Assembly: GCF_000716535.1 (NCBI RefSeq)
Contig: NZ_JNWV01000020.1
Span: 248,001-312,000 of the forward strand
Reading direction: 5' to 3'
DNA: 64,000 bases
Source: Streptomyces flaveolus
GTDB lineage: Bacteria > Actinomycetota > Actinomycetes > Streptomycetales > Streptomycetaceae
Shown here: positions 1-64,000 of the stretch, piece by piece
How the letters are laid out: each line of letters begins with the position of its first letter
Numbering within the stretch: the first letter of the stretch is position 1
Program-made: the position numbers and the translations under genes
The notes under the pieces: generated by a model
The model's input: the letters and a program-made list of their open reading frames with translations, nothing else
What the model was told of the DNA's origin: nothing
Database searches by the model: none

Positions 1-225
1 CGTGTCCCCCGCCGCGTCCTTGCCGGACAGGATGAGGGGGTTGAGCAGGAGGATGTAGGCCATCGCCATGAAGGTGGTGATGCCGCCGCGCACCTCACGC
101 GCGACCGTCGATCCTCTTCTGGATATGTGGAAGTACCGGTCGAGCCAGGACCGCCCGGCCGGGACGCGACTGCCTTCGCCGGCGTCCTCGGCTGCGGTCC
201 TGGGCTCCACTGACTGCTGGGTCAT
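1..225 (-). CDS. NCS2-family purine/xanthine permease, N-terminal part
   Basis: Only the first 75 codons lie in the window; the gene runs off the left edge. Reading leftwards from the ATG at 225, the product has a short polar N-terminus, then a segment around residues 28-45 (FHISRRGSTVAREVRGGIT) and a hydrophobic helix with TTFMAMAYILLLNPLIL. That start is characteristic of the AzgA/PbuG-like branch of NCS2 (nucleobase:cation symporter-2) transporters, inner-membrane importers of purine bases. It lies just downstream of, and in the same direction as, the xanthine dehydrogenase operon, so uptake of xanthine, hypoxanthine or guanine for catabolism is the natural role. Substrate cannot be told from the fragment. 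Confidence 0.8.
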   Translation of the reverse strand, partial: MTQQSVEPRTAAEDAGEGSRVPAGRSWLDRYFHISRRGSTVAREVRGGITTFMAMAYILLLNPLILSGKDAAGDT

Positions 226-329
226 GGGCCAACTCCCAAGGTTCATAGGTGCACCCGTGCGGCGCCTTGTCCGGCACGGGATTTGGGATTGGACGACCCG
301 GGGGACGGCCCGAGACGAACAGTGGGGGT

Positions 330-352
330 CCGGGGGGACGAGGTCCCCCCGG
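330..352 (-). terminator. GC-rich hairpin after the xdh operon
   Basis: A 10-bp perfect stem (CCGGGGGGAC / GTCCCCCCGG) with loop GAG lies about 30 bp beyond the stop of the molybdenum subunit gene and before the permease gene. Streptomyces terminators often lack a U-tract, as here. It would separate or attenuate transcription between xdh and the purine permease. No other gene is visible in 226-379. Confidence 0.6.
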
Positions 353-379
353 GAGATCACCGGTTGGATCCCCGAAGGG

Positions 380-2761
380 TCACGTTCCCGTCAGGTGCTC
401 GGGTCGCACCGGTGTGCGGTCGAGCTCCAGCCCGGTCGCGTTCCGGATCGCCGCGAGGACGGCCGGGGTGGACGACAGGGTCGGGGCCTCGCCGATGCCG
501 CGCAGCCCGTACGGGGCGTGCTCGTCGGCGAGTTCGAGCACGTCGACCGGGATGGTCGGCGTGTCGAGGATGGTGGGGATCAGGTAGTCCGTGAAGGAGG
601 GGTTCCTGACCTTGGCGGTCTTCGGGTCCACGATGATCTCCTCCATCACGGCCACGCCCAGGCCCTGGGTCGTACCGCCCTGGATCTGGCCGATGACGGA
701 GAGCGGGTTGAGCGCCTTGCCGACGTCCTGGGCGCAGGCCAGTTCGATCACCTTGACCAGGCCGAGTTCGGTGTCGACCTCGACGACCGCGCGGTGGGCG
801 GCGAAGGAGTACTGGACGTGTCCGTTGCCCTGGCCGGTGCGCAGGTCGAAGGGCTCGGTCGGCCGGTGCCGCCACTCCTCCTCGACCTCCACGGCCTCGT
901 CCTCGAGGACGTCGGCCAGGTCGGCGAGGACCTCGCCGGCGTCGGTGACGACCTTGCCGCCCTCCAGCAGCAGCTCCGCCGTGGCCCAGGCGGGGTGGTA
1001 GGAGCCGAACTTGCGCCGGCCGATCTCCAGGACCTTCTCGCGGACCAGCTCGCAGGCGTTCTTCACGGCACCGCCGGTGACGTACGTCTGCCGGGAGGCC
1101 GAGGTCGAACCGGCCGAGCCCACCTGGGTGTCCGCCGGGTGGATCGTCACCTGGTTGACGCCCAGCTCGGTGCGGGCGATCTGCGCGTGGACGGTGACGC
1201 CGCCCTGGCCGACCTCCGCCATCGCGGTGTGCACGGTGGCGACGGGCTCACCGCCCACGACCTCCATGCGCACCTTGGCGGTGGAGTAGTCGTCGAAGCC
1301 CTCGGAGAAGCCGACGTTCTTGATGCCGACCGCGTAACCGACCCCGCGTACGACGCCCTCGCCGTGCGTGGTGTTGGACAGTCCGCCGGGCAGCTGCCGC
1401 ACGTCGGCGCCCTCGCTGGACTCCCACTGGCGCTCCGGCGGCATGGGCATCGCCTTGACGCGGCGCAGGAGTTCGGCGACCGGGGCCGGGGAGTCCACCG
1501 GCTGCCCGGTCGGCATGACGGTGCCCTGTTCCATCGCGTTGAGCTGCCGGAACTCCACCGGGTCCAGGCCCAGCTTCTTCGCCAGCTTGTCCATCTGCGC
1601 CTCATAGGCGAAGCACGCCTGGACCGCGCCGAAGCCGCGCATGGCGCCGCAGGGCGGGTTGTTGGTGTAGAGGGCGATGGCCTCGATGTCGACGTCGTCG
1701 ATCACGTACGGGCCGACGCTCAGCGAGGAGGCGTTGCCGACGACCGCCGGGGAGGCGGAGGCGTAAGCGCCGCCGTCCAGGACGATCCGGCACTTCATGT
1801 GGGTGAGCTTGCCGTCCTTGGTGGCGCCGTGCTCGTAGTACAGCTTCGCCGGGTGGCGGTGGACGTGCCCGAAGAAGGACTCGAACCGGTTGTAGACGAT
1901 CTTCACCGGCTTGCCGGTGCGCAGGGCCAGCAGGCAGGCGTGGATCTGCATGGACAGGTCCTCGCGGCCACCGAACGCGCCGCCGACGCCGGCCAGCGTC
2001 ATGCGCACCTTCTCCTCGGGCAGGCCGAGGACGGGCGCGATCTGGCGCAGGTCGGAGTGGAGCCACTGGGTGGCGATGTAGAGGTGGACGCCGCCGTCCT
2101 CCTCGGGCACTGCGAGGCCGGACTCGGGGCCGAGGAAGGCCTGGTCCTGCATGCCGAAGGTGTACTCGCCCTCCACGATCACGTCCGCGCGCTCGCGCGC
2201 TTCCTCCACGTTCCCGCGGACGATCGGCTGGCGGTGCACGATGTTCGGGTGCGGCACGTGGCCCGCGTGGTGGTCGTCGCGGTTCTCGTGGACGAGGATC
2301 GCGTCCGGGGCGGTCGCGGAGGCCTCGTCGGTGATGACGGGCAGCTCCTTGTAGTCCACCTTGATCTTGGCGGCGGCGCGGCGGGCCGTCTCCGGGTGGT
2401 CGGCGGCGACGATCGCGACCGGCTCGCCGTGGTGGCGCACCTTGCCGTGCGCGAGGACCGGGGTGTCCTGGATCTCCAGGCCGTAGTTCCTCACCTCGGT
2501 GGGCAGGTCGTCGTACGTCATGACGGCGTACACGCCCGGCATCGCGAGGGCCTGGGAGGTGTCGATCGAGACGATCTCGGCGTGCGCGACGGTGGAGCGC
2601 AGGATCTGGCCCCACAGCATGTCCTCGTGCCACATGTCGGACGAGTACGCGAACTCGCCGGTGACCTTGAGGGTGCCGTCCGGGCGGAGCGTGGACTCGC
2701 CGATGCCGCCCTTGGTCTGCGACCCCTGGGTGATCTTGGTGGGTGCACCGTTGGCCGGCAT
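380..2761 (-). CDS. xanthine dehydrogenase, molybdopterin-binding subunit
   Basis: The 793-residue product is the large molybdenum-cofactor subunit of a three-subunit xanthine dehydrogenase, which oxidises hypoxanthine and xanthine to urate. Seen: an aldehyde oxidase a/b hammerhead-like N-terminal domain (roughly residues 30-140), then the MoCo-binding domain with GVGGAFGGRED, CGAMRGFGAVQA and, near the C-terminus, RGIGEAP, whose Glu matches the family's catalytic base. The ATG at 2761 follows the stop of the Fe-S gene by 2 nt and has a GGGGG tract upstream; an in-frame extension further upstream would overlap the Fe-S gene and looks spurious. It is the last gene of the operon FAD - FeS - Mo, followed by a hairpin. 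Confidence 0.93.
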   Translation of the reverse strand: MPANGAPTKITQGSQTKGGIGESTLRPDGTLKVTGEFAYSSDMWHEDMLWGQILRSTVAHAEIVSIDTSQALAMPGVYAVMTYDDLPTEVRNYGLEIQDTPVLAHGKVRHHGEPVAIVAADHPETARRAAAKIKVDYKELPVITDEASATAPDAILVHENRDDHHAGHVPHPNIVHRQPIVRGNVEEARERADVIVEGEYTFGMQDQAFLGPESGLAVPEEDGGVHLYIATQWLHSDLRQIAPVLGLPEEKVRMTLAGVGGAFGGREDLSMQIHACLLALRTGKPVKIVYNRFESFFGHVHRHPAKLYYEHGATKDGKLTHMKCRIVLDGGAYASASPAVVGNASSLSVGPYVIDDVDIEAIALYTNNPPCGAMRGFGAVQACFAYEAQMDKLAKKLGLDPVEFRQLNAMEQGTVMPTGQPVDSPAPVAELLRRVKAMPMPPERQWESSEGADVRQLPGGLSNTTHGEGVVRGVGYAVGIKNVGFSEGFDDYSTAKVRMEVVGGEPVATVHTAMAEVGQGGVTVHAQIARTELGVNQVTIHPADTQVGSAGSTSASRQTYVTGGAVKNACELVREKVLEIGRRKFGSYHPAWATAELLLEGGKVVTDAGEVLADLADVLEDEAVEVEEEWRHRPTEPFDLRTGQGNGHVQYSFAAHRAVVEVDTELGLVKVIELACAQDVGKALNPLSVIGQIQGGTTQGLGVAVMEEIIVDPKTAKVRNPSFTDYLIPTILDTPTIPVDVLELADEHAPYGLRGIGEAPTLSSTPAVLAAIRNATGLELDRTPVRPEHLTGT

Positions 2762-2763
2762 GC

Positions 2764-3339
2764 TCAGACCCCCTGGGACTGCCGTGCGGCCGCCAGGCGG
2801 ACCGCGTCCATGATCTTCTCGTAGCCCGTGCAGCGGCACAGGTTGCCCGACAGCGCCTCACGGATGTCGGCGTCGGTCGGGTTCGGGTTGCGCTCCAGCA
2901 TCTCGTCGGCGGCGACGAGCAGGCCGGGGGTGCAGAAGCCGCACTGGACGGCGCCGGCGTCGATGAACGCCTGCTGGACGGGGCTCAGTTCGGTGCCCTC
3001 GCCGGTCTGCGAGTCGGTGCCCCCGGCCTGCCACGACGTGGCCTCGTCCAGGCTCGTGCCACCGTGGGCGCCCGTCCCGCAGGAGCGCTGCCTGGCGAAG
3101 TCCGCCAGCCCCTCGACGGTCACGACGTCCCGGCCCTCGACCTGACCGGCCGCGACCAGGCAGGCGCACACGGGCACGCCGTCGAGGCGGACCGTGCAGG
3201 AACCGCACTCGCCCTGCTCACAGGCGTTCTTGGAGCCCGGCAGGCCGAGCCGCTCGCGCAGCACGTACAGCAGGGACTCGCCCTCCCAGACGTCGTCGGC
3301 CTCCTGCGGGCGTCCGTTGACGGTGAAGTTGACGCGCAT
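2764..3339 (-). CDS. xanthine dehydrogenase, 2Fe-2S subunit
   Basis: The 191-residue small subunit passes electrons from the molybdenum centre to FAD. It has both expected clusters: a plant-type ferredoxin motif CEQGECGSC...C (residues about 39-60) and a helical C-terminal domain with CGFC...CRC (CGFCTPG, NLCRCTGY). A Gly/Thr/Ser-rich stretch of about 35 residues between the two domains (SCGTGAHGGTSLDEATSW) is longer than in typical family members. The ATG overlaps the FAD-subunit stop by one base (TGATG), so translation is probably coupled; the Mo subunit starts 2 nt after its stop. Confidence 0.94.
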   Translation of the reverse strand: MRVNFTVNGRPQEADDVWEGESLLYVLRERLGLPGSKNACEQGECGSCTVRLDGVPVCACLVAAGQVEGRDVVTVEGLADFARQRSCGTGAHGGTSLDEATSWQAGGTDSQTGEGTELSPVQQAFIDAGAVQCGFCTPGLLVAADEMLERNPNPTDADIREALSGNLCRCTGYEKIMDAVRLAAARQSQGV

Positions 3340-4232
3340 CACGCAGCTCCCTCGGTGGTGCGGCGGGCGCCGCGGTACGACTCCCAGGCCCAGGTCAGCG
3401 TCCGGCGGGCCATCACGCCGACCGCGTGCCGGCGGTAGCTCGCGGTGCCCCGGACGTCGTCGATCGGGTTGCAGGCGGCCGAGCACAGGTCCGCGAACCG
3501 CTTGGCGACCGACGGGGTGATGATCTTTCCGTTGTCCCAGAAGCCGCCCTCCTCCAGGGCCGCGTTCAGGAACTCCTCGGCGGTCTTGGCCCGCACCGGG
3601 GTGGGCGCGGCCGAGCCGATGCCGGTGCGCACGGTCCGGGTCCGCGGGTGCAGGGCGAGCCCGAAGGCGCACACGGCGATGACCATGGCGTTGCGGGTGC
3701 CGACCTTCGAGTACTGCTGCGGGCCGTCGGCCTTCTTGATGTGCACCGCGCGGATCAGCTCGTCGGGCTGGAGCGCGTTGCGCTTGACGCCCGTGTAGAA
3801 CGCGTCGATCGGGACGAGGCGGGTGCCCCGGGCCGCCGACGCCACCTCGACCTCGGCGCCGGCCGCGAGGAGGGCGGGGTGGGCGTCGCCGGCGGGCGAG
3901 GCCGTGCCGAGGTTGCCGCCGACGCCGCCGCGGTTGCGGATCTGCGGGGAGGCGACCGTGTGCGAGGCGAGCGCGAGGCCCGGCAGCTCGGCGCGGAGGT
4001 TCTCCATGATCGCGGTGTACGGGACGGAGGCACCCAGCCGTACGGTGTCCTCGCCGACCTCCCACTCGTAGAGGTCGCCGACGCGGTTCAGGTCGAGGAG
4101 GTACTCGGGCCGGCGGTGGTCGAAGTTGATCTCGACCATCACGTCGGTGCCACCCGCAATCGGCACAGCGGTGGGGTGCTCGGCCTTCGCGGCGAGCGCC
4201 TCCTCCCAGCTGGCGGGGCGAAGGAAGTCCAT
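3339..4232 (-). CDS. xanthine dehydrogenase, FAD-binding subunit
   Basis: The 297-residue protein is the FAD subunit of the molybdenum hydroxylase. The N-terminal FAD domain shows PIAGGTDVMVEI (residues about 24-35), the pyrophosphate-binding loop of CO dehydrogenase flavoproteins, and QIRNRGGVGGNLGTASPAGD, the second conserved loop; a CO_deh_flav_C-like domain follows. It is the promoter-proximal gene of the operon; AAGAGAG precedes the ATG. Two dyads lie between it and the divergent pucR-like gene, so regulation by that PucR protein is likely. Confidence 0.93.
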   Translation of the reverse strand: MDFLRPASWEEALAAKAEHPTAVPIAGGTDVMVEINFDHRRPEYLLDLNRVGDLYEWEVGEDTVRLGASVPYTAIMENLRAELPGLALASHTVASPQIRNRGGVGGNLGTASPAGDAHPALLAAGAEVEVASAARGTRLVPIDAFYTGVKRNALQPDELIRAVHIKKADGPQQYSKVGTRNAMVIAVCAFGLALHPRTRTVRTGIGSAAPTPVRAKTAEEFLNAALEEGGFWDNGKIITPSVAKRFADLCSAACNPIDDVRGTASYRRHAVGVMARRTLTWAWESYRGARRTTEGAA

Positions 4233-4274
4233 GACCGGCTCTCTTCTTCGTCTCAGTGCTCTTGGAGTCGTACA

Positions 4275-4287
4275 GATTGAGCCAATC
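4275..4287. promoter_or_regulatory. short dyad in the xdh/pucR intergenic region
   Basis: GATTGAGCCAATC is a perfect inverted repeat (arms GATTG/CAATC, 3-nt centre) about 45 bp upstream of the FAD-subunit start. Its position between the divergent xdh operon and the PucR-family gene makes it a candidate operator. A second, imperfect dyad lies nearer pucR. No firm -35/-10 was identified. Confidence 0.35.
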
Positions 4288-4426
4288 CGTGTGCGGCGGG
4301 CCCGGCTCGTTCATGTGCTGTTGACGCGGAGTGGACTCAGTACACCGCCCTGTGCTCCGACGGGGTCAGTCACCGAAACCATGAAGGAGTTCGCTGGCCA
4401 GCGCGAGCATCTTGTAGATTCGTATG

Positions 4427-4453
4427 AACGGAGGTCATCGCTAACCTCTCCGT
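4427..4453. promoter_or_regulatory. imperfect inverted repeat upstream of pucR-like gene
   Basis: AACGGAGGT and ACCTCTCCGTT form an inverted repeat with one extra base in the right arm and a 7-nt centre. It lies in the divergent xdh/pucR control region, about 130 bp upstream of the regulator start. It could be an autoregulatory or xdh operator; this is inference from position. Confidence 0.3.
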
Positions 4454-4583
4454 TTTCCCGGGGAAACGCGGGTAACGGCACGGCGACCCCGGATTCCGGC
4501 CGGTGCGGCCCCTCACCGGACCACCGCCCGGCGCTCCTCCAAGATCCATCGTAGGTTTCGAGACAAAGAACGGCGGCGACGAG

Positions 4584-6257
4584 ATGCGGCTGCGCGCACT
4601 GCTGGACACCGACGCGCTGGGCCTGCGGCTGCTCGGCGGCGAGGACGAGTTGGACCGCGCGGTGCGCGGGGTCATGACCACCGATCTGCGCGACCCGAGC
4701 CGCTACCTCTCCGGCGGCGAGCTGGTGCTCACCGGCCTGGCCTGGCGCCGGGACGCCGCCGACTCCGAGCCCTTCGTACGGATCCTGGCGCAGGCCGGGG
4801 TGGCCGCCCTCGCGGCCGGCGAGGCCGAGCTGGGCGATGTGCCGGAGGACCTGGTGCTGGCCTGCGCCAAGCACCGGCTGCCGCTGTTCGCGGTGCACGA
4901 GTCGGTGGCGTTCGCGACGATCACCGAGCATGTGGTCCGGCAGGTCTCCGGCGAGCGCGCCGGGGACCTGGCGGCCGTCGTGGACCGGCACCGCCGGATG
5001 ATGACCTCGGGCCCGGCCGGCGGCGGCCCGGACGTGGTCCTGGACCTGCTCGGCTCCGACCTCGACCTGCGCGCCTGGGTGCTCTCCCCCACCGGCCGGA
5101 TGATCGCGGGCTCCAAGGTGGCGGGCCCGGTGCCGCCCGCCGAGACCTGCGCCCGGCTCGCCGCCGAGCACCTGGCGGCCACCCGCACCGGCCGTCGCGG
5201 CCCGCACCGCGTCCAGCTCCACGGCACCACCTACTCCCTCTTCCCGGTCCGCTCCTCCGGCCGCTCCCCGCAGGCCGCCCGCGATGTCCGCGAGACGGTG
5301 CTGTCGGACTGGCTGCTGGCCGTGGAGGCGGACGCGGGCGACTGGCCCGGGGAGCGCCTGGACCTGCTCCAGGGCGTCACCCAGCTCATCGCCGTCGAGC
5401 GGGACCGCCGGGACGCGGCCCGCACGGTCCGCCGCCGGCTCGCCCAGGAGGTACTGGAGCTGGTGCAGACGGGCGCCGCGCCCGCCGAGATAGCCGCCCG
5501 CCTGAGGGTGGCGGCCCCGGTGCTGCTGCCCGGGCTCGGGGCGGCCCCGCACTGGCAGGTCGTGGTGGCCCGGGTGGAATGGGAGGACGGCGAGGTCGAG
5601 GGCGGCCCGGTCGCCCAGTCCCTGCTGGAGGAGGTGCTGGTCGACCCGCTGGCCACCGGCCCCGAGCCCTCGGACCGCATCGCCGTCGCGCACACCGGCG
5701 ACGAGGCCGTGGCCCTGGTCCCGTTGCCCGCGGTCGCCTCCGAGCACGACGGCTCGGAGACCGGCCTGCTCGCCGACGCCCTGCTGCGGTCGGTGCGCGA
5801 GCCGCTGTCGGCGGGCCTGGACGAGGACGGCCGGGTCACCCTCGGGGTCAGCGCGGCCGTGCACTCGGCGGAGGGCCTGCGCGGCGCCCTGGAGGAGGCC
5901 CGGCACGCCCGCCGGGTCGCCGCCGCCCGCTCCGGCCGGGTCTGCGCGGCCGGCCACCAGGAGCTGGCGTCCCACGTCCTGCTGCTCCCGTTCGTCCCCG
6001 ACGACGTCCGCCGCGCCTTCACGGCCCGCCTGCTGGACCCGCTGAAGGACTACGACCGCCGGCACCGGGCCGAGCTGATCCCGACCCTGGAGGCGTTCCT
6101 CGATTCCGACGGCTCCTGGACGCGCTGCGCCACCCGCCTCCACCTGCACGTCAACACGCTGCGCTACCGGGTCGGGCGGATCGAGCAGTTGACGGGACGG
6201 GACCTGTCCCGCCTGGAGGACAAGCTGGATTTCTTCCTGGCCCTGCGCATGAGCTGA
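4584..6257 (+). CDS. pucR: PucR-family transcriptional regulator
   Basis: The 557-residue protein is divergent from the xanthine dehydrogenase operon. It has an N-terminal PucR-type domain (from MRLRALLDTDALGLRLLGGE to about residue 125), a GGDEF-like middle region and a C-terminal PucR helix-turn-helix (DGSWTRCATRLHLHVNTLRYR near residues 513-535). This architecture is that of the purine catabolism regulator family of Bacillus and actinomycetes. The ATG at 4584 fits the family N-terminus; an upstream in-frame ATG would add 27 non-conserved residues. The likely role is control of xdh and purine permease genes; effector unknown. Confidence 0.88.
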   Translation: MRLRALLDTDALGLRLLGGEDELDRAVRGVMTTDLRDPSRYLSGGELVLTGLAWRRDAADSEPFVRILAQAGVAALAAGEAELGDVPEDLVLACAKHRLPLFAVHESVAFATITEHVVRQVSGERAGDLAAVVDRHRRMMTSGPAGGGPDVVLDLLGSDLDLRAWVLSPTGRMIAGSKVAGPVPPAETCARLAAEHLAATRTGRRGPHRVQLHGTTYSLFPVRSSGRSPQAARDVRETVLSDWLLAVEADAGDWPGERLDLLQGVTQLIAVERDRRDAARTVRRRLAQEVLELVQTGAAPAEIAARLRVAAPVLLPGLGAAPHWQVVVARVEWEDGEVEGGPVAQSLLEEVLVDPLATGPEPSDRIAVAHTGDEAVALVPLPAVASEHDGSETGLLADALLRSVREPLSAGLDEDGRVTLGVSAAVHSAEGLRGALEEARHARRVAAARSGRVCAAGHQELASHVLLLPFVPDDVRRAFTARLLDPLKDYDRRHRAELIPTLEAFLDSDGSWTRCATRLHLHVNTLRYRVGRIEQLTGRDLSRLEDKLDFFLALRMS

Positions 6258-6312
6258 GGTCAGCGGGGGCGCGCGGCGGCCGGACAAGGTCACGCCCGCA
6301 CCCCACTACTTT

Positions 6313-6326
6313 GTGAAATCTTTCAC
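6313..6326. promoter_or_regulatory. Rex-like dyad upstream of the TPR gene
   Basis: GTGAAATCTTTCAC is a perfect dyad (arms GTGAAA/TTTCAC). With flanking bases it reads TTGTGAAATCTTTCACCC, close to the Streptomyces Rex operator (TGTGAAC-N3-TTCACA), differing mainly at the right edge. It lies about 85 bp upstream of the TPR gene start. Rex control is inferred from the match only; the rest of 6258-6409 shows nothing else clear. Confidence 0.4.
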
Positions 6327-6409
6327 CCACCCTCTTGGCCGGGCCCCGCGATTGGTGCTGGAATGCCGCCACCACTCAACAGCTCGATGGCGTGCTCGGG
6401 GAGGGCAAC

Positions 6410-7189
6410 GTGGCGCATACCGCCATGTCTGGTAACGGAACCACCGGTGACGATCCGCTCCAGACCGCGGTATGGCGGTTGCGCAGCCGGGCCTGCTGGG
6501 CCGACGCGGCGGCCCTGCTGCCCGCCGACCGCCCCGCCCCGGCGTTGCAGCGGGCCGCCCTGCTGGCCGAACGGTGCCTGTACACCGAGCGGGGCTGGGA
6601 GGAGGCGGAGGACGCGCTGCGGACGGCGGAGGCGGTGGCGCACAGCGACGAGGAGCGGGGGGCCGCCGCGTGCGAGCGGGGCTACCTGGCGTACGCCGCC
6701 ACACTGCTCGGCGTGCGCGACCGGGCGGACGAGGCGCGGGCCGCGCTGGGCCGGGCGGCGGCGCTGATCCCGCCGGGGGCCTCCGGGCGGGCCCTGCTGG
6801 ACTTCCGGCGCGGGCTGGTGGCCCAGAACCTGGCCGGCGCCCCGCAGGCGGCCCGCGCCGCGTTCCGCCGGGCGCACGCCGCCGCCACGGCCAACGCCGA
6901 CCCGTTGCTGCTGTCCTTCACCTGGCGCCACCTGGCGGGACTCGCGCTGCGAGACGGCGAGTTGGCGGAGGCGCGGCACGGCTTCGCCGAATCCCTGCGC
7001 ATCCGGGAGGAGTTGGGCTATCTGGTGGGCACGGCGCCCGCGCTGGTCTCCCTGGCCGACACGGAGGAGGAACCGGAGGCGTCCCGGCTCCGCGAGGAGG
7101 CGCGCCGCCTGTTCCGGCTGCTCGGTGGCGTACCGACGTGGCTGGCGGAGCAGTTGGCCCCGCCCGCGCCGGGGGCGGCGACGGCGTAG
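6410..7189 (+). CDS. tetratricopeptide-repeat protein
   Basis: The product is about 259 residues of alanine-rich paired helices with TPR spacing (for example AALLAERCLYTERGWEEAED and ARHGFAESLRIREELGYLVG), with no signal peptide or enzymatic motif, so it is a cytoplasmic helical-repeat protein, probably a protein-interaction scaffold. The GTG at 6410 is chosen because GGGAGG sits 6 nt upstream; an ATG at 6425 is an alternative with poorer spacing. A Rex-like dyad lies upstream. The SUMF1-like gene follows closely. Similar proteins are common in Streptomyces but I know no assigned function. Confidence 0.75.
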   Translation: MAHTAMSGNGTTGDDPLQTAVWRLRSRACWADAAALLPADRPAPALQRAALLAERCLYTERGWEEAEDALRTAEAVAHSDEERGAAACERGYLAYAATLLGVRDRADEARAALGRAAALIPPGASGRALLDFRRGLVAQNLAGAPQAARAAFRRAHAAATANADPLLLSFTWRHLAGLALRDGELAEARHGFAESLRIREELGYLVGTAPALVSLADTEEEPEASRLREEARRLFRLLGGVPTWLAEQLAPPAPGAATA

Positions 7190-7225
7190 GATCACCTGCT
7201 CATGGACACGGGCGGAGGAAGCGGG

Positions 7226-7873
7226 ATGATCGCCGTCCCGCCGGGGCGGGTGACGCTGTCGGACCGGCGGACAGAACGCAGTTGGCAGGTCGAGCTCGCG
7301 TCCTACCGACTGGCGGTGTTCCCGGTGACCGGGGCGCTGTACGCACGGATCACCGACAAGCGGCCGGGTACCTCTCAGGGGGACCGGTCACCCGTGCGGG
7401 GTGTTTCCTGGTGGGACGCGGTCCGGTTCTGCAACGCCCTGTCGCTGCGTGAGGGGTTCACACCCGCCTACCGCTTTCCTGCCGGGGGTGAGGGCATCGC
7501 GTGGGACCGGTCCGCCGATGGGTACCGGCTGCCGACCGAGGCCGAGTGGGAACACGCCTGCCGGGCCGGGACGACCGGACCGCGTTACGGGCCGCTCGAC
7601 GAGGTCGCCTGGTATCGCGGCAACTCGCGGGAGCGCGTGCATGACGTGGGCGGCAAGCGGCCGAACCCGTGGGGTCTGTACGACATGCTCGGCAACGTCT
7701 GGGAGTGGTGCTGGGACGTCTACGACGCCGAGGTCTACGGCACCTATCGTGTGCTGCGCGGCGGTGGCTGGTTCGACGAGCACTGGAGCTGCCGGGCCTC
7801 CGTGCGCCGCCGTAGCCACCCGACCTTCCAGGTCGACGACGTGGGCTTTCGCGTCGCACGGTCTCGTGGGTGA
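7226..7873 (+). CDS. SUMF1/FGE-like (formylglycine-generating-enzyme fold) protein
   Basis: About 215 residues with the FGE-sulfatase fold: YRLPTEAEWEHACRAGT, GLYDMLGNVWEWCWD, RVLRGGGW and VGFRVAR near the end. Family members include sulfatase-activating FGE and EgtB/PvdO-like proteins. The region equivalent to the FGE active site has one Cys (HWSCRASVRR), while the partner Cys five residues earlier is replaced (Asp by my alignment), so classical FGE activity is doubtful. The ATG at 7226 has GGAGGA at ideal spacing; an ATG at 7202 would add eight Gly-rich residues. No sulfatase gene is nearby. Confidence 0.78.
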   Translation: MIAVPPGRVTLSDRRTERSWQVELASYRLAVFPVTGALYARITDKRPGTSQGDRSPVRGVSWWDAVRFCNALSLREGFTPAYRFPAGGEGIAWDRSADGYRLPTEAEWEHACRAGTTGPRYGPLDEVAWYRGNSRERVHDVGGKRPNPWGLYDMLGNVWEWCWDVYDAEVYGTYRVLRGGGWFDEHWSCRASVRRRSHPTFQVDDVGFRVARSRG

Positions 7874-7948
7874 GCCTTGGGCGCTTGTCCGTGCCGAGTT
7901 GGCGGCCCGGCCCGCGCGGTGGCCGGTCCGGCGACAGCGTGATGCCTC

Positions 7949-8749
7949 GTGACGGCTGAGGACGAGGCGCTGGCCGGCGGGATGGCGAACGCGGGGGCGG
8001 TCTTCCGCCGGGGGGAGTCGGTGGAGCGCCCGGCACCGCGCAACGCGCGCGCCCTGCACGCCTATCTCCTCGCGCTGAGGGAGCACGGCTTCGACGCTGC
8101 GCCGGCCCCTGTCGGTCTCACCGCGGACGGCCGCGAGCGGCTGACCTTCGTCCCGGGCGACGTGGCTCTGCCGCCGTTCCCGGACTGGGCCATGACGAGG
8201 ACCGCCCTGGAATCGGTGGGGAGCCTGCTGCGGCGCCTGCACGGGACCAGCGCGGCCGTCGCGGTCGACCCCCGTGCCGAGTGGCCCAGGGACCTGGCCG
8301 ACCCGGAGGGGGGAACGATGCTGTGCCACAACGACGTGTGCCCGGAAAACGTCGTCTTCCGCGACGGCCGTGCCGCTGCCCTGATCGATTTCGACCTGGC
8401 GGCCCCGGGCCGCCCCCTGTGGGACCTCGCCATGACCGCCCGCTACTGGGTGCCCATGGTCGACCCCGGATCGGCGGCCGCCTTCTACCCCTCCGGGCTG
8501 GACGCGCCCGCACGGCTGCGGATCCTTGCCGACGGGTACGGCCTCTCGGCGGGGGACCGCGCCGAGCTGCCCGGTGTCGTCGAGCAGGCCACGGAGGTCT
8601 GCCGGGCCTTCGTCGCCCGCCGCGTGGCCGACGGCGACCCGGTCTACCTCCGGGCGCTGGCCGAGCGCGGTGGATGGGAACGCTGGGACCGTGTGCAGAC
8701 CTGGCTGGTGGACCACCGCAAGACGTTCACTGCTGCCCTGCTGAGCTGA
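7949..8749 (+). CDS. aminoglycoside phosphotransferase-family kinase-like protein
   Basis: The 266-residue protein shows the APH/choline-kinase catalytic core: Brenner motif LCHNDVCPENVVF (catalytic Asp and metal-binding Asn) and the metal-binding IDFDLAAPGRPLWDLA. An N-terminal nucleotide-binding lobe is weaker. Members phosphorylate small hydroxylated compounds, sometimes antibiotics; the substrate cannot be told here. GTG start at 7949. Its 3' end overlaps the convergent GntR gene by 23 bp. Confidence 0.82.
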   Translation: MTAEDEALAGGMANAGAVFRRGESVERPAPRNARALHAYLLALREHGFDAAPAPVGLTADGRERLTFVPGDVALPPFPDWAMTRTALESVGSLLRRLHGTSAAVAVDPRAEWPRDLADPEGGTMLCHNDVCPENVVFRDGRAAALIDFDLAAPGRPLWDLAMTARYWVPMVDPGSAAAFYPSGLDAPARLRILADGYGLSAGDRAELPGVVEQATEVCRAFVARRVADGDPVYLRALAERGGWERWDRVQTWLVDHRKTFTAALLS

Positions 8750-9536
8750 CCCCCGCGCCCGCGAAATGCCCGCCCACAAGCCTCCGCACCCCGTCCACGT
8801 CCCCCGAGGCCAACGCGTCCAGCAGAGCGAGATGCTCCGCCGCGTCGGCGACCAGCTCGGCCCTCCCCCGCCGCACCGGGGGCCACTGCGACCGCCGGTG
8901 CAGGTCCTCGGAGATGCGGACCAGCTGTTCGTTGCCCGCGAGGGTGAGCAGGGCCCGGTGGAAGGCCCGGTCGGACTCCGCGTACGCCGCCGGGCAGCCG
9001 GCGGCGGCCGTCCGTACCGTCTCCTCCGCGAGCGGCCGCAGCTCGGCCCACCGCTGTGCGGACACCGTACGCGCGAGCCGCAGCATCACCGGCACCTCGA
9101 TGAGCGCGCGCACCTCCGCCAGCTCGGCCAGCTCCCGCGCGCCCCGCTCGACCACCCGGAAGCCACGGTTGGGCACGACCTCGACGGCGCCCTCCAGCGC
9201 GAGCTGCTGCATGGCCTCCCGCACGGGCGTGGCCGAGACGCCGAAGCGTTCCCCGAGCACCGGCGCCGAGTACACCTCGCCCGGCTTCAGGTCACCGGTG
9301 ACCAGCGCCGTGCGCAGCGCGTCCAGGATCTGCCCGCGCACCGAGGAGCGCTGCACCGCGGCCCGCGGCTCCGGGACCTGCCGCTCGCCGTGGGTGTGCT
9401 CGCCGCGCGCCGCGCCCGGCACCGCGGCGTCCCGCTCCCGGCCCGGGTCGGCACCGGCGGCCGGCCGCTGCCGCTGCTGCGCGGGCACCCGGGCGTCGGC
9501 CGGCGTGCCCGGGGAGCCCTGCACGCCCTGCTTCAC
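8727..9536 (-). CDS. GntR-family regulator, FadR/FCD type
   Basis: About 269 residues: a Pro/Ala-rich N-terminal tail of roughly 60 residues, a GntR winged helix (RGQILDALRTALVTGDLKPG, FGVSATPVREAMQQLALEG, VVPNRGFRV) and an all-helical FCD ligand domain (EVRALIEVPVMLRLA, ESDRAFHRALLTLAGN, HLALLDALASGD). These regulators usually sense carboxylic acids. GTG 9536 is preferred because AGGAGGAG precedes it; an ATG at 9572 lacks a ribosome site and sits close to a possible promoter (TTGACG at 9595-9600). The long N-terminal tail is unusual for the family. Divergent from the FhuF-like gene. Confidence 0.85.
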   Translation of the reverse strand: MKQGVQGSPGTPADARVPAQQRQRPAAGADPGRERDAAVPGAARGEHTHGERQVPEPRAAVQRSSVRGQILDALRTALVTGDLKPGEVYSAPVLGERFGVSATPVREAMQQLALEGAVEVVPNRGFRVVERGARELAELAEVRALIEVPVMLRLARTVSAQRWAELRPLAEETVRTAAAGCPAAYAESDRAFHRALLTLAGNEQLVRISEDLHRRSQWPPVRRGRAELVADAAEHLALLDALASGDVDGVRRLVGGHFAGAGVSSAGQQ

Positions 9537-9648
9537 GGCTCCTCCTGGCGGCTTGTCGGCACTTGGGGTCATTAACGACGGGTTGTCGCTTGTCCGTCAA
9601 GCACCTTAGGCGCACCGGGCGGCAGTTCAAACTCCGACGACTTCCGGG

Positions 9649-9667
9649 TAAGGTAAGCCTTACCTTT
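9649..9667. promoter_or_regulatory. iron box (DmdR/IdeR-type operator)
   Basis: TAAGGTAAGCCTTACCTTT contains a perfect 17-bp dyad (AAGGTAAG-C-CTTACCTT). It matches the actinobacterial iron box TTAGGTTAGGCTAACCTAA at 13 of 19 positions by my count. It lies 50 bp upstream of the FhuF-like gene, as expected for repression by Fe(II)-loaded DmdR/IdeR. Confidence 0.8.
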
Positions 9668-9716
9668 GCAGCCCAGTCCGTGATCACGGACGCGCCCGAG
9701 GATCGGTGGTCCCGCC

Positions 9717-10559
9717 ATGCCCGCTGCGGCCTCGCCGCTCACCGCCGCGTACGACCGCCTCGCCACGGCCTTCCCGGGCCTGACCGTGACCGAGCTGGGC
9801 CCGGACGACCCGGCACCCGCGGGCGCGGGCTGGACCGCCGCCGCCGGGCTCGCGGCGGGCGGCGCGGAGCTGGACGCCTTCCTCGCCCGGGACGCGGACC
9901 AGGTGGTGCGGGACTACGGCCGGCCGGCCCGCCCCGACGTCGTCGCGAGCTTCGGCCTGCACCGCTACGCCTGGCCGGCCTGCCTGCTGATCACCGTCCC
10001 GTGGTTCCTGCGCCGCCGGGTGCCCCGGTTGCCCGTGACGCACGTCTGGTACGACCGCACGGCCGGCCGGATGGCCGTACGGCCCCCCGTCTCCGTCGCC
10101 TGCCTGCCGGGCGACCCCGCCGCCGCACAGCCCGGCGCGGTCGTCGTACCGGACGAGGAGGCGCTGCGGGCCGAGGTGCGGGCGGCCGTGGCCGAGCATC
10201 TGGAGCCGGTGCTCGGCGCCTTCGGGCCCCGGATGCGGCGGCGGGGACGCGCACTGTGGGGCATGGCGACCGACGAGGTCGTGGAGGGACTGTGGTACGT
10301 CGCCCGGCTGTTCGGCGAGCCGGAGGCGGCGCGGGCCGTGCGGGAGCTGGAGCTGCTGCTTCCGGGGGCGACCCTGCCGTACGCCGGGTCCGCCGGGTTC
10401 CGGACGCTGACCGGGCCGGACGGCTCGCCCCTGCCCACCCGGGACCGGGCGAGTTGCTGCATGTTCTACACCGTCCGCCCGGAGGACACCTGCGTCACCT
10501 GTCCGCGCACCCGCGACTGCGAGCGGATCGCCAAACTGGCGACAGCCGCGGCCGCCTGA
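9717..10559 (+). CDS. FhuF-like (2Fe-2S) ferric-siderophore reductase
   Basis: The 280-residue protein ends with CCMFYTVRPEDTCVTCPRTR, matching the C-terminal CC-x(10)-CxxC 2Fe-2S motif of FhuF-type ferric siderophore reductases. The middle resembles the IucA/FhuF helical region (TDEVVEGLWYVARLFGEPEA). The likely role is cytoplasmic reduction of ferric siderophores to release iron. A strong iron box upstream supports iron-repressed expression. No siderophore transporter or synthetase gene is in this window, so the substrate is unknown. Confidence 0.85.
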   Translation: MPAAASPLTAAYDRLATAFPGLTVTELGPDDPAPAGAGWTAAAGLAAGGAELDAFLARDADQVVRDYGRPARPDVVASFGLHRYAWPACLLITVPWFLRRRVPRLPVTHVWYDRTAGRMAVRPPVSVACLPGDPAAAQPGAVVVPDEEALRAEVRAAVAEHLEPVLGAFGPRMRRRGRALWGMATDEVVEGLWYVARLFGEPEAARAVRELELLLPGATLPYAGSAGFRTLTGPDGSPLPTRDRASCCMFYTVRPEDTCVTCPRTRDCERIAKLATAAAA

Positions 10560-10690
10560 GGGGAGGTCAGGTCGGGAGCACACCCGTGGGTCCACTAGGA
10601 TCACCGGCACACGACCGCCCGCCCCCGGCCCGGTTCACGAAGAGGTGATTCACAACTTCCTCACTCGTCGCGGGAACTTTCCGAGGAACC

Positions 10691-10702
10691 ACCCGTACGG
10701 GT
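10691..10702. promoter_or_regulatory. dyad in the long 5' region of the DUF2637 gene
   Basis: ACCCGTACGGGT is a perfect 12-bp palindrome. The 315-bp stretch 10560-10874 has no gene I can support; it also holds the dyads GAGGGCCCTC (10810-10819) and GGGCGTTACGCCC (10839-10851) close to the gene start. These could be operators or a structured leader. No known riboswitch was recognised. Confidence 0.35.
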
Positions 10703-10874
10703 AGTCTTATTCGAACTCAACTCCCGCCCCTCACGCGGCAGTTCGAGCAGAACGTCGCCCTGGGCATCCCCTTGCACCTTATTGGCGGCCTCTTGCCCCG
10801 AAACCCCCTGAGGGCCCTCGGGAGTGGGCCACTATGGCGGGCGTTACGCCCTATCCCAATGCAAGGGACCCCTG

Positions 10875-11918
10875 ATGAGACTGACCGACATATCGCTGAA
10901 CTGGTTGCTTCCGGGCGCCGTACTGCTCCTGGGCGTGCTGGCGGCGGTGGCGGTGCTCGCGCGCGGCAAGCGCTCCTCCGGGGAGAACGCGAGCGCGGAC
11001 GACTCGTGGGAGCGCAGCGAGGAGCGCCGCAGGCGCAAGGAGGCCATCTACGGCACGGCCTCCTATGTACTGCTGTTCTGCTGTGCGGCGGTGGCGGCGG
11101 CCCTGTCCTTCCACGGCCTCGTCGGCTTCGGCGAGCAGAACCTCGGGCTGACCGACGGCTGGCAGTACCTGGTGCCGTTCGGCCTGGACGGCGCGGCGAT
11201 GTTCTGCTCCGTCCTCGCGGTCCGCGAGGCCAGCCACGGTGACGCGGCGCTCGGCTCCCGGATACTGGTCTGGCTGTTCGCCGCGGCGGCGGCCTGGTTC
11301 AACTGGGTGCACGCGCCCCGGGGCGTGGGGCACGCCGGTGCGCCGCAGTTCTTCTCCGGCATGTCGCTGTCGGCGGCCGTGCTGTTCGACCGGGCGTTGA
11401 AGCAGACCCGCCGGGCCGCGCTGCGCGAGCAGGGCCTGGTGCCCCGTCCGCTGCCGCAGATCCGGATCGTGCGCTGGGTGCGGGCGCCCCGTGAGACCTA
11501 CCGGGCCTGGTCGCTGATGCTCCTGGAGGGCGTGCGCAGCCTCGACGAGGCCGTCGAGGAGGTCCGCGAGGACAAGCGGCAGAAGGAGGAGACCCGGCAG
11601 CGGCGGCGCGACCAGCAGCGTGTGGAGCGCGCCCAGCTCAAGGCGATCAGCCGGGGTCACCGCGGCTTCGTCGGCCGGGGTGCCGGCCGGCAGGTCGAGG
11701 TGCAGGCCGTGGAGCGCGGCCCGGCTCCCGCGACCGCGGAGCCTGCCATATCGACCGCGGAACAACTGCCCGTCCGCGCACGGCCCTCCCTGCAGCGGGT
11801 CCCCAGCGGGAGTGAGCCGGTGACCGTCGACCTCACCGCCGAGGACGACACCATGGCGCTGCCCCGCCTGGACTCCCTGGAGCGCAAGCTGAAGGACCTG
11901 GAGCAGCAGTTCGGCTGA
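10875..11918 (+). CDS. DUF2637-family membrane protein
   Basis: The 347-residue protein has about five hydrophobic segments: residues 8-27, 57-82, 98-118, 130-147 and 158-172. A charged coiled-coil-like region follows (EEVREDKRQKEETRQRRRDQ, about residues 225-260), then a Pro/Ala-rich tail. DUF2637 proteins resemble the Spd (plasmid spread) membrane proteins of Streptomyces conjugative plasmids and also occur on chromosomes with unknown function. No tra or FtsK gene is nearby, so conjugation is not implied. The ATG at 10875 is preceded by AAGGGA; an upstream ATG would add 17 residues not shaped like the family. Confidence 0.75.
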   Translation: MRLTDISLNWLLPGAVLLLGVLAAVAVLARGKRSSGENASADDSWERSEERRRRKEAIYGTASYVLLFCCAAVAAALSFHGLVGFGEQNLGLTDGWQYLVPFGLDGAAMFCSVLAVREASHGDAALGSRILVWLFAAAAAWFNWVHAPRGVGHAGAPQFFSGMSLSAAVLFDRALKQTRRAALREQGLVPRPLPQIRIVRWVRAPRETYRAWSLMLLEGVRSLDEAVEEVREDKRQKEETRQRRRDQQRVERAQLKAISRGHRGFVGRGAGRQVEVQAVERGPAPATAEPAISTAEQLPVRARPSLQRVPSGSEPVTVDLTAEDDTMALPRLDSLERKLKDLEQQFG

Positions 11919-11999
11919 CGGCCGGCCCTGTGGTGCGACCGCAGTACGGGACGGGGGCGTGACCGCGCGGGTCACGCCCCCGTCCCGTCGCGCTGTGCC

Positions 12000-12473
12000 T
12001 CACGCCGCCTCGGCGCCGAGTTCGAACCACACCGACTTGCCGACGCCGTGCGGCCGTACGCCCCAGTCGTCGGCGAGGGACTGCACCAGCAGCAGGCCCC
12101 GCCCGTGGGTGTCGTCGTCCGTGGCCGGCGCGTGCAGCTCGGGTCTGCGGGCCACGAAGTCCCGTACCTCCACGCGCAGCCCGCCGGGGTCCACGACCGC
12201 CGTGAGGACGGCGTCGTCGTCGGTGTGGACGAGTGCGTTGGTGACGAGTTCGCTGGTGAGCAGTTCGGCGATCTCCGAGCGGCCCGGTTTGCCCCAGTGC
12301 CGCAGCAGTGCGCGCAGCTCCCGGCGGGCCTCCGGCACCGCCCTGAGGTCCGCCCGGCCAAGCTTGCGCCGCAGCCGCCGCACGTGTTCGGTGATGGTGC
12401 CGGTCTCTTCCCCCGTTGTCGCCGAGAAGGCCCCTACCGTCACGGGACCGCCCCCTCGCGCCTGCCTCTTCAT
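12000..12473 (-). CDS. SpoIIAB/RsbW-like ATP-binding protein
   Basis: The 157-residue protein is a single GHKL ATPase domain. The N-box is ELLTSELVTNALVHTDD and the G1 region includes VEVRDFVARRPELHAP and GRGLLLVQSLADDWGV. Streptomyces have dozens of such stand-alone anti-sigma-like ATPases, often with anti-anti-sigma or Xre/DUF397 partners; none is adjacent. It may bind an anti-sigma antagonist or modulate a sigma factor. The ATG at 12473 has GGGCGGGGG upstream. The 287 bp to the next gene (12474-12760) hold only a GAACACGTTC dyad at 12515-12524, a possible operator. Confidence 0.78.
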   Translation of the reverse strand: MKRQARGGGPVTVGAFSATTGEETGTITEHVRRLRRKLGRADLRAVPEARRELRALLRHWGKPGRSEIAELLTSELVTNALVHTDDDAVLTAVVDPGGLRVEVRDFVARRPELHAPATDDDTHGRGLLLVQSLADDWGVRPHGVGKSVWFELGAEAA

Positions 12474-12760
12474 GACCCCCGCCCGCACGCCGCCGGTCCC
12501 TGCCCCTTCTGGTCGAACACGTTCACGGGGGATGCTTGCCCAGCAGGCTCCCGGGCAGTCCTGGAGCGTGCCCGATGGCCGGTGGTTCGGCCATATCCGT
12601 ACCGTGCCCGGTCCGGCCGTCGGGCACCGCCGCGGCCGGACCTCGCGCTCACCGGACGCCACCGGCCGCCACGGACGCCCCGGGACACCGGTCCGGCCGC
12701 GTCCGGCACCGGCTGACGTCGTGTCGTCACGCCACGTGAAACTGGCCGAAATCACCCCCC

Positions 12761-14503
12761 TCAGGGCCGGGGTACGTTGCGCAGGTTCGAGCGGGCCATC
12801 TGGAGCATCCGGCCGACCCCGCCGTCCAGCACGATCTTGGAGGCGGACAGCGCGAACCCGGTGACCATCTCGGCGCTGATCTTCGGCGGGATGGACAGCG
12901 CGTTGGGGTCGGTGACGACGTCCACCAGGGCCGGCCCCTTGTGCCTGAAGGCGTCCCTGAGGGCCCCGGCGAGCTGCTTGGGCTTCTCCACCCGCACGCC
13001 GTACGCGCCGCAGGCCCGGGCGACGGCGGCGAAGTCGGGGTTGGTGTTGGTGGTGCCGTACGAGGGCAGTCCGGCGACCAGCATCTCCAGCTCGACCATG
13101 CCGAGCGAGGAGTTGTTGAACAGCACCACCTTCACCGGCAGGTCGTACTGCACGAGGGTCAGGAAGTCCCCCATCAGCATGGAGAATCCGCCGTCCCCGG
13201 CCATGGCGACCACCTGCCGGCGCCGGTCGGTGAACTGGGCGCCGATCGCCATCGGCAACGCGTTCGCCATCGACCCGTGCGAGAAGGAACCGATGATCCG
13301 GCGGCGGCCGTTGGGCGAGACGTACCGGGCGGCCCAGACGTTGCACATCCCGGTGTCCACGGTGAACACGGCGTCCTCGTCGGCGACTTCGTCCAGCACG
13401 GCGGCCACGTACTCGGGGTGGATCGGGATGTGCTTGTCGACCTTCCGGGTGTACGCCTTGACCACGCCCTCCAGCGCGTCGGCGTGCTTCTTGAGCATCC
13501 GGTCGAGGAAGCGCCGGTCCGTCTTCTCCGCGACGCGCGGGATCAGGCACCGCAACGTCTCGCGGACGTCGCCCCACACGGCCAGGTCGAGCCGGGAGCG
13601 GCGGCCGAGCACCTCGGGCCGTACGTCGACCTGCGCGATCCGCACGTCGTCCGGCAGGAATGCGTTGTACGGGAAGTCGGTGCCGAGCAGGATCAGCAGA
13701 TCGCACTCGTGGGTGGCCTCGTAGGCGGCGCCGTAGCCGAGCAGTCCGCTCATGCCGACGTCGTACGGATTGTCGTACTGGATGAACTCCTTGCCGCGCA
13801 GCGCGTGCCCGACCGGGGACTTGATCCTCCCGGCGAACTCCATGACCTCGGCGTGGGCGCCGGCCGTGCCGCTGCCGCAGAACAGGGTGACCCTGCCGGC
13901 CTCGTCGATCATCTCCGCGAGCGCGTCGATCTCGGCGTCGCCCGGCCGCACGGTGGGCCGGGAGGTGACGAGCGCGCTCTGCGCCGCCTTCTCCGGGGCC
14001 GGTTCGGCGGCGATGTCGCCGGGCAGCGCCACCACGCCCACCCCGCTGCGGCCGACCGCGTGCTGGATGGCGGTCTGCAGCAGCCGGGGCATCTGCTTCG
14101 GGCTGGAGATCAGCTCGCAGTAGTGGCTGCACTCCTGGAACAGCCGTTCCGGATGGGTCTCCTGGAAGTAGCCGAGGCCGATCTCGCTCGACGGGATGTG
14201 CGAGGCGAGGGCCAGCACCGGGGCCATCGAGCGGTGGGCGTCGTACAGGCCGTTGATCAGGTGCAGGTTGCCCGGGCCGCAGGAGCCGGCGCAGGCCGCC
14301 AGCTTCCCGGTGATCTGGGCCTCGGCACCGGCCGCGAAGGCGGCGGACTCCTCGTGGCGCACGTGGATCCAGTCGATGGCGGCGTTGCGGCGGACGGCGT
14401 CCACGACCGGGTTGAGGCTGTCGCCGACGACGCCGTACAGGCGCCGCACTCCGGCGCGGACGAGGATGTCGACGAACTGCTCGGCGACGTTCTGTTTGGC
14501 CAT
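12761..14503 (-). CDS. poxB: pyruvate dehydrogenase (quinone) / pyruvate oxidase, ThDP-dependent
   Basis: The 580-residue protein has the three-domain ThDP fold. The N-terminal PYR domain carries the catalytic Glu in HVRHEESAAFAAGAEAQIT (around residue 50). A central FAD/nucleotide domain follows, and the C-terminal PP domain has GDGGFSMLMGDFLTLVQYD ending in NN, the ThDP/Mg motif. Overall it resembles PoxB, which oxidatively decarboxylates pyruvate to acetate and CO2, passing electrons to quinone. The C-terminal membrane-binding peptide of E. coli PoxB is not obvious. It is probably a single-gene unit; about 70 bp separate its start from the PP2C-like gene. Confidence 0.88.
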   Translation of the reverse strand: MAKQNVAEQFVDILVRAGVRRLYGVVGDSLNPVVDAVRRNAAIDWIHVRHEESAAFAAGAEAQITGKLAACAGSCGPGNLHLINGLYDAHRSMAPVLALASHIPSSEIGLGYFQETHPERLFQECSHYCELISSPKQMPRLLQTAIQHAVGRSGVGVVALPGDIAAEPAPEKAAQSALVTSRPTVRPGDAEIDALAEMIDEAGRVTLFCGSGTAGAHAEVMEFAGRIKSPVGHALRGKEFIQYDNPYDVGMSGLLGYGAAYEATHECDLLILLGTDFPYNAFLPDDVRIAQVDVRPEVLGRRSRLDLAVWGDVRETLRCLIPRVAEKTDRRFLDRMLKKHADALEGVVKAYTRKVDKHIPIHPEYVAAVLDEVADEDAVFTVDTGMCNVWAARYVSPNGRRRIIGSFSHGSMANALPMAIGAQFTDRRRQVVAMAGDGGFSMLMGDFLTLVQYDLPVKVVLFNNSSLGMVELEMLVAGLPSYGTTNTNPDFAAVARACGAYGVRVEKPKQLAGALRDAFRHKGPALVDVVTDPNALSIPPKISAEMVTGFALSASKIVLDGGVGRMLQMARSNLRNVPRP

Positions 14504-14572
14504 GGCGCGCGTCAGCCCCTTCGCTGTCCCGGGATACGGCCCTCCCGTTCCATCAATCCACAGGGGCGGTGG

Positions 14573-15967
14573 TTACGCCTCCCACACGGCCGCCGCCGTA
14601 CGGTCGTCGGCGTAGCCCTTCACCCGTACCTGGGCGTCGGCGAGGAAGGCGGCGAGGCCCGGCGGAGTGCGGTCGGACCAGCGACGGGCCAGGTAGGCGC
14701 AGAGAGCGGGCTCGTCGCGCAGCGGGCCGGCCAGGCCCGCCGTACACATCACCAGCGCATCACCCGGGCGGGCTACCGAGGCCCTGAACCGGAACGGCTC
14801 GCGCGGCGGCTCCGGGGCCGGCTCCGCGGGCTCGAAGGGGCTCGGCGGGGCCGGGAGGCCGAGGTCCATCGTCAGCCGGTCGCCCTCGGGCGTCCGCTCC
14901 GGCGGCGAGACGAAACCGGCGGCAGGGGGCGCGCCGGTGCCGGCCTCGGGCGCGACCCGCGGTTCGATGTCCTGCCAGGCGCCGTCCCGCAGCCGGAACA
15001 GTCCGCCGTCCCCGACGCCGAAGAACACCCGGGTACGGCAGTCCGGGTCGGCGGGCAGCAGCAGACAGCGCAGGCTCGCCGTGTACTCCTCGGGGCCCAG
15101 GCCCTGTGCGGCGGCGCTCGCGCGGAGCTTGCCGAGACTGCGGTCGGTCAGCCGGTGCAGACCCGACTTCAGGTCTCCGCGCCGGGCCGCGCGGATGTCC
15201 TCCACGAGCCGCTGGTGGCTGCGGCCCACGGCCCGCCCGATCCAGCGGCACGCCTCGGCCGCCGCCAGGTGCGCGCCCGGCGCGGCCCGGGCACCGGTGG
15301 CCATCGCGACCAGGACCAGCGCCTGCTCGCCCGCCCCGAACCGCGCGGTGAGCAGCGCGTCCCGGCGCGGCTCGCCCCGGAACCGGGCCGAGTCCCCGCG
15401 CAGCGACACGGCCCGCAGGGTGCAGGCGCCGTACCGGGCGCCGTCCAGCACGGTGTCCGCGACCAGCTCCCCGAGCCCGTCCGGCTCGGCGAGCGGAAGC
15501 GCGGTGGGCTCGGGGTCGTAGGTGGGGGGACCGGAGCCGACGTAGTCGACGGAGGAGGGCGGGGAGGGCGGGGTGCTCTCGGGTGGCGGCGCGCTCTCGG
15601 GGGGCGGGGTGAACTCGGCCGGGAGCGCCGGGTCGGTGGGGAGGGCGGGTTCCGTCGGTGGCGGCGGCGCGGCGCGCTGCGTCGGCACCGGCGCCTTCAC
15701 GGGTGCCGGTGCCGGAGGTGCCGGCTCGGCTGGTCCGGGATCCGCCGGGCCGGGGTCCACCGGTCCCGCATCCACCGGTGCCGGATCCGACGGTCCTCGT
15801 TCCACCGTGTCCGGCGGCCGTCCCCCCACCGCGTTCCGCGCCGAGGCGAAGCGGTCGTCCAGGGAATCGGGCACTGCCGTGGGACCCGTGTCCTCGGTGG
15901 AGTCGTCGTACAGCTGCCCCCACCAGTCGTCGTCGTGACGGGCGGGAGTTCCCCCCTGCTGGCTCAT
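14573..15967 (-). CDS. PP2C-like domain protein with Pro-rich N-terminal region
   Basis: The 464-residue protein begins MSQQGGTPARHDDDWWG, continues with a long Pro/Ala/Asp-rich low-complexity segment (residues about 55-150, with repeated DPGPADPGP-type units) and ends in a PP2C/PPM-like domain (GDALVMCTAGL; YADDRTAAAVW). The final ADDRT fits the PPM metal motif, but the usual N-terminal VxDGxGG site is not recognisable (it reads LVLVAMATGARAAPG), so phosphatase activity is uncertain. Such proteins in Streptomyces act near Ser/Thr kinases or FHA proteins; none is adjacent. The ATG at 15967 is used; upstream codons look spurious. Confidence 0.72.
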   Translation of the reverse strand: MSQQGGTPARHDDDWWGQLYDDSTEDTGPTAVPDSLDDRFASARNAVGGRPPDTVERGPSDPAPVDAGPVDPGPADPGPAEPAPPAPAPVKAPVPTQRAAPPPPTEPALPTDPALPAEFTPPPESAPPPESTPPSPPSSVDYVGSGPPTYDPEPTALPLAEPDGLGELVADTVLDGARYGACTLRAVSLRGDSARFRGEPRRDALLTARFGAGEQALVLVAMATGARAAPGAHLAAAEACRWIGRAVGRSHQRLVEDIRAARRGDLKSGLHRLTDRSLGKLRASAAAQGLGPEEYTASLRCLLLPADPDCRTRVFFGVGDGGLFRLRDGAWQDIEPRVAPEAGTGAPPAAGFVSPPERTPEGDRLTMDLGLPAPPSPFEPAEPAPEPPREPFRFRASVARPGDALVMCTAGLAGPLRDEPALCAYLARRWSDRTPPGLAAFLADAQVRVKGYADDRTAAAVWEA

Positions 15968-16262
15968 GCCCCTAATTGTCCACCGCACGGGCGGTGGGAA
16001 AACGGGGCATCAGGAAAATCCGGCGCATCGCCACCGTCGAACGGCGTGTCGAGTGAGCGGGTGAACTGCCGTACGAGACACGGTTGGTGGCCGCCGGGCG
16101 GCCCCACCCCCCACGGGAGGACCGCCCGGCGACGTCCGAACCCACCTTGGCAGAGTCACCACTGGTACGGCGATGATGTCGGCGGCGGGTTTGCGCCGTG
16201 GCCGGTTTCCGCCACGTCGTACCGCTTCCGATGGTCTGTGCGCACGGGAGGGACGCGGGGCG

Positions 16263-17252
16263 ATGCTGGCAGCGATAGGGCTGGACGAGACGCACGAGGC
16301 GGCGTACCGGGCGCTGGTGTCCGTGGGCGCGGCCGACGTCACCGATCTGGCGCGGCGCCTGACGCTGGCCGAGCACGACACCGAGCGGGCGCTGCGCCGG
16401 CTGGAGCGGCAGGGTCTCGCGGCGCAGTCCTCGGCGCGGCCGGGCCGCTGGGTGGCGGCTCCGCCCGGGGTGGCGCTGGGCGCGCTGCTCACCCAGCAGC
16501 GGCACGAGCTGGAGAAGGCGGAGCTGGCGGCGGCGCTGCTCGCGGAGGAGTACCGGGCGGCGGCGGCCGAACCGGCGGTGCACGACCTGGTGGAGGTGGT
16601 GACCGGCGCCTCGGCGGTCGCCCAGCGCTTCCTCCAGCTCCAGCTCGGCGCCGCCGAGGAGGTGTGCGCGCTGGTGACCGGCAACCCGGTGGCCGTGTCC
16701 GGCATGGAGAACGACGCGGAGGAGCAGGCGGCCGGGCGCGGGGTGCGCTACCGGGTGGTGGTGGAGCGGGCGGTGCTGGACCAGCCGCACGGGCTGACCG
16801 AGCTGACGGCGGCGCTCGGCCGGGACGAGCGGGTGCGGGTGGTGGACCGGGTGCCGACGAAGCTGGTGGTGGCCGACCGGTCGCTCGCGATGGTGCCGCT
16901 GACGTCGAGGAAGGCGGAGCCGGCCGCGCTGGTGGTGCACGCCAGCGGGCTGCTGGAGCTGCTCGCCGGGCTGTTCGAGTCGGTGTGGCGGGAGGCGCTG
17001 CCGCTGCGGCTCGGCGCCGCCGGGGTGAGCGAGGAACAGCCGGACGGCCCGGACGCCACCGATCTGGAGGTGCTGTCGCTGCTGCTGGCGGGGCTGACCG
17101 ACGCGAGCGTGGCCAAACAGCTCGACCTGGGCCTGCGGACCGTGCAGCGCCGGGTACGGCGCCTGATGGAACTGGCCGGGGTGACGACCCGGCTCCAACT
17201 GGGCTGGCACGCCTGGGAACGCGGCTGGGTGACCCGCGAGAACGCCGGCTGA
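16263..17252 (+). CDS. TrmB/LuxR-like transcriptional regulator
   Basis: The 329-residue protein has a TrmB-like N-terminal winged helix (EAAYRALVSVGAADVTDLAR, RALRRLERQGLA). A central ligand/PLD-like domain follows. The end is a LuxR-type helix-turn-helix (LEVLSLLLAGLTDASVAKQL, RTVQRRVRRLMELAGVTTRL). This two-HTH design is common among orphan Streptomyces regulators near secreted hydrolases. The ATG at 16263 follows GAGGGACGCGGGG. It is divergent from the PP2C-like gene and convergent with the SGNH hydrolase gene. The 295-bp upstream region shows no clear dyad. Confidence 0.82.
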   Translation: MLAAIGLDETHEAAYRALVSVGAADVTDLARRLTLAEHDTERALRRLERQGLAAQSSARPGRWVAAPPGVALGALLTQQRHELEKAELAAALLAEEYRAAAAEPAVHDLVEVVTGASAVAQRFLQLQLGAAEEVCALVTGNPVAVSGMENDAEEQAAGRGVRYRVVVERAVLDQPHGLTELTAALGRDERVRVVDRVPTKLVVADRSLAMVPLTSRKAEPAALVVHASGLLELLAGLFESVWREALPLRLGAAGVSEEQPDGPDATDLEVLSLLLAGLTDASVAKQLDLGLRTVQRRVRRLMELAGVTTRLQLGWHAWERGWVTRENAG

Positions 17253-17335
17253 GCGGCGCCCGCCCCGCGTCCCACCGGGCCGGCGGCTGCCCGCCGCCTT
17301 CCCGCGTCGCCGTCCGCGGCTGTTCGCCTGCCCGC

Positions 17336-18586
17336 TCAGCGCGGGCTTGTGACCGGGCGCGGTGCCGTGGCGCGGGCGCGGGCGGTCGGGACGTGCCCCA
17401 GCGGCCCGGAGGTCAGCACGCGGTGGACGGTGTCGGCCACGGCGGCCATGCCCGCGTCGTTGAAGTGCAGGTGGTCGCCGGGGTCGTAGGCGGGCAGGAT
17501 CCGGCCGGGGTCGTCCGGGTCCCGGACGGTCGCGTCCACGTCGGCGACCGCGTCGAAGGCGCCGCCGTCCCGGATGAAGGCGTTGACCCGCTGCCGCACC
17601 GCCTCGCGGGCGGCGGTCCAGGCGGGGTGCCCGCCGTACGGGGTGAGGGTGACGCCGACGACCCGGACACCGCGGGCGTGGGCACGGGTCACCACGGTGC
17701 GGTAGGCGTCCGCGAAGGCGGCGGCGTCGCTCGCCTCCGGGGTGCCCTTGATGTCGTTGATGCCCTCGAAGACGACCAGGACCCGCACCCCGGCCCGGTC
17801 CAGCGCGTCCGCGTCTAGGCGAGCGAGGGCGCTCGGCCCGGTGCCGTCGAGCAGCAGGCGGTTGCCGGCGATGCCCGCGTTGAGGACGCCGAGCCGCTGC
17901 TCGCGCAGTCGCTGGGCGAGCCGGTCGGGCCAGCGGCGGTTGGTGTCGGGGGTGGAGCCGTTGCCGTCGGTGAGCGAGTCCCCGAAGGCGACGACACTGC
18001 CGGCGGCGGGCCCGCGGACGTCGACGCCGGTGACGTAGTACCAGCGGCTGGTGGTCGCCGTGTAGGCGCTGCCGTCCTCGTCGGCGGCCCGGCCCGCGCC
18101 GGCCGGGGCCACGTAGCTGGTCTGGAGGGCGGTGCGGTGATAGGTGGCGGGCCCGGACTTCTCCGGCGTGTACACGGTGACGAGCAGGTCGGCTCCGGCC
18201 GGTACCCGCAGCGGTACCGGGTCGGTGACCGCGTCCGCGCCCGGTGCGACGGTCAGCTCGGTGGCACTGCGGAAGGTGGCGGTGCGCAGGGTGCCGGGTA
18301 CGGCCTCGGGGCCGGCCGCACGGCTCAGCGCGACGGTGACCGCGCCGAGGCGCAGCGGCGTGGTGCCGAGCCGGTTGCTGAGCCGGACGCGGACCGCGGT
18401 GCCGCCGACGCTGAGGTGGACGACGTTGCGGACGGCGGCGCCGGGCAGCGCGGCGGCGGTGCCGGAGGGAGCGGTCTCCCAGCTGCCGGTCCAGGGCAGC
18501 GGGGTCGGTTCGGCGACGGCCGGTGCCGTCAGGCCCGGCAGCAGCGCCGGGAGGAGGACCGCGAGGACCCGTACGACCTTGGCCAT
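17336..18586 (-). CDS. secreted SGNH/GDSL hydrolase
   Basis: The 416-residue protein carries a Sec signal peptide (MAKVVRVLAVLLPALLPGLT...AVAEP) and a classic SGNH hydrolase: block I AFGDSLTDGNG (Ser nucleophile, about residue 211), block II with NAGIAGNR, block III GINDIKG and block V DHLHFNDAG (Asp/His). A jelly-roll-like N-terminal domain of about 180 residues precedes it. This fits secreted GDSL esterases or lipases such as rhamnogalacturonan acetylesterase-like enzymes; substrate unknown. The ATG at 18586 places the signal peptide correctly; upstream extension is not signal-like. Confidence 0.86.
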   Translation of the reverse strand: MAKVVRVLAVLLPALLPGLTAPAVAEPTPLPWTGSWETAPSGTAAALPGAAVRNVVHLSVGGTAVRVRLSNRLGTTPLRLGAVTVALSRAAGPEAVPGTLRTATFRSATELTVAPGADAVTDPVPLRVPAGADLLVTVYTPEKSGPATYHRTALQTSYVAPAGAGRAADEDGSAYTATTSRWYYVTGVDVRGPAAGSVVAFGDSLTDGNGSTPDTNRRWPDRLAQRLREQRLGVLNAGIAGNRLLLDGTGPSALARLDADALDRAGVRVLVVFEGINDIKGTPEASDAAAFADAYRTVVTRAHARGVRVVGVTLTPYGGHPAWTAAREAVRQRVNAFIRDGGAFDAVADVDATVRDPDDPGRILPAYDPGDHLHFNDAGMAAVADTVHRVLTSGPLGHVPTARARATAPRPVTSPR

Positions 18587-18744
18587 GTGTGCCCGCCCTT
18601 CCCCGTCGGCCGTCGGAGGCGACCGTGCCACACGGGCGGGCCGCGCCGCCGGAACATCGACGGCGGTCCACCCGCTCGGCGCAACGGGGACACCAGGGGC
18701 GCAGGGGAGAAAGGCGCGGTGGGCGCGCGGGGGGAGAGGCGCCG

Positions 18745-19233
18745 TCAGGGGAGCACGCCCTCCAGGGTGAGCAGCCGGACCTTGCGCTCAAGTCCCCCCG
18801 CGTACCCGGTCATCGCTCCGTTCGCGCCGATCACCCGGTGGCAAGGGCGCACGATGAGCAGCGGGTTGGCGCCGATCGCCCCGCCGATGGCGCGAACGGC
18901 GGCGCGGGGCGCGCCGATCCGGGCGGCGATCTCACCGTAGGTGGCGGTGACGCCGTACGGCAGCTCGTCCAGCGCGGCCCAGACCCGCTGCCGGAACTCG
19001 GTGCCGGTCGCCCGCAACGGCAGCCGGAACTCCTTGAGTTCCCCGGCGAAGTAGGCGGCGAGCTGGTCGGCGGCGGCGCGGAACGGCCCGGGGTCGTGCC
19101 GCCAGCCGTCCTGGACGGTCCGCCCGCCCTTCTGTCCGGGCACGGACAGCGAGGTGAGCGCGCCGTCCGCGTCGGCGGTGAGCAGCAGCCGCCCGACGGG
19201 GGCGTCCAGGTGAGTGCAGTAGACGGTGGTCAT
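18745..19233 (-). CDS. ogt: methylated-DNA-[protein]-cysteine S-methyltransferase
   Basis: The 162-residue suicide enzyme removes O6-alkyl groups from guanine. It has the N-terminal ribonuclease-like domain, then LPYGVTATYGEIAARIG and the active-site motif PCHRVIGANG with acceptor Cys131. Length is normal for Ogt. It lies 64 bp downstream of, and in the same direction as, the Ada-AlkA fusion gene, matching the alkA-ogt arrangement of mycobacteria, so an adaptive-response operon controlled by the Ada half is likely. Confidence 0.93.
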   Translation of the reverse strand: MTTVYCTHLDAPVGRLLLTADADGALTSLSVPGQKGGRTVQDGWRHDPGPFRAAADQLAAYFAGELKEFRLPLRATGTEFRQRVWAALDELPYGVTATYGEIAARIGAPRAAVRAIGGAIGANPLLIVRPCHRVIGANGAMTGYAGGLERKVRLLTLEGVLP

Positions 19234-19297
19234 CGGACCGTGTTCCTCGGCTCGGCGGTCAGGGGGCGGACGGACGTCGTGGTGCTCGGGCCGGCGG

Positions 19298-20695
19298 TCA
19301 CGGGATCGGCTCCCCCGCCACCCGCAGGTGCTGGACGGCGTACGACCGCCAGGGCCGCCAGGTGTCGGGGACGTCGGCGCCGGGCGGGGCGACGTCGGGA
19401 TCGCCGAGGGCGCGGACGCGGACGGTGGCGACGGTGGCCGGGTCCATGCCGGGCAGGGCGAGCAGGGCCTCCTCGGCGTCGTGCCGGTCGGCGCCCGGGT
19501 CCAGCCGTACTCTGCCGTCGGCGAGGGCGGCGGCGAGCGCCCCCAGCGGGCCGCCGGGCTCGGCCTCGGCGAGGACGGCGGGCTCGGGGAAGAGGTGGGT
19601 CAGGCCGCCGTGGGGCGCGTCGAGGACCTTTCCGTACCGGCGCACCAGTTCCTCGGCGCCATGGGTGCCGGCCAGGGCGCGTACGGCGGGCTCCAGCGGG
19701 TCCACGGCGCCGGGCGAGCGCAGTCCGGGCCGGGCGGCGACCAGCGGGGCGAGCCGTGGATCGGCGCCGAGCCGCTCGTCGACGGCGTACGGGTCGGCGT
19801 CCAGGTCGAACAGCCGGCGCAGCCGCTGCACGGCGGTGGTGAGGTCCCGGGGGTCGGTGAGGTGCAGCCGGGCGTCGAGCCAGCCGCCCGGGCGGGTGCC
19901 GGTGCCGGTCCGTGGGGTGCGGGTGCGTTCCTGGACGGCGGCGAGGCCGGTGCCGTACGGCAGTCGCAGGGTGCGCCGGTAGGTGCGGGCGCCGGGGGCG
20001 CCGGTCACCTCTTCGACACCTGGTACGGCCTCCCGCGCGAGCTGGTCGAAGACGGCGGCGGACTGGTAGGGGCCGCGGTGGGCGAGCCGGAGCGGGATGC
20101 CCGCGCCGGGTGCGGCCCGGCGGGCGGCCCGGTTCCGGGGGGCTGCGGCCCGCACCTCGGTGGGGGTCGCCGCGTACACCTCCCGGATGGTGTCGTTGAA
20201 CTGCCGCACGCTGGCGAACCCGGAGGCGAACGCGATCTCGGTGACCGGCAGGTCGGTGGTCCGGAGCAGCACCCGCGCGGTGTGCGCCCGCTGGGCCCGG
20301 GCGAGCGCCACGGGCCCGGCGCCCAGCTCGGCGGTGAGCTGCCGCTGGACCTGCCGGGCGCTGTAGCCGAGCCGTGCGGCGAGCCCGGCGACGCCTTCGC
20401 GGTCCACGACGCCGTCGGCGATCAGGCGCATGGCCCGGCCGACGACGTCCGCGCGGACGTTCCACTCCGCCGAGCCCGGCACGGCGTCCGGCCGGCACCG
20501 CCGGCAGGCCCGGAACCCGGAGCCCTGCGCGGCGGCGGCCGTCGCGAAGAACCGCACGTTGCGCCGGTTCGGCGTCACGGCCGGGCAGCTTGGCCTGCAG
20601 TAGATGCCGGTGGTCTCGACGGCGAAGAAGAACACCCCGTCGAACCGGCCGTCCCGGCTCCGCACGGCCTCGTACCTGCTGTCCTCGTCCTTCAC
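19298..20695 (-). CDS. alkA: AdaA-AlkA fusion: methylphosphotriester acceptor/regulator and 3-methyladenine DNA glycosylase
   Basis: The 465-residue multidomain repair protein has: (1) an Ada zinc domain with GIYCRPSC and ACRRC, Cys33 matching E. coli Ada Cys38; (2) an AraC-type helix-turn-helix (LAARLGYSARQVQRQLTAEL, IAFASGFASVRQFNDTIREV), residues about 95-180; (3) an AlkA-type glycosylase domain ending in a helix-hairpin-helix (LPGMDPATVATVRVRALGDP) with the catalytic Asp region GDPD. The O6-methylguanine transferase half of classical Ada is missing here and is supplied by the adjacent ogt gene. It is likely a methylation-activated regulator of itself and ogt. Confidence 0.9.
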   Translation of the reverse strand: MKDEDSRYEAVRSRDGRFDGVFFFAVETTGIYCRPSCPAVTPNRRNVRFFATAAAAQGSGFRACRRCRPDAVPGSAEWNVRADVVGRAMRLIADGVVDREGVAGLAARLGYSARQVQRQLTAELGAGPVALARAQRAHTARVLLRTTDLPVTEIAFASGFASVRQFNDTIREVYAATPTEVRAAAPRNRAARRAAPGAGIPLRLAHRGPYQSAAVFDQLAREAVPGVEEVTGAPGARTYRRTLRLPYGTGLAAVQERTRTPRTGTGTRPGGWLDARLHLTDPRDLTTAVQRLRRLFDLDADPYAVDERLGADPRLAPLVAARPGLRSPGAVDPLEPAVRALAGTHGAEELVRRYGKVLDAPHGGLTHLFPEPAVLAEAEPGGPLGALAAALADGRVRLDPGADRHDAEEALLALPGMDPATVATVRVRALGDPDVAPPGADVPDTWRPWRSYAVQHLRVAGEPIP

Positions 20696-20774
20696 ATCGT
20701 CCAGTGTGGGGCGGGGACGGGTGACCGGCTAGCGGAAATCGGACGTGGAGCTGACGGGCACGGCCGGCGGATTC

Positions 20775-21869
20775 CTACGACCACCGGCCCCGCTTCGCCT
20801 CCATCGCGGCCTTCCCCTCGGCTCCCTTCCGCTTCCAGTCCTTCTTGATCTCGGCCCGGAGCCGCGCGTCGGTCTTGGCGACGATCCACTGGTTCTCCCG
20901 CAGCAGCTTGCGGTAGCTCTCCAGCCGCCGCTGTGGAAGTTCCCCGTTCTCCACGGCGGACCGCACCGCGCAGCCCGGCTCGGACTCGTGGGCGCAGTCG
21001 TGGAACCGGCACCGCCCGGCCAGCTCCTCGATCTCGGTGAACACCTGCCCGACGCCGGTCTCGGCGTCGAAGAGGCCGACGCCCCGCAGCCCGGGCGTGT
21101 CGATGAGCACCCCGCCGGAGGGCAGGGCGAGCAGGTTGCGGGTGGTCGTGGTGTGCCGCCCCTTGCCGTCGACGTCCCGGGCCGCCTGCACCTCCATGAC
21201 GTCGGCGCCGACGAGCGCGTTGGCGAGGGTGGACTTGCCCGCGCCGGACTGGCCGAGCAGCACGCTCGTACCGGAGCCGACGAGCGCGACGAGCACGTCG
21301 AGTCCGTCGCCGTGCAGGGCGCTGACGGTGAGGACGGGCACGCCGGGCGCGCTGGTCTCCACGTCCTGCACGAGGTGGGCCAGGGTGACCGGGTCCGGCA
21401 CGAGGTCGGCCTTGGTGAGGACGACGACGGGCTGGGCGCCGGACTCCCACGCGAGGGCGAGGAAGCGTTCGACGCGGCCGAGGTCCAGTTCGACGGCGAG
21501 GGACACGGCGACGACGGCGTGGTCGACGTTGGCGGCGAGGATCTGACCCTCGGACCGCTTGGAGGAGGTGGAGCGGACGAAGGCGGTGCGGCGCGGCAGG
21601 TAGGCGCGCACGTACCGGGGGTCGCCGCCGGGGTCGACGGCGACCCAGTCCCCCGTGCACACGACCTTCATCGGATCGCGGGGCACGACGAACTCGGTGT
21701 CGGCGCGGACGGTGCCGTCCGCGGTGACGACGTCGCACTGTCCTCGGTCGACCCGGACGACCCGTCCGGGCAGCAGCCCGTCGGCCTCGAACGGGGCGAA
21801 CGCCTCGGCCCAGGACTCGTCCCAGCCGTAGGGAGCCAGTGCGGAGAAAGCAGCGGAGGTGGAAGTCAA
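20775..21869 (-). CDS. rsgA: ribosome small-subunit-dependent GTPase A
   Basis: The 364-residue circularly permuted GTPase acts in 30S maturation. An N-terminal OB-like domain (GRVVRVDRGQCDVVTADG) precedes the G motifs in permuted order: TKAD (G4), GQSGAGKSTLANAL (G1), IDTPG (G3). The zinc-binding C-terminal domain (CRFHDCAHESEPGCAV) follows. A TTG start is used; GAAGGG lies 6 nt upstream. It sits away from the sigR/aroA region where Streptomyces usually carry an rsgA copy (family knowledge), so it may be a second paralogue. The 23-codon mini-gene lies 54 nt upstream. Confidence 0.9.
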   Translation of the reverse strand: MTSTSAAFSALAPYGWDESWAEAFAPFEADGLLPGRVVRVDRGQCDVVTADGTVRADTEFVVPRDPMKVVCTGDWVAVDPGGDPRYVRAYLPRRTAFVRSTSSKRSEGQILAANVDHAVVAVSLAVELDLGRVERFLALAWESGAQPVVVLTKADLVPDPVTLAHLVQDVETSAPGVPVLTVSALHGDGLDVLVALVGSGTSVLLGQSGAGKSTLANALVGADVMEVQAARDVDGKGRHTTTTRNLLALPSGGVLIDTPGLRGVGLFDAETGVGQVFTEIEELAGRCRFHDCAHESEPGCAVRSAVENGELPQRRLESYRKLLRENQWIVAKTDARLRAEIKKDWKRKGAEGKAAMEAKRGRWS

Positions 21870-21923
21870 GGGAGACCCTTCACAAGGGTGGCCCCGGGCA
21901 GGCGCGTACGGTGCGCGGTCGGT

Positions 21924-21995
21924 TCAGCCGGCGGCCACGGAGGTGGACTTGATGAGTTCCTGGATGAGGGCAGCGCCCAGCACAGTGACAGCCAT
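21924..21995 (-). CDS. 23-residue hydrophobic mini-protein (putative)
   Basis: A short frame with ATG at 21995 and TGA at 21926-21924 is preceded by a near-perfect AGGAGGTG site at 22010-22003, 7 nt from the ATG. The peptide begins MAVTVLGAAL and is mostly hydrophobic with one Glu and one Lys, suggesting a single amphipathic or membrane helix. It lies in the 255 bp between the sigma-like/CBM2 gene and rsgA, same strand. No family is recognised. It may be a leader peptide for rsgA or an independent small protein. Confidence 0.5.
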   Translation of the reverse strand: MAVTVLGAALIQELIKSTSVAAG

Positions 21996-22124
21996 CTGTC
22001 GACACCTCCTCGTCCTCGCTCGCGCGTCCGCACACCACCTCGGCGTGCCCGGCAACTGTAGCCCGTGGACGGGCCGGTACGTCAAAGCGTTTTCCGCACG
22101 GCCGGAATCGTTCCGCTCTCGCGG

Positions 22125-23600
22125 TCAGCCCACCGTGCAGGGCGAGCCGTTGAGCGTGAAGCGGTACGGCGTGCGGTTCGCGTCCGCCCAGGAGCCCAGG
22201 AAGCCGAAGGACAGGGTGCCGTGCGCGGCGACCGCCTTGTTGTAGTCGGCGGCGGTGGCGGTGACTCGGGGGCCGTCCTGGTGGACGGTGGCGTCCCACA
22301 TCTGGCCGACCTGCTGGCCGTCGCGGAAGGTCCAGGACACCGCCCAGCCGGTGAGGGCCTCGTCGGTGGTGACGCTGACGGTGGCCTGGAAGCCGTCGGG
22401 CCACTGGCTGTCCAGCTCGTAGGCGACCCGGCAGCCGGCCGACCGGGTGGTGGCGGGGGCGCTCGTGGGGCCTGCGCGGTGGGTGGCGGAGGAGGTGCCC
22501 TGGGGTTCGGGGTCGGGCTTCTGCCGGGCGGGCGGGCCCTCGGTGCGCGTCGCGGAGGCCGGGGCGGAAGGGGAGTCCGTGGCGGTGGGGCGCGCCGCGG
22601 TGCGGGAGACGCCCGGGACGGCGACCGGCAGCCGGTCGTCCTGGGCGGCGGCGGTGTCGTCGCCGGAGCCGCCGAACGGCACCATCGACACGCCGAGCGC
22701 CAGCGCCGACAGCAGCACCGCGGCGGCGAGGAGCCCGCCGCGCAGCACGCGGCTGCGGCCCGTGCCCTCCTCGCGGTCGTCGGGGTCGGCGCCGCCCGGG
22801 CGGCCCGCGCCGAGGCGGACCTCGGTGGCGCGGCGGCGCCGTTCGAGGTAGGCGAGGCCGCCCCAGCCGATCACTCCGCCGGCCAGCGCGCCGGGCAGTC
22901 CGCCGCCGTGCAGGCGCAGGCAGGCGGCGGCCTCGGCGCACCGCACACAGGTGGCGAGGTGCCGGGAGAGGTCGCCGGGGGTCTCGGCGGTGGGCGAGCG
23001 GGTGACCGCGTCCAGCAGGCGGGCGTAGCTGCGGCACTGCGCGTCCATCGGGGAGTCGAGGTGGGCGCGGTGGCAGCGGTCCCGGAACAGGCCGCGTACT
23101 TGGTCGAGTTCGTCGGCGACGGTGGCCGGGTCCAGGCCGAGCCGGCGGGCCACGGTGGGCAGCGGGAGCGCCTCCACCTCGGCCAGCCAGAGCAGCGCGG
23201 CGTCCGCCTCCTGCATGTCCCGCAGGCCCCGCAGCGCGACCGGCCGCCCGAGCGGCGGCCCGGAGAACCGGGCGGCGTTCTCGGAGTTGAGCCACAGCCG
23301 CAGCTCGGGGTCGAGCTTGTGCCCCTGCCCGTCGGCCTCCCAGGCGGCGGCGGTGGTGCGTACGGCGGTGAGCAGCGCCGGGATCGTCGGCAGCCGTGCG
23401 GTGCGGCTGCCGGCGCCGCGCACATGGGTGCTCGCGGCGGCGCGGACCTCGCGCATGCCGAGCGTGAACGCCTCGGTGGCGAGCTGGTGGGCCGTCAGGG
23501 ACCCGGAGGTGCACAGGTCCGCGTACGCGAGCACCGCGTCCCAGCACTCGGAGAACAGCGCGGCCTCGGTGTCGTCCTGAGGGATCGGCAGGTCGGGCAT
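22125..23600 (-). CDS. membrane-anchored sigma-like protein with zinc-finger and C-terminal CBM2
   Basis: The 491-residue protein combines: an N-terminal part resembling sigma-70 regions 2 and 4 (SECWDAVLAYADLCTSGSLT; LPLPTVARRLGLDPATVADE); a putative anti-sigma-type zinc finger (DLSRHLATCVRCAEAA, near residue 215); one transmembrane helix (RVLRGGLLAAAVLLSALALG, about 290-310); a Pro/Thr-rich linker; and a C-terminal carbohydrate-binding module family 2 (about 395-491, bounded by Cys as usual: AGCRVAYEL ... GSPCTVG). The predicted topology is cytoplasmic N-terminus, extracellular CBM. Similar cellulose-binding membrane proteins are known in Streptomyces, but whether the sigma-like part binds polymerase is unknown. 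Confidence 0.75.
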   Translation of the reverse strand: MPDLPIPQDDTEAALFSECWDAVLAYADLCTSGSLTAHQLATEAFTLGMREVRAAASTHVRGAGSRTARLPTIPALLTAVRTTAAAWEADGQGHKLDPELRLWLNSENAARFSGPPLGRPVALRGLRDMQEADAALLWLAEVEALPLPTVARRLGLDPATVADELDQVRGLFRDRCHRAHLDSPMDAQCRSYARLLDAVTRSPTAETPGDLSRHLATCVRCAEAAACLRLHGGGLPGALAGGVIGWGGLAYLERRRRATEVRLGAGRPGGADPDDREEGTGRSRVLRGGLLAAAVLLSALALGVSMVPFGGSGDDTAAAQDDRLPVAVPGVSRTAARPTATDSPSAPASATRTEGPPARQKPDPEPQGTSSATHRAGPTSAPATTRSAGCRVAYELDSQWPDGFQATVSVTTDEALTGWAVSWTFRDGQQVGQMWDATVHQDGPRVTATAADYNKAVAAHGTLSFGFLGSWADANRTPYRFTLNGSPCTVG

Positions 23601-23652
23601 GGGACTCCTGCATCCACGAGCGAGGGCAACTCACCAAAGGGAAAAGGGAGTT

Positions 23653-23666
23653 GCGGGGAACCCCGC
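23653..23666. promoter_or_regulatory. GC-rich dyad upstream of the sigma-like/CBM2 gene
   Basis: GCGGGGAACCCCGC is a perfect 14-bp dyad about 55 bp upstream of the sigma-like/CBM2 gene start, in the 247-bp stretch 23601-23847 after the radical SAM gene. It may be an operator or part of the radical SAM terminator region. Nothing else is clear there. Confidence 0.3.
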
Positions 23667-23847
23667 GGCAGGGCACAGAGCCTTTCACGCTTCCGCCACA
23701 ACTGACAAGCGGCCTGTTCACATCCGGCTACCGACAGTGGTGGCGGGCGCGCGTGAGGCGGTCAGCCCGCAACTCCGGCCTCTGGTACGGACGTGGACGC
23801 GGTTCTGCTCACCGGGTCGCACCCGGACCTCGCCGGGACTCGACGGG

Positions 23848-25200
23848 TCACACCCGGACGGGCTCCTCCCCCGTCTCCGTCCCCTCCGCCGACGTGCCGT
23901 CCGCGGGCAGGCTGTCCATGAAGGAGCTGACCGAGAAGACCGCGCGGCCGGGGCCGGGCGGGCCGTAGCCGGGCGGGGAGGACAGGCCGAAGTCGTCCAT
24001 GGTCTGCCGGTAGGCCTGGAGCAGCCGGATGTGGTACTCCAGCGGCGCGCCCTGCGGGTTGGCCTTGCCGAGCGGCGTGGTGGGCTCGGGGCACCAGGTG
24101 GTGAAGCGCGGGGTGATGCCGTGCGACATGAAGAAGCGCAGGCCCTCGGTGGTGGAGGCGATGGCCTCGTCGACGGTGGTGAAGCCGAACGGCTCGGCCA
24201 TCTCGACGCCCGCCACGAAGTTGGGGATCACGTTGCGCGCGCCGAACACCTCGGCGGAGTCCAGGATGCGGCGGTGCCACTCGTCCCGGCCGACGTAGCG
24301 CTCCTTGCCGGGGCAGTACAGCTCGAACAGCCGGCGGTCCCACACCTCGAAGTTGGGGTGGTAGATCTGCACGCCGTAGTCCTTGAACCGCTGCACGTCG
24401 GCCTTGGGCAGCGCCTGCGCGACGACCTTGCCGATCCAGCGGCCCGGGAAGCGCTCCTCGATGGCCTTGGCGTAGTGGCCGTAGAAGTCGGCCTCGTCCC
24501 GCCCCGCCACCTTCGACGTGATCGCGCCGCCGGTGAGGGTGTAGGCCGTCGACGCCTTCTGGGTGTCGTACCGGTCGATGATCTCCAGCGCCTCCAGGAC
24601 CTCCTCGACGTCCTTGACGCCGGTGTAGGGCCGGCCGGCGGCCTTGTGCTGGCGCCAGTTGTGATTGATGTCGCAGTACTGGCACTCCTCCTTGGCGCCG
24701 AAGTACTGGCAGACCCGGAAGACGGTGAGGTAGATCAGGTAGCCCCACTGGATGGTGGGCGCGACCTCCATGACGGACTTCCCGTTGGAGAGGGTGTGCC
24801 GGTAGTACTCGGGCATCGGCGGCACGCCGACGTCGGCGATGCGCCTGCCGTCGAGGTACAGCCCGAGCAGCCCTTCCTCGTCGGCGGCGACCCGGTACGG
24901 CGAGGCGGGGTTCACCCGTACGGAGACGACCGTGCGCCGCAGGTCGTACGGGCCTCCCGTCAGGATGATCTCCTCCGGGGGCCGGCGCAGCGCGGCCTCG
25001 CCCAGCTCGGGCAGGGTGCCGTGGTCGAAGGAGAAGATGAAGTACGACTTCGGTTTGACGTCACCGTCCTCGTTGTCGCTGAGGGCAGATCTGTCGAAGG
25101 CGACACCACCCCGGAGCAGGTCCTCCTTGAAGACGGCCTCCCGCGGCACCTGCGGGAACCGCTCCATCAGATCCTCGACCAGCGCGGTACGACTGCCCAT
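23848..25200 (-). CDS. radical SAM protein with noncanonical CX8CX2C motif
   Basis: The 450-residue protein has a TIM-barrel-like core. Its iron-sulfur ligand candidates are RVCQYFGAKEECQYCDIN (about residue 165), a C-x8-C-x2-C spacing in place of the usual CX3CX2C. ILTGGPYDLRR and YTLTGGAITSK resemble SAM-binding GGE-type strands, and YHPNFEVWDRR and PNFVAGVEM fit later barrel strands. The Fe4S4 cluster and SAM chemistry are inferred; the substrate is unknown. The ATG at 25200 has GGAGGAG upstream; an 18-codon extension is unlikely. No precursor peptide or cofactor gene is adjacent. Confidence 0.82.
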   Translation of the reverse strand: MGSRTALVEDLMERFPQVPREAVFKEDLLRGGVAFDRSALSDNEDGDVKPKSYFIFSFDHGTLPELGEAALRRPPEEIILTGGPYDLRRTVVSVRVNPASPYRVAADEEGLLGLYLDGRRIADVGVPPMPEYYRHTLSNGKSVMEVAPTIQWGYLIYLTVFRVCQYFGAKEECQYCDINHNWRQHKAAGRPYTGVKDVEEVLEALEIIDRYDTQKASTAYTLTGGAITSKVAGRDEADFYGHYAKAIEERFPGRWIGKVVAQALPKADVQRFKDYGVQIYHPNFEVWDRRLFELYCPGKERYVGRDEWHRRILDSAEVFGARNVIPNFVAGVEMAEPFGFTTVDEAIASTTEGLRFFMSHGITPRFTTWCPEPTTPLGKANPQGAPLEYHIRLLQAYRQTMDDFGLSSPPGYGPPGPGRAVFSVSSFMDSLPADGTSAEGTETGEEPVRV

Positions 25201-25391
25201 CCGTCTGTCTCCTCCCGGCTCAGGCGTACGCCTCTCACCGTATGCCCCCGCCACCGGCGGACCCGTGCCGGGGCCCCGGCGATCCTACCGTTACGCCCCT
25301 TGTGTCAGAGTTCGCGGAGAATTGACGGGGTGCCGTCGTTCCGGCTCGCCGTGCGCGCGGAATCGCGGAGGGCCACGGGCGTGCCGAGGGC

Positions 25392-26399
25392 TCAGGCCGT
25401 CCGTCCCAGTTCCGCGGGGTCGACCGGGTACCGCAGACCCTCGCCCGCCGACAGGCGCTCGGCCTCCTCCACGACGACCCGTCCGAGCCGGGCCACCTCG
25501 TTGCCCTGCGAGCCGGCCAGGTGCGGGGTGACGAAGGCGTTCGGCAGGTCGTACAGCGGGGAGTCGGCGGGCAGGGGTTCGGGGTCGGTCACGTCCAGCA
25601 CGGCGCTGAGGCGTCCGGCGCGCAGCTCCGCGATCAGCGCCTCGTGATCGACCAGGGCGCCGCGCGCGGTGTTGACCAGCACGGATCCGGTGGGCATGAG
25701 GGCGAGTTCGCGGGCACCGATCAGATGACGGGTCTCGGCGGTCTGCGGGGCGTGCAGCGTCACGATGTCGGAGGTGCGCAGCAGCTCGTCCAGCGGCAGC
25801 AGCGGCACAGCGAGCCGGGCGGCCTCCGCGGCGTCCACGTACGGGTCGGCGAGCGTGACCGCGAGGTCGTACGGGCGGAGCAGTTCGAGCAGGCGGCGGC
25901 CGATCCGGGAGGCGCCGACGATGCCGACGCGGCGGCCGTGGTTGCCGATGCCGGGCAGGACGTCGCCGTAGGGAAAGGCCCGCCGGTCGCGCAGCCGGTC
26001 GCGGAGGGCGAAGACGTCCTTCCCGGTGAGCAGGATCATGGCGAGGGTGTACTCGGCGACGGGCACGGCGTTGGCGGCGGCGGCCGAGGAGACGGCGATG
26101 CCCCGCTGCCACACCTCGGGCGTGGTGAAGCCCTTGACCGAGCCGGCCGCGTGCAGCACGGCGCGCAGTTTCGGCGCGGCGTCCAGGACGGCGGCGTCCA
26201 GGCGGGGACAGCCCCAGCCGGTGATCAGGATCTCGGTGCGGGCGAGGACCTCCCGCACCCGGGCCTCGGTGAAGTCGTGCGCCACCAGAGCGGGATCGAT
26301 CTCCACGCACGCGCGCAGCCGGGCGAGCAGCTCCGGCGGGAAGACGAGCGGGGTGTTCCGGGCCGTCATGGCGAACAGCGCCTGGGGACGCTCGGGCAA
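25392..26399 (-). CDS. D-2-hydroxyacid dehydrogenase
   Basis: The 335-residue protein is an NAD(P)-dependent D-isomer-specific 2-hydroxyacid dehydrogenase. The Rossmann motif is VGIVGASRIGRRLLELL (about residues 158-174), with catalytic Arg in LVNTARGALVD, Glu in the DPEPLPADSPLYDLPN segment and His in NAFVTPHLAGSQGNE. Neighbours give no substrate. A TTG at 26399 with GGAAGG upstream fits a homologue-like N-terminus; an ATG at 26369 is an alternative. Divergent from aldO across a 110-bp promoter region. Confidence 0.85.
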   Translation of the reverse strand: MPERPQALFAMTARNTPLVFPPELLARLRACVEIDPALVAHDFTEARVREVLARTEILITGWGCPRLDAAVLDAAPKLRAVLHAAGSVKGFTTPEVWQRGIAVSSAAAANAVPVAEYTLAMILLTGKDVFALRDRLRDRRAFPYGDVLPGIGNHGRRVGIVGASRIGRRLLELLRPYDLAVTLADPYVDAAEAARLAVPLLPLDELLRTSDIVTLHAPQTAETRHLIGARELALMPTGSVLVNTARGALVDHEALIAELRAGRLSAVLDVTDPEPLPADSPLYDLPNAFVTPHLAGSQGNEVARLGRVVVEEAERLSAGEGLRYPVDPAELGRTA

Positions 26400-26467
26400 G
26401 GAGGTGACCTTCCGGCTCGGTGACGCTCGGACAGCAACCGGTCTCTACCGTAGGTGGCGGCGAATGA

Positions 26468-27802
<1,335 letters not shown>

Positions 27803-27853
27803 CGGCCGTTCGGCGGGGCACTTCCTCCACGCCCCGCTTTCTCCACCCCCTTT

Positions 27854-27892
27854 CCAAACCCCTTGTCGAAAGTCCCTCCCAGCCCATAGCCT
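27854..27892 (+). promoter_or_regulatory. promoter of the ROK-GH30 operon with shared motif
   Basis: TTGTCG at 27863-27868 and TAGCCT at 27887-27892, 18 bp apart, form a HrdB-like promoter about 70 bp upstream of the ROK start. The -35 lies in CCAAACCCCTTGTCGAAAG, nearly identical to the motif at the sugar-importer promoter (31247-31264), suggesting a common regulator, probably the ROK protein itself. Confidence 0.6.
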
Positions 27893-27960
27893 GACGTCCG
27901 CGCCGGTGCCGAAGCCGCCCCGGCCCGCACTGGTCCGTACGGCAGGGGAGGGGCAGCCAC

Positions 27961-29211
27961 GTGAAGCGCACCTCACGTGACATCCGCACCGCGAACCGCT
28001 ACGAGGTGCTGCGCCAGATCATCGCCGAGTCTCCCACCTCCCGTCAGGAGCTGGCCGCGGCCACCGGGCTGAGCCTCGCCACGGTGGCCACGCTCGTCGG
28101 TGAGCTGCTGGACCTCCGCATGATCACCGAGGTCGGGTTCGAGGACTCGGCCGGGGGCCGCCCCCGGGGGCTGGTCGCCGTCAACGCGTCGGGGGGCGCG
28201 CTGATCGGCGTGGACATCGCCGAGACGTACGTCCACGTGGAGCTGTTCGACCTGGCGCTCGACGTGCTGGCCCGCGCCGACGAGGACATGCGGCCCGGTG
28301 AGAGCCGCCCCGAGCAGGTGGTCGGGCACGTCGCCGCCGCGGTCGGCTCGGTGGTCGCCCAGGCCGGCATCGAGGCGGCCCGGGTGCTGGGCGTCGGGGT
28401 GAGCGTGCCGGGCCAGGTCGACCGGGACACCGGGGTCGCGGAGTACGCGCCCAACTGGAACTGGCACGACGTGCCGTTGCTGGACCTGCTCGCCGAACAC
28501 ATCGCCTACCCGCTGTACTTGGACAACCCGCTGCGGGCCTGCGCGGTGGCCGAACTGTGGTTCGGGGCGGCGCGGGGCCGCGGGGACGCCGTGGTCGTCA
28601 ACCTCGGCACCGGGGTGGGCGCCGGTCTGGCCCTCGGCGGCGGGCTGCACCGCGGGGTGAGCAACAGCGCCGGCGAGTGGGGGCACACCACGCTCGTGCT
28701 GGACGGCCGGCTGTGCCACTGCGGCAACCACGGCTGCGTGGAGACCTACGTCGGCGCACCGGGCATCATGCAGAACCTGCGCGAACTCGACCCGCGCTCG
28801 GCCCTGTTGCACCCCGGGGACCAGACGGCCACCATCGACGCGCTGGCCCGCGCGGTCGCCCAGGACGACCCGGTCGCGCTCAAGGTCGTCCGGGACACGG
28901 CCCGTTACCTCGGCGCCGGCATCTCCGACCTGATCAATCTGCTCAACCCCGAAGTGGTCGTGCTCAGCAGCTGGGTGGCCTCCCGGCTGGGCGAGCCGCT
29001 GCTCGGGGAGGTCCGCCGGGCGGTCGCCCGGCACGCCCTGGGCCGGCCGTTGGCCGCCACCGAGATCGTCCTCTCCCCGATCCCCACCGACCCGGTGTCC
29101 CTCGGCGCGGCCACGTTCGCGCTGGAGGGGGCGCTGCAGTCCGTCGGGCAGCGGACCAGCACCAAGCGCACCACCGCAACCGCAAGGAGCCGTACCGCAC
29201 CGCCTTCGTGA
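27961..29211 (+). CDS. ROK-family transcriptional regulator
   Basis: The 416-residue protein has an N-terminal winged helix (RQELAAATGLSLATVATLVG) and a ROK sugar-kinase-like domain with an ATP-site-like VVNLGTGVGAGLALGGGLH and the zinc motif CHCGNHGCVE. ROK repressors respond to sugars or phosphosugars. It starts with GTG at 27961, is followed within about 20 bp by the GH30 gene, and shares a promoter motif with the downstream sugar importer operon, so it is the likely local regulator of galactan use. The C-terminal 18 residues are Thr/Arg-rich and probably disordered. Confidence 0.88.
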   Translation: MKRTSRDIRTANRYEVLRQIIAESPTSRQELAAATGLSLATVATLVGELLDLRMITEVGFEDSAGGRPRGLVAVNASGGALIGVDIAETYVHVELFDLALDVLARADEDMRPGESRPEQVVGHVAAAVGSVVAQAGIEAARVLGVGVSVPGQVDRDTGVAEYAPNWNWHDVPLLDLLAEHIAYPLYLDNPLRACAVAELWFGAARGRGDAVVVNLGTGVGAGLALGGGLHRGVSNSAGEWGHTTLVLDGRLCHCGNHGCVETYVGAPGIMQNLRELDPRSALLHPGDQTATIDALARAVAQDDPVALKVVRDTARYLGAGISDLINLLNPEVVVLSSWVASRLGEPLLGEVRRAVARHALGRPLAATEIVLSPIPTDPVSLGAATFALEGALQSVGQRTSTKRTTATARSRTAPPS

Positions 29212-29228
29212 CGACGGAAGGGATGCAC

Positions 29229-31124
29229 GTGTCCGACCCCCACACCTCCCGGCCCCCCGCTTCCCGGCCCCGGATGCCTCGGCCCCGCACCCACAGACCG
29301 GTCCTGCTGACGGCCTCGGCCGCGCTGGCCGTCACCGGAGCCCTGCTCGGCTCCCCGCCCGCGAGCGCCGCCGGCACCGCCGCCGCCCCGGCCACCGCCG
29401 AGGTCTCCCCCCACGCCGCCCAGACCATCGACAACATAGGCGCGTCCGGCGCCTGGTGGGTCAACGACCTGAAGAACTTCGACCCGAAGGTCCGGGCCCG
29501 GGTCGCCCGGCTGCTGTTCTCCGAGGACGGCCTGGATCTCAGCTCGTACCGCTACAACATCGGCGGTGGCGGCACCGGCGTGACGTACGCGCCGCGCGCC
29601 CCCGAGGACTTCCTGGACCCGGACGGCGGCTACGACTGGAGCAAGGACGAGGCCGGCCGTTACTTCCTCCGCGCCGCCGCCGAGTACGGCGTCGAGGACC
29701 TGATCGGGTTCGTCAACAGCGCTCCGGCCGCGTGGAAGACGAACGGCAAGAGCTGCGGCGGTCATCTGAAGGCGGAGAACGAACAGGACTTCGCGAAGTA
29801 CGTCGCCGACGTCACCGACCACTTCGCCGGGCAGGGCGTACGGCTGGACTACATCAGCCCGTTCAACGAGCCGACGAACAGCTTCGACTCGTGCGGCCAG
29901 GAGGGCATGCTCGTCGACGTCCCCCAGCGCGACGACATCGTGCGCGCGCTCGGAGCCGAACAGCGGGCCCGGCACCAGAAGGCGACGATCATCGCCGACG
30001 AGTCGACGAGCACGGTGAAGTTCAACACCGAGGTCCCGCAGTGGATCTCCCAGCCGGGCACGGCCCAGTACGTCGCCAAGCTGGCCCACCACACGTACGA
30101 CAACCCGGGCGACGCCGACCGGGCGCAGGTGTACGAGACGTCCAGGGCGGCCGGCAAGGAGTCCTGGTCGACGGAGATCTGCTGCTTCGGCAAGGGCGGA
30201 ACGGGCTGGGCGCAGGAGTACGACCCGACGATCGACGGCGGGCTCAGCCTGTCCAGGATCGTCTACAAGGACTTCGCGACCGCCCATGACTCGGCGTTCC
30301 AGTGGTGGGTGGCGCTGTCGGAGATGATCGGCAGCGATCCGACGGCCCGGAACGACGAGGGCTGGAACGACGGCCTGATCTACTACGACCCGGACTACGC
30401 GAAGAACGGCAACCAGACCCTGTACGTCACCAAGCGCTACTACGCGCTCGGCCAGTACAGCAGGTTCGTCCGGCCGGGCGCGGCCCTGCACGACGTGACC
30501 GGCGCGCCGGACGGCGTGGAGGTGTCCGCGTACGACGGGAACGGCGACTGGGTGGTCGTGGTCAACAACCACAACGCGACCGACACCGCGCTGAACCTGC
30601 ACTTCAACAGCCGGACGCCGGGGCGGGCCACCCGGGCCGTACGGACCTCCGCCGACGAGAACTGGGCGAAGGTGGCGAAGCCCTCGGTCGCGGGCGGCAC
30701 GGTGTCCGCGACGCTCGCGGCCCGTTCGATCACGACGTACGTCTTCGACCGGAAGGGACACGGGAGTTCGGCGCTGACGGGTGCCCTGGTGGGCGAGCAG
30801 TCCGGCAAGTGCCTGACGGCCGATGCCTCGGGTGCCACGATCACCGGCTGCACGGGCGCCGCGGGGCAGTCCTGGTCGTACGACGCGAGGGGCACCCTGA
30901 AGGGCGCCAACGGCTATCTGACGGCCGGGAGTTCGGGGCTCACGGCCTCAGCCGCGTACAGCGGTGACGGCACGCAGCGCTGGCTGCTGAACGCCGACGG
31001 GCAGATCGTGAACGACGCGTCGGGCAAGTGCCTGGACGTCAGCGGACAGGCGACGGCCGACGGCTCCAGGGTGATCCTCTACCGCTGCACCGGCGGCGCC
31101 AACGAGGCCTGGACCAGGCAGTAG
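29229..31124 (+). CDS. secreted GH30 glycosidase (endo-beta-1,6-galactanase-like) with ricin-type lectin domain
   Basis: About 631 residues: a signal peptide (VLLTASAALAVTGALLGS...ASA), a GH30 (beta/alpha)8 barrel plus beta-sandwich, and a C-terminal ricin-B/CBM13 domain (about the last 115 residues, GKCLTADASG, GKCLDVSGQ). Acid/base Glu214 in FNEPTN and nucleophile Glu316 in STEICC fit GH30. Overall sequence resembles the Streptomyces endo-beta-1,6-galactanases (GH30 subfamily 5), which cut arabinogalactan side chains; that substrate call is by similarity. GTG 29229 sits 7 nt after GGAAGG; ATG 29223 is an alternative. Same operon as ROK, followed by a terminator. Confidence 0.85.
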   Translation: MSDPHTSRPPASRPRMPRPRTHRPVLLTASAALAVTGALLGSPPASAAGTAAAPATAEVSPHAAQTIDNIGASGAWWVNDLKNFDPKVRARVARLLFSEDGLDLSSYRYNIGGGGTGVTYAPRAPEDFLDPDGGYDWSKDEAGRYFLRAAAEYGVEDLIGFVNSAPAAWKTNGKSCGGHLKAENEQDFAKYVADVTDHFAGQGVRLDYISPFNEPTNSFDSCGQEGMLVDVPQRDDIVRALGAEQRARHQKATIIADESTSTVKFNTEVPQWISQPGTAQYVAKLAHHTYDNPGDADRAQVYETSRAAGKESWSTEICCFGKGGTGWAQEYDPTIDGGLSLSRIVYKDFATAHDSAFQWWVALSEMIGSDPTARNDEGWNDGLIYYDPDYAKNGNQTLYVTKRYYALGQYSRFVRPGAALHDVTGAPDGVEVSAYDGNGDWVVVVNNHNATDTALNLHFNSRTPGRATRAVRTSADENWAKVAKPSVAGGTVSATLAARSITTYVFDRKGHGSSALTGALVGEQSGKCLTADASGATITGCTGAAGQSWSYDARGTLKGANGYLTAGSSGLTASAAYSGDGTQRWLLNADGQIVNDASGKCLDVSGQATADGSRVILYRCTGGANEAWTRQ

Positions 31125-31145
31125 CGCGACCGCTTCCCCGACCGG

Positions 31146-31178
31146 GGGCCGCCGGTCACTCCCCTGACCCGGCGGCCC
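31146..31178 (+). terminator. terminator hairpin after the GH30 gene
   Basis: A 10-bp perfect stem, GGGCCGCCGG / CCGGCGGCCC, with a 13-nt loop that can pair further (TCA/TGA), begins 21 bp after the GH30 stop. It separates the ROK-GH30 transcript from the importer operon, which has its own promoter. Confidence 0.65.
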
Positions 31179-31246
31179 TCATCTCGCCTGCTCCGGACGG
31201 GTGTTCGCGATCCCGAACCGCGTACAACAACTCGCACGGGCTTCGT

Positions 31247-31283
31247 CCAACCCCTTGCCGAAGGCTTAGCCGAAGGTTAGCGT
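31247..31283 (+). promoter_or_regulatory. promoter of the sugar importer-lacZ operon with shared motif and tandem repeat
   Basis: TTGCCG at 31255-31260 and TAGCGT at 31278-31283, 17 bp apart, form a good promoter. CCAACCCCTTGCCGAAGG (31247-31264) matches the motif upstream of the ROK gene. The spacer is built from two near-identical units, CCGAAGGCTTAG and CCGAAGGTTAG (31258-31280), a 12-bp tandem repeat over the polymerase contact region, a plausible repressor target. Confidence 0.65.
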
Positions 31284-31365
31284 CCCGCACCACGCCCCGA
31301 TGCGAGGCCTTCGCGGCCGCCGGGGTGAGAGCCGCAGTCGCACCCGAACAGACAAGGACGCCACC

Positions 31366-32628
31366 ATGTCGGCACAGCGCAGCACCTGGGACCGCCGTTC
31401 GATATTCCGCGCCGCCGCGGGCCTGGCCGCAGCCGGCACGCTCGCCGCGTGCGGCGGCAACAACGGCCGGGGCGGTGGCTCCGGTTCGGGCAAGCAGCTC
31501 GTCCAGTACTTCCACGCGTACGGGGAGCCGGGCACCGAGCAGGCGATCAAGCGGTACGCGAAGGCGTACTCCAAGGCCGGCGTGACCACGCAGTGGATCA
31601 CCGGCTCGAACTTCGAGAGCAAGCTGTTCGCGTCCCTGCTCACCGATCAGGCGCCCGACCTGTTCGAGTTCCACCCGCAGATCCAGCTCGTCCGCAGCGG
31701 CCAGGTGGCGGACCTCACCGACATCGTCGGGCCGGTCAAGGACGACTTCAACCAGGCCGACATCAGGTCCCACACGGCCGATGGCAAGATCTACGGCGTC
31801 CGGATGATCGACGACCCCCAGTTCTTCTTCTACCGCAAGTCCCTGCTGGAGAAGGCGGGCGTCGAGCCGCCGCGGACGCTCGACGAACTGATCGAGGCCG
31901 CCGCCAAGCTGACCACCAGCAAGGTCAAGGGCCTGTTCCTCGGCAACGACCTGCACGCGGTGATCAACCCGCTGATCTGGTCGGCCGGCGCGGACACCCT
32001 GAACGAGAAGAACGAGATCGCCTACCACACGGACGGCGTGGTCGAGGGCCTGAGGAAGATGCGCAAGCTCTTCACCAGCGGCCATCTGCTGCTGGACGCC
32101 CCGGCCGACTTCTGGGACCCCTCCGCGCTCAACCAGGGCCTCACCGCCATCCAGTTCTGCGGCATGTGGGCCATGCCGCAGTTCCAGCAGACCCTCGGCG
32201 ACGACCTCGGCGTCATGCCGTTCCCGAAGGTCACCGACGCCGGCAAGCCGTCCGTCTACAACGGCGGCTGGTCGATGTTCGTCAACGCCAAGGGCAGGCA
32301 CGTCGACGCGGCCAAGGAGTACGTGAAGTGGCTGTGGATCGACCAGAAGAAGTACCAGGAGGACTGGGCGACCTCGTACGGCTTCCACATCCCGCCCCGC
32401 ACCTCCATCGCCCGATCGGCGAGCAAGCTGAAGTCGGGCCTGCCGGCGGAGGGCGTGAAGCTCTTCAACGAGTTCGGGCACTTCGACAACATCGGCTGGA
32501 CCCAGGCGATGATCACCGCCACGGAGAACCTGTTCGCCGACTGCGTCCGCAAGGGCGGTGACCCGGAGGCCGCGCTCGACAAGTGCGACAAGACCGTGAA
32601 CGCCGAGCTGAAGAAGCTGTTCGGATAG
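31366..32628 (+). CDS. sugar ABC transporter substrate-binding lipoprotein
   Basis: The 420-residue protein is a cluster-type extracellular sugar-binding protein. The N-terminus has a twin-arginine-like RRSIFRAAAG followed by a lipobox LAACGG (Cys about 28), so it is probably a Tat-exported lipoprotein. The rest has the two-lobed SBP pattern (LFEFHPQIQLV; GLFLGNDL; NGGWSMFVNAKG; EYVKWLWIDQKKYQ). It is the first gene of the importer operon with two permeases and a GH2 beta-galactosidase, so galacto-oligosaccharides are the likely ligand. The ATPase is absent, as usual for Streptomyces importers served by a shared MsiK. Confidence 0.92.
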   Translation: MSAQRSTWDRRSIFRAAAGLAAAGTLAACGGNNGRGGGSGSGKQLVQYFHAYGEPGTEQAIKRYAKAYSKAGVTTQWITGSNFESKLFASLLTDQAPDLFEFHPQIQLVRSGQVADLTDIVGPVKDDFNQADIRSHTADGKIYGVRMIDDPQFFFYRKSLLEKAGVEPPRTLDELIEAAAKLTTSKVKGLFLGNDLHAVINPLIWSAGADTLNEKNEIAYHTDGVVEGLRKMRKLFTSGHLLLDAPADFWDPSALNQGLTAIQFCGMWAMPQFQQTLGDDLGVMPFPKVTDAGKPSVYNGGWSMFVNAKGRHVDAAKEYVKWLWIDQKKYQEDWATSYGFHIPPRTSIARSASKLKSGLPAEGVKLFNEFGHFDNIGWTQAMITATENLFADCVRKGGDPEAALDKCDKTVNAELKKLFG

Positions 32629-32648
32629 GCCGCCGGACGGATCACGAC

Positions 32649-33614
32649 ATGTCTACGACCACCACGCGCGGCCTGACGGGCCCCGCCCCGGCCGAGGTCT
32701 CCAAGGCACGGCCACGACGGGGGCTGCGGGGCAGCGGCACCTTCCACTTCTGGCTCTTCACCGGCCCGTTCCTCATCGGGCTGATCGTCTTCGTCTACGT
32801 GCCCATCGTCTGGAGCCTCTACCTCAGCTTCTTCGAGGCGCGTTTCACCGTCACACCCAGCGACTTCGTCGGTCTGGGCAACTACCGGGACATCCTCGCC
32901 GACAGCCAGTTCACCGGCTCGCTCGTCACCTTCACCGTCTTCGCCGCGTTCATCGTGCCCACCACCTGGGCGGTCTCCCTCGGCCTCGCGCTGCTGGTGA
33001 ACCGGCTGACGTTCATGCGGGCGTTCTACCGGTCGGTGTTCTTCCTGCCGACGGCGTGCAGCTACGTCGCGGCCTCCCTGGTGTGGAAGATGTCCCTCTT
33101 CAACGGCGTGCGCTTCGGCCTGGCGAACACCGTCCTCGGCTGGTTCGGCGTGGACAACATCGCCTGGCTCGCCAACCCCGACCCGCCGTGGTACTGGCTG
33201 GTCATCGTGACCGCCCGGCTGTGGCTCCAGTCCGGCTTCTACATGATCCTGTTCCTAGCCGCGCTCCAGAACATCCCGCGGGAGCTGTACGAGGCCGCCT
33301 CCATCGACGGCGCCAAGCCCGGCTGGCAGACCTTCCGGCACATCACGCTGCCGCAGCTCCGGGCCACCTCCACGGCCGTGATCCTGCTGCTGCTCGTGGC
33401 GGCCTACCAGGCCTTCGACGAGTTCTTCAACCTGCTGTCCAAGACGACCTGGGGCCGCCCGCCGCTCGTCGACCTGTACTACACCGCCCTCGGACAGGAC
33501 CAGAACTACGGCAAGGGCAGCGCCGGCGCCATGCTGCTGACCGTGCTGATCTGCGTCGTCACCCTGTTCCAGGGCAGGATCATGGGCTTCGGAAGGGGTG
33601 ACGAGTCCAAGTGA
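32649..33614 (+). CDS. sugar ABC transporter permease (MalF-like)
   Basis: The 321-residue inner-membrane protein has about six transmembrane helices (first FWLFTGPFLIGLIVFVYVPI) and the cytoplasmic EAA loop EAASIDGAKPGWQTFRHITL, which docks the ATPase. It lies 20 bp after the binding-protein gene and overlaps the second permease by 4 nt (GTGA). It forms a heterodimeric channel with that protein. Confidence 0.93.
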   Translation: MSTTTTRGLTGPAPAEVSKARPRRGLRGSGTFHFWLFTGPFLIGLIVFVYVPIVWSLYLSFFEARFTVTPSDFVGLGNYRDILADSQFTGSLVTFTVFAAFIVPTTWAVSLGLALLVNRLTFMRAFYRSVFFLPTACSYVAASLVWKMSLFNGVRFGLANTVLGWFGVDNIAWLANPDPPWYWLVIVTARLWLQSGFYMILFLAALQNIPRELYEAASIDGAKPGWQTFRHITLPQLRATSTAVILLLLVAAYQAFDEFFNLLSKTTWGRPPLVDLYYTALGQDQNYGKGSAGAMLLTVLICVVTLFQGRIMGFGRGDESK

Positions 33615-34477
33615 CCGCGACCGCACCCGAGCCCCGCGAGCGCGTCCGGCGCGGCGGGGTGATGGGCTCCACCGGGCTGTACATCGCCACCGGCGTCGCC
33701 GCGCTGCTCTTCCTCGTCCCGTTCTACGTCCTGGTCCGCAACGCCCTCTCCACCGACCCGGAGATCACCGGCGAGGACTGGAAGCTCTTCCCCACCCACA
33801 TCCAGTGGGGCAACATCACCGAGCCGTTCGACGACCCCACGGTCGACTTCGGCCGGTCGATGGCGAACTCGCTCGTCGTCGGCATCCTGCACACCGTCGG
33901 CACGCTGCTCGTCTGCTCCCTCGCCGGCTACGCCCTGGCCCGCATCCCGTACCGGCACGCCAACAAGATCTTCTACGCCGTGCTGGTGACCCTGATGGTC
34001 CCCACGGCCGTCACCTTCGTGCCCAGCTTCGTCCTCGTGTCGTCCCTCGGCTGGGTCGACAGCTACCGCGGTCTCATCATCCCGGGCCTCTTCAGCGGTT
34101 TCACCTGCTTCCTGTTCCGGCAGTACTTCCTCGGGTTCCCGAAGGAGCTGGAGGAGGCGGCGCGCGTGGACGGGCTCGGCTACTGGGGCGCGTACTGGCG
34201 GGTCGTCGTACCGAACTCGCTGAACTTCTTCGCGGCGATCGCCACCATCACCTTCATCAGCGGCTGGAACTCGTTCCTGTGGCCGCTGGTCATCGGCCAG
34301 GACCCGAGCGCCTGGACCGTCCAGGTCGCGCTGTCGTCGTACATGACCAACCAGACCGTCAACTACCACCTGATCTTCATGGCGACCGCCATCTCGATCC
34401 TGCCCCTGCTGTTCGTCTTCCTCTTCCTCCAGCGCTGGCTGGTGCAGGGGATCGCGCAGACCGGCATCAAGGGCTGA
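33611..34477 (+). CDS. sugar ABC transporter permease (MalG-like)
   Basis: The 288-residue permease starts with GTG overlapping the stop of its partner by 4 nt. It has six predicted helices (GLYIATGVAALLFLVPFYVL; ILHTVGTLLVCSLAGYALA) and the EAA motif EEAARVDGLGYWGAYWRVVV. It completes the importer; no nucleotide-binding subunit is in the operon, consistent with use of a global MsiK-type ATPase. The beta-galactosidase gene starts 12 bp later with an AGGAG site. Confidence 0.93.
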   Translation: MTATAPEPRERVRRGGVMGSTGLYIATGVAALLFLVPFYVLVRNALSTDPEITGEDWKLFPTHIQWGNITEPFDDPTVDFGRSMANSLVVGILHTVGTLLVCSLAGYALARIPYRHANKIFYAVLVTLMVPTAVTFVPSFVLVSSLGWVDSYRGLIIPGLFSGFTCFLFRQYFLGFPKELEEAARVDGLGYWGAYWRVVVPNSLNFFAAIATITFISGWNSFLWPLVIGQDPSAWTVQVALSSYMTNQTVNYHLIFMATAISILPLLFVFLFLQRWLVQGIAQTGIKG

Positions 34478-37549
<3,072 letters not shown>

Positions 37550-37604
37550 GACGGCTGTTCACATGACGGTTTTCCCAACTGCCTTTCAAACCAGGAGAGT
37601 TGGC

Positions 37605-38945
37605 GTGAACATGACTCACATGCGACCGAACAGAAGAGTTCCCGGGATCCTCGCGGCGGGTGCGCTCACCCTCGCCGGACTCACCGCCTCCGCCGGCACC
37701 GCCCAGGCCGCCGAGCCAGGGAGCTTCAGTGTCCTGACGTACAACGTGGCCGGGTTGCCGGAGGGCCTCAGCTCCAGCCATCCGGCCACCAACACCCCGC
37801 TGATCTCCCCGCGACTGGCGGGCTACGACATCGTCAACGTCCAGGAGGACTTCAACTACCACGCGGCGCTCTACGCCGGGGACGACCACCCCCACCGCAC
37901 GGCGACCAGCGGCGGCGCGGGCATCGGCGACGGCCTCAACACCCTGTCCCGCTACCCGTTCGAGGACTTCGAGCGGGTGAAGTGGAAGGACTGCACGGGC
38001 ACCAACTGCCTGACCCCCAAGGGCTTCACACTGGCCCGGGTGCGGCTCGCCGAGGGCGTCTACGTCGACGTGTACAACGCGCATCCCAACGCCGACGACA
38101 CCGAGGACGCCCTGGCCGCCCGGCGCGCCAACATCGCGCAGCTTTCCGCCTTCATCCAGGCCAACTCGGCGGGCAACGCGGTGATCGTGATGGGCGACAC
38201 CAACACCCGCTACACCCGCGCCGGCGACAACCTCCGGACCCTGGTCGCCGACAACGGTCTGACCGACGCCTGGGTGCGCCTGGTCAGGGGCGGTACGGCC
38301 CCCGCGCAGGGCGCCGATCCGCTGCTGTGCCCGGCGTCCGCGCCGCCCGACGACTGCGAGGTGGTCGACAAGGTCCTCTACCGGGGCAGCAACCTGGTCT
38401 CCCTGACCGCGACCCGCTACCAGAACGCGTGGGCGACGTTCCTGGACGCGGCCGGCGGCAACCTCTCCGACCACTTCCCGCACACCGTCGACTTCTCCTA
38501 CGCCCCCAACCCGGGGCTCCGGGCGAGCGACTTCTTCGGCGGCCCGCACGGCACGGCCTTCGACGACGCCGACGACCTGCCGGCCGCGCCCGCCCCGCGC
38601 ACCCTCACCCTGCGCGGCGGCGCGCGCCTGGACGCCGTGTCCCTCACCCACGACGGCGGTACGGTCCTCGGCCACGGCGGCACGGGCGGTACCGCCGCCT
38701 CCCTCACCCTCGCCGCCGGAGAACACCTCACCTCGGTGAAGCTCACCCAGGGCCGGAAGGACGGCCGCACCCGTATCTTCTCGGCCGCCTTCACCACCGA
38801 CCGGGGCCGCACCCTGTCGGCGGGCACGGCGACCACCGACACCACCACCTTCACGGCCCCCACCGGCTGGCAGATCGTCGGCTTCACCGGCCGCGCGGGC
38901 GACGGGATCGACAAGCTGGGCGTGCTGTACGCGCCGGTCCGCTGA
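37605..38945 (+). CDS. secreted sphingomyelinase-like phosphodiesterase with lectin-like C-terminus
   Basis: About 446 residues: a Sec signal peptide (ILAAGALTLAGLTASAGTAQA), an endonuclease/exonuclease/phosphatase (DNase I-like) domain with LTYNVAGLPEG, VNVQEDFNYHA, NAHPNADD, MGDTNTRY and NLSDHFPH giving the catalytic Asp/His set of sphingomyelin phosphodiesterases, then a jacalin-like beta-prism domain (about 330-446, LRGGARLDAVSLTHDGGTV). It probably cleaves a phosphodiester lipid head group outside the cell. GTG 37605 has AGGAGA 6 nt upstream; ATG 37611 is possible. Unrelated in function to the galactan genes. Confidence 0.85.
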   Translation: MNMTHMRPNRRVPGILAAGALTLAGLTASAGTAQAAEPGSFSVLTYNVAGLPEGLSSSHPATNTPLISPRLAGYDIVNVQEDFNYHAALYAGDDHPHRTATSGGAGIGDGLNTLSRYPFEDFERVKWKDCTGTNCLTPKGFTLARVRLAEGVYVDVYNAHPNADDTEDALAARRANIAQLSAFIQANSAGNAVIVMGDTNTRYTRAGDNLRTLVADNGLTDAWVRLVRGGTAPAQGADPLLCPASAPPDDCEVVDKVLYRGSNLVSLTATRYQNAWATFLDAAGGNLSDHFPHTVDFSYAPNPGLRASDFFGGPHGTAFDDADDLPAAPAPRTLTLRGGARLDAVSLTHDGGTVLGHGGTGGTAASLTLAAGEHLTSVKLTQGRKDGRTRIFSAAFTTDRGRTLSAGTATTDTTTFTAPTGWQIVGFTGRAGDGIDKLGVLYAPVR

Positions 38946-38987
38946 GTGCGGAACGCGGGTGGTACTGGAACCCACTGTCCACATAAC

Positions 38988-39014
38988 CCTAGAGGCTCTA
39001 GGCTACAACCTAGG
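38988..39014 (+). promoter_or_regulatory. operator/promoter of the TetR-hydrolase operon
   Basis: CCTAGAGGCTCTAGG is a perfect dyad around a central G (38988-39002), followed by CCTAGG (39009-39014), which repeats its half-site. It lies 20-47 bp upstream of the TetR start, the usual place for autorepression by a TetR dimer or pair of dimers. Confidence 0.65.
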
Positions 39015-39034
39015 ATCCCAAGGGAGGTGGGCGG

Positions 39035-39619
39035 ATGGCCCGGGTGGGAGTGACCGTCGAGCGGCTGGTGGCGGCAGCGGCGGAGCTGGCGGACGAGGCC
39101 GGCTTCGAGAACGTCAGCATCTCGGCGCTGGCCCGTCGCTTCGGCGTCAAGGACGCGAGCTTGTACTCGCACGTCCGCAATCTCCAGGACCTGCGCACCC
39201 GGCTCGCCCTGTACGCGGGCGGCGAGCTGATCGACCGGATCGCGGCGGCGGTGGCCGGCCGGTCGGGCAAGGAGGCGCTGCGGGCCTTCGCCGGCGCCTA
39301 CCGGGACTACGCCCTGGAACACCCGGGCCGGTACGCGGCCACGCAGATCCGCATCGACCAGGCCCTCATCGCCGACTCCCCCGCCCTGCTACGCACCGCG
39401 CAGATCACCTACGGCATGCTGCGCGCGTACGGCCTGGAGGAACCGGACCTGACGGACGCGGTGCGCCTGCTGCGCAGCACCTTCCACGGCTACTGCCTCC
39501 TGGAGAGCACCGGCGGCTTCGGCGCGGACCGGGATGTCCAGGCCTCCTGGGACAAGGCCGTCGACGCCCTGCACCTCGCCCTCGCACACTGGCCCGAGGA
39601 GGGGTGCGCCGATGACTGA
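39035..39619 (+). CDS. TetR-family repressor
   Basis: The 194-residue protein has an N-terminal TetR helix-turn-helix (FENVSISALARRFGVKDASL, YSHVRNLQDLR) and a C-terminal ligand domain of the TetR/WHG type (RLLRSTFHGYCLLESTGGFG). A strong GGGAGG ribosome site and a palindromic operator lie upstream. The hydrolase gene overlaps its end by 8 nt, so it is likely autoregulated together with that enzyme; ligand unknown. Confidence 0.88.
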   Translation: MARVGVTVERLVAAAAELADEAGFENVSISALARRFGVKDASLYSHVRNLQDLRTRLALYAGGELIDRIAAAVAGRSGKEALRAFAGAYRDYALEHPGRYAATQIRIDQALIADSPALLRTAQITYGMLRAYGLEEPDLTDAVRLLRSTFHGYCLLESTGGFGADRDVQASWDKAVDALHLALAHWPEEGCADD

Positions 39620-40328
39620 CACACCGCACCACGACGTCACGGGCCGTGGTCCCGTGCTGCTGCTCGTGCCGGGCGGGGCCGGGCACCCGATGGGCCTCGG
39701 TCCGCTGACCGAGCGGCTGGCCGCGCGTTTCACCGTGGTGACGTACGACCCGCTGGGCCTCGCGCACGGCCGGCTCGGGCACCCGGTCGCCGAACAGCGG
39801 GTCGCGGACTGGAGCGAGGGCGCGCGCCGGGTGCTGGAGGCGGTGCTGCCGGAGGGCGGGACGGCGTCGGTGTTCGGCACCAGCTCCGGTGGCATCGCGG
39901 TGCTGGACCTGCTGGCGCGGTACCCCGCGCGACTGGCGCACGTGGTCGCGCACGAACCGCCGTGCGTGACGGTCCTGCCGGACGGGGCGGCGCGGCGGGC
40001 CGAGCTGATCGAGCAGCTCGACGGCCCCGGACGACCGCCCGCCGAGGGCGAGTCGGCGACCCCGACGGGAGTCTTCCTGGCCCGTGTCCTGCGCCCGTTC
40101 ACCGCGTACGCGCCCGCCGTCACCCCGCCCCCCGGCCGGCTCACCATCGCCGCCGGCGCCGCATCGCGCGGTCAGCTCCTGCACCGCACGGCCGAGTTCC
40201 TCGCCGGACGCATGGGCTGTGCCTTCACCGAGTTCCCGGGCGGACATCTCGGCACGCTGGATCACCCCGTGGAGTTCGCCGACTCGCTCGTCGAGACGCT
40301 GCGTTCCAGCCCGCGGACATCGGCGTAG
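39612..40328 (+). CDS. alpha/beta hydrolase
   Basis: The 238-residue cytoplasmic alpha/beta-hydrolase has an oxyanion-loop region LLLVPGGAGHP, nucleophile elbow VFGTSSGGIAVL (Ser in GTSSGG) and a C-terminal catalytic His in FPGGHLGTLDHP. Length is standard. It is translationally coupled to the TetR gene (8-nt overlap), a typical detoxification or signal-ester pair. Its 3' end overlaps the convergent PEP mutase-like gene by 67 bp. Confidence 0.85.
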   Translation: MTDTPHHDVTGRGPVLLLVPGGAGHPMGLGPLTERLAARFTVVTYDPLGLAHGRLGHPVAEQRVADWSEGARRVLEAVLPEGGTASVFGTSSGGIAVLDLLARYPARLAHVVAHEPPCVTVLPDGAARRAELIEQLDGPGRPPAEGESATPTGVFLARVLRPFTAYAPAVTPPPGRLTIAAGAASRGQLLHRTAEFLAGRMGCAFTEFPGGHLGTLDHPVEFADSLVETLRSSPRTSA

Positions 40329-41074
40329 GAGGGGGTCGTACCGGCCGGGGCGCGTCCGGCCGCGATGTCGGCCATCGCGTCCAGGGCCGCGCCCAGCGCC
40401 CGCCGGTACAGCAGCGAGCCGAGGCTGACGCGGCGCACGCCGAGTCCGGCGAGGCGGCCGAGCGTGGGTCCGGCGGGCGAGTAGAGGACGTTGAGGGGGA
40501 CGGCGGTGTGCCGGACGAGGGCCGCGATGCGCGCCGGGTCGGTGACGCCGGGTACGAACACCCCGTCGGCGCCCGCTTCCTGGTAGGCGTCGAGCCGGCG
40601 CAGGGTGTCCCGCTCGTCGCCGTCCCCCGACCAGTGGGTGTCGGTACGGGCGTTGACGAACAGGCCCGGTACGGCCGCCTTGACGGCGGCGATCTTCGCC
40701 GCGTGCCGGCCGGCCGGGCCCAGGCCGTCCTCCAGGTTGATGCCGACGGCCCCGGCGGCCCACAGCTCGCGGGCCAGCTCGGCGACCTCGGCCGGGTCGT
40801 CGCTGAAGCCGTCCTCGGCGTCGACCGAGAGGAGGTACGGCCCGGATCCGAGGGCCAGGGCGAGCCGCACGGTGTGCTCGCGGGTGGCGCCCTCCCCGTC
40901 GGGCAGCCCGACGGCCGCCGCGACCGCCAGGCTCGTCGTGCCGACCGCCGGGAACCCCCGGGCGGCGAGGGCGGCGGCCGAGGCGTGGTCCCAGGCGTTG
41001 GGCAGCAGCAGCGGCTCGCCCGGACAGTGGTGGAGGCCGGCGAAGGAGGCGGCGGGAACGGGCTCTGCGGTCAT
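40262..41074 (-). CDS. isocitrate lyase/PEP mutase-superfamily protein
   Basis: The 270-residue barrel has LLLPNAWDHASAAALAARGF, VGTTSLAVAAAVGLPDGEG, LSVDAEDGFSDDPAEVAELA and GINLEDG, the metal-binding Asp/Glu set of the PEP mutase/2-methylisocitrate lyase superfamily. The isocitrate lyase KKCGH motif is absent, so it belongs to the C-C or C-P lyase-like branch of unknown substrate. A TAGCGT -10 lies 6 nt upstream of the ATG, suggesting a leaderless transcript, and a 32-bp inverted repeat lies just upstream. Its 3' end overlaps the convergent hydrolase gene by 67 bp. Confidence 0.85.
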   Translation of the reverse strand: MTAEPVPAASFAGLHHCPGEPLLLPNAWDHASAAALAARGFPAVGTTSLAVAAAVGLPDGEGATREHTVRLALALGSGPYLLSVDAEDGFSDDPAEVAELARELWAAGAVGINLEDGLGPAGRHAAKIAAVKAAVPGLFVNARTDTHWSGDGDERDTLRRLDAYQEAGADGVFVPGVTDPARIAALVRHTAVPLNVLYSPAGPTLGRLAGLGVRRVSLGSLLYRRALGAALDAMADIAAGRAPAGTTPSYADVRGLERSVSTSESANSTG

Positions 41075-41090
41075 ACGGCCACGCTAGGCC

Positions 41091-41122
41091 CCGGTTGTTT
41101 CGGCGCCCGCCGAAACAACCGG
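41091..41122. promoter_or_regulatory. 32-bp perfect inverted repeat at the PEP mutase-like gene promoter
   Basis: Arms CCGGTTGTTTCGGC and GCCGAAACAACCGG (14 bp, perfect) flank a 4-nt loop. It lies immediately upstream of the -10 TAGCGT of the minus-strand gene, covering the -35 region. It could be a large operator for a dimeric repressor, or a terminator for the GH154 gene arriving from the right edge is excluded because that gene is on the same strand and ends further right; operator use is therefore favoured. Confidence 0.6.
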
Positions 41123-41177
41123 CACCCCGCCCGCCGAAGCATGCTGCGGCGCCCCTGCCCGCCGTCTCACCGAGGCG

Positions 41178-42911
41178 TCACCGCGGCGCCACCGACCAGG
41201 ACGAGCCGGCGGGGACCTCGTCCGCGGCCGTGAACCGGAAGGCGGCGGCCGGCCCCTCGAACCAGCCGACCCGCACGTCGTAGCCCTGCTCGTCCGCGTC
41301 CGCCTCCCGCACCGCCACGGACACCAGCTCCGGCAGCGGCAGCGGGTCCGGCTCCCCGGTGAGCCGGGCGAGCGCCACGAACAGCGTGGCCCCGCCGTCC
41401 CCGGTCACCCCGATCAGCTCCGCCGACAGGCCGGTGACCGGGGCGAGTTCGACGCGTACGCCCTTCCCGCCCGGCCAGCCCGTCACCCGTACCGGCGTCC
41501 CGGGTGCCGCGCCCGCCACCAGATGGGCCCGGACCTCCACGGCACCCCGGACCACCACCAGGCTGGTGACGGTGATCCCGGCGCGCACGGTGTGCCGGGA
41601 GGCGATCCACCCCTCGCCGGTGCCGAGCGGCTCGATCTCCGTGCGGCCCGGATCGCCGTCGACGATCACGCTGTTGTCGTACGACGGCTCGGGCGCGGTG
41701 GCGGTCGAGTAGGCGAGCCGGGTGTAGTAGGGGTCGTAGCGGACGTCCTCGCTGCCGTGGTTGTGCAGCCGGACCACGCCGTCCGAACGGGTCGTCTGGA
41801 GCAGCCAGTTGGGTGCGGGCACCGGGTGGGCCGCGTCGGCGCGGTCGGCCGGGCCCGGCTCCTCCCGTGCCGTCCACACCTCGTGTCCGGGCGGCAGCAG
41901 CAGGCCGAGGAAGCCCTTGCTCGCCCAGTACGGTGACGCGGGGCCCGAGTAGGTCTGCGCGACGGACTCGTCGGGGCCGAGCCAGCCGAGCGGCAGCAGG
42001 CCCCGCTCGTCGACCGCGCCGCCGTCGAGGAAGTACCGCAGCGCTCCGGAGGCCAGCCGCCGTGTCTCGCCCGGGGGCAGCGGGGTGTGCCCGGTCAGGG
42101 CGCCGAGCCAGAGCGGGGCGGTCGTCGCGAAGCGGTAGGTCAGGGAGCGGCCCTGGTGCAGGGGGGCGCCGTCGGCGCCGAACAGGCGGGCGTAGTCGGC
42201 GAGGTGGCGGGACAACCGCCCGCCGTAGCGGGCGAGCAGTTCGGCGTCGCCCGCCAGCCATGCGTGGAGGACCGTGTACAGGTGCATGGCCCAGCCGTTG
42301 TAGTAGTCGAACTTCCGTCCGTCGCCGTCCGTGTACCAGCCGTCGCCGACGTACCAGCTCTCGACCCGTTCCAGTCCCCGGTCGACCGCCTTGCGCGCCT
42401 CCTCCTCCCGGTGGCCGGTCTCCGCGAGGAAGCCGCCGACGGTGACCGGGAACAACTCCCAGTTGCACGGCCAGGGTTCGGCGGTGAGCGCGTCCGCCAG
42501 CCAGGTGGCGGTGCGCTCGCGGACGGCGTCGTCCAGGCGGTCCCACAGCAGGGGCCGGGTGAGCCGCAGGGCGAGCGCGATGGAGGCGGCCTCGACCAGC
42601 GGCTGGCTGCGGTCCGTGATCCGTGGCCAGACCCCGCCGGGCCCGGCCGCCAGGCCTTCGGCGTACCGGCCGAGCGCGGTCTCGTCGCGGCGGAACGCGG
42701 CCAGCAGCAGCGTGCGCGCGAACCCTTCGAGGCCGTCGGAGAGGTGGCCGGCGTGGCTCACGTGGTCGCCGGGCAGGTGGTAGAGGGCGCGGTCGGGGGT
42801 GGCGTACGGCTCGACGGCGGCGAGCAGGGCGTCGGCGGCGGCCTCCCAGTGGGCGCGGGTGTAGCCGGTGTACGGGCTGGACACGCGGTCGTCGGCGGGC
42901 AGTTCGAGCAC
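41178..42911 (-). CDS. DUF2264 / GH154-family enzyme (beta-glucuronidase-like)
   Basis: The 577-residue protein matches the DUF2264 pattern: YTRAHWEAAADALLAAVEPY, WPRITDRSQPLVEAASIALA, NWELFPVTVGGFLAETG, WYVGDGWYTDGDGRKFDYYN and YWASKGFLGLLLP. It is an (alpha/alpha)-barrel followed by a beta domain. As I recall, DUF2264 proteins founded CAZy family GH154 through a Bacteroides arabinogalactan beta-glucuronidase, which fits the neighbouring GH43 gene. No signal peptide on this frame. GTG 42911 has GGAAGG upstream. An in-frame signal-peptide ORF lies directly upstream, separated by one stop codon. Confidence 0.75.
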   Translation of the reverse strand: MLELPADDRVSSPYTGYTRAHWEAAADALLAAVEPYATPDRALYHLPGDHVSHAGHLSDGLEGFARTLLLAAFRRDETALGRYAEGLAAGPGGVWPRITDRSQPLVEAASIALALRLTRPLLWDRLDDAVRERTATWLADALTAEPWPCNWELFPVTVGGFLAETGHREEEARKAVDRGLERVESWYVGDGWYTDGDGRKFDYYNGWAMHLYTVLHAWLAGDAELLARYGGRLSRHLADYARLFGADGAPLHQGRSLTYRFATTAPLWLGALTGHTPLPPGETRRLASGALRYFLDGGAVDERGLLPLGWLGPDESVAQTYSGPASPYWASKGFLGLLLPPGHEVWTAREEPGPADRADAAHPVPAPNWLLQTTRSDGVVRLHNHGSEDVRYDPYYTRLAYSTATAPEPSYDNSVIVDGDPGRTEIEPLGTGEGWIASRHTVRAGITVTSLVVVRGAVEVRAHLVAGAAPGTPVRVTGWPGGKGVRVELAPVTGLSAELIGVTGDGGATLFVALARLTGEPDPLPLPELVSVAVREADADEQGYDVRVGWFEGPAAAFRFTAADEVPAGSSWSVAPR

Positions 42912-42929
42912 GGCGGTGACTGTCCTTCC

Positions 42930-43088
42930 TCACGGGAACCGGGGCGCCCCGGTTTCGCTCGGGGCGCCCCGGGGATTCATCCCACCCTGACGGCGCCCGG
43001 TGGCACCAGACGCGGCGGGGCCGGCCGTCGCCAGGGCGGCGGCGAGGGCGCAGCACAGGGCGAGCAGGATCGCGTACGCCCGTCTCAT
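42930..43088 (-). CDS. 52-residue signal-peptide ORF, probably a gene remnant
   Basis: An ATG one base after the GH43 stop (TGAcATG) begins a clear Sec signal peptide (MRRAYAILLALCCALAAALA), then a short Gly/Pro/Arg-rich tail encoding two GAP units from duplicated GGGGCGCCCC palindromes, and ends at TGA 42932-42930. The frame is the same as the GH154 gene that starts 18 nt later. Either it is what remains of a secreted-protein gene, or a stop codon now separates an export signal from the GH154 enzyme. The translationally coupled start suggests it is still translated. Confidence 0.5.
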   Translation of the reverse strand: MRRAYAILLALCCALAAALATAGPAASGATGRRQGGMNPRGAPSETGAPRFP

Positions 43089-43089
43089 G

Positions 43090-44184
43090 TCACGCACCCT
43101 CCTTCACGGTGTCGGCGACGGGTATCCCGAAGTCCGGTGTGCCGTCCGGCTTCCAGCCGAGCTTCTGGACCCGGGTGTGCCGGTTGGGGTCGTGCAGCGG
43201 GTCGCCGGTGATCTCCTTGTACTGGCGGGCGTGGTAGACGAGGACGTCGGTACGGCCGTCCTCGGCGACGGTGAAGCAGTTGTGCCCGGGGCCGTACTGC
43301 TTCGTGGTGTCGTTGCTGGTGAAGACCGGGACGGGCGACTTGGCCCAGCTCCGCGCGTCCAGCAGGTCGCTGTGCGCGTCGGCGGTCAGCAGGCCCACGC
43401 AGTAGTGCCAGTCCGTGGCGCTGGCCGAGTAGGTGAGGAAGACCCGGCCGTTGCGTTGCAGGACGTACGGCCCCTCGTTGACCTTGTAGCCGACGCACTC
43501 CCAGTCGTACTCGGGGGTGGACAGCCGGACCTGGGGTCCGGTGAGGGTCCACGGGTCGGCCATCTTCGAGATCCACAGCGCGGTGTTGTTGTCCATGCCG
43601 GGCTCGTGCTGGGCCCACACGAGGTAGCGGGTGCCACGGTGCTTGAAGGTGGTGGCGTCCAGGGAGAAGGTCTCCCACGCGGTCTTGATCCGGCCCCGCT
43701 CCACCCACGTGCCCTGGAAGGGATCGGCGTGGGCGTTCTCCAGCACCCAGATGCGGATGGCCCACACGTCCTCCGCCGGGGCCGAGGCGAAGTAGATGTA
43801 CCACTTGCCACCGATCCGGTGCAGCTCCGGCGCCCAGATGTGGGCACCCATCGGGCCGGTCGCGTGCGCCCGCCAGATCACCGACTCGGCGGCGGCGCCC
43901 AGGCCGTTCAGGGTGCGGGAGCGACGCAGGACGATGCGGTCGTACTCGGGGACGGTGGCCGTGAAGTAGTAGAGACCGTCGGTGTGGCGGGTGATGTGCG
44001 GGTCGGCGCGCTGGAGGACTAGGGGGTTCACGAGGGGGGTCGTCGCGGGCGGGTGGGTCTTGGGGGTCGCGGGGGCGGCCTGGGCGAGGCCGGGGCCGGC
44101 CGCCAGGGCACCGGCGGCGAGCGCGGCCCCCTTCAGCATCAGTCTGCGGCCGGGGGCTTCTGGCAGGTCGTTGTCGCGGCTCAT
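43090..44184 (-). CDS. secreted GH43 alpha-L-arabinofuranosidase-like enzyme
   Basis: The 364-residue protein has a twin-arginine-type signal (GRRLMLKGAALAAGALAAGP ... AQAA) and a five-bladed GH43 propeller. The catalytic set is visible: Asp in QRADPHITRH, Asp in FSLDATTFKH and Glu in VNEGPYVLQ. It resembles Streptomyces exo-1,5-alpha-L-arabinofuranosidases (GH43 subfamily 26); the subfamily call is by memory of similar sequences. It acts outside the cell on arabinan or arabinogalactan side chains. ATG 44184 has GAGAGG upstream. First gene of a minus-strand operon with the signal-peptide ORF and GH154. Confidence 0.88.
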   Translation of the reverse strand: MSRDNDLPEAPGRRLMLKGAALAAGALAAGPGLAQAAPATPKTHPPATTPLVNPLVLQRADPHITRHTDGLYYFTATVPEYDRIVLRRSRTLNGLGAAAESVIWRAHATGPMGAHIWAPELHRIGGKWYIYFASAPAEDVWAIRIWVLENAHADPFQGTWVERGRIKTAWETFSLDATTFKHRGTRYLVWAQHEPGMDNNTALWISKMADPWTLTGPQVRLSTPEYDWECVGYKVNEGPYVLQRNGRVFLTYSASATDWHYCVGLLTADAHSDLLDARSWAKSPVPVFTSNDTTKQYGPGHNCFTVAEDGRTDVLVYHARQYKEITGDPLHDPNRHTRVQKLGWKPDGTPDFGIPVADTVKEGA

Positions 44185-44250
44185 GCGGACTGCCTCTCGG
44201 TGGGGAAGCGGTGCCTTCGAGGACTGTCGGATCAAGAACTGCTCACGGCA

Positions 44251-44264
44251 TTCGATATCTCGAA
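44251..44264. promoter_or_regulatory. dyad in the GH43 leader
   Basis: TTCGATATCTCGAA has 5-bp arms TTCGA/TCGAA around TATC. It lies about 20-33 bp downstream of the predicted transcription start of the GH43 operon, where a repressor would act as a roadblock. The matching regulator is unknown. Confidence 0.45.
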
Positions 44265-44290
44265 CATCATCTGTGATACCGAACGCCGAA

Positions 44291-44319
44291 AAGGTAAGGG
44301 CGGGTCACGAGGGGGTCAA
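44291..44319 (-). promoter_or_regulatory. promoter of the GH43-GH154 operon
   Basis: On the minus strand TTGACC (44319-44314) and TACCTT (44296-44291) are 17 bp apart, a good HrdB-type promoter about 105 bp upstream of the GH43 start. The region also lies between this gene and the divergent methyltransferase gene. Confidence 0.6.
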
Positions 44320-44389
44320 TGGGTCCGACGGAGAAAGCGCGACAGAGGGGAAAGCCCTTTCCCCTCCCCGTTCGACTAGCGTCGTGACC

Positions 44390-45313
44390 ATGACCAGCCA
44401 CACCTCCCCCAGCCTCGCCGACGCCCTCGCCACCGGGACGGTCGTGCTCGACGGCGGCATGTCCAACCAGCTCGAGGCGGCCGGGCACGACCTCGGCGAC
44501 GAGCTGTGGTCGGCGCGGCTGCTCGCCGAGCGGCCCGACGCGGTCACCGAGGCCCACCTCGCCTACTTCCTGGCGGGCGCGAGCGTGGCCATCACGGCCA
44601 GCTACCAGGCCACCTTCGAGGGGTTCGGCAAGCGTGGCATCGGCCGCGAGGAAGCCGCGCGGCTGCTCGGCCTCAGCGTGGAACTGGCCCGTACGGCGGC
44701 CCGGCGGGCGGCGGACGCGGGCAGCGAGCGCCCGCTGTGGGTGGCCGCTTCCGTCGGCCCCTACGGGGCGATGCTCGCGGACGGCTCCGAGTACCGGGGC
44801 CGGTACGGGCTGAGCGTGGCCGAGCTGGAGCGGTTCCACCGGCCCCGGATCGAGGTGCTGGCCGCCGCCGAGCCGGACGTCCTGGCGCTGGAGACCGTCC
44901 CGGACGCCGACGAGGCCGCCGCGCTGCTGCGGGCGGTGCGGGGGCTGGGGGTGCCGGCCTGGCTGTCGTACACCGTCGAGGGCCTGCGGACGCGGGCCGG
45001 GCAGCCCCTGGAGGAGGCGTTCGGCCTCGCCGCCGATGCCGACGAGGTGATCGCGGTCGGCGTCAACTGCTGTGCGCCGGAGGATGTGCCGGGCGCGGTG
45101 GAGATCGCGGCGCGTGTGACCGGCAAGCCGGTCGTGGTGTACCCCAACAGCGGGGAGGCCTGGGACGCCCGGGCACGGACCTGGCGCGGGCGCACCACGT
45201 TCGGCGCCGAGCAGGTCAAGGCGTGGCGGGAGGCGGGAGCACGATTGATCGGAGGGTGCTGCCGGGTGGGGCCGGAGGCGATCGCGGGGATCGCCGGGGC
45301 GCTCGCCGCGTAG
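44390..45313 (+). CDS. mmuM: homocysteine S-methyltransferase
   Basis: The 307-residue protein belongs to the Pfam S-methyl_trans family: VVLDGGMSNQLEAAGHDL at the N-terminus, the zinc ligands VNCC (about 225) and GGCC near the end, and TASYQATFEGF and YPNSGEAWDA. MmuM-type enzymes methylate homocysteine with S-methylmethionine, giving methionine. The ATG at 44390 has no Shine-Dalgarno, and a TAG-type -10 element (GACTAGCGT) ends about 9 nt upstream, so the transcript may be leaderless. No S-methylmethionine permease is adjacent. Confidence 0.88.
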   Translation: MTSHTSPSLADALATGTVVLDGGMSNQLEAAGHDLGDELWSARLLAERPDAVTEAHLAYFLAGASVAITASYQATFEGFGKRGIGREEAARLLGLSVELARTAARRAADAGSERPLWVAASVGPYGAMLADGSEYRGRYGLSVAELERFHRPRIEVLAAAEPDVLALETVPDADEAAALLRAVRGLGVPAWLSYTVEGLRTRAGQPLEEAFGLAADADEVIAVGVNCCAPEDVPGAVEIAARVTGKPVVVYPNSGEAWDARARTWRGRTTFGAEQVKAWREAGARLIGGCCRVGPEAIAGIAGALAA

Positions 45314-45405
45314 GGGCGGGCCGGGCCGGTCGCTGCCGCGCCGGGGCCGGAGCCGTCTTGGAGAAGGCTTCGGCGAAGACGGACTGCGGGCCGGCCGCCG
45401 GTCCG

Positions 45406-45430
45406 CCGGCAGCGACGCGTCCGCTGCCGG
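45406..45430. terminator. hairpin between convergent genes
   Basis: CCGGCAGCG and CGCTGCCGG form a 9-bp perfect stem with a 7-nt loop, about 90 bp after the methyltransferase stop and 130 bp after the end of the bacteriocin cassette read from the other side. A bidirectional terminator is likely. The rest of 45314-45558 shows no gene. Confidence 0.5.
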
Positions 45431-45558
45431 GCACGCGTGTGCGGTGCGGATTCGGTGGCGGCGGCCGGCGGGTGAGGCGGGCGGACCGGACCGGTGACCG
45501 GCGACTCACGCCGCCCGGCCGGGCGCCGCACCGCCCCTCGGGCGACCGGGCGGGACGC

Positions 45559-45684
45559 TCAGAAGATCCTCGCCCCGATCCGCCCGAGGATGGTGAAGGC
45601 GTGTGTGCCGTAGACGGCGAAGACCGCGATGGCGGCGAGGGCGACCAGGGCGAGGGGAGCGGCCCAGGTGAGACGGATCTTCAT
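45559..45684 (-). CDS. 41-residue single-helix membrane peptide of the bacteriocin cassette
   Basis: ATG 45684 overlaps the ABC ATPase stop by 4 nt (ATGA) and has GGAAGG 8 nt upstream, so it is very likely translated. The peptide (MKIRLTWAAPLALVALAAIA...) has one transmembrane helix of about 20 residues and a basic C-terminal end (GRIGARIF). It is the last gene of the lactococcin 972-type cassette. No family is recognised; a role in immunity or in stabilising the transporter is inferred from position only. Confidence 0.7.
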   Translation of the reverse strand: MKIRLTWAAPLALVALAAIAVFAVYGTHAFTILGRIGARIF

Positions 45685-46349
45685 GCGAGCTGCCTTCCTT
45701 TCACAGGTTCGGGTCGGGTCGTGCTTCCGACGGTCAGAACGGTGTCGCAGCGGTCGCGGACCGCGTCGTTGTGGGTGGCGATGACGACGGCGCAGCCGTC
45801 CTCGCTCATCGTGCGCAGGATGTCGACGACCAGGGTGGTGTTGTCGTGGTCGAGCGCGCCGGTGGGCTCGTCGGCCAGGACGAGGGCGGGCTGCTTGACG
45901 ATGAGGCGGGCCAGGGCGACGCGCTGCTGTTCGCCACCGCTGAGCCGGTGCACCTGTTCCTTCTCCCGGCCTGCCAGCCCGACGCGGTCGAGCGCGTCGG
46001 CGACGGTCGGAGCGTTCGCCCTCTTCCGCCGTGGCCTCATGGCGACTTCCAGGTTGGCGGCGACGCTCGCGTTCTCGATCAGGGCGTAGTTCTGGAAGAG
46101 GTAGCCGAGGACGTCGCGCCGGTAGTGACGGGCGGCGCGCGGGCCGAAGCCCGTGATGTCCCGGCCCTCGTGGCGGATCGCGCCGGAGCTCGGGGTGTCG
46201 AGAAGGCCGAGGCAGTTCAGCAGCGTCGACTTGCCGGAGCCGCTCGGCCCGACCAGCGCCAGCAACTGGCCTCCCCGAACGGTGAATTCGAGGCCGGACC
46301 ACAGGGTACGCGGGCCGTAGGACTTGCGCAGGTTCTCAATCTCGATCAC
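45681..46349 (-). CDS. ABC transporter ATP-binding protein of the bacteriocin cassette
   Basis: The 222-residue MacB/LolD-type ATPase has Walker A GPSGSGKST, Q-loop LFQNYAL, signature LSGGEQQR, Walker B LVLADEPTG and H-loop THN. It starts with GTG and lies 28 bp after the DUF1430 membrane protein gene. Pairing with DUF1430 is the standard layout of lactococcin 972-type immunity/transport systems, where the complex is thought to protect the producer. Confidence 0.92.
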   Translation of the reverse strand: MIEIENLRKSYGPRTLWSGLEFTVRGGQLLALVGPSGSGKSTLLNCLGLLDTPSSGAIRHEGRDITGFGPRAARHYRRDVLGYLFQNYALIENASVAANLEVAMRPRRKRANAPTVADALDRVGLAGREKEQVHRLSGGEQQRVALARLIVKQPALVLADEPTGALDHDNTTLVVDILRTMSEDGCAVVIATHNDAVRDRCDTVLTVGSTTRPEPVKGRQLA

Positions 46350-46377
46350 GAGGTGGCTCCGATGGGACGGTGGCGGG

Positions 46378-48468
46378 TCACGACTCTGCCGCCCCTTCCT
46401 TGACGATCCGACGGTGGAAGAAGGCCAGGGCCGCGAGCACCGCGGCGATCTCTACGGCGACGAGTCCGGCGTTGGCGCCGAGGTCGAGGCCGGTGATGTG
46501 GACGGGTTCCGCGGGCGGTTTGAGGCCGGTTCTCCGGTACTCCTCCAGCTCCTGGTTCTGCCACCACACCTGGAAGGGCACCCATACGGCGAGGAGGACG
46601 GCCAGCAGCCCCTCGACGCCCAGGAGCGCACGGTGCGTGGCCGTGAACCGCCAGCCGCTGATGTACCGGGCGAAGATGGTCTGCGCGTTCTTCCGCGAGT
46701 GGACGATGCAGACCCCGACTCCGGTGATGAGCAGCACCACGACCGCCACGGCCAGGTTGAACAACTGGAGCCGGAAGTCGGCGACGAGGTCGCGGAGCTT
46801 GAGGGCCGCGTTCTGTCCGACCGGACTCATCCCGGTGACGTAGGTCTGCAGATGGTGCTCGGCGATCCCGTCCGTCACGTCGTCCGGGTTCTTGAAGACG
46901 AGACTCTGCTGGGAGGCGTAGGCGACGTAGCCCCGGTTGCTCAGGGAGGGCGAGCCGTCGGGGAAGACGACGACCACCGGGTCGGTGACGAACGACTCGT
47001 CCGCGTCGGGGTTGGTCATGGCCTGGAGCCGGCCCCGGGGGTTGTAGGTGAACAGTCGCTGGCCGTCCTGGGCCCGCAGAGCCGTCACCCGCTCGGCCGG
47101 GATCGCCTCCGGGCGGCTCGGGTTCAGCAGTTCCGGGACCGAGGCGGCGAGACGGTCGGTGTACCGGTCGAGGTCCGCGGGGACGAGCAGTCTCACCCGG
47201 GCCTGGTCGGCCGTGGTCGCGGGGACCCGCCGCCCCGCGGCGTCGAGCACGGGCTGTGCCGCGAGATAGGACTGGTTGACGATCAGCAGGTCGCGGTCCG
47301 GGAGGCCGGCCAGGTCGCCCAGGTGCCGGAGCCTGCGGTGCCCGGCGACGATGATCTGCCCGTCCCCGTCGGCCTCGCGGAGCCAGCCGCCCACCTTCTC
47401 GTCCAGGACTTCGAAGGCGCCCTCGCTCGCCGTGCTGCCGTTGAGGGCGATCGCGGTCGTGTCGCCGATGTTCCGGTACGTCTCGATGCTGGCTTCCCGG
47501 CTCGCGATGTTCTGACCGGCCATGACGACGTCGCCGGCGATGCTCACCGCGAGCAGGAGGGCGGGGATCCGTACCAGATAGGTGCTCATCGCGGCGGTCC
47601 GGGCCGGGAGTTCGCCCTTCAGCGCGCGCAGCAGTCCGGTCTGGGAGGTGAGCTGGAGCGTGATCGCGTGCACGGCGACGGAGACGAGACCGAGGACGGC
47701 GGCGAGACCCAGGGCGACGAGGGTGAAGACGCCGATCCAGGCCAGTCCGTTGTAGAGGCCGAGCAGCAGCAGAACCAGGGCGGTCACCCCGCCGAAGGCC
47801 GCCGCCCAGAAGGTGGCCAGTTGCCGCAGGTCCCGCAGCAGTATCTGCCCGAACGACCTGCCCTGGAGGCGCTGCACCCCGTATCCCTTGGCGCTGAGCA
47901 TGACGCCGGCGCCCGTCATCGTCACGACGGCGAGGGTGACGACGAAGAAGGAGCGGAGCAGGGCGCTGTCGGAGTAGGCCGGGGTGAGCTGCCCGAGCGA
48001 GTAGGGGCGGTAGGGCGCCGCCTCGAACCCGAGATCCGTGAACGTCCGGACCAGTTCGTCGACGTCCCGGTCCGAGCCGAACACGTAGTAGTAGCCACGC
48101 GGGTCGCGGTTGCCCAGCTCGGCGACGGGGTGCACGTCGGTGCGGTAGTCGCGGTCGAAGGCGGGGTAACCGTCGCGCAGCCAGTCGGAGTGGGGTCCGC
48201 CGGGGGCCAGATAGAGATGCCGACGGCTGTACGGCTCCTTGAGGTCGGGGGTCTCGCGCGCGACCGTCGCCTGGTGGGACTGGGCGAACTCGGCCAGGAC
48301 ACGGGTGACGTGCGCCCCGCTGGTCTCCCCCTTGGTGTCCGTCACCCAGACGACGGCCGTGTGCCCCATGACCCAGCGTCCGTCGAGGTCTCGGAGGAAC
48401 AGGAAGGAGAGCACTGCGGAGAACGCCAGTACGGCGGCGTGAACGAACTTGATACTTCGGTGCAGCAT
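46378..48468 (-). CDS. bacteriocin-associated integral membrane protein (DUF1430-like)
   Basis: The 696-residue protein has an N-terminal helix (VLAFSAVLSFLFL), a large extracytoplasmic domain, a cluster of helices around residues 165-315 (SFFVVTLAVVTMTGAGVML; AFGGVTALVLLLLGLYNGLA), a second soluble domain and three C-terminal helices (FNLAVAVVVLLITGVGVCIV; LLAVLLAVWVPF; LVAVEIAAVLAALAFF). This MacB-like split membrane layout matches the bacteriocin-associated immunity family found next to Lcn972-type genes. It works with the downstream ATPase. A strong hairpin separates it from the bacteriocin gene. Confidence 0.85.
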   Translation of the reverse strand: MLHRSIKFVHAAVLAFSAVLSFLFLRDLDGRWVMGHTAVVWVTDTKGETSGAHVTRVLAEFAQSHQATVARETPDLKEPYSRRHLYLAPGGPHSDWLRDGYPAFDRDYRTDVHPVAELGNRDPRGYYYVFGSDRDVDELVRTFTDLGFEAAPYRPYSLGQLTPAYSDSALLRSFFVVTLAVVTMTGAGVMLSAKGYGVQRLQGRSFGQILLRDLRQLATFWAAAFGGVTALVLLLLGLYNGLAWIGVFTLVALGLAAVLGLVSVAVHAITLQLTSQTGLLRALKGELPARTAAMSTYLVRIPALLLAVSIAGDVVMAGQNIASREASIETYRNIGDTTAIALNGSTASEGAFEVLDEKVGGWLREADGDGQIIVAGHRRLRHLGDLAGLPDRDLLIVNQSYLAAQPVLDAAGRRVPATTADQARVRLLVPADLDRYTDRLAASVPELLNPSRPEAIPAERVTALRAQDGQRLFTYNPRGRLQAMTNPDADESFVTDPVVVVFPDGSPSLSNRGYVAYASQQSLVFKNPDDVTDGIAEHHLQTYVTGMSPVGQNAALKLRDLVADFRLQLFNLAVAVVVLLITGVGVCIVHSRKNAQTIFARYISGWRFTATHRALLGVEGLLAVLLAVWVPFQVWWQNQELEEYRRTGLKPPAEPVHITGLDLGANAGLVAVEIAAVLAALAFFHRRIVKEGAAES

Positions 48469-48524
48469 CGACGACCCAGATCGGGGAGCGCAGCTCCGGG
48501 AGGGCAGAACGGGCAGGGAGTGGA

Positions 48525-48562
48525 CCGCCCGCGGGGAGACATGGCATTCTCTCCGCGGGCGG
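48525..48562 (-). terminator. hairpin between bacteriocin and immunity/transport genes
   Basis: CCGCCCGCGGGGAGA and TCTCTCCGCGGGCGG form a 15-bp stem with one mismatch and an 8-nt loop. Placed after the bacteriocin stop and before the DUF1430 gene on the same strand, it would act as a partial terminator or mRNA stabiliser, making bacteriocin mRNA more abundant than the membrane-protein mRNA. Confidence 0.65.
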
Positions 48563-48610
48563 AGGCGCTCACCTCACCACGAGGGACAGGGGCTCATCGG
48601 CCCCGGTGGG

Positions 48611-48922
48611 TCAGCAGCTCGTCTTGTAGTACGTCTTGTTGCCGTACAGCGCAGCGTCGGCCTGGGTGATGCTCCAGTTGCCCGCGCTCGCCTCGTCGGT
48701 GTCGATGTACTCACCGACGGACGTCGAGCCGTGGCACCGGCTGGACAGGTAGTAGTCCGACCACACGTACGAGGTGCCGGCTCCGTGGTCCCAGGTGCCA
48801 CCCTCCGCCGGGTAGGAGATGGTGGCCAGGGCCGGCGTGGCACCGGCGATGACGAGGGCACCGGCGGCAATCGCGACCTTCAGGCTGCGCTTGGTCTTCA
48901 CAGGGATCTTCTCTCTCTCCAT
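48611..48922 (-). CDS. lactococcin 972-family bacteriocin precursor
   Basis: The 103-residue precursor has a basic N-region, a signal-peptide core (VAIAAGALVIAGA) and a cleavage site after ATPALA (residue 33), giving a 70-residue mature peptide rich in Gly, Ser, Thr and aromatic residues. EGGTWDHG near the mature N-terminus and the SYVWSDYYLSSRCHGS and ALYGNKTYYK segments match Lcn972-type peptides, secreted by Sec; Lcn972 itself binds lipid II and blocks septation. Two Cys (63 and the last residue, 103) could form a disulfide. ATG 48922 is used; GTG 48901, with GGAGAG upstream, is a possible start. Confidence 0.88.
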   Translation of the reverse strand: MEREKIPVKTKRSLKVAIAAGALVIAGATPALATISYPAEGGTWDHGAGTSYVWSDYYLSSRCHGSTSVGEYIDTDEASAGNWSITQADAALYGNKTYYKTSC

Positions 48923-48936
48923 GACATGATCTCGCC

Positions 48937-48981
48937 TTTGGCTTGATATGGGCCTTGTTTGGCTTGATCTTGATCTTGATC
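48937..48981 (-). repeat. direct repeats in the bacteriocin 5' region
   Basis: TTTGGCTTGAT occurs at 48937-48947 and 48958-48968, exactly 21 bp apart, two helical turns. The second copy leads into three tandem TTGATC units (48964-48981). The stretch is AT-rich against its surroundings and lies 15-60 nt upstream of the bacteriocin start. It looks like a regulator-binding array or structured leader. Confidence 0.6.
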
Positions 48982-48988
48982 GAGCAGG

Positions 48989-49017
48989 ACTCTCCCAAGG
49001 ACCTAAAGGTCTGTCAA
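48989..49017 (-). promoter_or_regulatory. bacteriocin promoter with spacer dyad
   Basis: On the minus strand a perfect -35 TTGACA (49017-49012) is followed after 17 bp by GAGAGT (48994-48989), a weak -10. The spacer begins with the dyad GACCTTTAGGTC (49011-49000), a possible operator. A weak -10 with an operator fits an activator-dependent promoter. The 250 bp between the bacteriocin and carboxylesterase genes hold nothing else clear. Confidence 0.5.
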
Positions 49018-49172
49018 GTTTTCGGTAATACAACGGACTTGGAGCCCAAAAGGTGCTTAGCGATCTTCACAAGGGCTGCACATCTGACGGCCCGTCACCG
49101 GCGGGAGAAGAGGTCGCGGACAGCCGTGCTCACGGGAGCAACCGCTGCGGCAGGCACGGTTCTTGAACGCCG

Positions 49173-50741
49173 TCAGCGGCGCCGGGCCGCCACCGAGCGC
49201 CGCAGACGCCGTACCGCTGCCGCCAGCTCGGCCCCCGGCGCCCGGACCTCGGACGCGGGGCCGGGCTCCGGGACGGTGCGGGCCGCCGGCCAGAGGCCGA
49301 TCTCCGCGTCCCGTGGACCGTGCGCGGTACGCGGCACTCCGTCGCCGAAGACCCGCACCGGGTGGGTCGCGTCCCAGGCCGCCCAGCCGGGGTCCCCGGT
49401 CGTCACGAACCGCACCCAGGCGGTGTGCATCGCGTCGGCCAGCTCCTGCGGGGCGCCCTCACCGGCCAGCTTCCGCGACTCGGGCACGTCCCCGCTGTCG
49501 AAGACGAACCCCAGCTCCAGGGCATGGCAGGCACCGAGGCCGGGCAACCGGGAGGGCCACGCGAACTCGTACAGGTGACTGGCGCCGGGGCGGGCGTCGG
49601 CGATCCGGTGCAGCGGCACCCGAAGCAGGTGGTCGGTGACCATCTGGCCGACGATCTCGGCGGTCCCGGCGTCCGGATGCAGCGCCCGGTAGCCGCGCGG
49701 TATCTCGTGCCCGGCGTGGCAGCGGGCCATCGCCCCGGCCAGGGCGACCGCGCCGAGCCGGTCGACGTGCTCCAGCAGTCCCCCGGGCACCAGCCACAGC
49801 CGGTACTCGTCCCGGGTCCACCCCATGAGCAGTTCGACGTCCGGGGCGGCGGCGCCTTCGGTCAGCGCCTTCAACGGGTCGCCGGGCACGAGGTCGCCGT
49901 CCACGACGATGCCGAACCCGGGTCCGCCCAGCACCGGGCTGCTGAGCCGTCCGACCTCGGCCTGTGTGCGCAGCAGCAGTTCACGGTCGACCGCCGCGAA
50001 CGCCTCGGCGGTGGCGGGGATCTTCAGCCGGGCGGCCATCCGGCGCACCATCCGCCGCACCTTGTCCCGCTCGCAGACCTCGGGCGCGCCGCTCTGCAGG
50101 ACCGCCCGCCGGACCAGGCCGCGCGTCTGGGGCGCGGCGAGGAGGACGCCTGCGCTGATGGCCCCGGCCGACTGGCCGCACAGGGTGATCCGGCCGGGGT
50201 CGCCGCCGAAGGCCTCGATCGTCTCGTGCACCCAGCGCAGCGCGGCGAGCTGGTCGCGCAGGCCGGGGTTCGGGGGCGCGTCGGGGAACAGTCCGTAGCC
50301 CTCCACCCCCAGACGGTAGTTGACCGAGACGCAGACGACCCCGTCGCGGGCGAAGGTGCTGCCGTCGTACACGGGCACCGCCGAGGAACCCCTGGTCAGC
50401 GCGCCGCCGTGCAGCCAGACCAGCACCGGGAGCCGGGCGCCGGGGCCCGGCTCGGGGGTCCAGACGTTCAGGTTGAGGCAGTCGTCGCCGGGGATCACGG
50501 GGTCGGACAGGTACTGGGCGAACGCCTCGGAGTACGGCGGCTTCGGCGCGGTCGGCCCGAAGGCGCCGGCGTCCCGGACCCCGTCCCAGGGCTCGGGCGG
50601 CCGGGGCGGGCGGAACCGCAGGGGGCCGAAGGGCGGGGCGGCGTACGGGATGCCCCGGAAGACCGCGATCCCCCGCTCGTACCTGCCGCGTACGGCCCCG
50701 TGGGGCGTTTCGACCACGGGGCCCGTCCGGTCTGCCGCCAT
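49173..50741 (-). CDS. type-B carboxylesterase
   Basis: The 522-residue cytoplasmic esterase/lipase family protein has FRGIPYAAPPFGPLRFRPP, DDCLNLNVWTPE, oxyanion loop VWLHGGALTRGSS, nucleophile elbow LCGQSAGAISAG and ACHALELGFVF with the catalytic His. Type-B esterases hydrolyse varied carboxyl esters. No signal peptide is seen, so it is intracellular. ATG 50741 is chosen; a GTG seven codons upstream has no ribosome site. Divergent from the LacI regulator, with a LacI-type operator between. A fragment of this gene is duplicated at 52090-52177. Confidence 0.88.
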   Translation of the reverse strand: MAADRTGPVVETPHGAVRGRYERGIAVFRGIPYAAPPFGPLRFRPPRPPEPWDGVRDAGAFGPTAPKPPYSEAFAQYLSDPVIPGDDCLNLNVWTPEPGPGARLPVLVWLHGGALTRGSSAVPVYDGSTFARDGVVCVSVNYRLGVEGYGLFPDAPPNPGLRDQLAALRWVHETIEAFGGDPGRITLCGQSAGAISAGVLLAAPQTRGLVRRAVLQSGAPEVCERDKVRRMVRRMAARLKIPATAEAFAAVDRELLLRTQAEVGRLSSPVLGGPGFGIVVDGDLVPGDPLKALTEGAAAPDVELLMGWTRDEYRLWLVPGGLLEHVDRLGAVALAGAMARCHAGHEIPRGYRALHPDAGTAEIVGQMVTDHLLRVPLHRIADARPGASHLYEFAWPSRLPGLGACHALELGFVFDSGDVPESRKLAGEGAPQELADAMHTAWVRFVTTGDPGWAAWDATHPVRVFGDGVPRTAHGPRDAEIGLWPAARTVPEPGPASEVRAPGAELAAAVRRLRRSVAARRR

Positions 50742-50925
50742 CGCCCACCAGCCCTTCGCCACGTGCGCGTGCCGTGTTCATCCAGAGCACCACATCGCGC
50801 GGACCTATTCCGGTGCACAGGTCCTGGATGTGGGCTGTTCGGTGTACGGCGAGTTTCGAAAGTCCCCGTAGGCGCCATCCCGTGAATCCCCCTGTCTTCC
50901 CGCCGTCTTGACCCGCACCTATCGT

Positions 50926-50939
50926 AGGAAGCGCTTTCT
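50926..50939. promoter_or_regulatory. LacI-type operator between the carboxylesterase and lacI-like genes
   Basis: AGGAAGCGCTTTCT is a dyad with one mismatched pair around the CG centre that LacI/GalR proteins bind (AAGCGCTT core). It lies 83 bp upstream of the LacI gene and about 185 bp upstream of the esterase start, so it can control both. Confidence 0.7.
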
Positions 50940-51021
50940 GCACCGTCGGTGAGCAGACCGCGGAAGCAGCGTTGGTCGCAACTTTCGATGGCCCACGGGC
51001 GGGCCGGAGAGGTGGTTCCCT

Positions 51022-52080
51022 ATGGTCCGTGCGGGGAGTGCGAGCGTGACGGCCGGGCCGACGCTGGCGGTGGTGGCCCGGGAGGCGGGCGTATCGGTGC
51101 CCACCGCGTCGAAGGTGGTCAACGGGCGCGAGGACGTGGCCCCCGAGACGCGCCGCCGGGTGACCGAGGTGCTCGACCGGCTCGGCTATGTGCGCCGCCC
51201 CCGCTTCGACGCGGCGAGGGCGCCGGGCCTGGTGGACCTGGTGCTGCCATCACTGGAGAGTTCCTGGTCGGGTGCGGTGCTGCACGGGGTGGAGGCGGCG
51301 GCGTACGAGGCGGGCCTGGAGGTGGTCGTCTCGGCCGGCCCGGCCCGGTCCCCGGGCGCCCGCCCGGAGCGCGACTGGCTGGACAAGCTGACCGCGCGCG
51401 GCTCCTCGGGCGTGCTGGTCGACCTGGCGGAGCTGTCCCCGTCCCAGTACGCCTGGCTGGACCATCACCGCATCCCGTACGTGCTCATCGACCCGGCGCA
51501 CGAGCCGCCGGCCGGCGTGGTGTCGGTCGGGGCGGCCAACTGGCAGGGCGGGGTGAGCGCTACCGAGCATCTGCTGGGGCTCGGGCACGAGCGGATCGCG
51601 GTGATGGCCGGGCACCGGCGGACGATGGCCGACGGCGCCCGGGTGGCCGGCTACCGCTCGGCGCTCGCCTCCGCGGGAGTGCGGCACCGCGCCGAGTACG
51701 TGCGGCACGCGGGCCACGACGAGACCACCGCCCGGCTGCGCACCCACGAGCTGCTGGACCTGCCCGAACCGCCGACCGCGGTGTTCGTGTGCTCGGACCG
51801 GATGGCGTTCGGGGTGTACGCGGCGCTGGCCGAGCGGGAGTTGCGGGTGCCGGACGATGTGAGCGTGGTGGGTTTCGACGATCTGCCCGAGGCGCGCTGG
51901 GTCACCCCGGCGCTGACGACCGTACGCCAGCCGCTGGCCGAGATGGCCGCGACGGCGCTGCGGCTGCTGGTGCGGATGATGCGGGGCGACAGCCCCGAGG
52001 GGACGCGGACGGAGCTGTCGACACGGCTGGTTCAGCGCGCGAGCACGGCCCCGCCCGCGAACCGCCCCGCCTCGACCTGA
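51022..52080 (+). CDS. LacI-family transcriptional regulator
   Basis: The 352-residue repressor has an N-terminal LacI HTH ([20 protein letters not shown]), the hinge region [13 protein letters not shown] and a periplasmic-binding-protein-like core ([72 protein letters not shown]). GGAGAGG precedes the ATG. It is divergent from the carboxylesterase gene with a LacI-type operator between them, so autoregulation and esterase control are likely; the ligand is probably a sugar or glycoside. Confidence 0.9.
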
Positions 52081-52089
52081 ACATCCCCC

Positions 52090-52177
52090 GGCCGGGGCGA
52101 CCGCGCCGAGCCTGTCTACGTGCTCCAGCAGTCCGCCGGGCACCGGCGACAGCCGGTACCCGTCCCGGGCGCACCCC
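52090..52177 (-). pseudogene. duplicated fragment of the carboxylesterase gene
   Basis: These 88 bp match 49737-49824, inside the carboxylesterase gene, in the same orientation, with about 9 mismatches by eye (roughly 90% identity) and no indel. The fragment begins 10 bp after the LacI stop. No other part of the esterase was seen in 52081-52292. It is a scrap left by duplication or recombination of a carboxylesterase gene, with the two copies flanking the lacI-like gene. Confidence 0.7.
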
Positions 52178-52292
52178 CGTGGACTTCACCGACCGGCCGG
52201 CTGCTCGCCGGACCGAGCGGCCAACTGCGCGAGGTCGGCAGCCGGTTCGGGCGCGGGAGGTGACCCTGCCCCGGGGAGGTCGTTTGCCGGGC

Positions 52293-52496
52293 ATGAAGCA
52301 CTCCACGCGTATCGCCGCGGCCCTCTCCGTGGCCGCGGTCGCCCTGGTCACCGCCTACGGCACGGCCCATGCCGCCTGCCGCACCCTCGCCCCGGGACAG
52401 CAGCGCGCCACCGTGGCCTCCCCCGTCGACGAGCACGACCCGAAGGAGGACGTCGAACTCGACGAGAACGGCCGCCCCGACCTCAAGGAGGACTGA
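52293..52496 (+). CDS. small secreted protein
   Basis: The 67-residue precursor begins MKHSTRIAAALSVAAVALVT and has a cleavage site after AHA (about residue 27), leaving an acidic 40-residue mature peptide (ATVASPVDEHDPKEDVELDE) with one Cys at its start. No family recognised. GGGGAGG lies 13 nt upstream of this ATG and 4-5 nt upstream of an in-frame TTG at 52284, so the start may be the TTG. Confidence 0.65.
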   Translation: MKHSTRIAAALSVAAVALVTAYGTAHAACRTLAPGQQRATVASPVDEHDPKEDVELDENGRPDLKED

Positions 52497-52589
52497 GTCC
52501 GGCGGCCGGCCGCCCGGAGCCGGTGACACGGTGACGGCCGGGCACCTCCCGCAGGGGGGTGCCCGGCCGTCGTGTCGTCCGGTGGTCGC

Positions 52590-52844
52590 TCAGTCCTCCT
52601 CGCCCCGGTCGGCCCCGACGAGGGCCTCGACCACGTCCACGGCGCTGCCGTCGTGGTCGCTGCCGGCGGTGCCGCTGCCGGTCTGGAGGTTGGCCGCGCG
52701 ATCGACTTCGAGCCAGGAGTCGGCGTGGGAGTTGTCGATCACGGTGATCAGGCTCCCGGACGCGACGGCGGGTACGGCGCCGGCTCCGAGGAGCACGGCG
52801 ACGACCGCCGTGGCCATGCCGAGCCGCGGTACGGCACCGCTCAC
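52590..52844 (-). CDS. small secreted protein coupled to the PEP mutase-like gene
   Basis: GTG 52844 overlaps the stop of the upstream gene (GTGA). The 84-residue product has a signal peptide (MATAVVAVLLGAGAVPAVA) and a mature part of about 55 acidic residues (SGSLITVIDNSHADSWLEVD ... GADRGEED), with no Cys. Unknown family; the DNSHADSW segment recalls secreted Streptomyces hypothetical proteins. An internal ATG at 52817 is an alternative start, right before the signal core. Confidence 0.6.
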   Translation of the reverse strand: MSGAVPRLGMATAVVAVLLGAGAVPAVASGSLITVIDNSHADSWLEVDRAANLQTGSGTAGSDHDGSAVDVVEALVGADRGEED

Positions 52845-53704
52845 ACGCCCACACCCTCGGGGGTGAGCCGCTCGCGCGCGATGTTGCGCTCCAGCAGGCT
52901 GGTGGAGGCCTTCACGCCGACGCCGCTCGCGGGGTCCACCTCCGGCAGCCGGCCGTCGGCCGCCTTCAGGCCGGCGAGCGCGGAGTCCATCGCCTCGTGC
53001 GCGGCGAACAGGCACGGGGTGCTGTAGATGGCGACGTCCACGCCTAGGTCGGACAGTTCACCGAGGGACAACCGGGGCGACTTGCCGCCCGCGATCTGGT
53101 TGAACAGCAGCGGCTTGTCCCCGACGACCTCGCGGATCCGCTTGATCCACTCGACGCTGCGCACCCCGTCGACCAGCACCACGTCGGCGTCGGTGGCCGC
53201 CAGCCGCTCGGCGCGGTGCAGGATGTCGTGCTCGTCGGTGGCGTCCGTGCGGGCGACGACGACCAGGTCCTTGCGGGTCTCCAGGACCTTGTGCAGCTTC
53301 TCCAGGTATTCCTCCAGGGGCAGCACCTGCTTCCCGTCGGCGTGGCCGCAGCGGCGGGGCCGCTTCTGGTCCTCCAGGATCACCCCGGAGGCACCGATGC
53401 GCTCCAGTCCCTCGACGACGTGACAGGCGACCTCGGGGTCGACGTACCCGTCGTCGATGTCGACCAGCAGGTGGTGGTGGGGGAACGCGCCGCGCAGGCG
53501 CTGGACGAAGGCCACCATGTCGGGCCAGGCGATGAATCCGATGTCCGGCAGTCCGTAGTACGAGGCCGCGAAGCCGAAGCCCGATACGAACATGCCGTCG
53601 TAGTGCTTGGCCGCGATCGACGCCGAGTACATGTCGTACACGCCGATCAGCGGTGTGGTTCCGGGACCGGCGATGCGTTCGCGCAGCTTATTACCGTAGG
53701 TCAA
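52841..53704 (-). CDS. PEP mutase / isocitrate lyase-superfamily enzyme
   Basis: The 287-residue barrel has LIGVYDMYSASIAAKHYDGM, VDIDDGYVDPEVA, ILEDQKRPRRCGHADGKQVL with the RCGH variant of the KKCGH catalytic motif (Cys present, so closer to 2-methylisocitrate lyase or phosphonopyruvate-type enzymes), and VVVARTDA. The substrate is unknown; no other phosphonate gene is nearby. A TTG start has AGGAGGAG 7 nt upstream. Two dyads lie in its promoter region. It is distinct from the PEP mutase-like protein at 40.3-41.1 kb, which lacks the Cys-Gly-His motif. Confidence 0.88.
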   Translation of the reverse strand: MTYGNKLRERIAGPGTTPLIGVYDMYSASIAAKHYDGMFVSGFGFAASYYGLPDIGFIAWPDMVAFVQRLRGAFPHHHLLVDIDDGYVDPEVACHVVEGLERIGASGVILEDQKRPRRCGHADGKQVLPLEEYLEKLHKVLETRKDLVVVARTDATDEHDILHRAERLAATDADVVLVDGVRSVEWIKRIREVVGDKPLLFNQIAGGKSPRLSLGELSDLGVDVAIYSTPCLFAAHEAMDSALAGLKAADGRLPEVDPASGVGVKASTSLLERNIARERLTPEGVGV

Positions 53705-53787
53705 GGTCCGGCTCCTCCTGTGGGTGGGTGACGCGGGGCGGGAAGGGGAGGCCGCCGCGTCTCGACGCCCTTTGCCAAGACAAGAGC

Positions 53788-53808
53788 ATCTCTAGATAGT
53801 CACGTGAC
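53788..53808. promoter_or_regulatory. paired dyads upstream of the PEP mutase-like gene
   Basis: ATCTCTAGAT (53788-53797) is followed by GTCACGTGAC (53799-53808). Both are palindromic, separated by one base, about 85-105 bp upstream of the TTG start and beside the 3' end of the ThuA gene. Likely binding site of an unidentified regulator. Nothing else is seen in 53705-53866. Confidence 0.45.
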
Positions 53809-53866
53809 CTTCCTCCTACGCCAGCTTTACTCACCCCAACGGCGCAATCGGTTCACCGCAGAAACG

Positions 53867-54523
53867 TCACTGAGTGGGCGTTGCCGCCCAGGTGAGACCC
53901 CCGCCCAGGTGGGCCAGGAAGACCGGGTCGCGGTAGGCGTCGACGGCGTGACCGAGGGCCGTGTAGAACACGCGTCCGCCTCCGGGACCCCGCTCGTAGC
54001 ACCAGGCCAGCGGATGGTCCGCACCCATCCCGCCGCCGTCGTACGACGTCTCGTCGGCGCGCAGCAGCACGCGTGCCCCGCCGCGCGGGGCATGGTCGAA
54101 GTCGTACCACTCGTCGGTGAACTCCCACACGGGCGGCAGCTCCCGGGTGGCGGGGTGGCCGGGGTCCGCGACGAGGGCCCGGCCCGGCTGGTGGGCGGGG
54201 TGCCGGGTGAAGCGGGCGCCGAGCAGTTCGCCGTAGTACGGCCACCCGTACTCGGTGCAGGCCGCCGCGTGCACCCCGGCGAAGCCCCCGCCCGACCGGA
54301 CGTACCGCGCCAGCCGCTCGCGCCCGGCCGGGGTCAGCACGTCCCCGCTGGTGGAGAGGAAGACCACGGCCGCGAACCCGTCCAGCGGCCGTTCGAGGTC
54401 CGCGGGGTCCTCGGTGTGCTCGACGGCGAACCGGCCCAGCGCCCGCACGGCGGCGACCGCGTCCGGGATGGAGTCGTGGCGGTAGTCGGCGGTACGGGTG
54501 TAGAGGAGGAGACGAGGAGGCAT
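53867..54523 (-). CDS. ThuA-domain protein
   Basis: The 218-residue protein has a class I glutamine amidotransferase-like (ThuA) fold: LLLYTRTADYRHDSIPDAVA, AVVFLSTSGDVL, RYVRSGGGFAGVHAA, EFTDEWYDFDH and RVFYTALGHAVDAY. ThuA proteins occur in sugar metabolism clusters (trehalose utilisation), but the catalytic reaction is not well defined. ATG 54523 is preceded by GAGGAGACGAGGAGG. The upstream lipoprotein gene is on the same strand, about 90 bp away. Confidence 0.85.
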   Translation of the reverse strand: MPPRLLLYTRTADYRHDSIPDAVAAVRALGRFAVEHTEDPADLERPLDGFAAVVFLSTSGDVLTPAGRERLARYVRSGGGFAGVHAAACTEYGWPYYGELLGARFTRHPAHQPGRALVADPGHPATRELPPVWEFTDEWYDFDHAPRGGARVLLRADETSYDGGGMGADHPLAWCYERGPGGGRVFYTALGHAVDAYRDPVFLAHLGGGLTWAATPTQ

Positions 54524-54612
54524 GCCACGGGACTCTAGGCGCGGGCGCGACGGCCCGGCAGGGCGGTCCGTCGCACCCCGGCTCCACGCCGCCGGGTCAC
54601 GGGACGTTCCGC

Positions 54613-55185
54613 TCAACCGCCTTCGCCCACGCTGTTGTCGGGCGCTCCGTCGCCGTACGACGGCAGGTCCCCGCGCCGCACCGGTGCCGTCGCCGTGCGG
54701 GGCGGCGGCAGGAGCGCGGCGAGTTCCGCCGGTTCGGGGCGGTGGACGGCGTCCGCGGCGCTGCGGAGCACGTCGGCCGCGACCTTCTCGCCGCTGATCC
54801 GCACCACCTGGCCCTTCGCCGGTGCCAGGCAGGCGTAGCCCTCCGGGCAGTCGGCGGCGCTGCCCCGCTCGGCGTAGAGGTGGAGCACGGCGCCGTTCTT
54901 CGCCCAGTACGCGGCGGAGAAGCCGTCGTCCCCGTTCACGCCGATCGACTGCTGCGCGAGCGTGAATCCCGGTACGTCGGTGACGTAGACGAGTTCGGGC
55001 GCGATGCCCAACGCGCGCAGCCGGTCGTCCATGTCGGCGCGCTGAACGTCCGGGGACGCCGGCTCCCGGGCGTCACCGGACGCCGACGCCCGGGCATCGC
55101 CGGTGTCCGCCTTCTCGGTGCCGCATGCCGTGAGCAGCGCGGGGAGGAGCAGGAGCAGCGGCAGGGCGCGTGCGGTACGGATCAT
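54613..55185 (-). CDS. putative lipoprotein
   Basis: The 190-residue protein has a lipoprotein signal (MIRTARALPLLLLLPALLTA) with lipobox LTACG, Cys about 21, then an Ala/Asp-rich linker. The folded part has one Cys pair in DCPEGYACLAP (about residues 110-120) and ends in a Pro-rich tail. Location: outer face of the cell membrane. No family recognised. It is divergent from the VOC gene. Confidence 0.8.
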   Translation of the reverse strand: MIRTARALPLLLLLPALLTACGTEKADTGDARASASGDAREPASPDVQRADMDDRLRALGIAPELVYVTDVPGFTLAQQSIGVNGDDGFSAAYWAKNGAVLHLYAERGSAADCPEGYACLAPAKGQVVRISGEKVAADVLRSAADAVHRPEPAELAALLPPPRTATAPVRRGDLPSYGDGAPDNSVGEGG

Positions 55186-55246
55186 GCGCCCATGGTGCCG
55201 CACGGGCGTTCCCGGGGACGGTCCCGATCCCGTAACCTCCTGCGCG

Positions 55247-55879
55247 ATGAACGCGATTCCGCCACTGCTGGACCATCTCGTCCTGGCCACACCCGACTTG
55301 GGCGCGACGGTCGCCGAGTTCGCGCGGCGGACCGGAGTCGCTCCGGCGCCCGGCGGGGTGCACGTCGGACTGGGTACGCGCAACCACCTGGTGGGCCTTG
55401 GCGGCCGGAGCTACCTGGAGATCCTGGGGCCCGATCCGGAGCAGCCCGAGCCGGCCGGGCCGCGGCCGTTCGGCGTCGACCGGCTGGCCGAGCCGACGGT
55501 GCTGACCTGGGCGATCAGCCCGCCCGACCTGGACGCGGCGATCGCCGGGGCGCGGGCGCGGGGCCATGACCCGGGCCCGGTACGGCCGATGAGCCGCCGC
55601 ACCCCGGACGGCACCCTGCTGCGGTGGCGGCTGACCGACGCCGGCCCCGGGGAGGCGGGGGGCCTGGTGCCGTTCCTCATCGACTGGGGCGACTCCCCGC
55701 ACCCGGCCGACTCGGGACTGCCGGTCACCCCGCTGCTGGCGGTGTCGGCCTCGGCGCCCGACCCGGCCCGGGTGCGCGGTCCGCTGTCGGCCCTGGGCAC
55801 CTCGCTGACGCTCACCACGGGTCCGTTCGCGCTCTCCTTCACCGTGGACACCCGGAACGGACCGGTCACCTTCGGCTGA
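55247..55879 (+). CDS. VOC-superfamily protein (glyoxalase-like)
   Basis: The 210-residue protein has a glyoxalase_3-type VOC fold: LLDHLVLATPDLGATVAEFA, GVHVGLGTRNHLVGLGGRSY and LEILGPDPEQP, with His and Glu metal-ligand candidates. Function is unknown. No Shine-Dalgarno precedes ATG 55247, and TAACCT lies about 9 nt upstream, so the mRNA is probably leaderless. The truncated LysR gene follows immediately after the stop, with no gap. Confidence 0.8.
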   Translation: MNAIPPLLDHLVLATPDLGATVAEFARRTGVAPAPGGVHVGLGTRNHLVGLGGRSYLEILGPDPEQPEPAGPRPFGVDRLAEPTVLTWAISPPDLDAAIAGARARGHDPGPVRPMSRRTPDGTLLRWRLTDAGPGEAGGLVPFLIDWGDSPHPADSGLPVTPLLAVSASAPDPARVRGPLSALGTSLTLTTGPFALSFTVDTRNGPVTFG

Positions 55880-55881
55880 CT

Positions 55882-56739
55882 CCGGGTCGCCGCCGCGTCG
55901 CCCTCACCTCGCTCGGCCGGCAGTTGCGCGCCGACCTGGAACCGCACCACCGTGCGATCGAAGCCGCCCTGGAGCGGGCCGCCGCCGCCGCGCGTGGTGT
56001 CGACACCGTGCTGCATGTCGGCTTCTCCAACCCGCTGACCGGCGAGATCGTGATGAAGGCGACCGAGGCACTGCGCGTCAGCCACCCCGGGCTCGCCGTG
56101 GAGATCTGTGAGGTGCCGCTCGCCGATCCGTACGGCCAGTTGCGCAAGGGCGAGTTCGACCTGCAGCTCGTCGAACTGCCCGTGCGTGAGGTGGATCTGG
56201 GCGAGGGCCCGACGCTCCTCGCGGAGGAACGCGTCCTCGCGATCGGCTCGGCGCATCCGTTCGCCGCCCGGGACTCGCTGTCCTTGGAAGACCTGACCGA
56301 CGTACCGCTGCTCACGATCGTCGGCGACCTTCCCGACTACTGGCTCGAACACCACGTCCCGGCCCACGCACCGAGCGGCCGGCCGATCGCCCGCGGCCCC
56401 GGCATGACCAACATGCAGGAGGCGTTGATGCTGGTCGCCGCCGGCAAGGGCGCGTTGCTCGCACCCGCGCACACGGCTCTGTACCACGCCCGCCCCGGTG
56501 TCGCCTACGTTCCCCTCGCGGACGCGGAGCCGACCGGCTACGGCCTGGTGTGGCGGGCCGGACACGCCACCGGCGCGGTGCAGGCCTTCGCCGGAGCCGC
56601 CCGCGAGGCCGCGAGGGCCTTGGCGCAGCAAACTCCCGGGGCCGCGGTACCCGGGGCCGCACGCGCGACGCGCGCTCACCCGAACCCGACGGCGCCCTCA
56701 CCGCCCGCCATATTTGAACACGTTCAATTGCGCGCCTAG
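55882..56739 (+). pseudogene. LysR-family regulator lacking its DNA-binding domain
   Basis: From base 55882 the frame reads RRRVALTSLGRQLRADLEPH, the stretch that follows the helix-turn-helix in LysR proteins, and continues through a full effector-binding domain (VLHVGFSNPLTGEIVMKATE; GEFDLQLVELPV; VPLLTIVGDLPDYWLEH; AGKGALLAPAHTALYH). The first about 60 residues, including the HTH, are missing, and the VOC stop codon lies at the break point. No good start or ribosome site precedes it. A deletion that removed the 5' end of lysR and the adjoining DNA is the simplest explanation. Confidence 0.75.
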
Positions 56740-56742
56740 TAT
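56714..56742 (+). promoter_or_regulatory. promoter/operator of the DUF817 gene
   Basis: TTGAAC (56714-56719) and TAGTAT (56737-56742) are 17 bp apart, a good promoter 33 bp upstream of the start. The -35 is the left arm of TTGAACACGTTCAA (56714-56727), a dyad typical of TetR or MarR operators. Confidence 0.65.
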
Positions 56743-56774
56743 CGGGGCCCTCGCTGTCGCGCGAAGGAGGGGGC

Positions 56775-57638
56775 ATGCGCAACGAGGAGAGGTCCGCCGC
56801 GCGCGGGATCCGGCACGGGCTCGGTCAACTGGTGCGGTTCGGGGTGGTCCAGGCCCGCGCCTGCGCCTTCGCCGTGGCGCTGCTGACCGGAATCGGCGCC
56901 TCCCGGCTGCTGCCCCCGCTGCCCGTGGCGCGCTACGACCTGGTCCTCGTCTACGGCGTGCTGCTCACCCTCGTCGCCCGCCAGTTGGGCTGGGAGACCC
57001 GGCGGGACACCGCCGTGATCGCCGTCTGCCATGTGCTGGGGCTGCTGTTCGAACTGGTCAAGGTGCGCCTGGGGTCGTGGAGTTACCCCGAGGACGCCCT
57101 CACCAAGGTCGCCGGAGTACCGCTGTACGGCGGCTTCATGTACGCGGCGGTCGCCAGTTACGTGTGCCGGGCCCGGCGGCTGATGCGGTTGCGGTACACC
57201 CGATACCGCGCCGCCGCCACGACCCTGGTGGCCGCCGCCGTCTACCTCAACTTCTTCACCCACCACTGGATACCGGACCTGCGCTGGCCGCTCGCGGTGG
57301 CGATGACCGCCGCGACCGCCGGGACCTGGGTGGGTTTCAGCGTGGGCGCCCACCGCTACCGCATGCCGCTCGCCGTCGGCTTCGTGCTGATCGGCTTCTT
57401 CCTGTGGGTCGCCGAGAACGCCGCCACCTATGCGGGCGCCTGGAGCTACCCGCAACAGCTCGGCGGCTGGCAGCCGGTGCCCCTGACCAAGTTCGGCGCC
57501 TGGTCCCTGCTGATCAGCGTGACGTTCGTACTCGTCGAACACCTCGGCACGGCCGGCCGGGGCCGCCGCGCGGGCCGCCCGGGGCCGAGCCCGCGGCCGT
57601 GCCCGCCGCCGGTGTCCGATTCCTTCAAGACCGGCTGA
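56775..57638 (+). CDS. DUF817 integral membrane protein
   Basis: The 287-residue protein has about seven or eight transmembrane helices (ARACAFAVALLTGIGASRLL; LVLVYGVLLTLVARQLGWET; IAVCHVLGLLFELVKVRLGS; MPLAVGFVLIGFFLWVAENA; SLLISVTFVLVEHL). The motifs FELVKVRLGSWSYPE, LNFFTHHWIPDLRW and WSYPQQLGGWQPVPL are conserved in DUF817 proteins, whose function is unknown. AAGGAGG precedes the ATG. Its promoter has a TetR-type dyad, so it may belong to a stress-controlled single-gene unit. Confidence 0.85.
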   Translation: MRNEERSAARGIRHGLGQLVRFGVVQARACAFAVALLTGIGASRLLPPLPVARYDLVLVYGVLLTLVARQLGWETRRDTAVIAVCHVLGLLFELVKVRLGSWSYPEDALTKVAGVPLYGGFMYAAVASYVCRARRLMRLRYTRYRAAATTLVAAAVYLNFFTHHWIPDLRWPLAVAMTAATAGTWVGFSVGAHRYRMPLAVGFVLIGFFLWVAENAATYAGAWSYPQQLGGWQPVPLTKFGAWSLLISVTFVLVEHLGTAGRGRRAGRPGPSPRPCPPPVSDSFKTG

Positions 57639-57662
57639 CCGGCCGCCGCCTACGGTGGCCGC

Positions 57663-58067
57663 ATGACCGTACGATTCGCCGTGATCGGCCTGGTCGCCTC
57701 CGACCTGGCCGCCTCGCTCGCCTTCTACCGCCGCCTCGGGCTGGTCTTCCCCGACGGGGCCGAGGACCAGCCCCATGTCGAGGCCGAACTGCCCGGCGGG
57801 CTGGTGCTCGCCCTGGACACCGAGGAGACCATCCGCTCGTTCCACCCCGGCTGGCGGCCACCGGCCGGCGGAGGGCGGGTCGCGCTCGCCTTCCGCTGCG
57901 ACTCCCCCGCCGAGGTCGACGCCCGCTACGAGGAGCTGGTGGCCGCCGGTCACCACGGGGAACTCAAGCCGTGGGACGCCTTCTGGGGACAGCGGTACGC
58001 CACCGTGCACGACCCCGACGGCAACGCGGTCGAGCTGTTCGCCCCGCTACCCGCGCCCGGCGAGTAG
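57663..58067 (+). CDS. VOC-family protein
   Basis: The 134-residue protein has a single VOC module pair: FAVIGLVASDLAASLAFYRR at the start, HVEAELPGGLVLALDTEETI, and WGQRYATVHDPDGNAVELFA with the terminal Glu metal-ligand candidate. Small stand-alone VOC proteins include bleomycin-resistance-like and glyoxalase-like members; no substrate can be assigned. Its 3' end overlaps the convergent AraC gene by 21 bp. Confidence 0.85.
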   Translation: MTVRFAVIGLVASDLAASLAFYRRLGLVFPDGAEDQPHVEAELPGGLVLALDTEETIRSFHPGWRPPAGGGRVALAFRCDSPAEVDARYEELVAAGHHGELKPWDAFWGQRYATVHDPDGNAVELFAPLPAPGE

Positions 58068-58748
58068 TTCCCCGAGCGGCATCCCCGCCAGCTCCCGCAC
58101 CTCCCGCGCCAGATGGGGCTGGTCCGCGTAGCCCGCGCGGACCGCCGTCTCCGCGTACGGCGTCCCGGAGCGGGCCAGGGCCAGCGCCCGCTGGAGACGC
58201 AGGATGCGGGCCAGGGTCTTCGGGCCGTAACCGAACGCGGTCAGGCAGTGGCGGTGCAACCGGCGTTCGCCGAGGCCCAGTTCGGCGGCCGTCGCGGCCA
58301 CTGTGCGGCCCGCGTCCAGGCACTCCACCACCCGGCGCAGCAGCGGGTCCGGCCCTCCCGTCTCCGTCGCCAGGTCGAGGGCGATGTCCTCCAGTGCGCC
58401 TGCCGGGTCCGGGGCCGCCGCGACCCGGTCGCACAGCCGGCGGGCTCTGGCGGCGGGCCAGAGGTCCGCCAACTCGACGCGGAGATCGCGCAGTTCATGC
58501 GCCGGGACGCCGAGCAGCGCGGGCGCGGCGCCGGGGAAGAAGCGGATGCCCGCCCAGGTACGCGCCGGGCCCTCGGGGAGATAGGGGCGCGTGTCGGGAC
58601 CGGCTACCAGCAGCCGCCCCTCGGTCCACAGCAGATCCATGCACCCGTCGGGCAGCACGGGCCGGGCACCGGCACCGGCACCGGCACCGGCCGGGGAGTT
58701 CGTCCACACGACCGCACCGGCCAACCGGGACACCCGCTCCACGTACAC
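58047..58748 (-). CDS. AraC-family transcriptional regulator
   Basis: The 233-residue protein has an N-terminal DUF6597-like sensor (VLPDGCMDLLWTEGRLLVAG, TWAGIRFFPGAAPALLGVPA) and a C-terminal AraC HTH (TVAATAAELGLGERRLHRHC, FGYGPKTLARILRLQRALAL, RAGYADQPHLAREVRELAG). GTG 58748 fits the family N-terminus; upstream codons read into the tandem repeat region. A GCACCG/GGCACC-type trinucleotide run encodes AGAGAGA near residue 15. The adjacent convergent VOC gene is a possible target. Confidence 0.85.
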   Translation of the reverse strand: MYVERVSRLAGAVVWTNSPAGAGAGAGARPVLPDGCMDLLWTEGRLLVAGPDTRPYLPEGPARTWAGIRFFPGAAPALLGVPAHELRDLRVELADLWPAARARRLCDRVAAAPDPAGALEDIALDLATETGGPDPLLRRVVECLDAGRTVAATAAELGLGERRLHRHCLTAFGYGPKTLARILRLQRALALARSGTPYAETAVRAGYADQPHLAREVRELAGMPLGELLAGRG

Positions 58749-58887
58749 GTCAGCCAGCGTACGCCGCCCACGGTGCCCGTGCGGGGCCTCCGCGGTGGGG
58801 TCGGCATGGTGGGCCGGCGTGATCACCCCCGCCACCGCACGGCCTGAGTGACGAGCCGGGAGGGGCGAGCACACCGAGCGGCTCGCC

Positions 58888-59493
58888 GCCGAATGCCGGC
58901 CCGGGAAGGTGAGGGCCGCCGGGGTGGCCTGCCGAGGGCGAGGGGGCACGGGTGGAGCCGTCGTCGAATGACGGGCCGAGGAGGCCAGGGCACAGGAGGC
59001 GGGCCGCCGCAGGGGGGCCTGTCGAGGGCGACGAGGCACGGGTGGAACCGCCGCCGAATGACGGACCGGAAGGTGAGGGCGCCGCCGAGCGGGATCGCCA
59101 CCGGGTGGCAAACCAAGAAGGCGACCGCACGCGCGCAGACCGGCGCCGAGTGACGGGCCGAGGAGGCCAGGGCACAGGAGGCGGGCCGCCGCAGGGGGCC
59201 TGTCGAGGGCGGCGAGGGCACGGGTGGAGCCGTCGCCGAATGACGGACCGGAAGGTGAGGGCGCCGCCGAGCGGGATCGCCACCGGGTGGCAAACCAGGA
59301 AGGCGACCGCACGCGCACGTGGCCGGTGCCGAGTGACGGGCCGAGGGGCCGGGTCGCCTCCGGGGTGGCAAACCGGAAGACGAGCTCACGCGCGCATGGC
59401 CGGCGCCGAGTGACGGGCCGAGGAGGCCAGGGCACACGGACCGGGCCGCCGCAGGGGGCCTGTCGAGGGCGACGAGGCACGGGTGGAACCGCC
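58888..59493. repeat. seven-unit tandem repeat array
   Basis: Seven units start at 58888, 58963, 59053, 59145, 59235, 59328 and 59405, each beginning GCCGARTGACGGRCCG or a close variant. Two main types alternate: A units (58963, 59145, 59405; about 90 bp, with GAGGAGGCCAGGGCACA and CAGGGGGCCTGTCGAGGGC) and B units (59053, 59235; about 92 bp, with GGAAGGTGAGGGCGCCGCC and GGGTGGCAAACCA). The units at 58888 and 59328 are shorter hybrids. Copies are about 90% identical within a type. The whole stretch 58749-59511 holds no gene I can support; open frames through it are by-products of composition. Confidence 0.85.
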
Positions 59494-59511
59494 GCCCGGG
59501 CGGTTCGGCCG

Positions 59512-60534
59512 TCAGCTTGGATGCGCGGACGCCGGGGAGGGTCCGCCTCCGTGTGCCGTCGTCGGTGCCGGGGTCCCGAACAGGGGCAGGGCGTGGCGGG
59601 TGCGGAAGCGGCGGGCGTAGACGGCGGTGGCCCCGGCGGTCAGGCCCAGCAGGAACAGCGAGAGGGCGCGGTCCAGCAGCGGCACCGTGTCGGTCGGCAG
59701 AGTCGCGGCGGCGACCGAGCTGACGGCGCCGTCGAGGAGCTGCTCGGTCCCCCACAGCGAAGTGAGGACACGCAGCGCTCGGCGGAAGGGGGCGCTGTCC
59801 TGCCAGATCCCGTCCCGTGCGCGGGCCGCGCCTCCCCTGTGCAGTCGCTGTCCCATCTGGAAGGCCAGGGGTCTGCGGGTGAACGCGGTGCCGAGCGCCC
59901 AGGCGCCGACCGCGAGGGACAGCGCCGCGTTCTTGAACAGCAGGACGCGGGGGCCGCCGCCGATCAAGGACACCAGCGCGGCGGCGGCCAGCAGGACCGT
60001 GAAGAACAGGTCCACGCCGTCGATCCGGCGGTGCCGGGCCGCGCCGGCCAGCAGACGCAGGGCCGGTGGCGCACCGCCCAGCAGGAGGGCCGAGGTCTGG
60101 CCGGCGCCGAGTGCCCGGGCCGCGTAGTAGACGAGGAGCGGGAGGAGGATGTCCACGGCGAGGGAGAGCAGGGGACCGCGAGCGGTTCCGGGTGACCTCG
60201 GAGGGCCGGCCGACTCGGCGGACGCGGACCCGTGCATCCTGTGTGCCTGGTCCGCCCCACCGATGCCGCCGCTCCCGGCCGCCGCGGCCACCCCGGTCGT
60301 GCCGCTCCTTCCGGACCTCCCGGCCGCCCTTCCGGCGTCGCTCCTCCCGACCCCGGCGTCCGCGCCCGCCTCGCCCGCCCTCCTCGTCGTACCACTGCGT
60401 CCCGTGTGCCCCGCCAGATCCGCCACGTCCGCTGCCTCCTCGCCCGGTGCCGAAAGCCGTGCCGGGCGGCGTGGCGAACGACTGCGTTGCCCGGCTGTCC
60501 GCTGGGGCCGGACGCCTCCGGCCTGCGCATTCAC
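59512..60534 (-). CDS. VC0807-family membrane protein with disordered N-terminus
   Basis: The C-terminal 200 residues match VC0807-type integral membrane proteins: LAVDILLPLLVYYAARALGA, ALLLGGAPPALRLLAGAARH, DLFFTVLLAAAALVSLIGGG and AFTRRPLAFQMGQRL. About five helices are seen. The N-terminal 140 residues are Arg/Gly/Ser/Ala-rich and poorly conserved. GTG 60534 is chosen because a TAGCGT -10 ends 7 nt upstream, fitting a leaderless start; starts further in (60237) are also possible. Function of the family is unknown. The tandem repeat array begins 18 bp beyond its stop. Confidence 0.68.
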   Translation of the reverse strand: MNAQAGGVRPQRTAGQRSRSPRRPARLSAPGEEAADVADLAGHTGRSGTTRRAGEAGADAGVGRSDAGRAAGRSGRSGTTGVAAAAGSGGIGGADQAHRMHGSASAESAGPPRSPGTARGPLLSLAVDILLPLLVYYAARALGAGQTSALLLGGAPPALRLLAGAARHRRIDGVDLFFTVLLAAAALVSLIGGGPRVLLFKNAALSLAVGAWALGTAFTRRPLAFQMGQRLHRGGAARARDGIWQDSAPFRRALRVLTSLWGTEQLLDGAVSSVAAATLPTDTVPLLDRALSLFLLGLTAGATAVYARRFRTRHALPLFGTPAPTTAHGGGPSPASAHPS

Positions 60535-60751
60535 GACATTCACGCTAGGCGCGGACCGGTGCCCGCGGATCGGCGCAGGGGTGGAGTGCCGGGTGGACAT
60601 TCCGGGGACAAGCGAAGCCGCCTTCTCCACCGCAGGGTCCACACCCGCGGGTGGAGACGGTCACGACGGGACGGGGAGACACGACGGGGCGGGGAGAGCC
60701 GCTCCCGGCGTCAGTCGATCGCAGCGCTCAGCCGACCGGTCGGCCGGACGG

Positions 60752-61942
60752 TCACTGCACCGGATGCGCCGTGTCCCCGTCCCCGCCCTCGCCCCGGCCA
60801 CCCCCGGCACGCCCACTCCCCTTGTGCGCGTGGTGCGGGTTCTTCGCGTGGGTGCGGAGGCGGGCCGTCACGTCCTCCGGGGGCAGGAAGCGGGACCAGC
60901 GTTCGGGGAACTCGGAGGGCATGTCGGGGTCGTCGGGGTCGGTCTCGCGGACCGCCGCGGCGCGGGCGACGTACTCGGCGACCTGCGCGTGCCGCATCCG
61001 TTCGTTGGCCTCGCGCGCTGCGGCCGTGGCCGCGGCCGGCCAGACCCGGTCGATGGCCGCGTTCACGGCAGCGCCGACGAGCACGGCGAACGCGGACACA
61101 CCGATCCACAGCAGGACGGCGACGGCGGCGGCGAGGGAGCCGTAGATGGTGGCGCCCTCGATGGTGTTCGTGAGGTAGATGCGCAGCAGGAAGCTGCCGA
61201 GGACCCACATGGCGAGGGCGACCAGCGCGCCGGGCACGTCCTCGATCCACGGCGAGCGGACCGGCACCGAGACGTGGTAGAGGGTCGTCAGGAAGACGAT
61301 GGACAGGACGATCACGACCGGCCAGTACAGGACCTGGACGACCGTCTCCGACCAGGGCAGGATCCGCACCACCGCGTCCGGCCCGGCCACCATCAGCGGC
61401 AGTGCCACCGAGCCGATCAGCAGCGCCACGATGAACAGCAGGAACGCCATGATCCGGGTCCTGACGATGCCCCGGACGCCGTCGAGGCCGTACATGACGG
61501 TGATGGTGTCGATGAAGACGTTCACCGCGCGCGAGCCCGACCACAGGGCGAACAGGAAGCCGATGGAGATGACGTCGGGCCTGCCGCCCTTCATCACGTC
61601 GTGCAGGATCGGCTCGGCGATCTCCTTGACGCCCTTGTCGGACAGCACCGTGCGGGAGGCCTCCAGGAGGTTGGTCTCCAGGCTGTGGATGGTGTCGGCG
61701 CCGGTCCAGTCGTCGACGTAGCCGAGCAGCCCGATCAGGCTCAGCAGCAGCGGCGGCACGGACAGCAGCGTGAAGAACGCCGCCTCGGCCGCCAGGCCCA
61801 GGATGCGGTACTCCATGCAGGAGTTGACGGTGTCCTTGAGCAACAGCCAGGCGGTCCTGCGCTTGGAGACGTTCCGGTAGAGGGCTCTGGCCCGGTGGAG
61901 CCGGCCGGCGGGCCGCTCGGGGGGTTCACTTGCTGGCTGCAC
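60752..61942 (-). CDS. YihY/virulence factor BrkB-family membrane protein
   Basis: The 396-residue protein has about six transmembrane helices with the family hallmarks: LAAEAAFFTLLSVPPLLLSL, ISIGFLFALWSGSRAVNVFI, GIVRTRIMAFLLFIVALLIG and YGSLAAAVAVLLWIGVSAFA. The C-terminal 90 residues are polar, with a Gly/His-rich tail. YihY proteins are inner-membrane proteins of unclear function (once misnamed RNase BN). GTG 61942 lies a base or two after TTAGGA, so the precise start is uncertain. Confidence 0.85.
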   Translation of the reverse strand: MQPASEPPERPAGRLHRARALYRNVSKRRTAWLLLKDTVNSCMEYRILGLAAEAAFFTLLSVPPLLLSLIGLLGYVDDWTGADTIHSLETNLLEASRTVLSDKGVKEIAEPILHDVMKGGRPDVISIGFLFALWSGSRAVNVFIDTITVMYGLDGVRGIVRTRIMAFLLFIVALLIGSVALPLMVAGPDAVVRILPWSETVVQVLYWPVVIVLSIVFLTTLYHVSVPVRSPWIEDVPGALVALAMWVLGSFLLRIYLTNTIEGATIYGSLAAAVAVLLWIGVSAFAVLVGAAVNAAIDRVWPAAATAAAREANERMRHAQVAEYVARAAAVRETDPDDPDMPSEFPERWSRFLPPEDVTARLRTHAKNPHHAHKGSGRAGGGRGEGGDGDTAHPVQ

Positions 61943-62060
61943 GTCCTAACGGTATCCGCCGCACCGGGCAGCCCTCACCTTCCGGGGGCGATCACCGAGG
62001 GGGATACGTCGATTTCCGGCACTGTGCCACTCTGGAGGCCATCACCGCCGCCGTCCCGGG

Positions 62061-62066
62061 TAGGTT
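62061..62066 (+). promoter_or_regulatory. -10 element for a leaderless acyl-CoA dehydrogenase transcript
   Basis: TAGGTT ends 7 nt before the ATG at 62074, and no Shine-Dalgarno is present, so transcription probably starts at or next to the A of the start codon. No clear -35 was found. Confidence 0.5.
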
Positions 62067-62073
62067 CGCAATC

Positions 62074-63711
62074 ATGGCAGGCACCTCCACCCACACCGTG
62101 ACGAACCAGCCGCCGCCGCTGGCCGGCTACGACGTCTTCACCGCCGACCGGGCCCTCGCCGAGGCCGTCGACCGGTACACCGGCGCCGATGTCCTGGAGG
62201 AGGTGCGCGCCGAACTGTCCGCCCTCGGCCGGGCCGCCGGTTCGGTGCAGCTCCAGGAGTGGGCGGTGCAGGCGAACGAGCAGCCGCCCCGGCTGCGCAG
62301 CCACGACCGGTACGGCCACCGGATCGACGAGGTCGAGTTCCACCCGGCCTGGCACCGGCTGCTCGGCAAGGCCGTCTCGGCCGGTCTGACCGGCGCCTGG
62401 ACGCGCCCGTCGGGACATGTGCGCCGGGCGGCCGGGTTCCTGGTCTGGACGCAGGTCGAGGCGGGCACCTGCTGCCCGCTGTCGATGACGCACGCGGCCG
62501 TGCCCGCGCTGCGCGCCGACGCGGAGCTGGCCGCCGAGTGGGAGCCCCGGCTGGCGTCCACGCTCTACGACCGGGAGCTGCGGCCCGCCGGGCAGAAGCC
62601 CGGTGCCCTGTTCGGAATGGGCATGACCGAGAAGCAGGGCGGCAGCGACGTCCGCGCGAACACCACCGCGGCGCGGCCCCTCGCGGAGGACGGCACGTAC
62701 CTGCTGACCGGGCACAAGTGGTTCTGCTCGGCACCGATGTCGGACGCGTTCCTGGTGCTCGCGCAGGCCCCGGGCGGGCTCACCTGCTTCCTGGTCCCGC
62801 GGCTGCTGCCCGACGGCGGCCGCAACGTCTTCCTGATCCAGCGGCTGAAGGACAAACTGGGCAACCGCTCGAACGCCTCCGCGGAGGTCGAGTTCGACGG
62901 CACCTGGGCGCGCCGGGTCGGCGAGGAGGGGAGCGGGGTGCGCACGATCATCGGGATGGTCACCGCGACCCGGCTGGACTGCGCGCTCGGCTCGGCGGGT
63001 CTGATGCGGCAGGCGGTGGCGCAGGCCGTGCACCACTGCGCGCACCGGGACGCGTTCGGCGGGAAGCTGATCGACAAGCCGTTGATGCGCAACGTCCTCG
63101 CCGATCTCGCGCTGGAGTCGGAGGCGGCGACCGCGCTCGCGCTGCGGCTGGCCGCGGCCTGTGACGACGGCGGCGAGCAGGAGCGCGCCTTCCTGCGGCT
63201 CGCGGTGCCGGCCGCCAAGTACTGGATCACCAAGCGCTGCGCCCCGGTGGCCGTGGAGGCCGCCGAGTGCCTGGGCGGCAACGGGTACGTCGAGGAGTCC
63301 GGTCTGCCCCGCCTGGTGCGGGAGTCGCCGCTGAACTCCGTGTGGGAGGGTGCCGGGAACGTGCAGGCGCTGGACGTGCTGCGGGCCCTGCAGCGGGAGC
63401 CGGGAGCGCTGGACGCCTGCCTCACCGAGATCGGCCGGGTGCACGGCGCGGACCACCGGCTGGACCGCGCGGTGAAGGACCTGTTCACCGAACTCGCCGA
63501 CCTGGACGGCGTCGAGGGGCGCGCCCGGCGCCTGGTGGAACGGCTCGCGCTGGTCCTCCAGGGCTCTCTCCTGGTGCGATACGCCCCACCGGAGGTGGCC
63601 GACGCCTTCTGCGCCTCCCGCCTGGGCGGCGACCACGGGGCTTCCTTCGGCACGTTGCCGGCGGGCTTGGACCTGGAGTCGGTGGTGGACCGCGCACGCC
63701 CGACGCAGTGA
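62074..63711 (+). CDS. AidB-like acyl-CoA dehydrogenase
   Basis: The 545-residue flavoprotein resembles the AidB branch of acyl-CoA dehydrogenases: an N-terminal extension of about 60 residues, GALFGMGMTEKQGGSDVRAN, YLLTGHKWFCSAPMSDAFLV, RLKDKLGNRSNASAEVEFDG and ECLGGNGYVEESGLPRLVRE with SPLNSVWEGAGNVQALDVLR. AidB is part of the alkylation response in E. coli and binds DNA through its C-terminal part. The local ogt/alkA genes are more than 40 kb away, so co-regulation is not shown. Probably leaderless. Confidence 0.88.
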   Translation: MAGTSTHTVTNQPPPLAGYDVFTADRALAEAVDRYTGADVLEEVRAELSALGRAAGSVQLQEWAVQANEQPPRLRSHDRYGHRIDEVEFHPAWHRLLGKAVSAGLTGAWTRPSGHVRRAAGFLVWTQVEAGTCCPLSMTHAAVPALRADAELAAEWEPRLASTLYDRELRPAGQKPGALFGMGMTEKQGGSDVRANTTAARPLAEDGTYLLTGHKWFCSAPMSDAFLVLAQAPGGLTCFLVPRLLPDGGRNVFLIQRLKDKLGNRSNASAEVEFDGTWARRVGEEGSGVRTIIGMVTATRLDCALGSAGLMRQAVAQAVHHCAHRDAFGGKLIDKPLMRNVLADLALESEAATALALRLAAACDDGGEQERAFLRLAVPAAKYWITKRCAPVAVEAAECLGGNGYVEESGLPRLVRESPLNSVWEGAGNVQALDVLRALQREPGALDACLTEIGRVHGADHRLDRAVKDLFTELADLDGVEGRARRLVERLALVLQGSLLVRYAPPEVADAFCASRLGGDHGASFGTLPAGLDLESVVDRARPTQ

Positions 63712-64000
63712 GGCGCGGGCCGTCCTGACCCACCCGGGGGCGAGGAATCGCGCGCTCATCAACGAAACGCCCAGCCACGAACCGGCCCGCAATCGCCGGC
63801 GCCCAGCGAGCCGCACCCCCGGCCGCGCGTCCGGCCACCCCCTCGGAGGAAGGGGGTGGTGCTGCGCCGACACGGCACCACCCCCCACCACCTGAGTCAA
63901 GTCTCAGCCACACCCCGGCGGTTCACCAGGGTTGCAGGGGGTTGCAACTTATGGGGGCACATGCGCGGAGTCTGTGCCTCCGCCATGTCCGGAACGGCAG
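63712..64000. other. right-edge intergenic region, possible start of a further gene
   Basis: This stretch follows the acyl-CoA dehydrogenase stop. It has GTTGCAGGGGGTTGCAAC (63931-63948), two GTTGCA copies, the second extending to the palindrome GTTGCAAC. ATG codons near 63951 and 63961 follow G-rich sequence and stay open to the window edge, but 13-16 codons are too few to call a gene. Confidence 0.3.

Follow-up and report, generated by a model that had tools for sequence, protein, structure and literature searches.

What is a four-gene cluster with a lactococcin 972 (Lcn972)-like peptide gene doing in a streptomycete? We analyzed a window of 64,000 nucleotides from Streptomyces flaveolus, in which a first-pass annotation had proposed four co-directional genes for such a peptide, a DUF1430 membrane protein, a MacB-type ATPase, and a small membrane peptide. 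All four were found on the minus strand with open reading frames (Table 1). The locus is probably a horizontally acquired cassette of the Lcn972 type, comprising a bacteriocin and its immunity functions.

Table 1. Features of the Lcn972-type locus (window positions)
Feature	Position	Strand	Basis
Whole inserted segment	45306..49172	.	17 bp in its place in relative G016
Micropeptide, 41 aa, single-helix membrane	45559..45684	-	Conserved family
ABC ATPase, 222 aa	45681..46349	-	ABC_tran E 8.8e-33; TIGR03608 L_ocin_972_ABC best NCBIfam match, below cut-off
Permease (696 aa) with two MacB-like halves, eight long predicted helices in all and one extracytoplasmic domain per half	46378..48468	-	TIGR01654 below cut-off; AlphaFold2
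RNA hairpin 2	48525..48562	-	Folding and conservation
RNA hairpin 1, directly 3′ of bacteriocin stop	48586..48607	-	Folding and conservation
Lcn972-family bacteriocin gene, 103 codons from ATG	48611..48922	-	PF09683 match and homologues
Codon of C-terminal Cys103	48614..48616	-	Invariant in 45/45 aligned sequences
Predicted mature domain, 70 residues, six-stranded beta sandwich	48614..48823	-	
Codon of Cys63	48734..48736	-	Invariant in 45/45 aligned sequences
Predicted Sec signal peptide, residues 1–33, cut after ALA	48824..48922	-	Sequence by eye; leader conserved in homologues
AT-rich upstream region with GATC-containing repeats	48923..49070	-	GC profile and motif comparison
Two 21-nt direct repeats with GATCAA-type sites	48937..48978	-	Repeat comparison, 81% alike

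The assignment of the first gene product to the Lcn972 family was borne out by an HMM search, in which it matched Pfam PF09683 significantly (E 9.9e-14, 52.1 bits, above the cut-off of 22) and scored slightly below the cut-off of NCBIfam TIGR01653 (28.1 and 32.1 bits, respectively). The peptide is very probably a bacteriocin. Its putative Sec leader, judged by eye, has a charged start, a hydrophobic core, and an ALA cut site, and is conserved across the alignment. The true start may be the GTG at 48901, giving 96 codons and 96 aa, instead of the ATG, because 33 of 44 homologues are 94–96 aa long and begin at about this position.

The two cysteines of the mature peptide had been located correctly at residues 63 and 103 (ATG numbering). 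They had also been regarded as unusual, but they are conserved within the subfamily. Cysteines were counted in the rows that scored 45 bits or more (82 of 85), with duplicates collapsed, and 66 of 71 distinct Lcn972 domains carry two or four. The five domains with odd numbers comprise L099 (a fragment or fusion), L104 (sole cysteine in the leader), L036 (three cysteines, a real exception), L058 (frameshifted), and L103 (one cysteine in its membrane anchor). Of six more rows that did not pass the motif filter, five had two cysteines by eye, and one was a fragment with one. The predicted structure of the bacteriocin has the Lcn972 beta-sandwich fold, which we infer to be disulfide-closed.

The membrane protein had been called a DUF1430 protein, a name that was not reproduced with Pfam, where no DUF1430 match was obtained at E≤1. 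Against TIGR01654 ("bacteriocin-associated integral membrane protein"), it gave E 8.6e-14 and 50.9 bits, far below the cut-off of 189.35, and it is therefore a remote relative of that family and not a member. Its AlphaFold2 model (pLDDT 85.8) contains eight long helices in two four-helix MacB-like modules, and Foldseek matched the model to YbbP, BceB, and MacB with E values of 1.3e-8, 9.3e-5, and 1.9e-4, respectively, and also to LolC/E and FtsX. By this predicted structure, the protein is an FtsX/MacB-superfamily (type VII) ABC permease in which one chain holds two MacB-like halves. Short, marginal matches to YD/RHS repeats were treated as chance. The adjoining ATPase scored 217.9 bits against TIGR03608, the model of Lcn972-type ABC proteins, which is below the cut-off of 254.85.

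Comparison of the relatives' loci revealed that the unit is an insertion within a large Streptomyces contig, since relatives lack the cassette at the same site. In a close relative, Streptomyces sp. Ru62 (L052/L082), 6.6 kb are 93.7% identical at the nucleotide level, the peptide and the permease are 96% identical as proteins, and all four frames are open, as they are here. In a survey set of 392 Streptomyces genomes, PF09683 was present in 47 and the cassette form in 19; the 54 PF09683 matches included 21 in cassettes, one of them decayed. A permease-profile search of the same genomes, run at E≤1e-30 with two candidates from each genome scored, yielded 21 full-length permeases, 19 of which lay beside an Lcn972 gene, so the expected linkage to permease and ATPase genes is conserved in relatives. 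Two relics retain a full-length permease and the ATPase and micropeptide frames: G378, with no bacteriocin trace by profile or tblastn, and G271, with the bacteriocin reduced to its last 40 residues. The permease, ATPase, and micropeptide can persist after bacteriocin loss. The same asymmetry is described for pneumococcus, where 157 of 571 genomes had scbBC only, according to the available text (PMC11796350).

The start of the micropeptide gene overlaps the ATPase stop as ATGA, and all 11 copies in the 392 genomes are adjacent to an ATPase gene or to what remains of one. On the permease tree, presence of the micropeptide required two changes, compared with 10.4 for shuffled labels, and 0 of 500 shuffles were as low. 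This count came from a quick method with long-branch warnings, but it is a better measure than the Fisher test of micropeptide against cassette type (p 3.7e-5), whose value is descriptive, given that the cassette types had been defined on those very data. Searching the PDB with the micropeptide profile yielded no match, and among the matches listed from the open-licence PMC literature, no paper dealt with the micropeptide or with a characterised Lcn972 cassette from Streptomyces.

The strong hairpin noticed between the bacteriocin and immunity genes (hairpin 2) is real, as the 110 nt after the bacteriocin stop have an MFE of -52.4 kcal/mol (z -3.31). Far from being unusual, it is a conserved feature of the subfamily, and intergenic z values of -2 or lower were found in 22 of 25 Streptomyces cassettes. 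In nine sequences, both sides were changed in 8 of 23 consensus pairs, while shuffles gave a mean of 3.6 double-changed pairs with 0 of 500 reaching 8, and the slid alignment gave 0–2. An Rfam search of 45300–49300 returned two chance-level matches only, so neither hairpin can be placed above chance in a described RNA family. The paired hairpins 3′ of the bacteriocin gene could reduce read-through or stabilize the upstream message, either of which would yield more bacteriocin than immunity protein.

The control region upstream is, as claimed, AT-rich and unlike its surroundings; of the 100-base steps leading up to the gene, the nearest two have a GC content of 52% and 49%, and the three farther upstream have 74–85%. 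It had been described as a repeat-rich promoter. The repeats were recovered, and the promoter is putative because no E. coli-type sigma-70 consensus was found upstream, in a scan that is uninformative for Streptomyces. GATC-containing repeats recur 5′ of related cassettes. The motif TGATCA, chosen from all 6-mers with L052 excluded as a near-copy of the window, has 11 sites versus 1.14 expected, in 8 of 11 window-type upstream regions (200 nt). It was also found in 3 of 13 other cassettes and in 2 of 26 orphan genes; the orphan-gene count is not a like-for-like control because those regions (26 of 33 given) were defined as the 250 nt preceding a position set 180 codons from the gene end. The window itself carries the variants GATCAA and GATCAT and no TGATCA, so a shared operator upstream of related cassettes is a lead only.

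These features suggest the following mechanism. The peptide would be exported by Sec and, as a disulfide-closed beta sandwich, would bind lipid II of competing Gram-positive cells. Lcn972 itself binds lipid II, which is a reasonably probable target here. The ABC unit likely has an immunity role; its permease and ATPase subunits would work mechanically, in the manner of BceAB, to release the producer's lipid II from the peptide (target protection), and would not act as the exporter of the peptide. The micropeptide would be a membrane-anchored accessory subunit of this machine, as VraH is for VraDE, a role to which we give an even chance. More tentatively, and at somewhat less than even chance, the whole may be a three-part immunity machine, made up of a fused pseudo-dimeric permease, an ATPase, and an obligate 39–41-residue subunit that represents a new Streptomyces micropeptide family kept after toxin loss, together with a disulfide-locked Lcn972 whose fold would have acquired its cysteine pair at different positions in different Streptomyces classes.

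Compared with the lactococcin 972 operon (lcn972-orf2-orf3, Lactococcus lactis pBL1), the locus differs in the conserved cysteine pair of its peptide, in having a fourth gene, which encodes the micropeptide, in the structured RNA between its genes, in its insertion in a large Streptomyces contig, and in a permease remote from the family model. Streptococcin B (scbABC) and mediterrocin likewise belong to the Lcn972 family of bacteriocins, are accompanied by an ABC protein and a membrane protein with a predicted immunity function, and have reported antibacterial activity; however, they are Firmicute loci with their own regulators, and the available text mentions no micropeptide (PMC11796350, PMC12345188). 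According to the available part of the former, what the membrane protein and the ABC protein do had been verified in no Lcn972 locus. Cluster 16 of Streptomyces albus J1074 (SSHG_03731), of the same family and genus, came from antiSMASH and is entered as a single gene in the accessible portion of its report (PMC3992020). Formosin D (PDB 9HKJ) is known here from its PDB title alone, and no paper on it was found in the literature search. TMcin was compared and, from the text available, is unrelated (PMC12328743). BceAB and YsaDCB also combine a single-chain FtsX/MacB-superfamily permease with an ATPase; as excerpted, YsaDCB raises Lcn972 resistance, and in Lactococcus the IC50 of Lcn972 goes up about 5-fold when a Bce-like transporter is expressed (PMC7438565). 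They work with two-component systems, whereas none was seen by eye directly adjoining the cassette. VraDEH of Staphylococcus aureus, a resistance module, is a detoxification complex of the ABC type whose third component is a small membrane protein; VraH has another C-terminal motif and, in the available text, matters for gallidermin and not for nisin or bacitracin (PMC5786555). The micropeptide is likened to VraH by analogy.

The ABC unit could instead be a dedicated bacteriocin exporter, as the NCBI name of the closest ATPase model, TIGR03608 ("putative bacteriocin export ABC transporter"), would have it, and MacB relatives can export peptides. However, the precursor has a Sec-type leader by eye, and the transporter is retained where the bacteriocin is lost or shortened, which makes this distinctly unlikely. 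It is unlikely, too, that the micropeptide is a second secreted peptide, either a partner bacteriocin or a pheromone sensed via the permease. Nocardiopsis cassettes with two tandem Lcn972 genes favor that idea, as do a membrane-anchored Lcn972 domain encoded at the same ATPase-overlapping position in Corynebacterium uropygiale and YsaD, a small secreted protein that partners a Bce-like transporter and modulates signalling, as the available text states (PMC7438565). On the other hand, loci without the bacteriocin still have the micropeptide next to the transporter, a threonine before the likeliest signal-peptidase cut in 3 of 12 sequences argues against release in those, and no regulator gene was seen by eye directly beside the cassette in the window.

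A role of the peptide as a developmental or septation factor of Streptomyces and not as a weapon, which the first-pass annotation had raised as control of the producer's own septation, could draw on the presence of the family in this genus and on the inhibition of septum formation in lactococci by Lcn972, reported in the title of a paper cited by PMC11796350. Such a role is unsupported and scarcely credible, because the family occurs in just 47 of the 392 genomes, with the cassette in 19, and is absent at this site in relatives; copies L058, L124, and L127 are decayed. The insertion and the remnants in other genomes would also suit a silent passenger with no present function, but the open frames here and in L052/L082, at the identities given above, render this very unlikely. 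The bacteriocin-cassette reading of the first-pass annotation is supported; neither of the two outcomes named there as refuting it came about, as the PF09683 match is significant and the linkage is conserved. Its suggestion of use against competitors is plausible, since inhibition of Streptomyces scabies is reported for a protein of the Lcn972 family made by Bacillus velezensis (PMC9372549).

The Streptomyces set provides natural comparisons, namely cassettes with and without the micropeptide, transporters outliving their bacteriocin, and classes differing in cysteine placement. Disulfide-closed Lcn972 proteins may be sturdier antibacterials than the cysteine-free original, and should the micropeptide prove indispensable as a subunit, the few micropeptide-dependent detoxification transporters would gain one more example.

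All four same-direction genes described in the first-pass annotation were found on the minus strand, from 48.92 to 45.56 kb, and the AT-rich stretch reported to precede them was confirmed. The assignment of the precursor to the lactococcin 972 (Lcn972) bacteriocin family was well supported. The permease, which had been named as a DUF1430 membrane protein, did not reach the curated cut-off for TIGR01654/DUF1430. The window's own gene was the single match in its genome (10.35 Mb) to PF09683, the Pfam model of the Lcn972 family, and the relatives of the window by sequence were Streptomyces. The locus is a genuine bacteriocin cassette of an already known type, for which we infer all functional roles, and one of its conserved components is new.

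Features of the cassette and its flanks in the window
Feature	Position	Strand or orientation	Description
Left flank	homologous up to 45305	convergent with right flank	homocysteine S-methyltransferase gene, by eye
Lcn972-family precursor gene	first of four genes, from 48.92 kb	minus
Main hairpin	48586-48607	minus	between bacteriocin and permease genes
Main hairpin	48525-48562	minus	between bacteriocin and permease genes
Permease gene	second of four genes	minus	696 aa
ABC ATPase gene	third of four genes	minus	222 aa
Membrane peptide (micropeptide) gene	last of four genes, to 45.56 kb	minus	41 aa; ATG overlaps ATPase stop (ATGA)
Right flank	from 49173	convergent with left flank	carboxylesterase, PF00135

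Among 392 Streptomyces genomes, 47 had PF09683 matches (54 in total), as did 4 of 396 phylum-wide genomes, the window's own included in both cases; the remaining 53 Streptomyces matches were retrieved within 51 wider loci. Cassettes held 21 of the 54 matches (window's included) across 19 genomes, with one copy decayed. When these 392 genomes were searched independently with a permease profile (E ≤ 1e-30; for each genome, two candidates were scored), 23 matches in 21 genomes were obtained, and 19 of the 21 full-length permeases adjoined a cassette bacteriocin, which bears out the proposed conserved linkage. The matches that were not full-length were a half-permease in genome G074 and the decayed copy in G195. 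G378 carried a full-length permease with ATPase and micropeptide, at which neither profile nor tblastn detected a bacteriocin, and a separate, different cassette elsewhere in the genome; next to the full-length permease of G271, the bacteriocin was reduced to its last 40 residues. None of the 54 matches was an intact cassette-type bacteriocin that lacked a permease. Transporters without a bacteriocin were thus seen but not the reverse, an asymmetry predicted for a toxin and its immunity; passages of a pneumococcal study describe the same asymmetry between bacteriocin and immunity genes (PMC11796350).

The other 33 matches were orphans (loci L032-L036, L038, L041-L044, and others), with a different cysteine pair, no permease match within the fetched stretch, and a longer precursor that often contains a GDGxxPPAELGxPxEWGVV-like segment. 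ABC ATPases near a few of them, e.g., in L055 (57 bits) and L057 (204 bits), were taken as unrelated.

The 110-nt segment after the bacteriocin stop, which reaches into the permease gene at some loci, exceeded its shuffled versions in folding stability (z ≤ -2) in 22 of the 25 cassettes from Streptomyces, all except L087, L075, and L077, and in only two of nine other-genus loci (L097 and L101), where a second bacteriocin gene within the segment accounts for some of the misses. Alignment of nine intergenic regions from window-type cassettes (L049, L083, and L084 of the twelve were left out) revealed a pair of stacked hairpins plus a third, short helix. Both partners had changed in eight of the 23 pairs, all within the two main hairpins. 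The shuffle control, which sequence relatedness can inflate, gave a mean of 3.6 and reached eight in 0 of 500 shuffles, and the slid-partner control, which retains relatedness, gave 0-2. Directly 5' of the permease start, GCGCTCC...GTGCCC...CCTAGGCAAT or a variant of it recurs in many cassettes; this sequence, seen at the same place in L045, L063, L071, L087, L089, and L090 and in part in the window (48469-48500), is possibly a translation-control element.

The micropeptide consisted of 39-41 residues in 12 non-identical genes, which overlapped the ATPase stop and shared invariant Met1, Arg4, Val21, Tyr25, Gly26, Arg35, and Phe41, with four codons used for Val21 and three for Gly26; its dN/dS was not low. 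A profile search retrieved 46 proteins of 39-42 aa, apart from two of 55, all from Streptomyces where the organism was named and none with a Pfam domain; the window's micropeptide had no match in Pfam, NCBIfam, or PHROG. The 11 copies in 10 of 392 Streptomyces genomes covered all six genomes with window-type cassettes (G195 has two copies, one within a decayed cassette), two immunity-only loci (G378 and G271), and two remnant loci beside ATPase fragments (G203 and G226). The micropeptide was absent from two plasmid cassettes and from beside the ATPase in all 13 other Streptomyces cassettes; in G378, which is among these 13 genomes, it occurs at the solo transporter only. On the permease tree, its presence required two changes versus 10.4 for shuffled labels, and the 15 micropeptide-less Streptomyces-type permeases formed one starred clade; the micropeptide may have a single origin. 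A known parallel, according to passages of PMC5786555, is VraH with the transporter VraDE, in which VraH matters for gallidermin only. In the open-licence literature, we found neither an account of the micropeptide nor one of a characterised Streptomyces cassette. In the decayed duplicate cassette of Streptomyces sp. F001 (L058/L091), the bacteriocin, permease, and ATPase are broken and the micropeptide frame is open. In Corynebacterium uropygiale (L103, 9875-10252), a gene encoding a membrane-anchored Lcn972 domain, conceivably a decoy or immunity protein, overlaps the ATPase stop where Streptomyces has the micropeptide.

The cassette is an insertion relative to related genomes: its flanks were 17 bp apart in G016 (88-89% identity) and 124 bp apart in G003; aligned flank ends were 505, 467, and 558 bp apart in G023, G025, and G013, where the esterase gene's end is unaligned. 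The distance was 1.3-5.7 kb in G007, G014, G021, G011, and G026 and 36 kb in G009. G032 carries a different 4.5-kb insert (L107, 3140-7600) at the same intergenic site, encoding, by eye, a LacI-like regulator as well as a large protein of 951 aa; the site may therefore be an insertion hotspot. Among 60 relatives, only G031 had a long match to cassette DNA (69%), at another place; Streptomyces sp. Ru62 (L052/L082) carries the cassette at the same site, with 93.7% identity over 6.6 kb. TGATCA occurred in 8 of 11 window-type upstream regions versus 3 of 13 other cassettes; in the window, tandem GATCAA within two 21-nt repeats takes its place.

Related cassettes were also found on two Streptomyces plasmids, one of 107.5 kb (L111) and one of 114.2 kb (L112), with the permease annotated only as a hypothetical protein; L111 has an additional, divergent bacteriocin gene. 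In five Nocardiopsis loci (L092, L093, L094, L095, and L100), two tandem Lcn972-type genes lie 5' of the permease, at about 9.9-10.6 kb; each has a cysteine pair, and the two possibly encode a two-component bacteriocin. The plasmid collection held 350 Staphylococcus records with an Lcn972-family gene; the matches listed covered two thirds of the query at 43% identity. Passages of published work describe the Lcn972 operon as a bacteriocin with two putative immunity/ABC genes (PMC4055356), Lcn972-like genes in Corynebacterium genomes (PMC12188740), and inhibition of S. scabies by a B. velezensis Lcn972-family protein (MIC, 10.58 ug/mL; PMC9372549), which indicates that streptomycetes can be targets. 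The cassette set offers natural comparisons well suited to tests of Lcn972 immunity.
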